From positions 4,517,501 through 4,581,500 of the forward strand of contig CALZFC010000248.1 of NCBI GenBank assembly GCA_945643635.1: 64,000 bases of DNA. Direction: 5' to 3'. A program made the translations under genes and the position numbers. Below the pieces are notes generated by a model that was not told where the DNA came from, did not search any database, and saw only the letters and a list, made by a program, of their open reading frames with translations. Source of the DNA: Allodiplogaster sudhausi (lineage: Eukaryota > Nematoda > Chromadorea > Rhabditida > Diplogasteridae). Positions 1 to 64,000 of the stretch are shown here, piece by piece (position 1 is the stretch's first letter; each line of letters opens with the position of its first letter).

Positions 1-163
1 CATTCTGATAGCAAAGCTATTTCTGTGATATTCATGTTTACACCTAGCAACGTGAAGACTAAATGAAGATACACGACCATTGCAAGGCTTAAAAATGATA
101 AACTTATTGTATTCGACTTCTACTAATCGATGCAAAATCTTATAGAAAAATGCTAGATCTATT

Positions 164-2690
164 CTAGTACGGCGAAGTAATAAAGAAGGCAGAGAAAAGA
201 GAGAAAGTCGATCAAAGTATCTAGGAACGTTTGCAAAGGAAATTTGCATGAGAGACTGAGAAGGGCATCTTATGAAAAGCAATCGAGTGAATACGTGCTG
301 GACATTTTCTAATTTACGAATAAGCGAGATCTTATAAGGTGACCAGACAACTGAAGAAAACTCAATAAATGGAAGCACGTAGGCCTTATAGCAGCGAATA
401 TAGATCATAGGGGATTTGGATTTAAGAGATCTAAATATAGCATAAATAAGACCAAGACCACGTCTACAAATTGATTCGATGTGATCAGAGAAAGAGAGAT
501 CACTATCAATAAGAATGCCTAGATCTCTAACAGGAAAGCGAGCTATCTCAAAAGTAGAAGTTGAGGAGAGAGTGTAGGAGAGTTGGGGATTCTTTTTACC
601 TATATGTAAAACGCTACACTTTTGGTGAGCGATTGATAACTGCATGTTTTGGCAGTATTCAGATAGTAGAACAGATGCTTGAGAAAGATGAGAGTGAGGC
701 AGGTCAGGCTTTTTTGGATCGAAAGAACTGTAGAGTTTAAGATCATCAGCAAAAAGTGCGGATTTCACGTGGTAGAAAGGTGACAAAAGTTTAGGGAGAT
801 CAGAAATGTACGAGATGAAAAGAAGAGGAGAGAGGACACTGCCCTGAGGCACACCACTGAACGCATGCTTAGACTCGGATAGTGAATAATTTACACGCAC
901 TCTGAAGTACCTATCACTTAGAAATGACGAAAATCAATTTAACAAATTTCCGCTAATGCCGAGAAGAGAGAGCTTATGGATTAATTTATTGTGCGACACG
1001 ACATCAAATGCTTTCGCAAAATCAAAGTATAGGACATCCGTGCACATTCCTTTATCACTCGCAGTAATCCAGTCATTTGTAGCCATTTAAAAGGTTAGTT
1101 TCCACAGAACGACGAGAGCAAAAACCGTGCTGTTGTGGAGGCACAATGTTGTTCATATCAGACCACCATATAAGTTTGGGACGAATGCAACGCTCAAGAA
1201 CCTTAATTGGTGCTGCTGTGAGAGATATAGGACGAAAATGAGATACAGAGGAAGGGTTGCTGATCTTGTTAAGAGGGATGACAGTTGAGGTTTTCCAAAG
1301 AGTGGGGACTTGACCGAGCGAGAGAGAGAAGTTGAAAATGTAACTGAGGGGTTCAGCTAAGACAGATGCACACTCACGATAAACAATCTGGGGAATGTTT
1401 TCAGCATTGATGGAGATAGAAGGTTTGAGGCGTTTTAGATGTTTCAAGACAGTATGTGGCATTACAATGAGGTCAGAAAGAGAGTGAGAGAAAGATGTAG
1501 ACGAGGGAGAAGGTAACCTTCCGTTATCATGTACGAACACCGATGAGAAATAGTTAGCTAGTTCATTTGCTTTAGCGGGGTCGCCCACACACTTGTTGCC
1601 CGAGTTATCAGAGAGGGAGCTAATTACCAGCCGGCGCTTAAGGCGAGACCCGACGTAAGCAAAGAGAGCCTTAGAAGAGCGCAGAAGACGAGACTCGCGG
1701 TTTCGATTGAACTTATCTATTTCGCCTGAGATCTTTTTACAAACGCGATAGTATTCAGCACGGACCGGCTGACAGTTTAATTTGGCATAGAGAGCAGCCT
1801 TGTGAGAAAGAAGAGCTTTGATATGTGGCGGGTACGTGTCATATGGCAAGCGGCGTGAGCGAAGGGGAGTGCACTCGTACAGATAAGATGAGAGAATTGC
1901 AAGAAAGCGCTCGTGAATATCGTCTATTGATTCGAAATTGTCTAGAGCGGCAGTCCAATGGACTGAAGAAAGAGAGGAAGTCAGACGAGGAAAATCAGTT
2001 TTACGAAAATCATACATGGGTTCGAAAACAGGTTGGTAATCTAGAGAGAGAGAAAAGGTGACAGAAGCATGATCGGAGGATGCAAAGGGTGCTGTTACTA
2101 TGCAGTTAGAGACGCAGTTAGGAGAGGCGTGGACTATATCTAGTAGATTGTTCTTACGAGTTGGCAACTGGAACATGTTTAGATAGAGATAGATCATTTG
2201 CTAAATCGAGAAGCAGTTTAGCTTGCGCACTTCCTACTGTACTAGATGACCAATCAATATGCAAATTTAAATCGCCAAGAAGGACTGCAGAGTGCGGGAC
2301 AGCGAGATGTGTATCAAGACAATTAAAGAGGGTGGCATTTTGAGCAGTTGTTGTAGACGGGGGCCTGTATACAAGAACGAAACGAGTACGAGAAATGCTA
2401 ATGGGAGCACTAATGTCAATGGCCAGGATGTCACAATTTGATTTGAGAGCAAATTTTACGGGAACAGCATCTATGAAATGTGAGCAGAGAATTAAGACTC
2501 CAACACCGCGCTTAGCAGAGCGATCAGCGCGAAAAATATTGTAAGGAAAATTTGCAACTATTTCAGAATCAAGAATATTAGAATTAAGCCAGGTTTCGCA
2601 TACAGCAACCATGTCCGGCCTATAGAGAGAGAGAAAAACATGCAAATGAGAGAGCTTCTTAATAAGAGAGCGAGAGTTAAAAAGCGACAC
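164..2690 (-). pseudogene. LINE ORF2: endonuclease plus reverse transcriptase, broken
   Basis: From the 5' side, an APE endonuclease-like segment (LFNSRSLIKK, then DMVAVCETWL, then LLGDLNLHIDW) is followed by a linker and the reverse transcriptase (HFRPISLTAAPIKVLERC, QQHGFC, YFDFAKAFDVVSH, GVPQGSVLSP, FADD). Three lesions are visible. A frame change lies near 2160-2170, between the endonuclease and the LPTRKNNLLDIV block. A second frame change lies near 1073, just before DWITASDKG. A TGA at 934-936 replaces the Trp expected in N(W)FSSFLSDRYF. The frame reopens after each lesion, so these are point decay events, not a deletion. The 5' end has no ATG close to the first conserved residues; ORF2 frame is open back across the ORF1 stop, so reinitiation or frameshifting may have been used by active copies. 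The terminal stop is at 164-166. Confidence 0.88.
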
Positions 2691-2707
2691 AGAGACAGCA
2701 CCTAGAC

Positions 2708-3523
2708 TCAGGAGTTTCCCTGTCCGGCAGGCCCAGCACCGACGGCAGCAGGCGCGGCGGGAGCAGCCGTGGGTAGAGCGGCCGGCGGAAGAGTTTTCCG
2801 CACACGACCAGCAATCTCGCTCTTAATCCACAGCTCATCCCGGTAGATGCACCACTGGTTCGCCGGCTCCGCTCGACGAAGAGCTTGGAGTTGCTTGCGC
2901 ATCTCCGCGTGCCTGGCCCGCTCCTCATTCGTCATGCTCCTCCTAACGTAGACTCCCCTCCACTCATCTCTCTCACGAAGTGTATGAGCTGCACGTAGGC
3001 AGCTCAGCTGGTGACCCCGAGTCGGCAGCACACACTTGATCAGCCTAGGCGTGTTCTCATCGCGCTGACCCATTCGGTAAACCGAAGTGGGCCGGCACTC
3101 CACGCCCAGCGTGTCAAGAAGGGCCGCAATTCGCACCTCGTCATCGGCCACCTTGGCCTGGTGCGATGTGGCTGCCGACTCATGCAGGCCAGACACCACG
3201 ATCGATCGAGCACGGGTCATCGGGTCATCGCCTTGAGAGGGAGGAGCAGACTGAGGGACATGAACAGAAACGCCTGGGGGATGGGGAGCGGCAGTGAGAG
3301 GCGGCCAAGATGGAGAGGAAGGTCTCGCAGAAGACAATGTGGAGATATGCTCCAGAGCGCTGGCCAAGAGGTTGACCAATTGAGACAGAACCTTCCACGT
3401 GGCATCTGGAACTCCCTCTGGCTTATCCCCAGTGGCCAGAGTCAGAGACTCAATGACCAGCTTGCTGAGGTCTGGGGAAGCCGGGACCTCCATTCTGCCA
3501 CGCTTCAGGCGATGAGGAGACAT
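2708..3523 (-). CDS. LINE ORF1 protein (nucleic-acid binding)
   Basis: An open frame of 271 codons from ATG at 3523. I chose this Met because upstream codons come only from the 5' tandem repeat. The N-terminal half is Ser/Pro rich. The C-terminal half carries a conserved block seen in ORF1 proteins of nematode LINEs: RSIVVSGLHE, a DDEVRIAALLDTLGVE helix, YRMGQR, then RLIKCVLP and a basic SMTNEERARHAEMRKQ stretch. It probably binds the element RNA during target-primed reverse transcription; this is inferred from the family. It ends 18 bases upstream of the first clear ORF2 codons, a normal bicistronic LINE layout. It lacks visible lesions, unlike ORF2. Confidence 0.75.
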   Translation of the reverse strand: MSPHRLKRGRMEVPASPDLSKLVIESLTLATGDKPEGVPDATWKVLSQLVNLLASALEHISTLSSARPSSPSWPPLTAAPHPPGVSVHVPQSAPPSQGDDPMTRARSIVVSGLHESAATSHQAKVADDEVRIAALLDTLGVECRPTSVYRMGQRDENTPRLIKCVLPTRGHQLSCLRAAHTLRERDEWRGVYVRRSMTNEERARHAEMRKQLQALRRAEPANQWCIYRDELWIKSEIAGRVRKTLPPAALPTAAPAAPAAVGAGPAGQGNS

Positions 3524-3579
3524 TGAAGTAGAAATAGAAGCAGAAATAATAAATTTAGAGAGCAAATTTGGGAAGCGAC

Positions 3580-3829
3580 CGCAATTGGCGGGCAGCGAGA
3601 GAAAGATGCAATTGGCGGGCAGCGAGAGAAAGATGCAATTGGCGGGCAGCGAGAGAAAGATGCGGGCAGCGAGAGAAAGATGCGGGCAGCGAGAGAAAGA
3701 TGCGGGCAGCGAGAGAAAGATGCGGGCAGCGAGAGAAAGATGCGGGCAGCGAGAGAAAGATGGCAGCGAGAGAAAGATGGCAGCGAGAGAAAGATGGCAG
3801 CGAGAGAAAGATGGCAGCGAGAGAAAGAT
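3580..3829 (-). repeat. Nested tandem repeat in the LINE 5' region (27, 20, 17 bp)
   Basis: Read on the plus strand there are three 27-bp units, then five 20-bp units, then four 17-bp units. Each class is the previous one with its left end removed; the shared core is ggcagcgagagaaagat. The array lies immediately upstream of ORF1, where promoter monomers sit in some LINEs. Open frames through the array are a by-product of the repeat. Confidence 0.9.
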
Positions 3830-4003
3830 GTACGTAACACTATCCGTCAAAAAAATCCGTAGTGCAATGAGAACTCTTTATCCATAATCCAAAAAACTTT
3901 GTCCGAGCAGCAATGAGCCTGCATTTCATACGCGCTGCTCTCATTAACTCAGCCCACCAAGTTAACAGAATTTTTTCTGTGGGTAGGTAGCTTTAACTGG
4001 CAA

Positions 4004-5526
4004 TTACTTTAAATTATCTTGTTTATCATATTGGCCGATATCACAAAACAAAGCACGGTAAACATTGAAAGGTCGGTAAAGATACCTTGTTATTGATATT
4101 TCAATATTTAGACATAGGCATTGGAAAGCGTGAGTGAGGCGCATGGGAAAGAGATGGAGAAGAGGCGGAAGAGAGATTCCTTCTCCTGTCTTACTGTATT
4201 TCTCCTTGATCGCTTTTTCTGCAATCGCAATCTTGGTCTTCTCTGATAATCGAGCGTATTCTTCCTTGCTCATCAGCGTTGTCTTCAATTCAGTCGTCGT
4301 GATCGAATCGATGCAAAATTCCTAAGCGGTCGATTAATTGTGCTAATAATTTACTATGTTTTTTTATGCCCTATCGTTTTGTTCTCTTGCTCAATGAATA
4401 CCTTAAGAATGGCGATGTTATAGCTGTCGGCCCAGAGAACCTTCTTCTCCAGTGGAACTTCACGACTGTCCGCGCTGCACAGAAATTTAGTGCACTCAAT
4501 CTGAAGGCACTGAAGGGCGAAGCGAACGCTGAGACGAAGAAGGAACTCGACGTTCTCGGCTGCGAAGGTAAAGTACTTTCTTTTCAATAATAAAATATAT
4601 TAAAAGAATATTCTTATCAACTACTTTAACACCTTCTCTTTCTTGTCCACTTGCAGAAAACATTTCTTGTTCTATTAAAAAAAAAGATTAATTCAGAATT
4701 CATGTTTTTTTTGAGCTAATATTTTTGTAAAAACTGCACCGGCGACGGGCTTCCGAGAAGGATAAATAACTTGGAGAAGCTCGTTGAACTCGTCAAAGTC
4801 GACGTCGTCAAGTGGAATCTCCGACATTCCCTGTTCGCGAAAACCCTTGAAGGCGTAGAAGGCGTAGAAGGCTCTCTGGCGTAGAAGACGGGCGACAACA
4901 TCGACAGGTACTGTATAATATGAGTTATTCTTTTCATACTATAAAGTCATTTAAAGCAATAATATTATATGTTTCATATTAAATAGAAATAATAGGGAGC
5001 TCTGTGCCAATTCGTGCCTCTTTTCCAACGTATAACGGCTTGCCATCGACGACTAGGGTGACATCAATAACATCCCGAATGTTTGGCTCAGAAGTTGTAA
5101 AGTCGTAGAGCGGCGTTCTGAAAAAAAAAGCTGGATTTTCAATATGTTGTAGAAAAAATACATAATTAGCTTCTTTTTGGCATAAATATAACTTTGAAAT
5201 TTCATTATGTCGGCAATAATTGAAACGGAATGTTTTGTCCAATTCGTAAAGCTTAGATTAAGTACTGAATGCCGGTGATCTCCTTCTCAATGGCGATCTT
5301 CGCCTCGACGGTGATCTCCTTCGAGCTGCGGAAGACGTTATCCAACTCGATGATTGACGTGAAGCTAAAACTCTTCGCTTTCCCGCTCGATGTGTTTGTC
5401 AGCTGAAAAAAATGTTCATTTGAAAAGTTGTTTGCTTACACTCGTGCCTCTCTATCTTTTATTACTTTCTTTCTATTTTCATTCATTTATTCAAGTTCAT
5501 CAGCAGGCTTGCAAAGGTGGAACAAG

Positions 5527-5576
<50 letters not shown>

Positions 5577-6494
5577 TACATATTATTTCGCAATCTAACG
5601 ACACTCGGATGCTTCGAGGGATACCAGGTGATAAAAATTATAAGTAAAGGCAATACATAAGCTTTACAGATGAGATATTTGTCTTTTTCACCCATTCTCG
5701 TTCCCTATCTATCTCTCTCTCTCTCTCTCTCTCTTTCCCTATATCTCTCTCTCTCTCTTTCCCTATCTATCTCTCTCTCTTTCTCTCTCTCTCTCTTTCC
5801 CTATCTCTCTCTCTCTCTCTTTCCCTATCTCTCTCTCTCTCTCTATCTCTTTCCCTTTCTCTCTCTCTCTCTCTTTCCCTATGTCTCTCTCTCTCTCTCT
5901 CTTTCCCTATGTCTCTCTCTCTCTCTCTTTCCCTATGTCTCTCGCTGTTCTCTGTCCCTAACCAGTTTGACGCTCAACGGTCTCGACGCGCAGCGCATGA
6001 TCGTTTCCTTCGATCTCACTGTGAGTTGAACTTCGCAGGTCGAGAGAGCAGCGCTTGCCTCAATCGCATCGCATTGGACATGTACTTCAAGGTGCGAGTC
6101 TCGCCGCATTTCCTCCGAGTAAACTCGTCTTACCGAAAGGTTCCTTTAAAATATTAGTACTTTTCAAGACTAGAAAACTCTAATAAAAGCATCCGTAAAG
6201 TACCATCGCAGATTTTCGATCAAGACGGAAGACGAAACTGCAAAATGCCTGATTTTCCATAATTCGACATCTTCGAGAAGAATACAACCTTCAGTCTTGG
6301 AGATGTCTGATGTGAGAATATTCTTATTTTTAGCGGGAAAAAGAGATCTCGATATATGTAGATAGCATAGTTGCAAGCATCACAAAAATCCTACCACTAT
6401 TGGAATCTCTTGCACGTTAATGAATCAATGACTTTTTTCTTCAAAACAAATGTTGAATTAAATTATATTTAGTGAAAATTTGCTCACTTTGCGT
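4004..6494 (-). pseudogene. MATH-BTB protein gene, copy 1 (lesions in start codon and BTB exon)
   Basis: Exons on the minus strand at about 6494-6488, 6306-6204, 6143-5963, 5402-5266, 5117-5018, about 4910-4750, 4559-4402 and 4321-4004. The first four encode a MATH domain (ELWKIRHF, VLIENLRW, SFSFTSIIELDNVF). The next two encode BTB/POZ (DVTLVVDGKPLYVGKE then YLSMLSPVF). The last two encode a BACK-like C-terminus (LQCLQIECTKFLCS, KVLWADSYNIAILK). Family members are usually substrate adaptors for CUL3 ubiquitin ligases. Compared with copy 2, the start codon is ACG (6494-6492) and the BTB exon has about 20 extra bases made of 9-bp duplications near 4850-4890, which shift the frame. The last exon also reads on into an unusual 60-residue tail. 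The intron after the BTB exon GKPLYVGKE begins GC. Confidence 0.8.
5530..5945. repeat. (TA)n and (CT)n microsatellites in a MATH-BTB intron
   Basis: An AT dinucleotide run lies at about 5530-5573. A long tract of CT repeats interrupted by CCCTAT lies at about 5705-5945, inside the intron between two MATH exons. Low-complexity proteins predicted here are not real. Confidence 0.9.
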
Positions 6495-7160
6495 GACGCG
6501 TCGAGTTCGAGTGGAAAGCAGAGAAAGACGGCCCTTGCGCAGACACGAATGAACGAATGAAGAGGATGGCATGCCCATTAAAAATTCTAGCGAATAACTG
6601 CTAATAATCGTTATCATTGCACTTCGTTATTTCAGAAGTAACACTGTATTATGTAAAAGTGACAAGAGAGTGGAGATAATAAATGAGAGTTGAAAAATGA
6701 TAGGGATAAAGAGAACGAGAGAGGGATAGAGAGAAAGAGCGCGCGCGATAGCGAGAATCCACAAAGATAGAAAAGGAGAAAAGAGAAAAAGAAAGAAATG
6801 AGCGCGAGAGAAAACGAGATAGACAGGATAGAGGGAGAGAGAGGCAGAGAAATGAGACAGCATGTATAAGGCTGCAGACGCGAGAGGAATGTAGGACCGG
6901 CTTGACGATGGTGATGTTGAAGGGGTTTAATTAGCAGTTACATTTACTCAGCGTGTTTATTGCATAGATCAATATTACAAAGCAGATATTCACTTCAATA
7001 GGGAGGTCAAGCGATTAAAGGAGGAATAGAAAATTCAAAGAAGAGAAAATAAAGAATTATACTTCGAGTTCGCCTTCCTCTTCGTAGCAGTGGAAAACAC
7101 AATTCCACCTTGCGATGTCATTTGATTTTTAATTCTTAAATTTTTCTCACACAAGAATAT
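6495..7160. other. Flank of MATH-BTB copy 1 with repeat unit
   Basis: No gene is seen. GA-rich sequence at 6660-6860 is followed by a unit at about 6840-7080 (agacagcatgtataag, then gatggtgatgttgaagg, then acttcgagttcgcctt). The unit recurs diverged at about 7565-7830 and 10045-10320 in the same orientation. The three units mark a tandem duplication history of this cluster. Confidence 0.6.
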
Positions 7161-7167
7161 GTTCCCC

Positions 7168-7545
7168 CTCCCTCGATGACCTCAAGTACGACGCGTTATT
7201 TTAGCTCCTCAACGTCATCAACAAGTCGCAGACGCCAATCACGAGTAATACGTTTTCAGCGTATTGAGATGTAATTTTGTTCTGCTGGTTTCATTTACTT
7301 AGGTTTGTCGTTTGCTTTTAGGTTTTCACCTGTTATTTAGAAAAGCCCTTCGTCGAATTCCTTCTCCGCCTATCCTTCACAATTTCGGCATCGATTACGA
7401 GCTTCGCGAGTGCGTGGCACTCCTTGCCTCATAATAAGCCCAGAGACTGTTTTTGTGAAGAAGAAACTGCTCTCGGTCGACCTTTACTGCTGCCGCGAGA
7501 TTGATTGTCGTGTTAAAATACCAATCTACATATTTCCATTGGAAA
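7168..7545 (+). pseudogene. Inverted relic of a MATH-BTB gene
   Basis: On the plus strand, opposite to its neighbours, 7168-7245 reads DDLKYDALF, stop, LLNVINKSQTPI. This aligns with the BTB end DFDEFNELLQVIYPSRKKI of copy 2. After an intron-like gap, 7345-7545 reads VEFLLRLS, then, in a shifted frame, GIDYELRECVALLAS, then VKKKLLSVDLYCCREI. These match exon 4 of copies 1 and 2 (VEFLLRLSVRF, GKKLLWADSYNIPIL). One stop and at least two frameshifts make it non-functional. The call rests on this positional alignment with the two neighbours. Confidence 0.6.
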
Positions 7546-7996
7546 ATTGGAGAGAGAGGCAAAAAAAGGAGACAACATGTATAAGGGGGGGGGAGAGAAC
7601 GATGGTAATGAGTTTAAAGAAAGTGAAGTTGAAGGTGTTTTACTTCGTGTTTATTTAGCAATTACTTGGTTTCTTTAATTGCCAGCTGCTTTCATTTCAC
7701 ACAACAAAGTATGAAAAACATATAATCGCTTCAATCCAATGGTCAAGCAATTAAAGCGGAAATGGAAAACCAAACGAAAGGAAAATAAAGAACTGTACTT
7801 CGAGTTCGCCCTCATCTTTCTTAAACCCAGTCTTCGCAGTGTGTGAATTCCTGTCGTTCTTAAATAGAGGACAGCGTCTCCTGATCTTGTTTTGGAGCAA
7901 TATTGGTGTCATTAATTATCATTGATCACTCGATACATCTATGCCTTGTTCTTAATATTTTAATATTTAGACATTGTGAGAGGTTCATTCTACTGA

Positions 7997-9800
7997 CTAA
8001 CTTTCATTGATTGGTTTATTCGCAATCGCAATCTTGGTCTTCTCCGACAATTCAGCGAACCCTTCCTTGCTCATCAGCGTCTCCTTCATGCGAGTTGTCG
8101 TGATCGAATCGATGCAGAATTCCTATGCAAGCGATTTATAGTGCTCATAGATTTCTGTGTGTTTTTTTTCTCTCTCTTTTTATTCTTCTGCTCAATAAAC
8201 ACCTGAAGAATGGGAATGTTATAGCTGTCGGCCCAGAGAAGCTTCTTCCCCAGTGGAATCTCATTGATGTTTGAACTGCAGAGAAATCCTGTGCATTCAC
8301 TCTGAAGACACTGAAGGGCGAAGCGTACGCTGAGACGAAGAAGGAACTCGACGTTCTTGGCTGAGAGGAACAGTGCAAAGCTGATTTTTACTTAAAGGTT
8401 GTTTATAACGGAATTAAGCGGAAATACACAATATAAAACCCTGCACCAGTGATCTTCTTCCGTGATGGATAAATGACTTGGAGCAGCTCGTTGAACTCGT
8501 CAAAGTCGACGTCGTCAAGTGGAATCTCCGACATTCCCTGCTCGCGAAAACCCTTGAAGAACATGGCGGAGAAGACGGGTGAGAGCATCGACAGGTACTG
8601 GAGGGAAAATGAGTTATTCTTGTCATGCTATAGAAATATTTAAGGCATTATATTATGAAAGGATAATTAAAGCACGAATTTGAAATAATGGGTAGAATCT
8701 GGGCCAATTCGTGCCTCTTTTCCAACGTATAGCGGCTTGCCATCGAAGACTAGGGCGACATCCCTAACATCCCGAATGGTTAGCTCAGAAGTTGTAAAGT
8801 CGTAGAGCGGTGTTCGAAAAAAAGAGAGGTATTTAATATGCAATGTAATACAATATGTATAATTGGCGTCTGTTTTACAAAATACAATTTAGATTTGTCA
8901 ATATGTCGGCAATAATCTCAAAGCTTCTATGAATTACTGAATGCCGGAGATCTCCTTTTCGACAGTGATGTTCGCCTCGATGATGATATCCCTTGCGCAG
9001 TTGCAGACGTGTTTCATCTCCATGATTGACTTGGATATAAAACCATTCGCTTTCCCGCTCGATGTGTTTGTCAGCTGAAATATATTCATTTAAAAAGGGT
9101 ATCACTACGTTTGACTTTTTACTCCACTATCTCTCTCTCGTTCTCTCTCTCTCTCTGTTCTCTGTCTCTAACCAGGTTGACGCTCGACGGCCTCGACGTG
9201 CAGCGCCGGGATGTTTCCTCCGATCTCACTGACAGCTGAACTTCGCAGTTCGAGAGTGCAGCGCTTTCTTCAATCACATCGCAGTAGACACGTATCTCGA
9301 GGTGCGAGTACGTTTGCATTTCAAACGAGTAAACCCGTCTCACCGCAAGGTTCCTTTAAAAAATATACCTATGTTTATTTCAAAACTATAAAACTCTAAG
9401 AAAACTTGATAAAAGCATCAGGAGCATTACCATCGCAGATTTTCGATTAAGACCGGAGACGCAACGCACGAAGAACTACACAGTTTATTTAGATCGAGAT
9501 CTTTGAGCCGAAGAATACCTTGAGCCTTGAAGATGTCTGCATGATGAAGTAATTAATTTATTTGTAATCCTATATCCATTTTTTTTAGCAATTTGTTCAA
9601 ATTCCTTAACTCTGCAGATCTTCTTATAAGCGTAATTATTTCAGGATATCTGTAGGTTGCTTTGTGACAGTTTCTTGAATCACAATATATCCTCCAACTA
9701 TCGGAAAGTCTTATACGTATATAATTGAGTCAGATCAATTACTTATCTTAACAAAAAATTAAATTGAAATTTACTTAATAAAAATTTGCTCACTTTGCAT
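7997..9800 (-). pseudogene. MATH-BTB protein gene, copy 2 (one splice acceptor lost)
   Basis: Exons at 9800-9794 (ATG CAA A), 9536-9431, 9353-9173, 9074-8938, 8814-8715, 8597-8447, 8360-8203 and 8122-7997, with matching phases. A MATH domain (VLIENLRW, HLEIRVYCDVIEES, VEKEISGIQ) is followed by BTB/POZ (DVALVFDGKPLYVGKE, YLSMLSPVFSAMFFKGF, EFNELLQVIYPS) and a BACK-like tail (FALQCLQSECTGFLCSS, LLWADSYNIPILQ, then MKETLMSKEGFAELSEK). The likely role is a CUL3 adaptor that binds substrates through MATH. The acceptor before exon 8814 reads TTTCG where copy 1 has TTTCAG, a one-base loss, so this exon cannot be joined normally. All other exons are open. The intron after GKPLYVGKE starts GC, as in copy 1. 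Confidence 0.8.
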
Positions 9801-10756
9801 GGCGGGTCGAGTGGAGAGCAGAGAAAGACGGCCCGTGTGCAGCCAAGAATGAGTGAATGAAGTGGTCTGCGTCTATCCATTCAAGATTCCAGCGAAGAAC
9901 TGCTAATTCACTTACAGTCGCACATAGTTATTTCAGAAGTTACGCTATATTATACAATGTGAGGAAGAGAGAAGAGATTATGAGTGCGACTTCAAACGCA
10001 ATGAGAGAGGGTGAGAGAGCGAGAGAGGGAGCGAAAGAGAGAGTGAGAATGGAGACAGCATGTATAAGCGAAACAGCTAGAGAAATGAGGAACGGGTTTA
10101 ACGAGAGTGAAGTTCGATGTGTTCGTCGAGTAGACGTAATTAGTAGTAGCCATTAATTGACAGCTACATCTACGTACATAACTCGTTTATCGAATATAAA
10201 AAAAGATGGAAAACCAATAATCACTTCATTATGAGGACAACTAATTGACTGAGGAATAGGAAAACTAAAAGACTAACAATAATAAAAAAATTATAATACT
10301 TCGAGTACGTCCCTGATCATTCTTCTTCGACAGCATCATATACATATGTACATATGTAAGAGCAAGTCTGACCAGCAAAGGTAGTTTGATATGGATAATG
10401 CGGATTAGATTTTTTTTGATGAATTAAGAGACATTCTCATTGGTGTTTGAATTGCTTGTTCTCAGACACGAATAAATTGTCGTTGCTGTGAATGCATTTT
10501 ATCTCCCTGTGCAGGACGAGAATGTGACATTCTCATAGGAAGAGTATAATCAAATGAGGATGCTTCTTCTCGATCACTCTTTCTCTCTTTCTCTCTCTAT
10601 CTCTCTCTCTCTCTCGCGATTTACGTCCTTTGATCTCTTTCTCGTTGTCTTTTAAAGGAGCCAAAAAGTCAATCTTAAATTCGCGCCTTTTTCTAACAAT
10701 AAGGGCGCGCTTCACGGGCTGGTTGCTTCACGGGCTTAGCCTTCGCTATATTCTGT
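9801..10756. other. Intergenic, GA/CT tracts and third flanking unit
   Basis: GA-rich sequence at 9995-10060, the third copy of the cluster flanking unit at about 10045-10320, and a CT tract at 10570-10615. A short segment at about 10656-10700 (aaaggagccaaaaa, then attcgcgcct) recurs at 44083-44110 after the cysteine synthase stop, so it is a dispersed repeat. No coding exon is recognised. Confidence 0.6.
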
Positions 10757-10892
10757 CATAGCCCCCGGGCAAGCCTAAGAACAACAGGTCGGCGCTGGTC
10801 GCCCCGCCCCAACAGGGACGGAGCAGCTAGCGCCCACCTGCACTTCAGTGTTGAGAGAATCGTCTTGCTAGGCGGCTGCCCCGGGCTATGCC
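10757..10892. ncRNA. GC-rich multi-stem element, candidate structured RNA or SINE/MITE
   Basis: A GC-rich island of about 135 bases in AT-rich DNA. Outer arms pair: CATAGCCC at 10758 with GGGCTATG ending 10890, GGGCA with TGCCC, GCCTA with TAGGC. Inside, CAGGT pairs with ACCTG and GGCGCT with AGCGCC, enclosing an apical GC loop. A small CACT/AGTG hairpin follows. The nested pairing suggests an RNA fold, but a palindromic transposon fragment would look similar. The inner arm contains GGTC and ACGGAGCAG, reminiscent of the SRP RNA helix 8 motif, but the rest of SRP RNA is not recognisable. The strand is undetermined. Confidence 0.35.
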
Positions 10893-11336
10893 CTCCTTCC
10901 CCCCATATTGAGATCGTCTCACCATGTCGTATGATGCCTAAGATAAAGATATACCCCAGTCCCCGTCGCTCTGCCCGCCACGCATAAACAACTACACCAC
11001 GCTACAACAATTCCTTGGCACTGAAAATGCATACGAAATATGATCGCCTTAACCTATGTAAAGCCAATGATGAGTCAGTCATTCTATCTCATTTCGACTT
11101 CTTGTACAGGCTTCTTCCAGATCGCGAGATTGTCTGATTTGTGCGAATATGATATATAGTAAGTTTCCGACTAGTGACCGGCTCATGGCATGAACGCAGA
11201 TCGAGTTTAACGAGATAAATCATATTGTTCATCTACATTTCATTGATATTGGAAACCGTACTTATCGTATTAGCCAGATGAGTTGCGACAGAAAGAGCGG
11301 ACTTCAGCAAAGCACTTTAAAACGATAAAAATGAGA
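10893..11336. other. Intergenic, nothing recognised
   Basis: Ordinary AT-rich sequence downstream of the ADAM gene stop. It probably holds the 3' untranslated region of that gene. No repeat or exon is evident. Confidence 0.5.
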
Positions 11337-11659
11337 TTAATGGGAGATGGCTACTGATTTGTAGTTGGAGGGCGTGGACGGGGAAACGGATGCAGGGGAG
11401 TCTTGGCCGGTAGAGGGCTCTTGGCCAGCTGGAGAGGGGCCATGGTCGGCAGAAGAGGGATCATGGCCATCAAGAGGGGGCTCTTGGGCGAATGAAGGGG
11501 GCTCTTGGCAGGATTGAGTGCTATCGACCGGCTGGAGGGGGATCATGACCGTCTGCTGTTGCATCCGAGGACGTCCCGTCAAGCGCTGCCAGAGTCTGAA
11601 GAGGATGAGAGAGAATGAGGATAAATAGATAGCAATGAAAGGGAAATAGGCAGAGAGAA

Positions 11660-11710
<51 letters not shown>

Positions 11711-13032
11711 TGACACAAATGGCAGAAATTCGCGGCGCAAGACGCCATAGATGATCACGGGACAGGCCACGAGCAAGAAGCAGATGGCGAGGAAGACCAG
11801 CCAGTAAATGAGAGAACGATTTCCTGTACTCTCATTACTTTCATCCGTAGTCTCATCAAATGGCTCAGGAAATTCCTTGCGGATCTGGCCGTCGGAGCTG
11901 TGGCACATCCCGACGTTGTCGCAGAATCCTGCAGAGAGAAGATCTTTAGGCATTACAGTGGGGAAAATAAGGAAGACGATAATGTGCGTACATATTATCT
12001 ATAACCTTTTTTCTTTCTTCTTTTTGTACATTTTCTTGGAAACATTAAATATCACAGAAAATATACATCAGCTATTCTTCCCAACCAATATTATCTTGAT
12101 ATCCGCGAAGCTTATTTAATCAATATTTTGTCATCAATCAATATAAACGAACCCTGCAGTTCGTGGCACGAAGTTTGCTTGCACGCCGAGTCGACAACCT
12201 TGACGCACTTTGCCTGGTAGCAGAAGTGTCCGTCGCCTCACGGCTTATCATCCCGAGTCATGCCCGGCTGGTTGTGAGTTCTCTGAAATGATTATTCATC
12301 ATTTTAATAATTTTATTAAAATATTAATATTATTATAGTATTTCTATTATAAAAACAACAAAACGGCGTCGCTTGTGTGCAAAATTGTTTCATACATTGC
12401 ATCTTATTATTTTTCTCTTTCTCATTGAGTTTACTAATATACTGACATTGTCTCAACATGCAATAGATGTTAAATTAAAATTAAAAGAACGACTGAAATC
12501 AATTAAAACAATATAACTAAATGAATTAATCAATTAATTAACAATCTAATTACCGGCACATTCGCCGTGTAGAGTCCGTACATGTGCGAGCACCGCGTCG
12601 GCCCGGCTAATTCCGTGTGGTTTGTGAAAGTCGTCCACAGATTGCCGAAGCTGCTGTCTTGCATATGATCCGTCTTGCATTGCAGTCGACCGCACAGCTT
12701 ATGTCTGTTACACAGAAAAAAAGATGACGTAATCAAGCTACTATGTGGACAACTTTGCAAAGACAACCTATGTAGTATTTTCATGACGATATAATCAAAT
12801 GAATAAATGCCCCCCCCTTACTCTTCGTCGCACTCGGTGTGCTTGTCGTTGTACGGATCATATCCGCAGTCGCCGTGCTCGTCGCCGCGCGTGTTGTCGC
12901 CGTAGCAGACATCGGGTGCGGCGCGCGCGGCGTCAGCTTCGACCCCTGGCCCAGGGAAGAGCGCGCCGCACTGCGCGTCCCGCGACGGCACACACTCGCC
13001 ATAGAAGCAGATACTCTGCAAGAGAGTGAGAA

Positions 13033-13072
<40 letters not shown>

Positions 13073-13682
13073 GAGAGAGCGAGGGAAGCGAGAGCGAGGC
13101 TAAAATTGAGAGAAAGATAGGGAGAGCCATAGTTGAGAGGAGGCAGACAACGAGAGAAAGGCTGCTACACTCCGCATGGAGCCGCCTTCGCTGCTTTCAC
13201 AAGGATAGCCATCCTCCATGTAGACATCCTCAGGGCATGCGCCCTTCTCGCCGTCGCAGAACTCGGCCAGGTCGCATTGGCGCGCGTTGCTGCGACACTC
13301 GGTGCCGCGCTTCTTCGGCTGAAAATCATCAAAATAGTACCCCTGATGCTCTCATTCGACACGTTATAACTCTAACAATAAGGTTCTTTTATTAAAGTTT
13401 GTTGTTTTTGCTCTTGTTGTTCATGTTGTTCTTGTTGTTGTCACTGTTGTTATTGTTGTTACCTTACACGTCTCCTCATCGCAGCACGCGCCTGATGCGC
13501 ACTTGGCGTCGCCCTTCAGGCGGCAGCTTTCCGCATCGCAGCACGACCAGATGCACTCTTCGGAGTCCTCGGAAAGAAAGATAAGAGCTAGGGGGACAGG
13601 GAGTAACAAAAAGAGATAAAGTAAGAGAAAGAGAGCGAAGGATGGAGAAAGAGAAAAGTGAGAGAAAGAAAGAAAAAGAAAA

Positions 13683-13717
<35 letters not shown>

Positions 13718-16700
13718 TAGAGGGAGAAAAGTGTTGCCCACCTTGAAACCACAATCGCACTCCTCGTCTTTTTCGAGAATTCCGTTGCCGCAGTCGGCAC
13801 TGATAGAATCTATTGGCACGTTGAGCAGGCAGATATCGACATTCTTCTTCATCAATTCCCTCATGTTGTTGAGGGAGCACTTCGACCAGTGCGACGCCGT
13901 TTGCTGCCTAGAGATGTGGTTAGAGAAAGAGAGGAGACAGGAGAGCGAAGAGACAAAGAGAGAGGAGAGGCAGAGAAGCAGAGACAGAGAAAGTTAGAGA
14001 AAGAGAGGAGACCGGAGAGCGAAGAGACAAAGAGAGAGGAGAGGAAGAGAAGCAGAGACAGAGAAAGTTAGAGAAAGAGAGGAGACCGGAGAGCGAAGAG
14101 ACAAAGAGAGAGGAGAGGCAGAGAAGCAGAGACAGAGAAAGTTAGAGAAAGAGAGGAGACCGGAGAGCGAAGAGACAAAGAGAGAGGAGAGGAAGAGAAG
14201 CAGAGACAGAGAAAGTTAGAGAAAGAGAGGAGACCGGAGAGCGAAGAGACAAAGAGAGAGGAGAGGCAGAGAAGCAGAGACAGAGAAAGTTAGAGAAAGA
14301 GAGGAGACCGGAGAGCGAAGAGACAAAGAGAGAGGAGAGGAAGAGAAGCAGAGACAGAGAAAGTTAGAGAAAGAGAGGAGACCGGAGAGCGAAGAGACAA
14401 AGAGAGAGGAGAGGCAGAGAAGCAGAGACAGAGAAAGTTAGAGAAAGAGAGGAGACCGGAGAACGAAGAGACAAAGAGAGAGGAGAGGAAGAGAAGCAGA
14501 GACAGAGAAAGTTAGAGAAAGAGAGGAGACCGGAGAGCGAAGAGACAAAGAGAGAGGAGAGGCAGAGAAGCAGAGACAGAGAAAGTTAGAGAAAGAGAGG
14601 AGACCGGAGAGCGATGAGACAAAGAGAGAGGAGAGGAAGAGAAGCAGAGACAGAGAAAGTTAGAGAAAGAGAGGAGACCGGAGAGAGAGGAGACAAAGAG
14701 AGAGGAGAGGCAGAGAAGCAGAGACAGAGAAAGTTAGAGAAAGAGAGAAGACAGGAGAGAGAGGAGAGGAAGAGAGAGGCGAGGCAGAGAAGCAGAGACA
14801 GAGAAAGTTAGAGAAAGAGAGAAGACAGGAGAGAGAGGAGACGAAGAGAGAGGAGAGGCAGAGAAGCAGAGACAGAGAAAGTTAGAGAAAGAGAGGAGAC
14901 CGGAGAGCGAAGAGACAAAGAGAGAGGAGAGGAAGAGAAGCAGAGACGGAGAAAGTTAGAGAAAGAGAGGAGACCGGAGAGAGAGGAGACAAAGAGAGAG
15001 GAGAGGCAGAGAAGCAAAGACAGTTAGAGAAAGGGAAAAGACAGGAGAGAGAGGAGAGGAAGAGAGAGGCGAGGCAGAGAAGCAGAGACAGAGAAAGTTA
15101 GAGAAAGAGAGAAGACAGGAGAGAGAGGAGACGAAGAGAGAGGAGAGGCAGAGAAGCAGAGACAGAGAAAGTTAGAGAAAGAGAGAAGACAGGAGAGAGA
15201 GGAGACGAAGAGAGAGGAGAGGCAGAGAAGCAGAGACAGAGAAAGTTAGAGAAAGAGAGAAGACAGGAGAGAGAGGAGACGAAGAGAGAGGAGAGGCAGA
15301 GAAGCAGAGACAGAGAAAGTTAAAGAAAGAGAGAAGACAGGAGAGAGAGGAGACGAAGAGAGAGGAGAGGCAGAGAAGCAGAGACAGAGAAAGTTAGAGA
15401 AAGAGAGAAGACAGGAGAGAGAGGAGACGAAGAGAGAGGAGAGGCAGAGAAGCAGAGACAGAGAAAGTTAGAGAAGGAGAGAAGACAGGAGAGAGAGGAG
15501 ACGAAGAGAGAGGAGAGGCAGAGAAGCAGAGACAGAGAAAGTTAGAGAAAGAGAGAAGACAGGAGAGAGAGGAGACGAAGAGAGAGGAGAGGCAGAGAAG
15601 CAGAGACAGAGAAAGTTAGAGAAAGAGAGAAGACAGGAGAGAGAGGAGACGAAGAGAGAGGAGAGGCAGAGAAGCAGAGACAGAGAAAGTTAGAGAAAGA
15701 GAGAAGACAGGAGAGAGAGAGGAGACGAAGAGAGAGGAGAGGCAGAGAAGCAGAGACAGAGAAAGTTAGAGAAAGAGAGAAGACAGGAGAGAGAGGAGAC
15801 GAAGAGAGAGGAGAGGCAGAGAAGCAGAGACAGAGAAAGTTAGAGAAAGAGAGAAGACAGGAGAGAGAGGAGACGAAGAGAGAGGAGAGGCAGAGAAGCA
15901 GAGACAGAGAAAGTTAGAGAAAGAGAGAAGACAGGAGAGAGAGGAGACGAAGAGAGAGGAGAGGCAGAGAAGCAGAGACAGAGAAAGTTAGAGAAAGAGA
16001 GAAGACAGGAGAGAGAGGAGACGAAGAGAGAGGCGAGGCAGAGAAACAGAGACAGAGAAAGTTAGAGAAAGAGAGAAGACAGGAGAGAGAGGAGACGAAG
16101 AGAGAGGCGAGGCAGAGAAGCTGAGACAGAGAAAGTTAGAGAAAGAGAGAAGACAGGAGAGAGAGGAGACGAAGAGAGAGGAGAGGCAGAGAAGCAGAGA
16201 CAGAGAAAGTTAGAGAAAGAGAGAAGACAGGAGAGAGAGGAGACGAAGAGAGAGGCGAGGCAGAGAAGCTGAGACAGAGAAAGTTAGAGAAAGAGAGAAG
16301 ACAGGAGAGAGAGGAGACGAAAAGAGAGAGGCGAGGCAGAGAAGCTGAGACAGAGAAAGTTAGAGAAAGAGAGAAGACAGGAGAGAGAGGAGAAGAAGAG
16401 AGAGGCGAGGCAGAGAAGCAGAGACAGAGAAAGTTAGAGAAAGAGAGAAGACAGGAGAGAGAGGAGACGAAGAGAGAGGCGAGGCAGAGAAGCAGAGACA
16501 GAGAAAGTTAGAGAAAGAGAGAAGACAGGAGAGAGGAGACGAAGAGAGAGGCGAGGCAGAAAGAGAGAAGACAGGAGAGAGAGGAGACGAAGAGAGAGGC
16601 GAGGCAGAGAAGCTGAGACAGAGAAAGTTAGAGAAAGAGAGAAGACAGGAGAGAGAGGAGACGAAGAGAGAGGCGAGGCAGAAAAAGAGAAGACAGGAGA

Positions 16701-19003
16701 GAGAGGAGACGAAGAGAGAGGCGAGGCAGAGAAGCTGAGACTTACCTCGTTCCTGTATACATGATGTTGTCTTTGCTGGTGCATTCAGAATTGTCCTTGA
16801 GGCTGCTCGAGTCGTCATGATACATGCCAAGCAAAATTCGTGCGCAAGCGTTACAGCCACACGTGTCACATCTTCATTATAGTCCTGCCACAATCATTTC
16901 AACTCATTTTTAGCCATTGAAATATATATTTAACTTTTTGAGTAAACCATGCACACTCACACGTTCAAAAATGTGTTGTTATAAGAACATTCTCAAGTCA
17001 AGAAATCAATGAATCCAATGAGTTTTCTGACCCTTACGATCGCAGAGGAGAAATGCGCGGCGCATATCTGATTATGTTTCGTAACGCCGATAGTGTAGTT
17101 TTCGAAGATGTGATCTCTGGAAGATATGGATTACTGCCCGAAGGTCTAGCTCACAATCAGCATTTAAGGCAGTAATTTCTTCCGGCTATAGCTTTTCCAC
17201 GAATCTTAGTTTTCTCGAGTGTCAAGTAATGAGTGATATGAAACTAATTGTAAGAGCCTCTATCCATCTTTAAGCCGAGCCCTTTCAAAGATGGCATTAT
17301 GCCTATCTTTCTCCTCCCTGAGGCACTACTCAGGAGCTGCGATCTGGAGCGACTCGGGAGTCGGAAAAAAGTGCGGGGCCGACTTGCCGTGACGTCATGA
17401 GCACGGCGGCGTCGTATCGCAAGTTATGGCTGCGCACGTATTCAATGAAGTCGTCTATAGTGACGTCTGGATCTTTGTCTATCGACAACTCATTACTAAG
17501 TAACACTTTGATCTGGACAACTTTGATGATCACGTTCAGCGGCGCATAGAGCTGGAATGAGGAGAAGAAGAAGCTCATGATGGTGATAAACAAACAGACA
17601 AACAAAGTAAAAACAGCCGATTTAGTCTCCGGTGTTTTGGAAATTAAGCACCGTAATCGAAAAGTCCCTCAGTTTCAATTAGAAGTAATGATCGATCGAT
17701 GATAGAGTCATCTCGATTTAGCTGCGAATACTCACGAGATTGGCGTGATTGACGACGCTATAGAGCCGATCAAGGAGCGATATGTTCCTCGTATCGTAGA
17801 ATTCTTCCTGAATAGAAAACATTTGAATGATGTAAACTTTGAGAATTTAAATACATAATTAAATAAACAGGCAAAAATATGATGTCCATTTAATTGTATT
17901 TTTATACCATGGCAGAGTCAACGACAAAAAGCGTCTCGATTATTCGTCTCGTCTTGAATAGCTCGGTGTAGTTGTCATAGTAGTCGGGAACATCGCGATT
18001 GGTCGACTTGCGATCTCTCGTATGCGAAGAGGCGGCGAGGTGGCTTAGATCTAGCAAATTTCTCAATGAACCTTTTTGGCAAAGCATTTATGCTTTTTAT
18101 GCATTAATGTATTAAATAATTCTTTTTATTTAGGAAACATTCAAAATTCTTCGACCTTGAAATTTATTTTATTCAAAATGTTTAGCCAAATTCTCATTTT
18201 CCCGTACTGGCTTGCAAATAATATTATTTTTTGCGGAAAATGTGTTGATCAGCTCATTTGCTAGTCGATTTTTTTTTAGAAACAAGCTCCATTTCGCACC
18301 ACAGCTATTGGCTTGTTGTGGTTGGAGGATGAAATCGGCGGATTCAGCATCGATGGTGAGGACGTAAAAGCTGGCTTCCGTCCGGACGAGCGCAGCTATC
18401 TCAGAGGCCTTGCTTCCACATGCGGAGAGAGAAGAAACGTGCTGGCCGGACGTGTCCATTGCCGTGAAGTGGCAGAGGGAGCGGTTCTGAAGATTTGTGT
18501 TCTATTTACATATCAAGCTCTCCCAATTTTAGGTAAGAATTTAAAATAGAAATGTTATTATCTCGTCTTGTTCCCCATGCCTGAAAAAAAAACCCAACAA
18601 ACCACTTCTCGCGCCCGAAGTTGCAGTTTAGGCAATAGGAATTTCCTGATATAAAGCTTTTAAACCAGTAATAAATGTATGGATATTTAAATTAGGGATA
18701 TTACAGTTGAATAAATTGACAATTATGCTGAACAAACATGTTCAGCCTGTAGTCGATGGTGAATTCGGCAAAGTCGTTGGGATCCTTGAAGGTGATCGGC
18801 AGATGGACAGCGTTCGCGGCGAAGCGACTGAGGGAGGATGGAGTCAGGCGAGAGCCATTCAGCCAAAGATGGACTGGGCAATTCAGAGTGGGACGGGAAG
18901 AAGGAGGAGTGGGTACGGAAGGAGTGGATCGGGTAGAAGTGGATACGGGAGCTCGAATGCACGGAGGCATTAAAATGAGAAGCAGGAAAAGGAAAGGCGG
19001 CAT
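11337..19003 (-). pseudogene. ADAM-family transmembrane metalloprotease, 16 exons, active site broken
   Basis: Exons: 19003-18738, 18645-18603, 18486-18300, 18050-17908, 17807-17736, 17551-17388, 17116-17038, 16884-16746, 13907-13742, 13567-13463, 13318-13169, 13015-12822, 12704-12554, 12282-12153, 11928-11717, 11585-11337, all in phase except exon 8. Order: signal peptide (MPPFLFLLLILMPP), prodomain (HVSSLSACGSKASEI), reprolysin domain (RRIIETLFVVDSAM, HNQICAAHFSSAI), disintegrin (DCGNGILEKDEECDCGFK, RGTECR), Cys-rich, EGF-like (GFCDNVGMCHSS), one TM (SLIYWLVFLAICFLLVA) and a Pro-rich tail. ADAMs shed ectodomains at the cell surface. Exon 8 reads VAVTLAHEF then jumps frame to LLGMYHDD: about 7 bases of HExxHxxGxxHD are missing. 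A TGA at 12240-12238 replaces Cys in KP(C)GDGHFC. The intron after 17388 is GC-AG. The rest is well conserved, so decay is recent, or the lesions are assembly errors. Confidence 0.9.
13919..16740 (-). repeat. 74-bp GA-rich satellite array inside an ADAM intron
   Basis: About 38 tandem units of roughly 74 bp, each starting gttagagaaagagag and ending gacagagaaa on the plus strand. The first part alternates two variants (gaggcagag and gaggaagag), giving a 148-bp higher-order unit. The later part is homogenised to an agaagacaggaga variant. It fills the intron between the zinc-motif exon (16746) and the next exon (13907). Long low-complexity open frames here are repeat artefacts. Confidence 0.95.
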
Positions 19004-20000
19004 TGGGAAAGGTATTGGAGAGAGTCAGGGAAGGGAGGCAAACGATGAAGGCGAAGGCAGTGAAAGGAAGATGTTGAAAGCAGTGAATCAGGAGTTTATA
19101 TACGGCGATTTTAAGCGACCTTTCTAGGTCAGCGCACTTGGCAAAAGTGCCCTTTCAAGGTCAGCGCTCTTGACAACAGTAAACCGACCTTTCAAGGTCA
19201 GCGCACTAGGCAACAGTGAACTGCCCTTTCAAGTTCAGCGCACTTGGCAAAAGTGAACTAACTTTTCCAGGTCATCGCACTTGGTAACAGTGAATTGAGC
19301 TTTCAAAGTCAGCTCACTTGTCAACAGTAAACCGACCATTAGTTTCCAAATATTAAAAAAAAATTGTGCAAGAATGACACGCAAATTCATGAAGCTTGCC
19401 AGATATTTTATATTACATTTAATGTCATTTGTTATTGCAATTGTTTTTTCTTAACCAATATGGAAGAATAATTAAATATGGAGTGGAATGCCCTTAAAGG
19501 TCAGCGCACTTTTCAAAAGTGGAATGAACTTCATATGTACTTCATGCAAGAATGCTCAAAGAGCTCATGCGAGGATCGGATAAACCAATAAACTACGGAA
19601 AAGTTGAGATGGTACATAGAAGAAATGACATTTATCACACGGCTGAAGAGCAGCTTGAAAAATAGCAATGAACGATTCTTTTCAAATAAAATTTACCGTT
19701 AGACTGGACAAGCTTGTGAAAATGCATGGAAAACTTCTTTTTACGTTTAGTGGAGAAAATAAATCTCGCCGAAGATGTGAGGAGATTGTATACTATTCGA
19801 CGGAGGGGTTCTACTAGAGGGGGTTTATTGATTTTCAATGCAAGACATTAAAAGTTTTTGACAACAACATTTGGTTCTCAAAAAAAAGGAAAAAAAATAA
19901 AGGAAAAAGGTTAGCATCTTAATAAATCAAGTTTAATGAACACGCTGTGAGCAAAATTGTAAACTTTTCAAATTTGTAAATACACCGCCAAAGGAAAACT
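19004..20000. other. Upstream of ADAM: minisatellite and repeat debris
   Basis: Probably contains the ADAM promoter and 5' untranslated region. A minisatellite occupies 19110-19340. A segment at about 19795-19890 (ggggttctactagaggg, then caacaacatttggttctc) resembles the interior of the elements at 47215 and 59700 and looks like a fragment of that family. No exons are seen. Confidence 0.5.
19110..19340. repeat. Minisatellite, about 36-bp units
   Basis: About six diverged units of the form ctttcaaggtcagcgcactt, ggcaacagtgaac. A further single unit lies at 19490-19530. Spacing between ggtcagcgca motifs is about 35-38 bp. Confidence 0.85.
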
Positions 20001-20509
20001 GCCGCACGATTAATCTTCCTCGAGGACACGGACAAATGTCTAAGACATGTCCAAGACATTTTTTGAGGTGGCAGACAAATGTCTCGGGCACTATGGAAAA
20101 GTCCTATGTTAATACACGGGTCTCTTGTATGAGACTCGTGTGTCTTTGAAATGTTTCAGACACTTTTGGAAAAATATTTTGTCCAGGACATCGAGAATGT
20201 CCGGGACAATGTCCAGGACATCCTCGGAAGGCGAGAGGACTGCTATGTGCACTCTTCTTTCCTCACCATTGTTAAAGATGAGTGTTCATAGTCTGGAGAG
20301 AAAAAAACATGCAACGTGTGCATGTCGTAAAAAGAAAACAAAGGAAAATTATATAAAAAGAATTAATTTGGCCACTAAATTTTTTTTTATTTGGAAAAAT
20401 TTGTCCCTGACATGCTTACCAGGTGTCTCTGAAATGTCTTGGACAATAAAATGTCCTGGACATGTCAGAGACGCTTGTCCGTGTCCTCGAGGGAGATTAA
20501 TCGTGCGGC
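20001..20509. mobile_element. MITE-like DNA transposon with 35-bp terminal inverted repeats
   Basis: The left end starts gccgcacgattaatcttcct and continues to 20035. The right end, 20475-20509, is its reverse complement with one mismatch. The interior is rich in short palindromic GTCCAGGACA and GTCCTGGACA motifs. No transposase frame is present, so it is non-autonomous. A clear target duplication was not seen. Confidence 0.85.
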
Positions 20510-20752
20510 TGGAATCAGTGCATTAAAAACGCACTTTACACATATGTACTACGTGACTGTGAAAAGGTCAAATCAGCAGTCACAGCAAGCTATTTGGAGG
20601 CGCATTCATTCTTCACACTTTCATCGCCATCAAACGGTTGTTGCAAAAGAGGTTTTGTAACTTTACTCGTTGATTTTTTTTTACCAAAAAAATTAATTTT
20701 TTTTAGATTATAATCCACTACAAATTGAATCATTTTCGCAGGTTCGCCCGTA

Positions 20753-21029
20753 ATGCCTGAGGCGAAGAGTTCAACGAAACAAAAGAAATCCGGGTGGGAT
20801 TTTTTTGCTCGAAAAATTTTAAGTCATAGAGTTTTTTGCCGTTGGTTTAGCATGAAATATGGATAATCGTCGAAATATTTAATGCTTAATTTCCTAAAGA
20901 TGAAGACAATGGTTTTCCAGTTCGAAGAAGGCTCGCGGAAAGATTCTTGTGGACGGCGTCGTGCGATCCGCGAATGCTTCGGAGAAGGTCGTCCAGGAGC
21001 CACGGAGTGAGGTGCAAGGGACTTTCTAA
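20753..21029 (+). CDS. Possible small two-exon gene, unknown product
   Basis: Exon 1 is 20753-20793 (MPEAKSSTKQKKSG) and exon 2 is 20921-21029 (GKILVDGVVRSANASEKVV, ending QGTF and TAA). The donor is GG|GTGGG, the acceptor TTTTCCAG, and the phases agree. The 49-residue product is basic at the N-terminus and hydrophilic, with no domain I recognise. A TTTTCGCAG acceptor lies 11 bases before the ATG, as expected for a trans-spliced nematode mRNA. Codon third positions are C/G biased like the real exons nearby. It could instead be the end of a longer gene or a chance frame. Confidence 0.4.
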
Positions 21030-21411
21030 TTCAAACTCTGCAATCTTTCATCCCGAAGGAAAAACCGAACGGAATCCACAATTTCGAGGAAGGGCAGTAA
21101 TTAACTTGAGCAGTGACGAAAAGAAAGTAATACGATATTCTGGCGAGATAATCAAAATGAAACTAAAGAAAGTCAAAGGGGAATTGCAAACCAAATAGGT
21201 TGAACCACAGCCGTGATGAAAGTTTAAAATTAAACTGAAGCAATTAAATATTACAACTTCAAAATAAGTCTTTATTCACTAATCTCACTATTTATTCACT
21301 AATCATTGACATTGGCAAGCTTGAAGAAACCACGGTCCAGATAAATTTGCAGCAGATAGTAAATATGGGTATAATAAGAAAAAAACGATAAAAAAGATGA
21401 TCTAATTATTC

Positions 21412-22683
21412 GCCGGTTGGAGGCTCACTCGCGGGCGCGTAATCGTTAGGCCACCATCGACCTTTAAAAGTCAACTTTTAAATACATGTATGAATTTATT
21501 ATCTATATGTTTATATAAATATTTTTTTTCTTAATTTTCTAACTAACACACATTTGAAAGGCTCTACAAAGTAAGACTGATTCATGCCGTGTTGAAGTTC
21601 AACGGTCGTAAAAGAGGAAGCGTCCGTAGCGAGGTAGAAGACTGCTTTCGCAACCTACCATTTACGCAAAATATAAAAAGGTAAACAAAAACAATTTATG
21701 ATTAATTAAAGTAAACAAGTTTACTATTATTTCCTTTAAAATATGATGATTGTATGTCATATCAACCCCAACCTGCGAACATTGACATCCAGGATCTTGT
21801 CGAAGATGTCGATGCTGGTAGTTGCGAGCTCTCCACTGAGCGCCATTCCGGCGTTGTTTACCTATTTTTCGCAGCAGGCATTACTTTCAACCTTTTTTCT
21901 CGATACAGAATAGCTTGTTTTTTAGACAGGATTCTTAAATTTGATTGTGTTGAAAGCAAATTAGATTCATGACAGAAGAAAATGTATGTTGGCAGCCTAT
22001 TTCCTCTATTGTGCACATGCACGAGAACGGTGTACGTGCATAATTTGAAGATACTACATGCATATGTATAATTAACAAACATTGACACATTGCGCAACTA
22101 TTATCAGACGGAGAGAATATATTGTGCGCAGAGTACATCTCACCATAGTGTCAATCTTGCCGAACTTGTCAGCGGTGTTCTTGACGATCGCTTCACGAGT
22201 CGCCGGTTCGGTGATATCGCCAGCGGTTGTCACGACCTCAAGAAAATAATATATTTTTTTAAAAGTACAATTCGAAATAAAAATTTTAGATTTTAAATTC
22301 CCGCCAAAATGCACCAACATCGAATGCGCCGTTCTGGATGCACTCGGCGGCCACCTCAGCGAGTGCCTTGACATTTCGGCCCGAGAGCGAGTGCCGCCAC
22401 TTTTGCTCGGCGAAGAAGAGCGCAATGCCCTTGCCGATGCCCGAAGAGGCACCTAATTGTAAGGCATAATTTGAACTTTGGAAATATTTATATAATTTGT
22501 TGTATACTTTTTAATAACTTCATTAAGAAAAAATTGAAAACAGAGGTGAAGATTTATTTATTTCTTTGAGATTTCCTTTTTTTATAATCAAAAGCGGATC
22601 TGGAAGCCGCTGCAATTTGCAATCAACACAATTCATAATAAGAAGGCTAAAAGAAGCGGACTCGTAATAATTACGACAGACAT
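21412..22683 (-). pseudogene. Short-chain dehydrogenase/reductase missing its catalytic exons
   Basis: Exons at 22683-22662 (MSVVIIT), 22452-22319 (SASSGIGKGIALFFAE), 22236-22144 (VVTTAGDITEPATREAIV), 21861-21773 (VNNAGMALSGELATTSIDIF), from 21654 (VAKAVFYLATDASSFTT) and 21461-21412 (VDGGLTITRPRVSLQ). The glycine-rich NAD(P) loop, the D-x-T loop, NNAG and the C-terminal VDGGL are classical SDR landmarks in the right order. The segment between NNAG and VAKAVFYLA, which should hold the catalytic Ser and YxxxK, is absent: only about 118 bp separate the two exons and their phases do not match (2 versus 0). The cofactor loop has Ser for the usual first Gly (TSASSGIG). The donor before the last exon is also unclear. 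This is best read as an SDR pseudogene after internal deletion. Confidence 0.8.
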
Positions 22684-23719
22684 GCTGCTGCAGTGAAGAG
22701 ATATCGCAAAAAAGTCTGAATCAAAATATAGTAAATAAACAATTATTTTAATTTACGTCTCTAACATTATCGCACGTTGGTAGAGGAAAGGTAATTTACA
22801 TTTTATTTTCCATCCTTATCTTCAATCGAGCGTTACCGAATCATATTTATATATGCGCCCAGCATGAGAAATGAATGGGAAAAAACAGAAAATTGGAAGT
22901 AAAAAAATTAACAGGCCAATGAAGTGTCAACTCGAAAGAATCGTGATGGAGGTGGGCTTAAATAGTTTTGACATTGTTGAAACCGGGCGCCACATCCATG
23001 CAACGACGAGTTATTTTCTGCGGCCGCATTATGAATTGCTGACAAGAGAATAGAGAGAGCGAGAGAAGAGAGTTAGAGAGAGAGAGAGAGATACAGGAAG
23101 AGAACATGAATATAAAGAGAGAGGGCGTCTTCGAAAGAGTTCTCTTTCGCAATAAAACGCAGATATATATGTATTGCTATGAACTGTGCTCTTTCTACGA
23201 GGACATAACTTTTCTGCGGAATTGTTGACAAGAAGGAGTACAGAAAGATCGATAGAAGAGAGAGTAAGAAAGAGAGACAGTAAAAGCAAGAGAAAGTAAA
23301 GAGAGAGCCAGTGCATCGTTGAAGGAGTTCTCTTTCACAATACTACACAGCTGTTGCCGTGAACTGTGCTCTTTGTGCGGGGATAGAAAATGGTCGTGCA
23401 TATCGAAGACTCCGCATTACTAAAAATAGAAAACGCATGCATGAAGACGCAGAAGGCATGACTCCGGCAGAGGAAAAGAGCTCTTCGAGTTTATGCTGCC
23501 ATGTTTCATCTCGTGTATATGGTTGTCGCCGAAATATTGAATAAAAACCAGGAGGTTAACTTAAGCGAAATAAACGAGGAAAAGTGTTTTCTTAAAGAAA
23601 AAAAACAGTTGATGCCAAATGCAAGTGTACGTTCTAAAGATAACCTAGAAGGATGAAAGTGCGTAAAAGAAGGTACTTGAAAGGCAAAGCTAAAAACGCG
23701 TGGAGTGTTTGTGCCGCAG
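22684..23719. other. Intergenic with GA tracts and a local duplication
   Basis: No exon is recognised. A roughly 190-bp segment is duplicated in tandem (see 23035-23390). The remainder is AT-rich. Confidence 0.5.
23035..23390. repeat. Diverged tandem duplication, about 190-bp units
   Basis: Both units run: ttgctgacaagag or ttgttgacaagaag, a GA-rich stretch, then gagttctctttc(g/a)caata, and gtgaactgtgctcttt at the end. The second unit starts near 23221. Confidence 0.75.
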
Positions 23720-23890
23720 ACATCCCCTCCCACGGCAGCGTCTCTTGTTACAATAGACCTTTTCAAAGCCGGAGGCAAATATGCTGCCTGTGGAAGCGTC
23801 TCTCTGGTAATCGAAAGAAGAGAGGAAAAGGAGAGCGGACAATTTTTTCTGATATGCATGCATACCTTAACAAGCGCATCAAAGAGTTAT

Positions 23891-23944
<54 letters not shown>

Positions 23945-25085
23945 ATACATATATACATATATGTTTCATCCTTTACCTTCATAAAAAATGATTAAGAATT
24001 ATGACAATAATCCAGTCCGATGGCGGCAGTGGCCGCTCTAACATCCCGTACATCTTCACTCGCTGCGATGACCGTCGCGGCATCTACATGGAGCGACGGC
24101 AACCGTGGGCCACGATGCTCAACGAGTCCATTCTTGTCGTCGAATGCGCATCACGTGGTTTTTGCTTCTTCTTCACAATTAAGAAGCATGTACTTCGGTT
24201 GCGTTTACACATTAATGTACATAGCAAATTTGAAAGATGAATATACATACATATATACACTGTATAAATATATTCCATATTGGTTTGTAATTCGGTAATC
24301 ATGAATCCTTTTTAGAATATCGCTTTTTTCGCCTCTCTCTTTTGTAGTAATTGCTGTGAAATTTAAATGTCACTCATTCAATAAATCTATATTTAAAGAG
24401 AGCTTTGAAAATAAGTTGATAATTATATTTGAAAACATTTCTGAAAAAACATCCTTTCTTGCATGTCTCGCAGAATTCTTTGTCATTGTCATTATCAGTT
24501 GAAAGTGTCCCTGATTCGGCTCGCGTTCATCCTGGAGTGCTCGGAGCCGTTCAGAATGGCTCCGTTGACGGATCGCTCGTAGACCAGGTGAGCACAGCAA
24601 ATAGTAAGGTCGCTTGTTGTTAGTGCTAAAGTTCGCGCTAACAATAACAAAATAAGGCCAGGATTACCGTCTAATTGTAAGTCATTTAAACTTACTTTAT
24701 ATCTACACATATTTTCAAATCCGCCAAAGTTCAGAGCTATCGCACAGATCGACTACGTGACTTCTACTATACAACTGTGCCGCTTGTTCACAGCTTGGTT
24801 CGTTGAATTTATAGTGTTTTTATCCTTTAAATAATTGTCTAAAATACAACAAACAAACAAAAAAAGACTTCCTAAACTTCCTAAATAAGAAATAAACTGT
24901 TATAAGAAAGAAAAGGAGAGAAAAAAAGATAAATTTTACAGGAAGCCTTCTACGAGCGTGTTCAATCGTCTGAAAGCCGCCCCCTCATTGCATACATTGT
25001 ATTTATTCCAGCATTTGCTATTCTTCTAATTCTTGTCGGCTTCCTAAGCAGTTGGCTCTTCCTTTCTTCTTATTCTTCCTTATGA
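23720..25085 (+). CDS. Unrecognised four-exon gene ending in a membrane segment
   Basis: Exons 23720-23806, 24016-24157, 24499-24587 and 24942-25085 join with phases 0, 1, 0 and no stops. The predicted piece contains SDGGSGRSNIPYIFTRC, then MERRQPWATMLNESILVVEC, then HPGVLGAVQNGSVDGSLVDQ, then a hydrophobic segment IAYIVFIPAFAILLILVGFL just before the C-terminus. A type I or tail-anchored membrane protein is inferred from the single hydrophobic stretch. I do not recognise the family. The 5' end is incomplete: exon 23720 begins after a CAG acceptor and no start exon was found. A (TA)n run lies in the first intron at about 23891-23932. Confidence 0.5.
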
Positions 25086-25198
25086 GACTCATTTTGAAAG
25101 ATATTATTATTGATTGAAAATTGATATAATTTATTGAATATTGATACTGTTGATTGAATATTGATATAATTGATTGAATATAATTTTTTGTTCTCTGC

Positions 25199-25320
25199 AC
25201 TCAACGCCCGTCTTCAACTGCACACTGGCTTCTACGCCTTCGCTTCCGTTGCGATGGTCTCCGCCCATTCGGCCGCGTTCACGGGCAACACCATACTCAC
25301 AAAGGATGCTCCACCAACGT
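25199..25320 (+). other. Orphan exon-like open stretch
   Basis: Codons here are C/G-ending like nearby real exons and encode LNARLQLHTGFYAFASVAMV, then SAHSAAFTGNTILTKDAPPT, followed by a GT. The upstream side lacks an AG acceptor (ctctgcac where ctctgcag would fit). It may be a decayed exon of the gene at 23720-25085 or of another gene. The function is unknown. Confidence 0.3.
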
Positions 25321-26608
25321 ATTCATCCAGAAAGCTGACTCACAATTCCGCCAAAAGTTTAACTAGAACTTTTTATTTCGTGTTTTTTTAGCCGTAATTC
25401 TGTTTCCCACTGGCTTGTCTGCTCTAATATCTTATCTACTCCTCCAAGTTCTTACCATCATGGCTGTATCATTCTATCACTGACCTACCAAATGTTACGT
25501 GAAACTCAGAAAATGTAATTTTCTATTTTTCGATAAAAAGTTATTGGATGATTGCTGCTGATTGGGAGACCATATTTTATGGGCATATTTTCGCCGAAAG
25601 CGATAATCTTCCTAACATGTACTATTTCATTTTCGGGAGAGCGGAATTTTTTAAAGGAAGTCTCCGGCGAATGATGGGGCAAGCAATTCAAAAAAGGGAT
25701 TTGAACCATGAAGTGTCCCGCACTGAAGGGCCTCAAGAGCGCTAAGAACTACAGTAGCTAATTCTCTAGTCGAGTTATTTAAAATAACTATAATTCTGAA
25801 ATGATAAGATAAAATTCATTCCAACTATCTCTATCAAAGTTTTACGATGAGGCGATTATTATACATATCAATATTTGTCATCCACAACTTGTCCCTGCAA
25901 TTGATCAATTGACTTTTCAAATCCAAATGAGCCTTTTTTAAATTCAAATGTTTATAAACTTGCTTAGATTGGTCATAATTCTTCTTTTCGCTACGAACAA
26001 ATGAATCATGTAAGAACTTCTCAAAGGGCGTCTTCCCCCGCTCATTCTAATGCGGACAAGTTGCGGAGAGAAAGAAAGTAAAACAGGATATAGAGAAAAT
26101 AATGAAATTTTTGAGAGTGACAAAGGTACAACAACAGAAAGTATCCATCAACAATTGAGGCTCCCAGCAACAAGACTGAAAAGAGTCTCTCATTGTCAGG
26201 CCTAAAATGCCTCTGACTGACTTTAAGGGGTCAGAAATCATGCACAATTTGTTCTCGTGTCTCGAAACATCCTCCTCTCTTTCTCTCGCACCCTCTCCGT
26301 TTGCTTTCCACTCTTTCAGGAAATAGAATGACAAAGCGAGAAAAAACAGAGACTCTATACCGGGAGACGGTAGCAACGGAGCCGAAAGAATGCCTGCCCT
26401 TTCCCTAAAAAGGCACATAAAAGGCACCACGTACTCGTTCAAATCATTCAAAACTCAAACCTCACTGACTACATGCTTTTGCGTTTGGCGTACATAGCAG
26501 GCCCTTTTAAGTAAAATATTTTTTAAGGAATATACATCAATAAAGCCACCACATCGTTACTTTGAAGCCCAAACTGAGCAGGGTTCTGGCCAGAATCCAA
26601 GGAGCATC
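25321..26608. other. Intergenic, nothing recognised
   Basis: AT-rich sequence between the unknown membrane-protein gene and the DEG/ENaC gene. It could hold upstream exons of the channel N-terminus, but none is convincing. Confidence 0.4.
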
Positions 26609-29600
26609 ATGCCAACCTCGCTGCGCACGATCCTCGTCGACTTTGCGACGTGGTCGAGCATCGCGTGATTCCGCAATCTCGCGTGCGCCTTCAATGGCGC
26701 GCAACGCTTCTTCTGGCTCGTCGTCACGCTGCTTCTGTACTACTTCGTTTATGCTTCATTACTTTATGATTTCACTCATTAATTCGGTGTTTCAAATACA
26801 TATTTTTAATATTTCCTAATGTGTTTGTTGTTCAAAACTTCTGGTTAAAAAACAAGCCATAGCATAAGAATTGTCTTTAGGTACTGCTTCAAGACTTATT
26901 ACTCTAAAGTATAATTTTAATTCTAATGGTACCTTCGAACGACAAAAGTTAAATTATATTTATGAAGAATATGTAAGAAAGTAGCTCGCAACCATTCATA
27001 CAAATAAGAATTTCTGAGAGATTCCTTGTCCTCCCCTAGGACGGCCTTCTTCATCTACCAACTCGCATGGATTATTCAAACGTATTTGTCATGGCCAAAG
27101 GACACGGCCACCTCGATGACGTTCAGTCAACAAGTCAGTCGACTTCACTCTTTCTCTCCCTCTTTCTCTCACTATCTCTCTTCTCTCTCTTCTCTCTATC
27201 TCTCACTGCCTCTCTCGATCTATTTTTCTCTACTTTCTGCGTACGCTTACATATTTACTCATCTTCTCTAATGCGAATTTCACTTTCCCATTAAGTCAAC
27301 GTTCATTATCGATACCTCTCTGCATATCTCTGCTCCTTTGTAAGTCTTGCAACCGTTCCCTCTCAGACCTTCCCGGCCGTGACCTTCTGCAACTTCAACC
27401 CATTCAAGTGGTCGGTGGTGGAGGCCGAGCCGGCCTTTGCCGAGATTGCTCTTCTCATGCGCCAGATGGATGCCATCAATGAGAAGACGCCAAATGCCAG
27501 CGACTCTTTCTACATTGCACGTCATGCCTTCAGTTAACACTAAGAATAAGGGATATCACCTTATAAGGAATCACAATGCAGTAGCATAGCTATCAACTAT
27601 GAACGTTTGAAAGTAATAGTGATACTCTTACCATTAGGCAGAATTTGTTTTTATTGCATCTTAAAGAACGAAACTGTCTATAGGAAATAAAGATATATGT
27701 ATATTATTATATCCAAAGCTTGGCATCATTGCCCTGAAGTCTGCCACAACGAATAAATGATCTTAGGTTCACAGTTCTTCAAGTAATACATTTCTTATAT
27801 ATTTTTTTAAATTGTTCATTGTAAGTCTTAAGATCCTTCACATCTTGTCCTAATCATGCAGGTGTGGTCGCATCAAATAACTTTGGTGTAATAAATTACT
27901 ATAATATTTCTATCTCTATTCTCCAGTCTGATGTCGAGACGCCGTACGAGATGGATGAGCGCGCGCGTGACATGCTCGCGCTGCTCGCGGCCAAGATGGA
28001 CGCGGCTGAGAGGTCGCGCGCCATGTACAGCTACGATGACCTCGTCACCGAGTGCACCTTTGCAGCGCAGCCATGCCAGCTGTGAGGAGGGAGAGAGAGA
28101 GAGAGATGGAGGGAGAGAGGAGAGAGAGAGAGAGAGTGAGAAAGAGGGAGAGAGAGGGAGAGAGAGAGGTCGCGCGCCATGTACAGCTACGATGACCTCG
28201 TCACCGAGTGCACATTTGCTGCGCAGCAATGCCAGCTGTCAGGGAGTTTGAGAAAGAGAGCACCGCGTTTTGTCCCCAATAGTTTGGGGAGCATCTGATT
28301 TTTCTCGCCAATCTACGGGCAGATTCTGTGGATTTTTACTAATCTACGGACACGGCGCACAATTCATATACATATGACCGATGAAGGCTTCATGGAACGC
28401 TATAAAAGAGGGAGGGAGAGATTGAGAGAGAGGGAGAAAGGAAGTGCTGAGGCTAATAAAGAGAAAGAGAGCGAAAAGATGTTCAGCTCGTCCTTCAATG
28501 CCTTCACGCATCCCGACTGCGGGACGTGCCTCCAGTTCGTCACGAACAAGACGGTCGTGCGAGTCGGAATCACCTACGGTCTCCGCATGCTCCTCACAAT
28601 CAAGGTCACCTTTTTATAGTCAGATACATTATTCATTGTACTTGTTAATATAAACATGCATAACTTTGTTTCGCAATACCCTGCCAAAGAAGAACTGCTG
28701 TAAGGAACTTGGACTCACTATCAGCTTTTTTTGAATATATATTATTCTCACCATCAAGCGCTGTAAACTTGACAATTCGTTGTTGGAAAGTTGTGCTTAC
28801 CATTCATTAGTCGTCGGATGCACACTTTCCGTGTCTTTTTAACTGAACATTGAATATGTTACACTTTTGTAACAAAATGGCATGACAGCTTGCTATTGGC
28901 TCCATGGTGATGCACCGGGATTCTGCTTGTGGCTTACTCTCCACTCCCTTAAACTCCGTGTGCATATTTTTGGAGCTTTTCTGCCCACCTTTTTCTATCT
29001 TCTACACGCGCTGAGTACATGCGCTCTCGCGTGCTCGCTCAAAGAATGTACAGTACTTGCTTAGCACCTAGAGAAGTTTACAAGTTTACAAGTTTATTCC
29101 ACAACAGGTCAGAGACCTTGAGAAGGTCGAGAGATAATGAAAAGAAGAGAGAAAAAAGAAGGAACGAAATTTTCTTCGGATACACATTCACTGTGTAACT
29201 GTCCTTTAACCACGAACAATGAATGCACGAATTGAATGTTAGTGAAGGCGAGAATGAAAAAAGAAGAGATAAACACATCTTCCTCTATGTCATAGAAATC
29301 ATAAATGCGTATATTGTGCTAACATTGGTATTTATGAGTACACAACTGTCGAATAATTTGAACAATAGCTTTGGAAGAAACTCTCGCTTGACTAAACAAT
29401 GACATCGACATTTATGCATTAGAATCTGACAATCCCTTTGCAGCAGCAACAGTCAACAAATCAAGACTACGACTTCTTGTCAACAACGGACAAGGCCGGC
29501 TTCCGTCTCGTCGTCCACGATCCATCCTACTTACCGGCCTTCGATGTCCACCCGATCGACGTCGGCGTCGGCTCACAGGCATCCGTCGCGGTTTCAAAGG

Positions 29601-32600
29601 CAGGAAGTGTTCACTTAATAATGAAAACAAGTCGATGTTGTTATAACGTTTTTGGAAGAAAAAACTCTCATGACACGGCAGCGAAGATAAAAGCTTTTTT
29701 TCAGAGCATCATTTATCGTGCAGAGCCGCCTTATGGCAACTGAGAGTCGAAGAGACGAACTATTATACTGTTGGTTACTGTACCATTTTTCCTCTTCTTC
29801 AAAGGTTTCCTAGTAAAACAAACTCTGCACCAGGAAGAATTCGGACAAACAGAAAAATGCAAAATGAAATCATGTTTGAGAAACGCTATGAAATCATCCA
29901 TAATCGTCCTCATCCTAATCTAGGCCTACAACTACACGATCGAAACATGCTTCAACAGTTGCATACAGCGCAACATTATCCAACGGTACCTCGCCTTACT
30001 TATTTCTTTCGACGAATGAGTAATGAGAACCAAAAAAATCTTACTAAGATGTTATTTAAATTCTTTATTCCATTCAGCAATTAGTAAATGCCTTGCTTTC
30101 AGGTCCTAAGCCTAAGCGCCGACCCTCGCTACCTGCAAGACGCCGCAAACTATACAGCAACGTGTTCAACACCTCAAGATAGTGCGTTGCTCGCAATTAC
30201 AAATAATAATTAATAAATTAACATTTTAATAAAGTGTAACAAAATTAATCATAATAAATAAAGATTCACTAAAACATTTTTCTCTCTTTTTATATTGCAC
30301 AAAATTCCAGTGGTGTGCCTCCAAACGCTGAAAGGCGACCAGACTGCGGAGGAAGAGAATCTGAACGCCCTGACCGACTGCGACTGCAGACCGGCTTGCG
30401 AGCAGGTCGACTACTCCATGACAGTCACGCTCGCCAGGTGTCACTTTCATATTTTATGTACTATGTCTTAAGAGAGCCTGTCTGAGATATTCAACCATGG
30501 CCATAGCAGAAGGTGCAGGGAACAAAAATATTTTTTGGTTTTAATTTCCTTTGCAAGGCTTATGTAGCATCATGAGAGCTTCCAAAAAAAATTTTTTTCA
30601 AAAAAATATTTTGAATGTATAACTACAGTATGCCTCGATTTATCGAAAATATTCGATTGATTATAAAATTCGTAAAAGGTAACCAAACTAAATTTTGAAA
30701 GTATCGCTAGATTCGTCATCTAAAGGTGCATAAAATTGCCTAAACAAGTTTTTCATAAAAGTTTCATTATAAGGTCGAAATGAGCACTTATATTATGGGA
30801 ATGCGCCATTAGAGTGACAAGCAGTAGAAACTGCGCGATGAGACCATATTCATTTGATAGAGCGTCATTTGTTACCTCTAGAAAACTGCCTCTCATGTGG
30901 ATCCTCCTACGGGAACTTTACAATGTACGGGGGTGAACACCGCGTGGAGTAATAACCCGCAGAACAAAAAATGACTATAAAATGCGTTTTTCTCGCTCTT
31001 TTCAGAAATCAAAGATACCATTGTGTTTATAATTTTGAAATGCATAAAAATGTCATACAAAATTTGTACATACGATTACATTCTCAATCATTTTTTCGGC
31101 AAAGACGAATTTCTGCCTGTGTCGCAGACATAGAAGCGCCTTTAATTGCACATAGACATCAGAACTACTCCACAATTTCTACTTCATTTGAAAGGGCAGT
31201 GTTTTTCACGTCGGATAAAATACTCATTGTTTGTACTTTCTTTCCCGAGAGCTCGGCGTGTTTAGTTGACCCCACGGAGCTCAGTGCAGTTAGTTCAAAA
31301 AATCTCATTTAACCTCGCTAACATGCGTCAAACTGAATATTATGCAAAATTATTGTCATATTCGTGTTCGTGGTATTAATAAACCCCCCTGGAGTCAATT
31401 TGGAGAAAAAAAAATTCTCAAAAAAAAAATTCGAATATTTTCAGACAAATTTCGTAAAAAAGTAGAAATTTTTAGGAAAATTTTTTTTCTAAAAAATTGA
31501 CTTCAGAGGGGTTTATTAATACCACGAACACGAATATGACAATTATTTTGCATAATATTCAGTTTGACGCATGTTAGCGAGGTTAAATGAGATTTTTTGA
31601 ACTAACTGCACTGATCTCCGTGGAGTCAACTAAACACCACGAGCTCTCGGGAGAGAAAGTACAAACAATGAGTATTTTATCCGACGTGAAAAACACTGCC
31701 CTTTCACATGAAGTAGAAATTGTGGCGTAGTTCTGATGTCTATGTGCAATTAAAGGTTCTTCTATGTCTGCGACACAGGCAGAAATTCGGTTTTTGCCGA
31801 AAAAGTGATTGAGAATGTAATCGTATGAACAAATTATGTATGACATTTTTATGCTTTTCTAAATTATAAACACAATGGTATCTTTGGTTTCTGAAAAGAG
31901 CGAGAAAAACGCATTTTATAGCCATTTTTTGTTCTGCGGGTTATTACTCCACGCGGTGTTCACCCCCGTACATTGTAAAGTTCCCGTAGGAGGATCCACA
32001 TGAGAGGCAGTTTTCTAGGGATAGCAAATGACGCTCTATCAAATGGATATGGTCTCATCGCGCAGTTTCTACGTCTTGGCACTCTAATGGCGCATTCCCA
32101 GAATATAAGTGCTCATTTCGTCCTTATAATGAAACTTTTATGAAATCCTTTCTATGTTTTTTTGTGCGCCTTTAGATAACGAATAAAACGATACTTTCAA
32201 AATTTAGTTTTGTTAAGTTTTACTAACTCTACGGTCAATCGAATATTTTCGATAAATCGAGGCATACTGTAGTTATACCTTCAAAATATTTTTTGAAAAA
32301 AAGTTTTTTTCGAAGCTCTCATGATGCTACATAAGCCTTGCAAAGGAAATTAAAATCAAAAAATATTTTTGTTCCCTGCACCCTCATGATCGAGTATCTC
32401 AGACAGGCTCTCTTAATATACTTCTGAGATTATCACTAGCAATGAATATTAATAAAATGCTAATTAATAGTCATTTTCACGTCCTTTTAGATACCCGGCT
32501 CAGAAATACAATGTCGGCACGGGCACTACAGAGCAGCAGCAACATCTGAAGGTGGCTTATATGAACGAAATGATGACGTCACTTAATTTATCATTTAATC

Positions 32601-35600
32601 TGACAATGACATAAAAAACCGAATATTTACAGGAGATTATCCACGCTTCTTCAAAGTACAGGACCATCACCACGAGTAAGGCCAAACCAAGCACAACGAC
32701 CGCCAGTACAACTACTCCCACTATCCAACTCCCTACAAGCCCAGTGCCGTTTCCCTCTGTGCCGATTCCCCCAGTGCCGTTACACACAGCGCCGATTACC
32801 GGAGTACCCATTACCACAGTACCGACTCCCGCAATACCGACTTCCAAAGTACCGATTACCACAGTTCCGGATACCACAGTGCCTTCTACCGAAGTGCCGA
32901 TTACCACAGTGCCTTCTACCGAAGTGCCGATTACCACAGTGCCTTCTACCGAAGTGCCGATTACCACAGTGCCTTCTACCGAAGTGCCGATTACCACAGT
33001 GCCTTCTACCGAAGTGCCGATTACCACAGTGCCTTCTACCGAAGTGCCGATTACCACAGTGCCTTCTACCGAAGTGCCGATTACCACAGTGCCTTCTACC
33101 GAAGTGCCGATTACCACAGTGCCTTCTACCGAAGTGCCGATTACCACAGTGCCTTCTACCGAAGTGCCGATTACCACAGTGCCTTCTACCGAAGTGCCGA
33201 TTACCACAGTGCCTTCTACCGAAGTGCCGATTACCACAGTGCCTTCTACCGAAGTGCCGATTACCACAGTGCCTTCTACCGAAGTGCCGATTACCACAGT
33301 GCCTTCTACCGAAGTGCCGATTACCACAGTGCCTTCTACCGAAGTGCCGATTACCACAGTGCCTTCTACCGAAGTGCCGATTACCACAGTGCCTTCTACC
33401 GAAGTGCCGATTACCACAGTGCCTTCTACCGAAGTGCCGATTACCACAGTGCCTTCTACCGAAGTGCCGATTACCACAGTGCCTTCTACCGAAGTGCCGA
33501 TTACCACAGTGCCTTCTACCGAAGTGCCGATTACCACAGTGCCTTCTACCGAAGTGCCGATTACCACAGTGCCTTCTACCGAAGTGCCGATTACCACAGT
33601 GCCTTCTACCGAAGTGCCGATTACCACAGTGCCTTCTACCGAAGTGCCGATTACCACAGTGCCTTCTACCGAAGTGCCGATTACCACAGTGCCTTCTACC
33701 GAAGTGCCGATTACCACAGTGCCTTCTACCGAAGTGCCGATTACCACAGTGCCTTCTACCGAAGTGCCGATTACCACAGTGCCTTCTACCGAAGTGCCGA
33801 TTACCACCGTGCCGACTACCAGAGAACCGATTACCACAGTGCCTTCTACCGAAGTGCCGATTACCACAGTGCCTTCTACCGAAGTGCCGATTACCACAGT
33901 GCCTTCTACCGAAGTGCCGATTACCACAGTGCCTTCTACCGAAGTGCCGATTACCACAGTGCCTTCTACCGAAGTGCCGATTACCACAGTGCCTTCTACC
34001 GAAGTGTCCATTACCACCGTGCCGACTACCAGAGAACCGATTACCACAGTGCCGATCACCACAGTGCCTACAACCACAGTGCCTGTAACCACCGGCTTGC
34101 CAACAACAACGACACCTGTCACGAAACCACTAACGACTGCAGCGACCACGACCACGTATAACACTGCCTAGCATATAAATGTAACATTTGCAAACCTGAG
34201 TATAGACACTCGCATGAAAGAATTGATATAAATCATGTCCAATTGTGGAAATCGAAACGAAACATTTTCATCATTCCTTATTCATTTCGTGTCATTTTGA
34301 ATAGCCACACCACACGCCAATTGTAATAGAAATGGATCGGCACAATAAAAAAGGATTGCAAGTCCTCTCCTAAACTTGCTTGTTTCAGTCCAACTACGAC
34401 GACACCGGCGCCCACGACAACTTTGGTGACTACCACAACAGAACCGACAACGACGACGTGAGAATCTCTTCTTAAACGTGACATGAACATCGAACTGTCT
34501 TACAATTAGATTAGAGGAGGAAAAGAAATATGCGAGATTAAAAATTCCCACGGACCTTCGCACTCTCATACGCGCGTGCTATTTTAACGCAGCCGGCATT
34601 GTGCAACTTACGAAATAGCACACAAGAATGAGAGTGTCTAACCAGCGAGTGAACGCGGCAAGTCGAACCTGCATAAATTATGTTTTCTGTCGTCCTTCCT
34701 TAATTGTCCAAACTAGGTTGGTCGGACAAGTAAGGAACGCTCAAGACAGCGTGGTTCTTTGCTGTGAAAGGTGTCTACACTTTCCGAGAGAAATTCAATA
34801 TTTACTAATCAACAATCGATACCTTCCGAGCGAAATTCATCTAATGTAAGCCGTGTCCATTTGCCATATTAGAACGGAGTGCACGCCGGCGCCAAAGTAC
34901 TACACGGATTTGCTTGCAACTTCGAGATGGTTTGGACTTTGTCCCGACTCCCCGGTCGGCATGAACTGTGTGTTAGTATCGCATCTATATTCTTCTGCTC
35001 TATAAGTATGCCGTTCTGTTTTACATATGCATAATTGAGCAGCATTAATTTACACATATTAAATTCGTTCAGAAATTGACGAAGTAGCATGACAATAAAT
35101 TAAAAACAAAAAAGTAGTTATGAGTGGATAGTATATTCGAGATAAACATTAGGTTACGCTCTTTTAAAGCGGCGCCCGCCTCTGCTGCAAACGCAGCTTT
35201 ACTCATGGCGACCTGGATCCGAACGAGTATTGGTCGACGTGTTGGCCGTGCTACTACACGTGCGACAACAATGATCACATTCCGGAGAATCCCGAGTTTG
35301 ACAAGTCATGCAAAGACGTACTGTAGTCGAAATACATACATTCATACATATATCTTTCCACTCTCTTTCTCTCCCTCTCCATCTCGCTTCTCTGTCTGTA
35401 ATTCTCTAACAGCCTTCTTTAATCTCCAACGTTTCTTCCTTCTATGGTATCATTCTTTCTCTACTTCTTCTTCAGTTCTACAAGTACTACTCCTTCGAAA
35501 ACTATGCGCTGACTCGTCCGTCTTGGGACTTCACAAAAGATGAAGGCAGAGTGCCTCAGAAGTTGTGCAACGAACCCTCCGTTTGCAACAATGGCGTCGG

Positions 35601-37125
35601 TATTCCGGTCGGCTACGAGACAGGAGGCTCAGGCCGTCGCAGAAGGTTGGCAGATGACAGAGACAAGGAAAGCGCAGAGTGATCGAATGTAACAAGTAAA
35701 TTGATATAGGTGAAAAGTATGTATGTGTTCCAGATACATTGATGACTACGACCTTGAAGATTACGCTGAGGAAATATCGGCGAAGAACGAAATGCTTGCG
35801 GTTTTTGAAGCTGAGAATGGCGTGCGTTATGACTAATGTAGCCTTAGGGAATATCATGTTGATATAATCGAATCGGTTATAGACTGACGATGCGCCGCGG
35901 TCGCGTCGCGTTCGTCAGTCGTCGGATTGGACTAATAGCTGCAAGCCGGCCTGGCGAATCGACTACGCAAAGTATAAGGCCAAGCAGACTACCGCCGGAG
36001 GGCGCAGACGGAAGCGCGGTTTTCTCGACGACGTCGACATTCTCGAAGGAACAGCGCAGAAGAGATCGATTGAGCTGCCGGCTACGCCAGCCTTGCCGAC
36101 GGAACCCGTGCCACTGCCCACCCTTCCATCGACGGTGGACATCGGCGAACCCGCCGAACCACGCAAACCTACAATCAATCCACCTGCCCAGCCGATAACT
36201 GCCATTAAATCATCTGCTACATCAGGACCACCTATCCTGGTCCTATTATCTATATTTTTTAGACTTTAAACCGCAGTCATGACTGCCGATTCCTTTGATC
36301 CTGACTTCACCCAACGGGCCCTGTCCCTGGTTGTGGAATAAAGTATTAAAACTAATAAAAGTTTTAGACTCGCAAAAAAATAAGGCCAGTGCAAACAACA
36401 ACCATACTTTCAGGTCGCACCCACTCGTGCCACCAAACTTGAATCTGACAACTGCTGGAACAGCCGGCGTGCGTATACAATCATTCTGGTTGCACTTATG
36501 GGTTGAAAAGAAATAGAAAGTTTACAGCTCGGCAGTTGCGAATCGTGGAACGATAACTTTGCATCCGTGAACGAATGCGTCGTCTGGTTGGGCGCAATTA
36601 GTTGTCATTTAGTTGTTTGCCCATATACTTTATGCAAGAAGTAATATGAGCGAAGCAAAAAAATTCCGATTCTGCACGTATGCATTGTTTTCTACATATT
36701 TATAAAGTTTGTCAAATATTTCCTGCGATCTGCAGGTACAAGCAGAACGGCCTGATCGTCCAGGTCTTCTTCAGCTCGCTCACCGTCGACGTCCGCACCG
36801 AAGTGCCGTCCTATAGTGTTTGTCTTTCATATCTTTTCATGCTCTTAGAGCAAATCACGCGTGTTACTGACAAAAAAAATATGCTGTATTCATTAGATAG
36901 TTTTTTTTCTTTTTTGGCAAAGTATTGTTTGTGCCAAAACATTGCTTGCAGCTGTCCTCGGCGCTCACTGACCTCGGCGGCCAGGCTGGCCTCTGGCTCG
37001 GCCTCTCCGCCGTCTCCATCGTCGAGATCGCCAGCCTTTTGTTTGTGCTCGCCGCCTTCGCGCTTTGCGGCTCCGAACGCATCTTTCCAACACAGACAAG
37101 GAAGATTACTAAACTGCGAGGCTAA
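26609..37125 (+). CDS. DEG/ENaC channel subunit with mucin-like insertion
   Basis: At least 22 exons: 26609-26736, 27040-27133, 27367-27532, 27862-27887, 27927-28081, 28472-28604, 29444-29590 (or 29599), 29924-29985, 30111-30181, 30311-30437, 32491-32551, 32633-34155, 34389-34457, 34873-34971, 35170-35317, 35476-35645, 35734-35821, from 35883, about 36416-36475, 36528-36586, 36736-36817, 36952-37125. Landmarks in order: TM1 (RFFWLVVTLLLTAFFIYQLA), FPAVTFCNFNPFKW, YSYDDLVTECTF, YTIETCFNSCIQR, ADPRYLQD, CDCRPACEQVDYSM, QVFFSSL, TM2 (GLWLGLSAVSIVEI). Family members form trimeric cation channels in mechano-, acid- or peptide-sensing cells. Unusual: a Thr/Pro repeat region and extra Cys-rich exons before TM2. 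Odd: TGA at 26666-26668 replaces Gly of the N-terminal gating HG motif (WSSIA, stop, FRNLA). The exon end after 35883 is uncertain. Confidence 0.88.
28167..28242 (+). repeat. Partial duplicate of a DEG/ENaC exon
   Basis: About 76 bp repeating the 3' half of exon 27927-28081 (SRAMYSYDDLVTEC, then FAAQQCQL) after a GA-rich spacer of about 85 bp. The donor GTGAGG of the original is changed to GTCAGG, and the upstream side is purine-rich, so it is unlikely to splice as an alternative exon. Confidence 0.8.
30468..32416. mobile_element. Foldback transposon A, about 1 kb arms, TTAA-flanked
   Basis: The two halves are near-complete inverted copies meeting near 31450. The outer ends read TTAA then GAGAGCCTGTCTGAGATA and its complement then TTAA, so TTAA may be the target duplication. 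It lies in the intron between channel exons 30437 and 32491. Each arm keeps an open frame of about 87-113 codons (contains SACVADIE and LIAHRHQNY) with no recognised domain. Element B at 37886 has nearly the same termini. Confidence 0.9.
32880..34080 (+). repeat. 30-bp coding minisatellite (VPSTEVPITT units)
   Basis: About 37 near-identical 30-bp units plus two PTTREPITTV variants, in frame within the large DEG/ENaC exon 32633-34155. Units are almost base-identical, including synonymous sites, indicating recent expansion or gene conversion. The repeat is Thr/Ser/Pro rich, so a heavily O-glycosylated stalk is expected. Flanking diverged units (VPITGVPITTV, IPTSKVPITTV) give the older repeat edge. 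Confidence 0.97.
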
Positions 37126-37885
37126 CCGGGCAGAATTCATAGAACATCGCTTCGATCTATCATCCTTTATTTCAAATTGCTGCCTAATCCATAGTCGTGA
37201 GTCCCATGTGTAACTGATTAATTTAATGGAAATGAAAGCAGCCTTTCTGACTTGCAGGAACACGGAGCACGTCGAATAAGCAGCATTCCGGACCTGGCGG
37301 AGATGTCAATCAAAAAAAAACTACAGGACAGCCGGCGCTGATATCGTCGCCGAAAGAGCCAAAGAGAATTACTTGTAATTCTTCTTATTAATATTTTCTA
37401 CTGATGTTTAACTAGAATCCTTATGGATACGTGAGTCTCGCTCATTTTCATAAAGTATAAAAGCTAGGACTCACTAATTTCCTGCCAGCTCTGTCTGACT
37501 TCTTCTTTTCTCCGAAAGCTGTCAATTTAAATTCCTAATGTTCGGTATTGAACGAGAACAAAAAAAACAGACCTTTCATGTGGAACCCAAAGCGGCAGTC
37601 GGCCAAGATTCCATTCACTCGAATGTTCGAACATGATTTCCGAATATATTTCTCATAAGCTAAACATTTTTACAATTGTCACGTTTCAATCTTGTTTGAG
37701 TTGCCCGTCTAGTCTATGAGCGTTAAGCCTGCCTACGTGCGATAGCGATAAATAAATATAGAGATGTAAATGTAAGAGAGAAAAATGGAGTGGAGAGGAG
37801 AAACAGTAGGGGTGAGAGAGAAATGAGATGGTCTTGTTCGGGCAATCTTCGCACAAGTCACAAGTCACAAGCCAGGTAGCATGGT
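37126..37885. other. 3' flank of the DEG/ENaC gene
   Basis: No convincing exon. A CAG acceptor at 37258 precedes a short open stretch that does not join to the last channel exon. It may contain the 3' untranslated region. Confidence 0.4.
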
Positions 37886-39987
37886 TTAAGAGAGCCTCTC
37901 TGTTAGGATCAAGCAGTCCTCAGTGGGAGCCTGCCCCGTGGCAAAAATTTCTGATTTGGTTATCCAAAAATTAATTTGGGGTACCCAAGCGCTCTATGAA
38001 GAAAATTAGAAGGTCAATTTTGTTATAAAATTTTTTTCCTTGTCTGGGCATGCAAATGTATGGAAAAAGTTGAAGTCCCCATAACTTTCTTTAATATCAA
38101 TATTTTTCGATTTTCTTTTTTTAACGGAATCAACGTTGGATTCTGAACAACATCGGCCCAGATGTCTTTCAGTCAACTATTTTTTCACATCGAAAAATTA
38201 CTTTTAATATTTGAATTTGACGGTTAAGTACCTTATACTCATTTGTGTGTGGGTGTTATATCTCAAAATATAGAGCATTAAAAACTGTATAACATATATT
38301 CTTTTCGTTTAGTGTAGAGGTCCCGAAGGGGGTAAACAATAGCCTCAAATTGGCGTACCTCGGAGATGTGGGATTCAAGGAATGCGTGATAAAGAAGTTA
38401 AATTCTTGTTGTAACATAAAATGAACCATTTCATTCGATTCAGCATGTGCTTCTTTTCAAAAAAACTCCATATCAAAATTTCATTAAATTATCATCTTCG
38501 TCCCCCCAAAAAAAAATGTCCCCCCAAAATATTGACTTTTGAACGGACTGCAGGGCACTTTTTCGGTACTCTTACTAATAGAGAGGACATTCTTTATCAG
38601 TCACTATTATCTATTAGGCTGGAGTACCGAAAAAGTGCCCTGAAGTCCGTTGAAAAGTCAATATTTTGGGGGGACATTTTCGCGGCTGTTATTGCTCGCG
38701 GATTGAACTTATCCCCACATGTTATATGGCATTCTATAGCTTTCGCTCAGACGAACAACTTTCCAATACATCACGTTATCATGAATAGCTTTTTTGATAT
38801 ACTTTTTTGGGTTCCAATACTTTGGCCACTTATTTGACCTTACCGTCAATTTACACTGTTTGGCGGATATATTTTTTTCGATAGAGCGCAAAAATAGCTA
38901 TCGGCTGATAGGTCAACCTTTAAGATTGGTTTTGGCATTTTCCAGAAATGAATTTTTTTATGTCATTTTGGCCCATGGGTTGTGCACGTCGAATGTCATG
39001 GGTCGCAGGTTCGAATCCGCGCGCGTGCAAACCCTTTTGCGGGCTTTTAAAACGGGAAATCTGCAAAACAAACATCGGTTCTGACCTTAGTGTGCTCCGC
39101 GGAGCAGAATGATGTATTGGATGAGTGATAAACATTACGATTGCACGAAAAGTTGGAAAATGCGGATCTGTCAGTTTTGACGCGACCGCCATAGGATAAT
39201 CGATACTGTCATTGTTAGGGACGCCATATCCAGATGTAAATATTTTTATGTTGTAGAGAATTTTGTCGTGTACTGAATAGTACTATCCGCATTCTGTTCT
39301 CACTGAAAACATTGAAAATTCGAATAGTTTTAGGTCATTTTCTTACAATGGCTGAAAAATCGAAAAATGCGTTTTTTTTCATGGAAGATGATAATTTTAT
39401 GAAATTTTGATATGGAGCTTTTTTGAAAAGAAGCACGTGCTGAATCGAATGAAATGGTTCATTTTATGTTACAACAAGAATTTAACTTCTTTATCACGCA
39501 TTCCTTGAATCCCACATCTCCGAGGTACGCCAATTTGAGGCTATTGTTTACCCTCTTCGGGACCTCTACCCTAAACGAAAAGAATATATGTTATACAGTT
39601 TTTAATGCTCTATATTTTGAGATATAACACCCACACACAAATGAGTATAAGGTACTTAACCGTCAAATTCAAATATTAAAAGTAATTTTTCGATGTTAAA
39701 AAAATAGTTGTCTGAAAGACATCTGGGCTTAGTTTGTTCAGAATCCAATGTTGATTCCGTTAAAAAAAAGAAAATTAAAAAAATTTTGAGGTTGAAGCGA
39801 GATACATCAATTCAGAAATTATCCATACTTTTACCTGTTCACGGAAAAATATTTTTTGAAAAAATGTTTTTGCCATTTAATATTGTTACTGGGGCCCAGT
39901 GCATGCCCGACTATGTTTTCACATTCGAAATCCAACGTCTGGATCTGGGGCACGCCCTACTGGAGGCATACAGAGAGGCTCTCTTAA
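37886..39987. mobile_element. Foldback transposon B, related termini, TTAA-flanked
   Basis: The ends read TTAA then GAGAGCCTCTCTG on the left and the complement then TTAA on the right. Inverted arms of several hundred bases (left about 38090-38490, right about 39400-39740) flank a central part that itself contains a smaller palindrome at about 38500-38690 (cggactgcagggcacttttt with its complement). The terminal 13 bases match element A except one. No transposase is visible, so both may be non-autonomous members of one family. Confidence 0.85.
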
Positions 39988-40908
39988 TATTAGAAGCGAG
40001 GAAAGCAAGAGATGCAGAGGGAATGAGGCATTGTAGAAGAGAAAACTAGAGCACAACGAGCGATCACTCCTTTTTTTGTAAATCGCGACCGTCTGCAGAT
40101 ATAAAAGGCGGCATTGCTTGGCAAGCAGAAAACAGTTTTATCCGAGTGTTCTGTGTTTTGTTGCTTGTATTCATGTGCATACATATGTATGTATGTATGT
40201 TCATATCTACATAAGTGTGTTTGAGTTCCGGTCGACGGGTATTTCTCTTAACCTACTGCGCCTCTCGTTCACGCTTCAATCACAGCTATTTCTCTCTCTC
40301 TTTCTCTCTTCTTCTCATTGTCTCTCTCTCATACTTTTTCTCTCTCTCTCTCTCTCTCAATCCCTTTTTCTCACTCTTTCTCTTCTCCTTTCATAATGAT
40401 ATTTCTCTCATCTTCTCAACCTGTCGCATTGACATGCACATTTTTTCGTTCATTCACATCTATTCTCCCTAAACTCAGAGCTGTTTGTTTGCCGTGTTTT
40501 CAGTGCCAAATCGGCCAATTAGTTTCTCTTGCGGTAGTATCTCTATTCACAATGCGAAGGCATCGCTATTCATAGGCCATATATTTGCAACATGAGAAGT
40601 GGGCGAACTTAACATGGGCATTCATCCGAACGGAAAGGATAGTGATGTTCGTCTGCAATTCTCGTTTTCTCCCAAAATTCAGTAGAGTGGAAACACTACC
40701 AGTGTACATACATACGTTTTGGCGCAGTTCAGCCAACTTTTATAGTCTTACTTCTTTCCACGAAGCCAATATATGTTTCAATGATTCTCTTGCAAATCCT
40801 TGTTTTACCTTATATTTCCTGCTTTTATTTCCTTTTTTGGTTTTTGAAAAAAATTTGTGCCTTTACTTGTGTTTTTTTAGCTAAAAAAGAAAGAGAAAGA
40901 TTGCCAAA
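39988..40908. other. Upstream of cysteine synthase, CT-rich
   Basis: No exon is recognised. A CT-rich tract lies at about 40285-40395. A TTTTTTTAG acceptor-like site at 40872-40880 lies 28 bases before the ATG at 40909 and could be a spliced-leader acceptor. Confidence 0.5.
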
Positions 40909-43900
40909 ATGTCCCACTCCGTCCTCTGCCACGATGCCACCGAGTGCGTCGGCAAGACACCACTCGTCGAGCTGCACAATGTCACGAGGGGATTGGACGC
41001 AAGGATCGGTAAGAGAACGAACTTACTCACACTGAACGACCACTCATTGAGCGGACAGTGAAAAAGAATACGTAGAACGACTCTTTCTCTCTAACATTGT
41101 GATGGGATCGATTCAACGAAGAAGAAAGCACACAATCCCCTCAAACAGTGCGACCCCCGATAAACGAACTAAAAACTTGTACTATTAGTGTGTATACGGA
41201 TTCAATCTATATCTCTCTTGTATCCAGCCGTCAAACTCGAATACATGAATCCGGCTGGTTCGGTAAAGGATCGTGTCGGCCGTGCGATGATTGTCGAAGC
41301 CGAGGAAAAGGTTCGTTAATTTTAGTGTATCACGGCATATTTTAGTGTGATTCTGTTGTTTGCAATGTTTCAGAAACACACTATAAATCGACGGTCATTT
41401 CCAGGGACTGATCAGGCCGGGCGTCTCAGTACTCATTGCGCCGACGTCGGGCAATCTTGGTATTGGTCTTGCACTCGCGGCCAAGATAAAAGGGTTCGTG
41501 GACGTTTGAGAAAACAATCACGGGGTGGAACATGTGGCAGATGAGTGTTTCACTAGTTGAATGCCTTTGAAGCGGGAAGGAAAAAGAGTTATAACGAGTT
41601 GAAGAACTAGTACTACTGTTGGCTAACGTATAAGAGCGACCTCATTGTCAGATCAGGTTCGGGAATTGCGGACTTGGAAATCATCGTACTTGAAATAAGA
41701 AATACGGCGATGACCAAAAATAAATCTTGTTGTAAAACCGCGTGTTTGAAATGGGGACGAATTACTTGTCTCACCAAAAGAAGAACGAACAAAGAAGAAA
41801 AGTACAACTATTCTCAGGTACAAGCTGATCGTCACGATGCCCTCGTCCTACAGCGTTGAACGTCGCACAATCTTGAAGGCATACGGTGCTGAGGTGACAA
41901 GCGCGAACATATTAAATGAAGCGGAAACCCATTTTTTTGAATTCGCGCCCTTTCGCTACATTATGTGGGAAGTAAATTTTTGGGCTTAAAATTTTTTTCA
42001 GTTTAAAAGTATGCATAGCCCTGCTTATATATGAGATATGAATTGCAGAAGAAAAATTAATTACAACTAATTCTAAACCAGCAATCTCATAGGTCATACT
42101 GACTGATCCCGAACTCGGAGTTGCCGAGATGATCCTACGCGCTATTCAGCTTGCCGAAGTAATTCCTGGCTCACTCGTACTCAATCAGGTGTCTGCCTTG
42201 TATTATGGAAGTACTCATATATACATACATATGTACATATGTATAGATAACAAGTAACATATATTTATCTTGTCCTATTTTTATTTTATTTTTGTCTCTG
42301 TATTTCCTCTCTTACAAATGTATTACTTCACTTAATGAATTGTCATTGTCTACACAGTTCGATAGCCCGGCGAACGTTGGCGCGCACTACTCGACCACTG
42401 GTCCAGAGATTTGGAGCCAGACGGATGGGAAGGTATGTATGTACATATATTAAGGGATTTAGATTTGTAATAGCTATTAACATTGATATTAATATATTGA
42501 GGTTATTGTAAGTCATTCAAACGGTCAGATTAGTCGCCAGATTGATGCTGCCATTCGGGAAAGAGCAACAACCTCCTGAAAAATTGAGCCAAATTGCTAC
42601 TCTCTATTGTTCTCTCACTAGTTGGCGCAATTTTTTTGCGCTGGATCAACTGCGTGAAAATATCGCCAAAAAGCGCTTTTAACACACCATTTGTCCACCA
42701 GGTGGACATCCTCTGCATTGGATGCGGCTCAGGTGGCACACTCACGGGCGCTGGACGATTTCTGCGAGAGAAGAAGGAGGACGTACAGAACTCTCACTCT
42801 CACTTTCACTCTCTTTCTCTTTTTCTTCCTCATGCTCTTTTTCTTTCTCTTGCCCTTTCTCTTTTTCTTTTTCTTTTTTTCACTCTCTTTCTCTCTCTCT
42901 CTTATTTCTGCTACTTTATTTGTTTATTTGCACTTATTTTTACTTATCGCGATATTTCACCACAAGCATACGAAAATAGGAACAGAGTAAATATGGCACA
43001 TTAATTGCTAAAAACCAAAAGTGAGACCCAGACTTCACATTTCTCTCATGCTTGTGCTGTGACATTGGAAGTAATATTTCATAATTGAATAGATCGCTAA
43101 AATGTGATGCTCAGATTGCAATCTACGCCGTTGAGCCATTCGAATCTTCCGTTCTCAACGGGCTCCCTGGCGGTCCGCATCGTATTCAGGGTAAGTAAGG
43201 AATAATAGCTGTAATTTTTCTCACCTCTATCTATTTATCATCTGTTTAGGTATATAAATTTACCCGTTTATTTCTTCATTGATTTCCTCCATTATAAACT
43301 CCTTTCTCTTTCGCAATATGAAGCTCAAATTGGACGTCCTCTGTCTCTCTCTCATTCTTTTTTCCCGCCGTCTCCTTTTTTTCCTTTTTTTTCCTCGCGT
43401 ACTTTATCATTCCATTTCTCTCTCTCTCTCTTCCTCTCTGTTGCAGGCATTGGCCCCGGAATGATTCCTGCGAACCTGGACTGCTCGCTCTTCTCGGAAG
43501 CTCTTCGTGTTCACTCGGATGATGCACTGGTCATGGCTCGTCGTCTCGCCTCCGAGGAATCGATCCTTGGTGGCATAAGCTCAGGCGCAAATGTCTGCGC
43601 TGCCATCGAGGTTTTTTTTTCAATTTTTTGTGCCACTCTCGCATTTCTTGTACCACTGTGTTTTTAATGCCTACTATTACTATTTGTTAATGTTTAATCC
43701 AAAGCCGTCATAGTTCAATTAAAGAAAAGATAGTATCTTTTTTTCTTTCTATTGCTATCTGAGCCGCCTAAAATTCCAGAAGAAGAAAGCTGACTTTCCT
43801 TTCAGCTTGCGAAACGACCTGAGAACGCGGGCAAACTGATTGTGACCATGGTCAACAGCTTCGGAGAGCGATATCTGTTCGTTGTGTTCTATAATAGCAT

Positions 43901-44083
43901 GCATTTTATTGTTATGGACATAATAATTCAAGAACATTTTGCATCTCCTGATTAATTAAAATGGAGAAAAGTTAATTCAGCTCTACCGATCTCTACTCGG
44001 CGATTCGAAGCGAGGCCGAAAAGATGTCGCATCAAACTCTCGAAGAGAGCATCGTTGCCGCCCGTAAATATGTGGAAGCCTAA
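40909..44083 (+). CDS. Cysteine synthase-family (PLP, beta-substituting) enzyme
   Basis: Eleven exons: 40909-41008, 41228-41310, 41405-41493, 41818-41893, 42093-42188, 42358-42432, 42702-42782, 43115-43190, 43447-43610, 43806-43876, 43981-44083. They give exactly 338 codons with all phases matching and no stops. Landmarks: [11 protein letters not shown], the PLP lysine in NPAGSVKDR, the substrate/Asn loop [26 protein letters not shown], the phosphate-binding [13 protein letters not shown], and GISSGAN near the C-terminus. Length fits O-acetylserine sulfhydrylase/CYSL enzymes (about 330-345 residues), without the heme and CBS-pair domains of cystathionine beta-synthase. Nematode paralogs act in cysteine, hydrogen sulfide or cyanide handling, and some have become signalling proteins; which applies here cannot be read from sequence. 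A 3'-truncated copy lies inverted at 54252-56740. Confidence 0.95.
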
Positions 44084-44278
44084 AGGAGCCAAAAATTCGC
44101 GCCTCTTTCCTGATATAAGAACCTGATATAAGAGCTATGGTTTCGGCTACTTTAATTCATTTGTTCACGAAAATCGCACTCATCGAACAAACTACGGCAC
44201 TAATTGTCTTTGCAGGTGACGCTTTAGCGTTTATGATAAATACTCATCCATTTCCCATTTCAAACACTGTTGACGAAA

Positions 44279-44999
44279 GGTCTCGGCTTCCTCCGAGGTT
44301 ATGAGATGAGCTATATACCATTCGAAAGCTCTTGATGAATAGATAACGAATATCATAATAAAAATTCCCGAACGAATTTTTATTTATCGATCGGATTTTT
44401 GAAAAATGGTGGCGTCGAGGAGTTGAGGATTTCGTCTCTAATTCTCATGCGTTTGCAGCCGCAAAAGTTGAGTAATCAAACGGGGTTTTTTTATCAATCA
44501 ATCAACGCTTTACGGAAAGAAATCGAGTTGCTCTTGAATATCAAACAAGATTGAGGTGGAAATAATGTATCCGGATCTGTTTATGACAATAACATGGACT
44601 TTTTGACACAGATGAACGTTTAAAAAAAATGAACATTTTACAGCGAAATATCATATGCCCATAATTATTTTTCATGTTGAAAACGACTTAAAAATGATGA
44701 GGAATTAGTGGCTTAAAACTCAAAAATCGGCATTAAAAAAAGTTGCTTTAGCTCCATATAAAACAGAGAATTTTTCACCAAAGGGGGCTTTACATGACCT
44801 ACTTTCACGTATAAATCAATTTTAGAGTCGAGAAAGTTAGCAAATGTCGTGAAAATGTTAATTTAAGCGGGTTTTCCTGGAATATCAGAAAAACAGAATC
44901 CGTTCGGGAATTTTTATTATAATATTCGTTATCTACTCATCAAGAGTTTTCGAATGGTATATAGTAGCTCATCTCATAACCTCGGGGGAAGCCGAGACC
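44279..44999. mobile_element. Foldback element C, about 105-bp arms
   Basis: The left arm starts ggtctcggcttcctccgagg and the right arm ends with its complement, with few mismatches over about 105 bases. The roughly 510-base interior is AT-rich without a coding frame. It lies just downstream of the cysteine synthase stop. Confidence 0.85.
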
Positions 45000-45540
45000 A
45001 TTCCCTTGTAAGCACTCATATGCTTACATATGTATACTGGTCCAATGATGATAAATAGGAATTACTTCCGTGTCATCCATTTGTCATGCCTGAAGAAAAT
45101 ATCTATATAGCTCTACCCTCGCTCCGATCGAGGTATGGTTGTGGTGGTTCTCGGCTACAATTTATTTTAGGTGTTGTGGCAAGTTTTATATTAATATATG
45201 TACATAAATTCAGGAATTTTTAATTAATTTAAAATTCAAGATTCGAATATCATTGAGTGTGCTGTTTAAGAATTGACAGTATTCTTTTTGAATATGAATT
45301 CTACTAAATCTTCGCAAATGTATTGTCCGCACGGGGATTCGATTCTCCATTTTCGTGCTTATTCTGACCAAGTGACCACTTCAGAAGTTCAAAACACGAA
45401 GTGCACACAAGCGATTAAGTGATCACAACCTTGATACACGTTCGGAACACATGTGTATTAAGATAGGCTGGTGAATTGCCAATTCATCTGCAACAAAACA
45501 CTCCTTCATCTTTATCCTCGCCATTATAAGATGTGGTAAG
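45000..45540. other. Intergenic, nothing recognised
   Basis: AT-rich sequence between foldback C and the 3' end of the chemoreceptor gene on the minus strand. Confidence 0.5.
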
Positions 45541-47990
45541 TTAGCGATTAATTACACTATTCATCTGAATTTTGCTCTCCAATCCTCGTTGTCTTTTTGC
45601 AGGTGAAAAAGGGCTTCCAAGTGCGCTTTGAAGACGCAGGAAGGGCAGATTCAGAGCTGCTCGATACTTTTGAGAGAAAGCGATGGCACACAACGAGTTC
45701 AGCACACCGTGTATGCTGGCCAATGGAAACAGGAATGCTGAGGCACCTCAATCGGGCGAGTCAAGCCATCATAGACATTGTCATTGTACTGCTTATACAT
45801 AATTTATTCTGAATATCTTTACTACTCACAATACTATGTAATTTACATGTTTTCTCGACGAACCTTTAGTGATGTTTGGAAAGAATGCATCGAGTAAGAA
45901 TCCACCAATTGGAAAAGCAATGACAATGTATGGAACAAGAACCTTAAATGAAAAAAAACGAAAGAATGAGAGATAATTAGGAGCATTTGTTAACCTGAGC
46001 TGAAAGAAGAATCATGGCTCTTCTTTGCATCTCTTTTGAACGCACACTCAAGATACCACTTGGACTTCGCAGAACATGCAAGCTGTGCAAAACAAGCGTT
46101 GTAAGCATAGCGCCTAAGACGGCGGTGACAAGGCAAGCTAGAAGAATGCCACTATTGTCACAATCAACGTGTTCAGCCCATGCATGATGTTTTGAGAATC
46201 TGGCTTACTTAAAGAAAAGTATAAAAGAGTCGACGAAGTTTTAGAGAAGTGGATAAAAATTGGCTTTGTGAGTAGCCATTCCTTGCTCGCTGGAATCTCC
46301 TGAATATCTTTTTTTGCTTGTTCACGGGAAGTCTAGCAATATTTTTCCCACATTTTTCCCGCTTTCCTACACTAGAATCTTGCCCAATGGCGCAAAGGAC
46401 AGAAGATTAGATTCCGAATAACTGGAACCCAATGATGACAACTTCATACAACTGTAATACATACATATATTGGAATTTTCCCGACGATTGTAGTCATGTC
46501 TCCCTAAATCACAACTCTCCCTGTTTTAGGAAAAAGGTGCGATTTCCAGTGTTTGGTTCCTTTCAAAGACTCGGCTTGTCTCAGCCAGAAAATATATTTG
46601 GTGCAAGAGAAAAAAATAATTCTTTCGCTAATAAATAATAACAGAACAATGAGGAAAAAATAGCTTGCCGCACATGGAAAGGATTTGGGGGGAAACATGC
46701 AGAATCAAACCTGATCTCGTGAGCTGCGAACCATTGAAGAGAAAGTGAGCCACTCAAAGGAAGCGAGAAAAAGACAGCCAAGATGAGCCGCTACTATGGC
46801 AGGCTTCCCTCGAAGACGCCAAAGAGAAGAGGGAGGCATCGAAAGTTGGTGGCGGTGGAAAACGCACGCAAAGTAGCAAAAAATAACGAAGCACACCGGT
46901 ATCAATATCACATCCTGAACAAGATTACGCACCTGTTTGGACCAGTAATACTGAACTCAGAAGATTTATATAGTAGTTGGTCGTGAATGTATATTGTTAA
47001 TACTGACAACGATGGCCTCGAATGACAATGAAATCATCCGGGAAGGGCAGGCGTAAAAGGCCATTTCATTTAAGGCACTTATTGGTGCAAGGAAATCAAC
47101 AATCACATCAACAGCGATACTCGTGACCTGAATAGAAAGACTAGTATTGCACGTTAAGTAAGGAAACGGGCTCACATTTATGTGCATGCAAATATGCATT
47201 AGTATCTATGTACTTACCGTATTTTCTCTAATAGTGCCCCCGAGGGCACTATTTTTCCATACCCCTGCGAGAGGGGGGCCCTATTAGAGGGGTGGTTATA
47301 TTAGAGGGAGGGGTACTATTTTGCAATGTGATTGGCAAAAGTTTGATAACAACATTTTACTTTCAAAAAAAAAAAAGAAGAATCATTGCTCGAATTTAAT
47401 GGAATCATCACTGGAATATCCATTTTACGGGAGATTTGGAATGAATTTGCTATAAGTTCATTGGGAAGAGCACCCTATTCCTCCAGGATTCATTCGAGGT
47501 ACATCGTATTGGACTATTAGGGGGGGGGGCACTATTGGGGATGGGGAGGGGTTCTATTAGAGGGAGGGGTACTATTTTTCAATGGCCCTTTCAAGGTTTG
47601 GTACTATGAGAGGGGGGGGGTTTATTAGAGGGAAGGGCACTAATTGAGAAAATACGGTATCTATGCATGCTTGCACATATGTAAATACATATGTATGTGT
47701 ATGTGCATATGTACTATGCACATAATCCAATTTCACGACCAGAAAAATATGTCTTAAGACTAATTGTGTAACATGGTCTAAACATCAACCTGAAGAAGAA
47801 TTTGAAGACGATGGTATTCCTTGGAGCGCTGATCCCCATAGCAAATCATTAGAATGAGCACAAATATATTGAAAGAAGTGAAGATGGGACCACAGATGTG
47901 ATAAAAGTTAATAATAAGCGTTTCACTTGTTTGAGAAAGAGGCTGTTCCGGGGAATAAATGGCTCCTACAGCTAGGCAAGACGAAGACAT
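45541..47990 (-). CDS. Nematode chemoreceptor, Srh/Sri-like 7TM receptor
   Basis: Exons: 47990-47790, 47127-47004, 46950-46933 (an 18-base microexon), 46808-46711, an unresolved part, 46137-45995, 45942-45864 and 45746-45541. Start at ATG 47990. Hydrophobic segments include FYHICGPIFTSFNIFVLILM (TM1), VTSIAVDVIVDFLAP, LSFEAIVV plus ILLVQTG, then PAIVAAHLGCLFLASFEWL, LACLVTAVLGAMLTTLVL, VLVPYIVIAFPIGGFLL, and a last one ending in SIHGVLNSLCAIAFSQKYR, a hallmark of the Str superfamily C-terminus. Such receptors detect odorants or pheromones in amphid neurons. The exon(s) between 46711 and 46137 could not be resolved, so the TM4 region may be lost or diverged. The first intron carries a MITE (47215-47659). 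Confidence 0.75.
47215..47659. mobile_element. MITE with TACCGTATTTTCTC termini
   Basis: Ends TACCGTATTTTCTC on the left and its complement on the right. The interior is made of G-rich units around gggcactattagagg. A related 369-bp copy lies at 59700-60068. TA at both ends suggests Tc1/mariner-type insertion. Confidence 0.85.
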
Positions 47991-48594
47991 TCTCGCCTCA
48001 AGTAGGTCTGAAAATTTTCTTCATGTTAAAAGTCAAATGCGATCTCTCGTTAAAATTCTATTCCCATGCGCGAGACAATGGAGAATACAAAACACGTTTG
48101 CCATGGGAAATCAATCTATTTCTTTTATGCCTTTGATGTTTCAAACGTCACAGACAATTCACACTGGATACGAGAAAGTAACAAATTTACGTTTTGTTCT
48201 TTTCGACTCTAGAAGCACATGACAAAAGATATGTTATGATTACTTTAATCTTCACTGCATTCGCACGTCAAGAAGTTTCACTCAATCATGCAGTTCGTTT
48301 AAAAACCGACAAGAATAGGGATCAGAATAATGACAATTGTTATAAATTATACAAATCAAAATCCAAGAAAAATAATGTGATCTTGTCAACCCTTATAATT
48401 TGCTCTCGGCATGATACCAAATCTATTCTAACATTTATTTTAGTGCAAGGTGCAATACAGGGTGCATTTGAAAATAGATGTGACTACTGTATGGATGCGA
48501 GAAGAATTGGAGATGCCTTTGAAAAAGAATAGAATTGTTCAGCTACATATGCATGTAGTACTTTTTATATTCCTTTGAAACGCTACAGAATTGT

Positions 48595-51540
48595 TCAGCT
48601 TGCAGCAACATTGCTGCCATTAATGACAGCTGTTGTAAAGGAGTTATCAGTCGGCTGGACGGTCTGCTTGTTAATCTTGAAGAACTTGAAGAATGGCAGC
48701 ATAAATATCTGAAAGTAGATTTTAACTAATGTGTTAATTCATTTTATTTTCAAATATTAAGTAATCAAATAATCTGTATAAGTCCGTTTGACTGGAGCTT
48801 CAATGGAACCTGTTTGCGGAGACATCTGATAAAAGAGATAACAAAGATAGCATCCGTAATGGGAAAGATAATCATGATTCGGACGAGGAGAGCGCCTCCG
48901 TAGCTGAGGTCGATGCCTGGCGTGGCAAATGTAACATTGCCTCGATAAAGTCATCCTACTCCTTTGTCTCATTTAAAAACAAACCTGTTGCAGGCGACAA
49001 GAAAATCAGCATTAGAGGCATGTATGAAAAGATTGTTGGAACGAGAGTCTGAACAAGAATCTATCAAATATCTTTTAACTACCGAGTATACATTAGGTAT
49101 TTTTTATATTGCATTCCTCCTTCTAAGTTTGAACTAAATTCTGAATAGCCGAGAAATGTAATATCATTTTTTGCGTCGGATTTTTATGGTGAATATGTCT
49201 GGTTCAAGAAGAAAAGTTAGTGAGATTAGCTTTTGAACGTAAGCAAGAAAGCATTCATGATGAATATATGTGTGTACACAACATGTATGCATGATGCAAA
49301 TGTCTGGTGAGAGTGAGAATAAAATAAGTCAGATTTGTTTTGGATGCGTGTGTTTTTCTTTGGTAAAAGTGACCTGGACGAGAAGAGCTATGAAGAGCTG
49401 CCGATGCAAATCGCGAGTTCGCTCAGACATTGAAATCGTCTTGAAAGCGAGGTTGATTCGGACGATGCAGAAGACGATTATGGCGCCAGTTCCTGAGGGA
49501 TAGAGAGGGGAGTAGAGAGGGAGAGATTGGAAAAATGGAGAGATATAGAGAAAGAAAGAGAGAGGGAGAGCGAGAGAGAGAGAAAGAGGGAAAGGAAGAG
49601 ATTGGGAAAAATGGAGAGAGGAACAGAGGCAGAAAAAGAGAGAGAAAGAGAGACGTGAGATAAAAGCAAAACAATGAGATTACAGAATAGGGAACATACA
49701 TAGATGGAGAGAAATGCTGAAAAGAAGAAGAAAAAGAAGCAGAAACCGAGCACTAGCGCCGTCCATGCCATGGTTGCGAGGACATGCGAGATGTTCCAGT
49801 CAAAGTTGCCTTTGTCGTTTGGCATCTCAAAGATGACTATCCAAATAGTGAACTTGACGAAGCCAAGACCAAACGCCAACCAACTAACCAGAACAATGAT
49901 TGCCATGTACGAATGCCTTTTAGGGTCCAAGTCGTAGAGTTCGTACAAGGGAAGTCGGCCTAGCAGCTGACAAAATAAAAAGTAAAACTAAAGATTTTTG
50001 ATATAACCATTTTATTTACTATGTAACACAGAAGCACAGATTTATGTAACCGTAAGTGCATACGTACATATGTACTTATATATAGATTATATGTATATAT
50101 GTATATTCATAGATAATACCCGAATCGTATGCAACGATGTATCTTGGCTTATTTTTATCTTTCAATATGGCGTACGCGATGTTATTGTGCTAAAACGAAT
50201 TAAAGATAGTAAAAAGAATAAAAATTAAGATAAATAAATAAAAATAAAATAAAAAACCCTTATGTTTTGACCTCGTCCGAGTAGGGCGTCGGGCAGCAGC
50301 AGCCGAGGAGGATGGCGTCGACGACGCAGTTGTACACGATCGCCACCGCACCAAAGGGCAGCGCCGACCGCCGAAGCTGCCAGCCAGAGATTCATTCCAG
50401 GATCGATGGCCTAGCGGGGTTCATTTATATCTCTTTGTTTGTTTTCCCGTGAAATCACTTCTTGAATTAGTAATTTGCAGTGAGGCGATAAGATAGTGCC
50501 TGACTCGTTGTCATCTATACTCTTCGTATTTTGTCTATATACATATGTTGTATATTACTTTTGTACATGGTGTATGAACATTTACAGAAATATCGACCTC
50601 GTGGCCCTCATAAGTCGTATGTGCCCCGAGGAATATTTTTTAAAATTTTTTTACATTTGCTATAGCACTTTTATTATACACTCTTTGCTATTAAAAAAAA
50701 CCCCGTTACATTGAGAGTAGTGCGCTGAACGGACCGGCAGATGGCGTTCCACCGGTAGACAAAGTGGAGTGCGAGCAGAATAAAGGTCTGGTAGAACATG
50801 AGAATGAAGAGAGAGCATGAGATGATGCCGCCGTAATACGGCAAGTGAGGCGCGACCTCTGTGAAGAAGATCCAGCCATTGCCACAAAAGTAGTCCACCT
50901 GCAATCGACAAGAGGGAACAACTCGGCATGATTCGACCGACATCTTTAAGCAGCACGAAACTCAATAATTTTTTTTCTGAATTTTCCAAGCCCTTTTTTA
51001 GGAGAAAGGACGCTATTTCAAGCGTGTTTTTGGCTCTTTTAGTGTGTTCTAATCGATACCCTACGACTAAACATAAATACATCATTTAGAAGGCGGGGCG
51101 GTATAATGTATTCGTATACTTTTTCTTAGCTCCTAATAAATCATACCGGTCGAATGATGGCGTGATTCACAGAGTAGATAATGTTCGAGATCGAGAAGGC
51201 GAGAAGCAAAAAGCGATAGTTGCCGAGGTTCAGCTAAAAGAGAATTTTGACCATATCCTTTCCTTCCTTCGTTTAACAATGATTTGAACTTTTTATTTAG
51301 GATTTATTTATTTAGAAAATTTATTTATGTTTTTATAATGTAAATATTAGTTTGTTGATGATTGAATTTAGATTTTTGAGAGAGGAGAAAAAAAGACCAA
51401 CACGAGTATGCTGACGCAGTGTTAGGCATGCGAGTGTGCCATTCGTGCAGCATGCAAAAATCGCGCAGGCAGCAAGCAGGTAGTCCAGCGGAAAAGTTCG
51501 ATTCCACCATTGTTTTCGGTTGCAAAGATACCCACGGTTA
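48595..51540 (-). CDS. Nematode chemoreceptor, Str/Srj-like 7TM receptor
   Basis: Ten exons: 51540-51402, 51233-51147, 50898-50710, 50376-50272, 50189-50120, 49959-49747, 49492-49374, 49048-48985, 48916-48810, 48708-48595. All phases agree and no stop interrupts them. Segments: PLDYLLAACAIFACCTNGTL (TM1), LGNYRFLLLAFSISNIIYSV (TM2), GIISCSLFILMFYQTFILLA (TM3), IVLVSWLAFGLGFVKFTIWI (TM4/5 region), TGAIIVFCIVRINLAFKTIS, LHRQLFIALLVQTLVPTIFS (TM6) and IMIIFPITDAIFVISFI (TM7), with a cytoplasmic tail. LGNYRFLLLAF and RQLFIALLVQTLVP are typical of the Str/Srj group. The start exon upstream of 51540 was not identified. This looks like an intact receptor gene, arranged in tandem with the Srh/Sri-like gene. 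Confidence 0.85.
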
Positions 51541-52009
51541 CTGTAGGACACATGATGATAGTTGGCTTTAGAATAATTAAGAAAAAAAGAAACTAGACGG
51601 TTCAGAATACGCATCGAACGGAAGTATTGCATTAATGAGCCTTTCAACTAATGAAAAGCGGCATGCAGAAATAGACTTTGATATTTCTGTGTAAGGGTTG
51701 TGTTGAAGAATAAGGCTGGATTACATTCATATGTAATGAGCTTTCTAGTAAAATCTCTGGCGCCGTTCGTTATAAACAATTGGCAGAGTCATTTTAATAA
51801 TATGAGAATTTAGGAATTAATATAATTGTCGTCCTTTCAGCTGATTAAATAAACAATAGGTCAAGAATTATAAATAAAGACATTTCGACGCACTTTTGCG
51901 ACAGATGAAATGACGCAACCGGGGAGTGAGTTATGCAAACTGTCAGCAGCGGCCAGAAAATTACAGAGAGATACTGAGATCAAAGAGACATTTCTTATCC
52001 CTTTCAACA

Positions 52010-52294
52010 TTAAAGGAAGCATCCGGCGAATAATTCTACAGTAGCGCTAGAGAACGCGTTTGAATGCGCGCGCTCATAAAGTTGCCTGTCGCTCGGTCGA
52101 GAGAGCGTGTGAAACAGGAGGGTGGCTCCGACCTATCGTAGCTAATTCTCTACCCGCCAGTTTTCACGTTACTATTTCTCAGAATGTAATAGAAGAAAAT
52201 CGCTCAAACTTTCTGGAGACATGTTTTACGCCAAGATGAACATGTTAATATAGAAAAAAACATAGGTTAATTATTCCCCGGATACCTCCTTTAA
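52010..52294. mobile_element. MITE, 285 bp, TTAA ends
   Basis: The left end TTAAAGGAAGCATCCGGCGA pairs with the right end TCCCCGGATACCTCCTTTAA, allowing four mismatches. Both ends carry TTAA. No coding capacity. Confidence 0.7.
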
Positions 52295-52736
52295 GTGAAG
52301 ATAATTTCTTTTGCCTTTCTGTGATTAATACATAGAATAAGGGAAAATTATGGCCATGGTTTGTTGACTGGCGAATGAAAAGCAAAATCTACCAATAAGT
52401 ACAGTAGTTTCCTCTTAAGTTTTAACATCTGTCGTCGCAACGTCATGGTTGGATTTTAACAAAGGTTTATGCAATTAGCATGAATTCAATGTTTGTTTCT
52501 CGTTTTCAAATGTCTTATCGTCAGTTCACTAACTACCTCGATTCATAACTATTAGAATAAATCTGAATGTTAAAGAATATTTTTACAACAATTGTATACA
52601 TACATAAAACAAACTTTATTACAGTGATTGATTAGAGGAACACCATCACACTAATAACGATTGAATAGGTAATGTCTGTCAAGTCTTTTAGGAGTATATC
52701 ATTGATTTTTATCAGATGAATGGACCCATACTTATA

Positions 52737-52931
52737 GGAGGGCGATCGCCGAAAAAGATTTTATGCGGGGGTATATAATTGTCGCGTCTGAGCTGTGATT
52801 CCTCACTCTCATTCTCACGTGCTATTTCGCAGGTCGCACAAACTCTTTGCGTGAAAATAGTACGTGCAAATGAGAGTACTATGGGGTTCAGCAATTTGAA
52901 ATATCACGTGATTTTTCGGTGATCGCCCTCC
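52737..52931. mobile_element. MITE, 195 bp
   Basis: The left end GGAGGGCGATCGCCGAAAAA is matched by the complement at the right end with one mismatch (GATCG versus GATCA). The interior has no coding frame. Confidence 0.75.
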
Positions 52932-53625
52932 TTTAAACAAATGACTCTATAGTGAAGAATACGAGGTATGCAATTTTTGACATTGAGAAGGACACGTTCA
53001 TATGAATAATTCGGGGACATACATATTTATGTTAAGGAAGACGATCAATGAAGGTACTGTGGGAAATATCAAATTGCCGCGCCTCCGAACACTCTTTCAC
53101 TCAGCCGCTTTGTGCGGTCGTCAAAATACCACGCGAGATGGAGAATGTCTGTGATGCCAGGAAAAACGCGGCAATTCAAAGTTGCATTTTAATTCTCACA
53201 GCAATAGTTTTCCTTTAACTGATAGCTGCAATATTAACTAACAGTAATTATCGTTAAGTGATCAGTCCTACTTAATAGTTGGCTTCTCAACTTTGAGATG
53301 ATTGAGTGATCTGCAGAACGAAATGACGATTCAATCATCATAATTTATATGTTGTTTGGATTCTGAAATATCATCCGTCTTCTACATATCTTATCGCATT
53401 TCCTCTTTTTTACATTTAGAGTTGGCTTAGGAAGGGTATGCCGCATATGTTCACGGAGACTTCTCACAAAGCAATCGTCGGTCATTAAATCTGTCCACAC
53501 GAAGCACATAGTTTCCAAAAATATGGATCGTGCACTCTACAGACTTACGTACATAGCAATATCGTGGGAAGTGTTGAAGAAAGCGTTCAGTTTATGATGC
53601 TGGAATCTAACGCCGGACCATTCGT

Positions 53626-53834
53626 ATCCGTATGAATATGATAATCAACATGATTCTAAAGACTCAAATATGACAATTTTAGAGTTGCCGACTTGTATAT
53701 GTGGACACATGAATACATGTTTTTGATATGTTTTTGATATGTATTCATTTGCCAACATATACAAGTCTGCAACTCTAAAATTGTCATATTTGAGTCTTTA
53801 GAATCATGTTGATTATCATATTCATACGGATGCG
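53626..53834. repeat. Long near-perfect hairpin, about 90-base arms
   Basis: The left arm from tccgtatgaatatgataatc pairs with the right arm ending gattatcatattcatacgga, with very few mismatches across about 90 bases. The loop is about 25 bases (atgtttttgatatgttttt). It lies next to the truncated end of the inverted cysteine synthase copy. It could be a MITE or a source of hairpin RNA. Confidence 0.85.
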
Positions 53835-54251
53835 AGACAGAGAGAGATAGATGATGGTTGAGGACTTTTTTTGCCACGCCTTTTCGTTCAAGGCGTAAAG
53901 TTCTTTGTAACTGAAATTCCAGAGCAGGAGGCATATTGCGGATTGGACAGATGCAGCCGATATGGAACTTTCGCGATAACCCGCTCTACAATTGCAAGTA
54001 CTTGATATACACACATATGTATATGTATTAACACATTGTATAAATGGATCACAATTGTTATAAATCAGAAAACATTGACTAAATTCAGCATGATTGCCGA
54101 GCCGGGGCCCAAAGTGGAGTGAACTCACTTCATTCGCGGTGTAGATATACAAATAAAGAAGGAGTAATAAGAGACTGAGCAAAGAAGAAGAGACTGAAAA
54201 AAGAGAAAGAAAAAAGGAAAGAGAAAGAGAAAGAGAAAGAGAGTTATGCAC

Positions 54252-56740
54252 GTCCGCCTTCTTCTCTCTCAGAAATCGTCCAGCGCCCGCGAGTGTTCCA
54301 CCTGACCCGCATCCAATGCAGAGGATGTCCACCTGTAAAGCAATGGAAAATATGCGATATCAATCAAGAGGAGAAATGTTGCGTTGTAAGCGATTTTGGC
54401 GGTATTTCACGCAGTTTCTCGAGCGTAGGAAATTGCGCAAACTAGTGAGAACATGATAGAGCGCTGCAATTTGATCCAATTCTTCTTTGGTTGATGATCG
54501 TCAAGATGAATCCTACTTTTTCAATATCCTTCCAATAATCTTAACATAAATCAATAATGTCACTATCAATCAATAATGTCAATTTCAATTACTAAAACAA
54601 ATCGAAATGCTTAAATTCCCGTTCGTCTGGCTCCAAATCTCTGGGCCGGTAGTCGCGTAGTGCGCCCCCACGTTCGCCGGACTATCCCACTGTGTAAACA
54701 ATGCCACATTGATAGTTACAATTTGTTACATGACATTGGTTACAAAGGAAATGAAAAAAAAACAATTAAAATGATATCATAAAAATTAAGTAACAATTAT
54801 CTATTTATATTAGCAGTTCATCAGTCGTTGACAGCATCTAGACTACTTCTACAATAGAATACAAAACAGACACCTGATTGAGGACGAGTGAGTTTGGAAT
54901 GACGTCGGCAAGCTCATTAGCGACTCGGAACATCTCAGCGATGCCGAGCTCTGGATCAGTGAGGATCACCTGGAGGATAGATTTTATTTTTATTAACTAT
55001 AAATATGTCATACTTCAGGGGCAGGGATATATGTAGTTCTCTTTGACCCTGATCGCTGCCAGCTGGTTTGATAAATACATACATACATACTAGTTAGGCA
55101 AGGGCGAACTATCAAACGTAACTATCGGCAGCGTGCTAATAGTTCTGAACTATTTGCGCTGTGTCTATTTAGGTAAATAAGGCGAGAATTCAAAAATTAG
55201 TTTAGTTTTCCATTAATATACATTCACCTCGGCGTCGTATGCCTTCAAGACTGTGCGACTTTCGACGCTGTAATTCGAGGGCATCGTGACGATCAACTTG
55301 TACCTGCCATGGGAAAAGTTGAACTTTTTTTGTTTGTTCTTCTTTTTCGGGAAGTATTTCTATTCCAGAATTTCAACTTTCTCAATTCCTGAACGAATGT
55401 CGCTATTTTAAAACACGCTAGAACAAACACTCCTACCACGATCACCCTGACACGTCCGAGGCAACATAATTGTACCGTCTGCTTTTTGTGAAATAATTCT
55501 CTCTAGCGTCTCTAGCGTCCGGGATCTGGTGGAGTCTCGTGAAAAATAGGGTAGTCCAACTAGATCACTAAGTCATCTGGGTCAAAGATTTCTAATGCGA
55601 TTTATTCAGATGCTAACTCCTCTCAAATTTAAAAATAGTTTAAGCAGAACACATTTTAATAAACATCGAAAACATGAGTTTATCGTTCCTTTAAGCGAGC
55701 TAACCCTTGAAGCCCTTCCTCAATTATTTTCGCCCCTTTTTCATGTTCGCAAAAGCATTTAGCCTACAAGCCAAAGATTGCAAGCTCTCAACTATATCAC
55801 ATTATCCCCTTTCATAGTCTGATTCTTTGTCCACGAACCCTTTTTTCTTGGGCGCAAGTGCAAGAGCAATGCCAAGATTGCCGCCCGTCGGAGTAATGAG
55901 TACGGAGACGCCCGGCTTGATCAATCCCTGGAAATTACCGTCGATTTATAGTGTGTTTCTGAAAAATTGCAAACAACAGAATCACACTAAAACATGCGAA
56001 CCTTTTCCTCCGCTTCGACAATCATCGCGCACCCGACACGATCCTTGACTGAACCAGCCGGATTCATGTAATCGAGTTTGACGGCTGAATATGAGAGGGA
56101 TTTGAAACGAATCATTTACTCCTTTAGAAATAATTTTTTTATTGCTCTATTTCAATGTTCATAAATATACATACATGTATACAAAATAAATCACCGGTTG
56201 TTTACATATGTAAAGAATTGAATAATCCTTCTTTTGTGCCCAAAATACGACCTTTTCTTTCTACTTTATAGTCTTCTTATCGTTATTGTTAGTCTCTTTT
56301 GGGAGGACGCTTTGGCACGGCCGCACTATTTGGAGTGGTTCGTATGTACTTGATTCTTTGAATCAATAACATCTTGTAGTCTAACTCTCTTTCTCTCTTT
56401 CTCTCACTCTTTCTATCTCTCTATCTCTCTTTCTCTCCCTCTTTCTATCTCTTTTTCCCTCTTTTCTCCTCTCTCTTAATTCTGTCACAGGGAAGCAGTC
56501 TGAAATGTTCACTCTTCGTTACAGGAACTCGTTCAGTTAGAGTAAGTTCGCTCGCTTACCGATCCTTGCGTTCAATCCCCTCGTGACGTTGTGCAGCTCG
56601 ACGAGCGGTGTCTTGCCGACGCACTCGGTGACAACGTGGCAGAGGAGGGAGTGGGCCTTTTTTCTCAATCTTTCTCCTTCTCTTTCTTTTTTGTTGCTGA
56701 AAAAAGAAGAATATACAACACGAAAGTTTGCTTGATGCAT
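54252..56740 (-). pseudogene. Inverted, 3'-truncated cysteine synthase copy
   Basis: Seven exons match exons 1-7 of the gene at 40909: to 56560, 56084-56002, 55927-55839, 55303-55228, 54969-54874, from 54689, and 54332-54252; several have identical lengths (83, 89, 76, 96, 81). Landmarks kept: [20 protein letters not shown] with the PLP Lys, [13 protein letters not shown]. Changes: the Asn loop is PTGGNLGIALA (Ser to Gly), the homologous ATG is AAG so a start would have to come from upstream (MHQANF at 56740), and the exon 6 donor AAG|GT is replaced by GAATTT. Exons 8-11 (the C-terminal third) are absent. This is a duplicate in inverted orientation that is now a pseudogene. Confidence 0.9.
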
Positions 56741-57632
56741 GCACGTGATTGAATAAGGATGAAGAATAGTTGCAAAATAGATTGGTTTGCGAACGGAAGT
56801 ACGACTGGACTACAAAAGTTCGCTCGATTACGCCCAATGCATCGCTTTATGCACGTTTTATTTGTGTTGAATATCTATTGACTTTTGAAGAAAAAAAACC
56901 AAATGGCAGACGAATATTACTGAATGCCCATTTTAAGCTTTGAGTTAAGGGAAAACATAGTTATACATTTATATGTACAAATGCATGAACATGAGACTGA
57001 AAAAGAATGCCAAAGATAGATGGGACACAAAGAATATGTGTGTGAGAGAGAAAGGGTGGAAGAGACCGAGCGAGAGACAAAGAGAGATAAAATGGCCGTG
57101 TTGGAAATGTGTGAAAGACGGCGATTAAGATAAGAGAAATCCCGTCGACAGAAAAGCAGACTCATGCATGCAAGTGAACACGGGTCACTCGGTCAAAACT
57201 GATTTCTTCTCGCCAAGCACGCATTTTGTACCTGTGGACAGTTGCGATATCGAAAACAAGGCTCGTTCTGTCTTCTTTGCTCTCTTCTTCAATCTCTATT
57301 ATTCTTTTTTCACTCTCTCTTTCTCTCTCTCTCTTCCTCTTTTCCCTCTCTCTTTCTTTCTTGCTCTCTCTCCCTTTCTCTCTCTCTTTTTCTCTAATTC
57401 ACTCTAAACCACTCTCAGTCACTCTCTCGCCGAAACTTGAGCACAGATAGATAACATGACAATCTCATTTCTCTCTTCCGACTGTTTTCCTTGCCACTCT
57501 ACACTCTGGCACTATCATTTTCCTCGCTAACTTTTCCTTTCTTCATTCTCCTTGCCCGATTTAATCACTGTCAAATTGGAACTGCTCACTTTCTTTTTAC
57601 ATCGATTCACCAATACTTCTTGAACATGCAGC
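56741..57632. other. Intergenic, CT/GA tracts
   Basis: Low-complexity CT-rich sequence at 57310-57400 and GA-rich sequence at 57040-57100. No exon recognised. Confidence 0.5.
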
Positions 57633-57778
57633 CCAGAGTGTCATGTAATCAACAAAAATGCTGCCCCGCCTGGCCAACTCGAGCAAAGCCGGAGAGTTGC
57701 AAGGGCTGCCACGCGCGGACACCTCAGCTCGGGTTGGTCGGACTGGGCGGCATTTTTGTCTGTTCCTAGACACTCTGG
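57633..57778. mobile_element. Hairpin MITE, 146 bp
   Basis: Almost the whole element is an imperfect hairpin: the left end CCAGAGTGTC and ACAAAAATGC pair with the right end GCATTTTTGT and GACACTCTGG. The interior is GC-richer than its surroundings. Confidence 0.75.
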
Positions 57779-58915
57779 TCTTAAAGCGCTGGAAGCATTC
57801 GTTATTCAATGCCAGGCCATGCTGCCGTGCTGAGCAGGCCGGGAAGGCCACCCGGAGAGAATTGCCTCCCATCCCATTGCACCCGCTCAGACGCATGCGT
57901 TGGGCTGCCTGCTTGATTCGAAAGAAGCGAACGATCAGCGTAAAGATATCGTGGCTTTCTTTGGAAGGAAGGAAGCGGGCGTGGCGAACTTTTTCCACCT
58001 TTAATTCCCTTATACACTGGCAACAAGAACATGCATACAAGTGTATTTACAGAACTGATAAAAGTTTTTTGTGAACATTAATTGTACTGAATAAATAAAA
58101 GATTTATTTTCTAGAATAGAAATTATTCAGAATTAAGCAGCATAATACAATATGTCACCTGCACATCGATGACAATAGTATTCTTCATCCGACCACACAG
58201 ACGTCGAGTCTAATGTGCCAATTCGAGAGAAAAGTAAAGCGGACGAAAAATATAGATTTTAGTAATCACCTTCCGGCATTTCAATACCCTTTCATATTTT
58301 ATTCGCTTTCTCTCTTGCAGCCGTCTGGGCATTGACAAAATCGTGCTCGCCCTGCCACCTCTCGCACATCCGCCACATGCCGAGGCTCAGGGCACGGACG
58401 GCTGCAGCCCATGAAGAAGTCAATTGACTCATGGACTGAAGCACTTTAGCAGCCCGCCTTGCCATGTTTAATAATAGGGCAGCCAGGCCAACTCCTGCAC
58501 TACACGGATAGTACACTCGCTGCCAGTCACGGTCGGGTGCAAGAATACTTTGACCATCTGCCAACGCCTTCACAACTCAGCACCCTACACTCGAAGAGTT
58601 TTACTGAACACGTACTCTTTCATATCTTCGATGCGTTACAGAATCCGCTCTCCCGACGATGAACTAGGGCATGTTATTCTTCATTCTGTTCCTCATCTCT
58701 CGTATCAAGGGGAGTTAGCCAAGTGGAAACGCGAGTTTTCAATAAAAATACAGTGAGACAGGGAAATATAAATTTCCAATCGGGCACCAGTTTGAATATT
58801 TTTGCGTTAAACATTTTGAGAAGAATGATAAACGGTTGCCGATATTCGGTAGAGAGGGAGAGAGAGCTAGTTTGAGCATACCAACTCTAACATAAGTAGT
58901 CAATTCCAAGGGTGA
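57779..58915. other. Unassigned, open but unrecognised frames
   Basis: Moderately GC-rich blocks at 57800-58060 and 58300-58650 keep open frames on both strands, but none shows a domain or consistent splice borders. They may be remnants of a repeat element. Confidence 0.4.
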
Positions 58916-59250
58916 CCGGCCCCGGCCCTCGGGGCCGGGGCGACCCTGGAGGCCGGGGGCCGTCCTCGGGGGCCGGGGCCGACCCTAGGGGCCGGGCCCC
59001 TGAAGTTCACCCCCCCTCCCCCCCAGTTGATCAACATGAGCCAATTTATGATGAAAAGTGCCTCGATTTATTTCGTTTACGTTTCAGATGTACGAATTTT
59101 CTAAATTTTTAATGAATTTGTCCTCCGACGCAGAAATGTTTTAGAAAAATTTTATGATTTGGGGCCGGGCCTCTTTCGGGGCCGACCCCGGGGCCGGGGC
59201 CAACCTCAGGGGCCGGGGCCGGGGCTTACCCTGGGGCCGGTCCCGGCCAC
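58916..59250. repeat. GGGGCC-rich islands flanking AT-rich DNA
   Basis: Two blocks, 58916-59005 and 59160-59250, consist of variants of ggggccggggccgaccc. About 155 bases of AT-rich sequence lie between them. G-runs could form quadruplexes. Confidence 0.85.
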
Positions 59251-59699
59251 CTCTGGTCAATTCGTCTATTTGGAAAACATGAGCGTGTTAATACATACGC
59301 CTATCTTTTTCCCGCTTCAACGCTTTATTTCAACGGGTAAATGGATTCCGTGGAGCGCAATGAGTCTTCGTCATTCTTGGGACTTGATGTATGATGTAGG
59401 AAATTGGCACCAAGGAGCAATTATTAGTCGTGATACACTGCGCAATAAATTCATTAGAATGCTACAGTTCCTGAAGGATGTACTTTTGAAAAATTCGTCA
59501 CTCACATACCATACGAACATGGAAATCGTAGGTAGAAAATTCTAAAACACAGTTAGTCTACAGCCAGGGAGATAGAGAGCAGACTCAGGCGTCAGGGAAA
59601 CACATACATTGTCCCTAGGCGTAGTGATCTTTCACGAGGTAGACCAAGCTCGATCGTCTTACGAGTTCATCATCGACGCTGCTGCTGGTGAAACAAACA
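59251..59699. other. Open frame without recognised domain
   Basis: A plus-strand open stretch (about 59260-59545) includes NWHQGAIISRDTL and FIRMLQFLKD. There are no splice borders or family match. It may be chance or a fragment. Confidence 0.3.
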
Positions 59700-60068
59700 T
59701 ACCGTATTTTCTCTATTAATGTCCCGGGGCACTATTTTTCAATACCCATGCGAGATGGGCACTATTAGAGGTGGGGGGGGGGGGTTCTATTAGAGGGAGA
59801 GGGACTATTTTTCAATGTGATGCACAAAAAGTTTGTTAACAACATTTTACTTTAAAAAAAAAAGAAGAATCATAGCTCGAATTCAATGGAACCATCACTG
59901 GAAAAAAAATTTTTTTCAAGAGATTTTTAATGAATTAGCAAAATAAGTTCATTGGGAAGAGCATCTCATGCCTCCAGGCTTCATTCGAGGTACGTCGTGA
60001 GCCGAGATAATAGATTATTAGGGTGGGGCACTATTGGAAGGGGGGGCTCTAATAGAGAAAATACGGTA
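59700..60068. mobile_element. MITE, second copy of the TACCGTATTTTCTC family
   Basis: The termini match those at 47215-47659. The interior shares ggcactattagagg, gttctattagaggga and a fragment with aacaacattttacttt, confirming one family. Confidence 0.85.
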
Positions 60069-60418
60069 GGTAGAATTCCACGATAAGGAGCCCAAACATG
60101 CGGCCGCTTTTTCAGATTCAGACAGGATAGGAATCTTCGACATCCCCCCAACCCGATCTTGTATCCATAGATAGAGAAAATTATGCCTTAAACCAACGGA
60201 AAAATACTTCTAAGGGAGGATAGTTTGTTTGCACATGCGAGAACTTCCGGTTGTAGTTTTATATACAGCAGCGTACAGTGAAGTGGATATTTTCGATATT
60301 TAGGCAAATTTGTTTAAAGTAGAAGAATGTTTATGAAATTTTAAAGGATGTTTATTTTTTTGACTTCCAAAAACAGGTTATTGGTTTTCATTGATCCATT
60401 ATTGAGCGAGAAGCGTCA

Positions 60419-61395
60419 TCAGCATAACGTCATCTCAACGCAGACGCCGTGGACGGAGACGCCGTCATAGAGCTCCTTGTCGATCTGGAGTGGGATAGAG
60501 TGTGTGAGAGGTTATGAGAGCTTGAGAGCGCAGACAATTAGATAATTGAAATCCATCTTTCTATCTATCTAGTCAATTCTAAACAAATCTAATCAAATAT
60601 AAACAAATCTAATCAAATCTATCTGTTTTCTATACCTCTAGTTCTATACATCTCAAATTCTACTGTCTCTCGCTTCTATCTCTCTCTTTCTCTAAAATTG
60701 CCGCTATCCAACCTCATCAATATGGTCGTCGATGATCTTCTTGCAGATGGGCACGATAAATGACTGGAGGCCGCTGTTCTCGCAGTAGTCGTAGACGAAC
60801 TGAGAATGAGAATTTAATTAAAATAATTTTTCCGAATCAAAAGAAAGAAACACCTAATAATAAGTGAACAAGTACATATTCATTGACGATATCTTGAACT
60901 AGATTATAAAAAGCTTTAAACTATCAAAAGTGGTTGAATTTCCAAAGATGCTCAAGTGTACACATGTCTAGAAAAAATAATAATTATAAATAATAAAAAA
61001 ATAAACAAGCAACCTTCTTCTGGGACTCGATGTCTTTGTCCAGGTTGTACTCGACTATCTGGACCATTCCGAGACAGAGCGAGCAGAAGGGGCCCTGAAG
61101 TAGGAGAGAGATATCGTGCGATGTAGTGAAAGAGAATCAAAGTGCGACTCGGAAAAAGCAATATAACCATAAACTTTTTTTATTCGTCTATCGCTATTTT
61201 TAATGGTTGTAAGAAACTACATTTTATTTTTATAAGATTACGTAGAGCATTTATTTTGGCTGTATATCGTTTAAAAAATTAATTTATATATATAAAATAT
61301 CCGTCATCGCTCACATTTGTCTCTTTCTTCTGCTGCGGCAGCGCAATGGCGAAGGCGCATGCGGCGAGAGCGACGACCAAGAGAAGACAGCGCAT
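60419..61395 (-). CDS. Secreted saposin-B type protein
   Basis: Four exons, 61395-61315, 61094-61014, 60799-60713 and 60484-60419, all phase 0, giving 104 residues. The signal peptide is MRCLLLVVALAACAFAIALP. The mature part has six cysteines in the saposin-B order: FCSLCLGMVQIVEY, DYCENSG, VPICKKIIDDHIDE, VHGVCVEMTLC. Saposin-B folds are small helical bundles held by three disulfides that bind lipids or membranes. In nematodes many act as gut or pharyngeal pore-forming or lipid-handling effectors (caenopore-like). Length and exon structure are typical for a single-domain member. No lesions are seen. Confidence 0.93.
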
Positions 61396-62535
61396 GACGG
61401 ACGATGACGGGTACTGTAATATTTCAAACATTTGAATCTCCCGCCGAAACCATAGAAATGGCGTATTCAGAAGAACCCGCACCGGTAGTAATAGAATTTT
61501 TCTTCTTCCAGAATAAACCACAGAAATATCGTGTTCAAAGGTACTTTAAAAAAAGCTTAAGCCGCATTTATGTAAGTGTAAATGTGTATATTTGTATGTA
61601 TGCTTTATGTAGTGCGAGAGAGAAGAGCCGTGCACAAAAAAAAATAGGAATCTTTACATTACACTAGCTCAAGGTCAGAATAGTAACCGCACAACACAAA
61701 CGACTTACATTGCACTACATCGCTACACTTTATGAAGTTTCAAATCAAATGAGTGAGAATGTGACGTCAACGGTAAATGACTAGTATGTACTTCCATTTA
61801 TCGTGATGTTGGTCTGATTGAAAAGAAAAAAAGAAAGTGCAATGGTAGAACTTCATATGATTTACGTTGCATTTAAATAAGGCAAACAGATAACGAATTT
61901 GAATAGTTGAATTGAACCCTGACGAGCTTGAAGGCATCCTCTCGCGCATTTATCGCTTTCAACAAGCATGGTTATCAGTGCCAGAATAGACGGCTTCTTC
62001 CTCTCCCTAACTCTACCTGTCTCTCTCTCTCAATTTGTTTCCCTCTCTTAATATCTCTCTGTACATTTCTCATTCCCTCTCACGCTCTTTTCCAACTCCT
62101 TCTTTTCCTTCTATCTCATGCTTATAATCTCTCAAGTCAAAGGTGGTTATCTTAATGATAAAAGCATGGCGTCTTTTACGGGCACGCGTGCTTATACTTT
62201 ATTCATAAAAAAAAACTATATGCAATTTTACTCGACATCGTTGTCGCACTGATATCAATTTCTCACGGATACGAGGTGCGAGCACATACTATTAAAGTTA
62301 CGCGAAACAAGGTAAAAGAAAACTTATTTTAGGCAACTGCCCCTACCATGAATGTACTTGTGGTTGCGATAATGTGTGTCGAAATTATGATTATATGTAG
62401 GACATTAACAACAATAATTACTTGTACATTCAAGCCATCGCCAACGTATTCGAGTACAAAAAATATGTACAAAAAGTTAATATACAAATAGAATGTTTGC
62501 AGTAGTGTTAGAATCTTATTGTAGGATGCGACCGA
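61396..62535. other. Intergenic, nothing recognised
   Basis: AT-rich region upstream of the saposin gene; presumably contains its promoter. A short CT-rich tract lies at 62020-62110. No exon identified. Confidence 0.5.
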
Positions 62536-62607
62536 TCAGTGGGCCCCGTGGCTGCTCCACTCCCAGTCACTTGTTACCCGTTCCTTCGTTGTTGCTTTCA
62601 AGGATTT
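62536..62607 (-). CDS. Possible last exon of an off-window gene
   Basis: After a strong TTTTTTTTAG acceptor, 24 codons read KSLKATTKERVTSDWEWSSH and end in TGA. Codon choice looks coding. No upstream exon is seen to 64000, so the assignment is weak. Confidence 0.3.
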   Translation of the reverse strand, partial: KSLKATTKERVTSDWEWSSHGAH

Positions 62608-62787
62608 CTAAAAAAAAAATTAAAGAAGCATAAAGTACTTTGGAATCTAATTTACATATCTTAGAACATACAAATGTTTGTTCAAAGACAAACAGTACGT
62701 GAAAACATATAAAAATCTATAGACTCGCACCACGCAAGAGAAGTATCTCCTAATGTTGCGACGCACTGTCTTGTTCACACACAAGAA

Positions 62788-62962
62788 AAGAAAGCGTTGA
62801 AAACTACGCTTTTGGCTACGGTTTGAATCGTCATAGAAAATCCTAACGGTTAGGACCGTAGGAATCGGGTCATTTCAAAGCGTTGGTTTGAAAGCGTTGG
62901 GTAAGAAAGCGTTAGAAGCCCTCGGCGAGGGCAAAGCGTTGAGACTAACGCTTTCGTCTCAT
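62788..62962. repeat. Cluster of AAAGCGTT motifs
   Basis: The 8-mer aaagcgtt occurs five times (about 62791, 62877, 62890, 62908, 62934), and inverted as aacgcttt near 62957. The spacing is irregular. Confidence 0.7.
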
Positions 62963-63049
62963 CATCGCACCTGCACCGTCCACCGCCTAAGTCTCGCTCA
63001 TTTATCACTCTCTCTCTATCTCTCTCTCTCTCCCTCTCTCTCTCTCTAT

Positions 63050-63655
63050 CTCTCTCTTCTATCGTCTCTGCCTCCACCATCCTCCGGATCAGGTTTTGCT
63101 AATTATCTCACTTTTGCGAACAGCATATTTAACTGTTTTCGGCCCTTCTGTGACCAAAACAACAGTTAAATAGAATAAAACTAAAATAAAGTTCGCAAAA
63201 GTCGATTAATTAGCTAACCTGTTATCCGTTGCGATGTAGGGAGTCGTTGTCGTCGCTTGAACCTAGAAGTAGACAGAGAGAGAGAGAGAGAAAGACATTT
63301 TGCTCCTGACCGGACCCGAACCACCACCCCCCGCGCGCAATTTTCCCACGTTATCTCTCTCTTCTATCGTCTCTGCCTCCACCATCCTCCGGATCAGGTT
63401 TTGCTAATTATCTCACTTTTGCGAACAGCATATTTAACTGTTTTCGGCCCTTCTGTGACCAAAACAACAGTTAAATAGAATAAAACTAAAATAAAGTTCG
63501 CAAAAGTCGATTAATTAGCTAACCTGTTATCCGTTGCGATGTAGGGAGTCGTTGTCGTCGCTTGAACCTAGAAGTAGACAGAGAGAGAGAGAGAAAGACA
63601 TTTTGGTCCTGACCGGACCCGAACCACCACCCCCCGCGCGCAATTTTCCCACGTT
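63050..63655. repeat. 303-bp tandem duplication containing a small MITE
   Basis: 63050-63352 and 63353-63655 are almost identical. Each holds a roughly 130-bp inverted-repeat element whose ends are caggttttgctaatta and taattagctaacctg, then a GA run and ccgaaccaccacccccc. The second copy is followed by additional sequence (ttaaccaccaggccacc). Confidence 0.9.
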
Positions 63656-63678
63656 AACCACCAGGCCACCAACCTACA
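63612..63678 (-). other. tRNA-like promoter boxes, possible SINE remnant
   Basis: On the minus strand TGGCCTGGTGGTTAACG resembles an A box, and about 35 bases later GGTTCGGGTCC resembles a B box. Acceptor and T-stem pairing is poor, so this is not a functional tRNA. Confidence 0.3.
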
Positions 63679-63689
63679 GAGACAGGCAC

Positions 63690-63718
63690 AGAGAACGACA
63701 GACAGAGAAAGAGAGAGA

Positions 63719-63758
<40 letters not shown>

Positions 63759-63852
63759 AGGCGAGAGAGAGAAGAAGGCGAGAGAAGGACAGATGGATAC
63801 AGCATTTCAAGTGGGGTCGCATGCGATCGATCAGCATGCAGTGACGAGAGAC

Positions 63853-63919
<67 letters not shown>

Positions 63920-63955
63920 AAGAGAGGGAGACAGAGACAGAGGAAGAGAGTGAGT
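63690..63955. repeat. (GA)n low-complexity tract
   Basis: Dense gagaga repeats interrupted by a 60-base unique stretch at 63790-63850. Predicted Arg/Glu-rich frames are artefacts. Confidence 0.9.
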
Positions 63956-64000
63956 AAACAGTGGTTATGTTAGGCGACGAAGAAAATAACGAGAAAAAAA

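What the first reader, a model, noticed from the sequence alone, without database searches (positions are those of the whole stretch)
32633..34155. DEG/ENaC channel carrying a mucin-like stalk of about 39 decapeptide repeats
A 1,523-bp exon joins in phase to clear DEG/ENaC exons on both sides and encodes about 39 units of VPSTEVPITT or close variants. DEG/ENaC ectodomains are normally compact; a glycosylatable Thr/Pro stalk inserted before the pre-TM2 region would be a strong architectural departure, for example tethering the channel to cuticle or mucus for mechanosensation. The base-level identity of units means copy number probably varies between individuals.
Basis: partly seen in the sequence, partly recalled or inferred. 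Interest (0 to 1): 0.8.

Follow-up and report, generated by a model that had tools for sequence, protein, structure and literature searches.

The report
Nematode ion channel with mucin-like insert
A nematode has a family of touch/salt-type ion channel genes (DEG/ENaC) whose outer part carries a long sugar-ready stalk and a cysteine-rich cap; the copy in this window has the longest stalk of the five copies compared but is itself broken, while sister copies in the same genome read intact.

Summary
The array is real: exon 32633-34155 holds 39 decapeptides (36 exact VPSTEVPITT, 3 variants), and its exact 30-mer occurs nowhere else in the 352-Mb genome. It joins DEG/ENaC exon 32491-32551 in phase. 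DEG/ENaC resumes at 36528-37125. Four sister sequences (three loci, if C1/C90 are haplotypes) carry the same 22 exons as one open frame of 1005-1018 codons with shorter array exons (473-533 nt). In three sister pairs dN/dS is 0.06-0.17 for the channel halves and 0.41-0.66 for the insert. No start codon and tiny flanking introns (80-85 and 59-61 nt) speak against a nested gene. The window copy is a pseudogene: stop at codon 20, frame breaks in e7, e9 and m8. The insert lies in the pre-TM2 'knuckle' segment, is absent from Caenorhabditis/Mesorhabditis homologues and probably present in Pristionchus entomophagus. Best reading: a diversifying channel subfamily with a furin-clipped glycan arm, perhaps a tether. 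Tethering is untested.

The parts
26609..26736 (+). e1: start codon, pre-TM1 and start of TM1; in-frame TGA at 26666-26668 (codon 20)
   Evidence: sense codon in 4 of 4 sister sequences
27040..27133 (+). e2: TM1 and start of ectodomain
27367..27516 (+). e3: ectodomain (FPAVTFCNFNPFKW); apparent GC-AG intron follows
27927..28081 (+). e4: ectodomain
28472..28604 (+). e5: ectodomain
29444..29599 (+). e6: ectodomain; apparent GC-AG intron follows
29705..29769 (+). e7: ectodomain, 10 nt shorter than in 4 of 4 sister sequences: frameshift
29924..29985 (+). e8: ectodomain
30103..30181 (+). e9: ectodomain; length change breaks the frame and the Cys-Gly-Cys motif of the sisters
30311..30437 (+). e10: ectodomain (CDCRPACEQVDY)
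32491..32551 (+). e11: ectodomain (YPAQKYNVGTGTTEQQQHLK), last DEG/ENaC exon before the insert, phase 0 end
32633..34155 (+). m1: mucin-like stalk exon with the decapeptide array
32773..34084 (+). tandem array of the 30-bp unit as bounded by TRF; exact VPSTEVPITT units begin at 32879
34389..34457 (+). m2: Thr-rich stalk continued
34873..34971 (+). m3: start of Cys-rich region (not DEG/ENaC)
35170..35317 (+). m4: Cys-rich region (WSTCWPCYYTC)
35476..35645 (+). m5: Cys-rich region; RRRR furin-like site spans the m5/m6 join
35734..35821 (+). m6: acidic linker
35883..36239 (+). m7: twelfth Cys, RSRR and RRKR furin-like sites, Pro/Thr-rich linker; the open frame to 36269 beyond the donor is read as intron
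36414..36468 (+). m8: last insert exon, 17-20 nt shorter than in 4 of 4 sister sequences: frameshift
36528..36586 (+). t1: DEG/ENaC resumes (LGSCESWNDNFASVNECVV)
36736..36817 (+). t2: DEG/ENaC pre-TM2 strands
36952..37125 (+). t3: pore/TM2 (DLGGQAGLWLGLS) and stop

Best explanation
SHOWN by sequence: the locus is a 22-exon nematode DEG/ENaC gene of a subfamily in which eight exons (m1-m8) sit in frame between the DEG/ENaC exons e11 and t1. They add a Ser/Thr/Pro repeat stalk, a 12-cysteine region of unknown family and a linker with three furin-like sites to the pre-TM2 ('knuckle') part of the ectodomain. Sister genes with an unbroken frame exist in the same genome; this copy is a pseudogene (about 0.85 on its own) with a private, roughly threefold longer stalk exon. 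INFERRED: in the intact members the stalk is O-glycosylated, the Cys-rich cap folds by disulfides, and furin cuts behind the cap, so the cap plus stalk hang as a flexible arm on the TM1-side chain of a two-chain subunit. The arm would engage extracellular matrix, cuticle or another cell and pull on or shield the channel (about 0.35). The window's array grew by unequal exchange or slippage of a 30-bp unit.
For: Spliced DEG/ENaC exons match Pfam ASC over columns 1-453 of 455 (215 bits) and PDB ASIC5/ENaC chains. Four sister sequences keep one open frame of 1005-1018 codons through e1-e11, m1-m8, t1-t3 with matching splice borders; exon lengths differ among them by multiples of three, except at the extreme 3' end of t3 in C242b, whose last codons read differently, whereas most intron lengths vary freely. 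dN/dS in three sister pairs: DEG_N 0.09-0.17, DEG_C 0.06-0.16, Cys+furin 0.41-0.47, stalk 0.46-0.66, Pro/Thr linker 0.51-0.60. The 12 Cys and the three basic motifs are kept in the 5 copies aligned. Introns e11-m1 (80-85 nt) and m8-t1 (59-61 nt) and the absence of Met in m1 and in the open frame before it leave no room for a separate gene start. A distant tandem paralogue (L028 gene 1) has its own Thr-rich and Cys-containing insert at the same site, open through to GSCEQW. A public P. entomophagus protein joins the homologous exon to a Thr-rich stretch (P0001).
Against: No RNA or protein data: skipping m1-m8 (phase 0 on both sides) would give a compact channel and cannot be excluded. The insert evolves faster than the channel, and repeat alignment makes the stalk dN/dS rough. 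The C1/C90 pair gives DEG_N dN/dS 0.70 from 13 changes. A protein search aimed at long fused relatives returned 4 proteins, named there as ordinary DEG/ENaC or unnamed proteins of 590-733 aa, and also failed to return P0001; the Cys region alone found nothing. Cys-region similarity between the window family and L028 gene 1 is not significant (8 of 100 shuffles reach it), and a frame-shifted comparison with the P. entomophagus tail was negative. Glycosylation, cleavage and tethering were not tested.
Confidence: 0.72

Rival explanations
1. The insert is normally skipped: the gene makes a compact DEG/ENaC by splicing e11 directly to t1, and m1-m8 are an optional or minor cassette.
For: e11 ends and t1 begins in phase 0; the compact product aligns with ASC columns 1-453 and resembles compact Caenorhabditis and Mesorhabditis proteins.
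Against: It would need skipping of eight exons with conserved borders. The cassette keeps its frame and shows dN/dS below 1 in three sister pairs; 12 of 12 Cys are kept in five copies. The P. entomophagus gene model includes a Thr-rich stretch there (P0001).
Confidence: 0.12
2. The mucin-like part is a separate gene (for example a GPI-anchored mucin) nested in a DEG/ENaC intron.
For: A stop at 36267-36269 after a hydrophobic stretch and an AATAAA near 36339 first suggested this; the hydrophobic stretch is similar in close sisters.
Against: No Met in m1 or in the open frame upstream of it, flanking introns of only 80-85 and 59-61 nt; the hydrophobic tail lies behind a conserved donor and runs into a TA repeat of varying length.
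Confidence: 0.03
3. The window copy is functional: its stop and frame breaks are assembly or sequencing errors.
For: Its alignable exon columns are 93-94% identical to the sisters; its excess of replacement changes is modest (10, the stop included, against 3-5 in other copies).
Against: Four separate lesions, three of them multi-base length changes, plus a foldback element in intron 10 and a partial exon duplication not seen in the sisters' introns.
Confidence: 0.12

Closest known systems
DEG/ENaC (Pfam ASC, PF00858), nearest hits in Pristionchus, Caenorhabditis, Mesorhabditis (P0001-P0004)
   Same: Two transmembrane helices, FPAVTFCN, Cys-rich ectodomain, GLWLGLS pore/TM2
   Different: About 500 extra residues in the sisters (about 836 codons in this copy) before the pre-TM2 segment: stalk, 12-Cys region, furin-like linker; P0002-P0004 lack them
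C. elegans EGAS (EGF plus ASC domain) channels
   Same: DEG/ENaC with an added extracellular module (name from passages of PMC10424705)
   Different: No EGF or other significant Pfam domain in this insert; EGAS sequences were not compared here
alpha/gamma ENaC
   Same: alpha-ENaC N511 in the knuckle is important for shear response and N-glycans are taken as tether points (passages of PMC7958617); furin processing of ENaC (recalled)
   Different: ENaC uses single N-glycans, not a mucin stalk; its furin sites are in the finger domain (recalled)
GPIb-alpha type mechanoreceptors
   Same: Receptor under force on a mucin-like stalk (stalk recalled; PMC5021522 seen only in a listing with the start of its abstract)
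   Different: Not an ion channel; no homology looked for

Membership tests
DEG/ENaC (ASC) | ASC domain over its length in the spliced exons | tested here: met
   215 bits, columns 1-453/455 (typed product with the insert and e7 left out, e9 from an alternative acceptor and a residue in place of the stop)
DEG/ENaC (ASC) | Two transmembrane helices bracketing the ectodomain | tested here: met
   e1-e3 and t2-t3 pieces match the two ends of ASC; homologue P0003 modelled with helices 31-61 and 456-484 (mean pLDDT 67)
DEG/ENaC (ASC) | Uninterrupted reading frame in this copy | tested here: not met
   First stop at codon 20 and three frame breaks
DEG/ENaC (ASC) | Uninterrupted reading frame in sister copies | tested here: met
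   4 of 4 sister sequences fetched over the whole gene (exon borders by alignment to the window); a further partial copy, L038, has frame breaks
DEG/ENaC (ASC) | Amiloride-sensitive trimeric cation channel | not testable with these tools
   needs expression
Mucin-type domain | Ser/Thr/Pro-rich tandem repeats | tested here: met
   S+T 40%, P 20% of m1; 87 VPxTx-like units in the window, 16-20 in four sisters; the only Pfam match of the exon is Extensin_1, far under its cut-off (36.3 of 105 bits)
Mucin-type domain | O-glycosylation | not testable with these tools
   composition only
EGAS | EGF domain plus ASC | tested here: not met
   no EGF match in the insert
Independent nested mucin gene | Own start codon and space for a 5' end | tested here: not met
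   no Met, 80-85 nt upstream intron, 5 of 5 copies

The most novel reading that the evidence does not exclude
A nematode lineage evolved DEG/ENaC subunits with a built-in, furin-released glycan arm: the subunit matures as two chains, and the 12-Cys cap on a variable-length mucin stalk rooted in the knuckle acts as the extracellular gating tether. Repeat number would tune arm length, so stalk length evolves by unequal exchange as a heritable setting of mechanical or adhesive sensitivity.
Probability: 0.25. Interest if true: 0.85.

Novelty: new variant of a known kind. Interest (0 to 1): 0.62.

Why it matters
How DEG/ENaC channels are coupled to the matrix is an open question; knuckle glycans of alpha-ENaC are one proposed tether (PMC7958617, passages). 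A channel family with a genetically encoded stalk and cap at that place, in copies of different stalk length beside compact paralogues, would let tether length be tested directly. Six searches of the open-access library listed no paper whose title or abstract start describes such an architecture; two searches listed only 10 of 31 and 10 of 97 papers, and subscription papers are mostly not held.

Tried and rejected
Nested GPI-anchored mucin gene: first suggested by the stop at 36269 and an AATAAA, rejected on sister alignments. Compact e11-t1 splice as the only product: kept as a rival. Relation of the Cys region to known families: Pfam, PDB and protein-cluster searches gave nothing significant (best PDB E 0.095, a lectin over 31 positions; best Pfam E 0.13 in 1 of 5 members). 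Long fused relatives in the protein clusters: not seen among 4 hits. Homology of the window's Cys region to the P. entomophagus tail in a shifted frame: not above shuffles. Homology to the L028 Cys region: not significant. TGA as a recoded cysteine: considered, dropped because the sisters have a sense codon there and other frame breaks exist. A DEG-wide protein search and a pre-TM2-exon search of the genome never ran.

Full report
WHAT IS THERE. The window is C242:4517501-4581500 of an unnamed 351.8-Mb assembly. The nearest protein is a partial one from Pristionchus entomophagus (37% identity over 77% of the query, E 2.7e-100), so the source is probably a rhabditid nematode, perhaps a diplogastrid; the species was not identified. 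Thirty-five DNA 30-mers are identical, and an exact-match search of the whole genome finds those 35 and no other.

THE GENE AROUND IT. Exon-by-exon reading gives a DEG/ENaC: the spliced channel exons match Pfam ASC over columns 1-453 of 455 at 215 bits, against 158.6 bits (columns 1-423) when the TM2 exons are replaced by the insert. The 5' neighbour of the array exon is DEG/ENaC. DEG/ENaC resumes at 36528 with LGSCESWNDNF, supported by 68% identity to P0001 over 19 residues.

SISTER GENES. A six-frame search of the genome with the Cys-rich region gave 66 exon-level matches. Grouped by place (coordinates entered by hand), those at E<=1e-3 form 13 loci, the window included. For 9 of the 13 I saw the DEG/ENaC tail just downstream (window, C242:4438580, C1, C90, both C103 copies, C273, both C16 copies). 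In C82 no tail was seen in the stretch held, and C7, C10 and C4 were not examined. Of 8 weaker matches (E 0.003-1), 5 lie 1.3-1.9 kb upstream of an ASC TM2 match on the same strand (about 0.0003 expected per random place, though two of the five, on C40, look like copies of each other). The TM2 list used (51 rows) is incomplete: it misses the window's own.

SISTERS WITH AN OPEN FRAME. I fetched whole genes for four sister sequences: C242b, C1, C90 and C103 (joined in 59). All four carry the same 22 exons as one frame of 1005-1018 codons from ATG through the insert to a stop after TM2. Splice borders match in 5 of 5 copies, with two apparent GC-AG introns. Exon length differences among the four are multiples of three, with one exception: the last codons of t3 in C242b read differently and it ends a few residues sooner than the other three. 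C1 and C90 are 99.0% identical in exon columns and 96.3% in non-coding columns, and each has an ASC match about 40 kb away in the same arrangement. They are probably two haplotypes, so the four sequences may be three loci. Their m1 exons differ by 30 nt (518 against 488), the size of one decapeptide.

SELECTION. In three sister pairs dN/dS is 0.09-0.17 for the TM1-side half, 0.06-0.16 for the TM2-side half, 0.41-0.47 for the Cys/furin exons, 0.46-0.66 for the stalk and 0.51-0.60 for the Pro/Thr linker. The fourth pair, C1/C90, has too few changes to read and gives 0.70 for the TM1-side half (4 silent, 9 replacing). So the channel is constrained, and the insert is constrained more weakly; repeat alignment makes the stalk value rough. 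The 12 cysteines of m3-m7 and an RRRR, an RSRR and an RRKR motif are invariant in the five copies aligned, the window's among them.

THIS COPY IS BROKEN. Against the four sisters the window has an in-frame TGA at codon 20, a 10-nt shortening of e7, a length change in e9 that also removes the Cys-Gly-Cys motif, and a 17-20-nt shortening of m8. It alone among the five carries a foldback element of about 1.9 kb in intron 10 (2,053 nt against 102-109). Window-specific codon changes in DEG/ENaC exons are 15 silent and 10 replacing (the stop among them), against 10-14 and 3-5 in other copies (e7, e9, m1, m7, m8 and the end of t3 left out, C1 and C90 taken as one). This fits a recent pseudogene. Unbroken copies exist, as described. 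The partial second C103 copy (L038) also has frame breaks, so the family seems to gain and lose members.

NOT A NESTED GENE. The array exon has no methionine, nor has the open frame before it. The introns e11-m1 and m8-t1 are 80-85 and 59-61 nt in five copies. The hydrophobic, GPI-like ending at 36269 lies behind a conserved donor and runs into a TA repeat whose length varies among copies; I therefore read it as intron, although the few codons before the repeat are alike in close sisters.

HOW OLD AND HOW WIDE. Caenorhabditis and Mesorhabditis homologues P0002-P0004 are compact at this place, as is, read by eye, L028 gene 2 in the same genome. Its tandem neighbour, L028 gene 1, has a Thr-rich and Cys-containing insert at the same site, open in frame through to MGSCEQW (exons placed by eye). 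L027 has a Ser/Thr-rich exon after the same exon and a last insert exon ending TSGTAG before LGSCEPW; its full insert was not modelled. P0001 of P. entomophagus runs from GVGTTEQNNNQK into PTTTSTTTSTS.... Position agrees, but the Cys-rich parts of these deeper relatives could not be shown to be homologous. The inserts may therefore share an origin or have been rebuilt there. No fused relative was seen in the protein-cluster searches aimed at the insert or at long proteins.

WHERE IT SITS. In the PDB alignments the join lies between the strand ending in the ..FPSQK/YPAQK segment and the stretch before NGL..QVFF. In human alpha-ENaC the aligned stretch begins at residue 508, thirteen query residues after the join, and N511 is described as a knuckle residue important for shear response (passages of PMC7958617). 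A model of the compact homologue P0003 (mean pLDDT 67) puts the site in a weakly predicted stretch (385-411, under 50 at 393-400) of an ASIC/ENaC/FaNaC-like fold. That this is the ASIC 'knuckle' with helices alpha6-alpha7 is recalled.

MECHANISM. Shown: one open frame in the sisters, constraint on both channel halves, invariant cysteines and basic motifs, variable repeat number. Inferred: O-glycosylation of the stalk, furin cutting behind the cap, and a free arm on the TM1-side chain that binds matrix or another surface. The parallel with knuckle glycans as tethers (PMC7958617) makes mechanical coupling the leading guess. Adhesion, mucus protection, or shielding of the channel from proteases or pH are alternatives that the sequence does not separate.

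LITERATURE SEEN. PMC12867699 (12 of 50 passages) describes P. pacificus DEG/ENaC mutants and names no such insert in the passages shown. PMC10424705 (passages) names EGAS channels. PMC7958617 (12 of 13 passages) gives the tether argument. PMC10148893 was searched by terms: furin, insert, EGF and mucin had no hits. PMC5021522 was seen in a listing with the start of its abstract only.

Noticed in passing
window 30509-32385: Foldback element of about 1.9 kb (nested inverted arms 84-96% complementary) in intron 10; the intron is 102-109 nt in the four sister sequences.
   Followed up: partly
window 28165-28240: Partial second copy of exon e4 in the e4-e5 intron, which is 390 nt here and 214-240 nt in the four sisters.
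   Followed up: partly
window 13919-16568: Purine-rich satellite, 36 copies of a 74-bp unit at 96%.
   Followed up: no
window 1-2822, minus strand: Non-LTR retrotransposon remains: RVT_1 and endonuclease matches.
   Followed up: no
window 13103-13351, minus strand: Disintegrin (ADAM-like) fragment, slightly under the Pfam cut-off (33.3 of 35.1 bits).
   Followed up: no
window 4696-4938, minus strand: BTB domain fragment.
   Followed up: no
window 27516/27517 and 29599/29600: Two apparent GC-AG introns kept in 5 of 5 gene copies.
   Followed up: partly
P0001 (Pristionchus entomophagus): The public protein begins with the TM2 part of one DEG/ENaC and ends in the Thr-rich part of the next and what follows it, as expected if a stalk insert misled gene prediction in a tandem cluster.
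   Followed up: partly
L028 (C15:1222000-1231999): Tandem DEG/ENaC pair in the same genome, one with and one (by eye) without the pre-TM2 insert.
   Followed up: partly
L027 (C242:7541000-7550999): Distant paralogue with a Ser/Thr-rich exon after e11 and further open stretches, including a hydrophobic one, inside a long insert; full gene model not built.
   Followed up: partly
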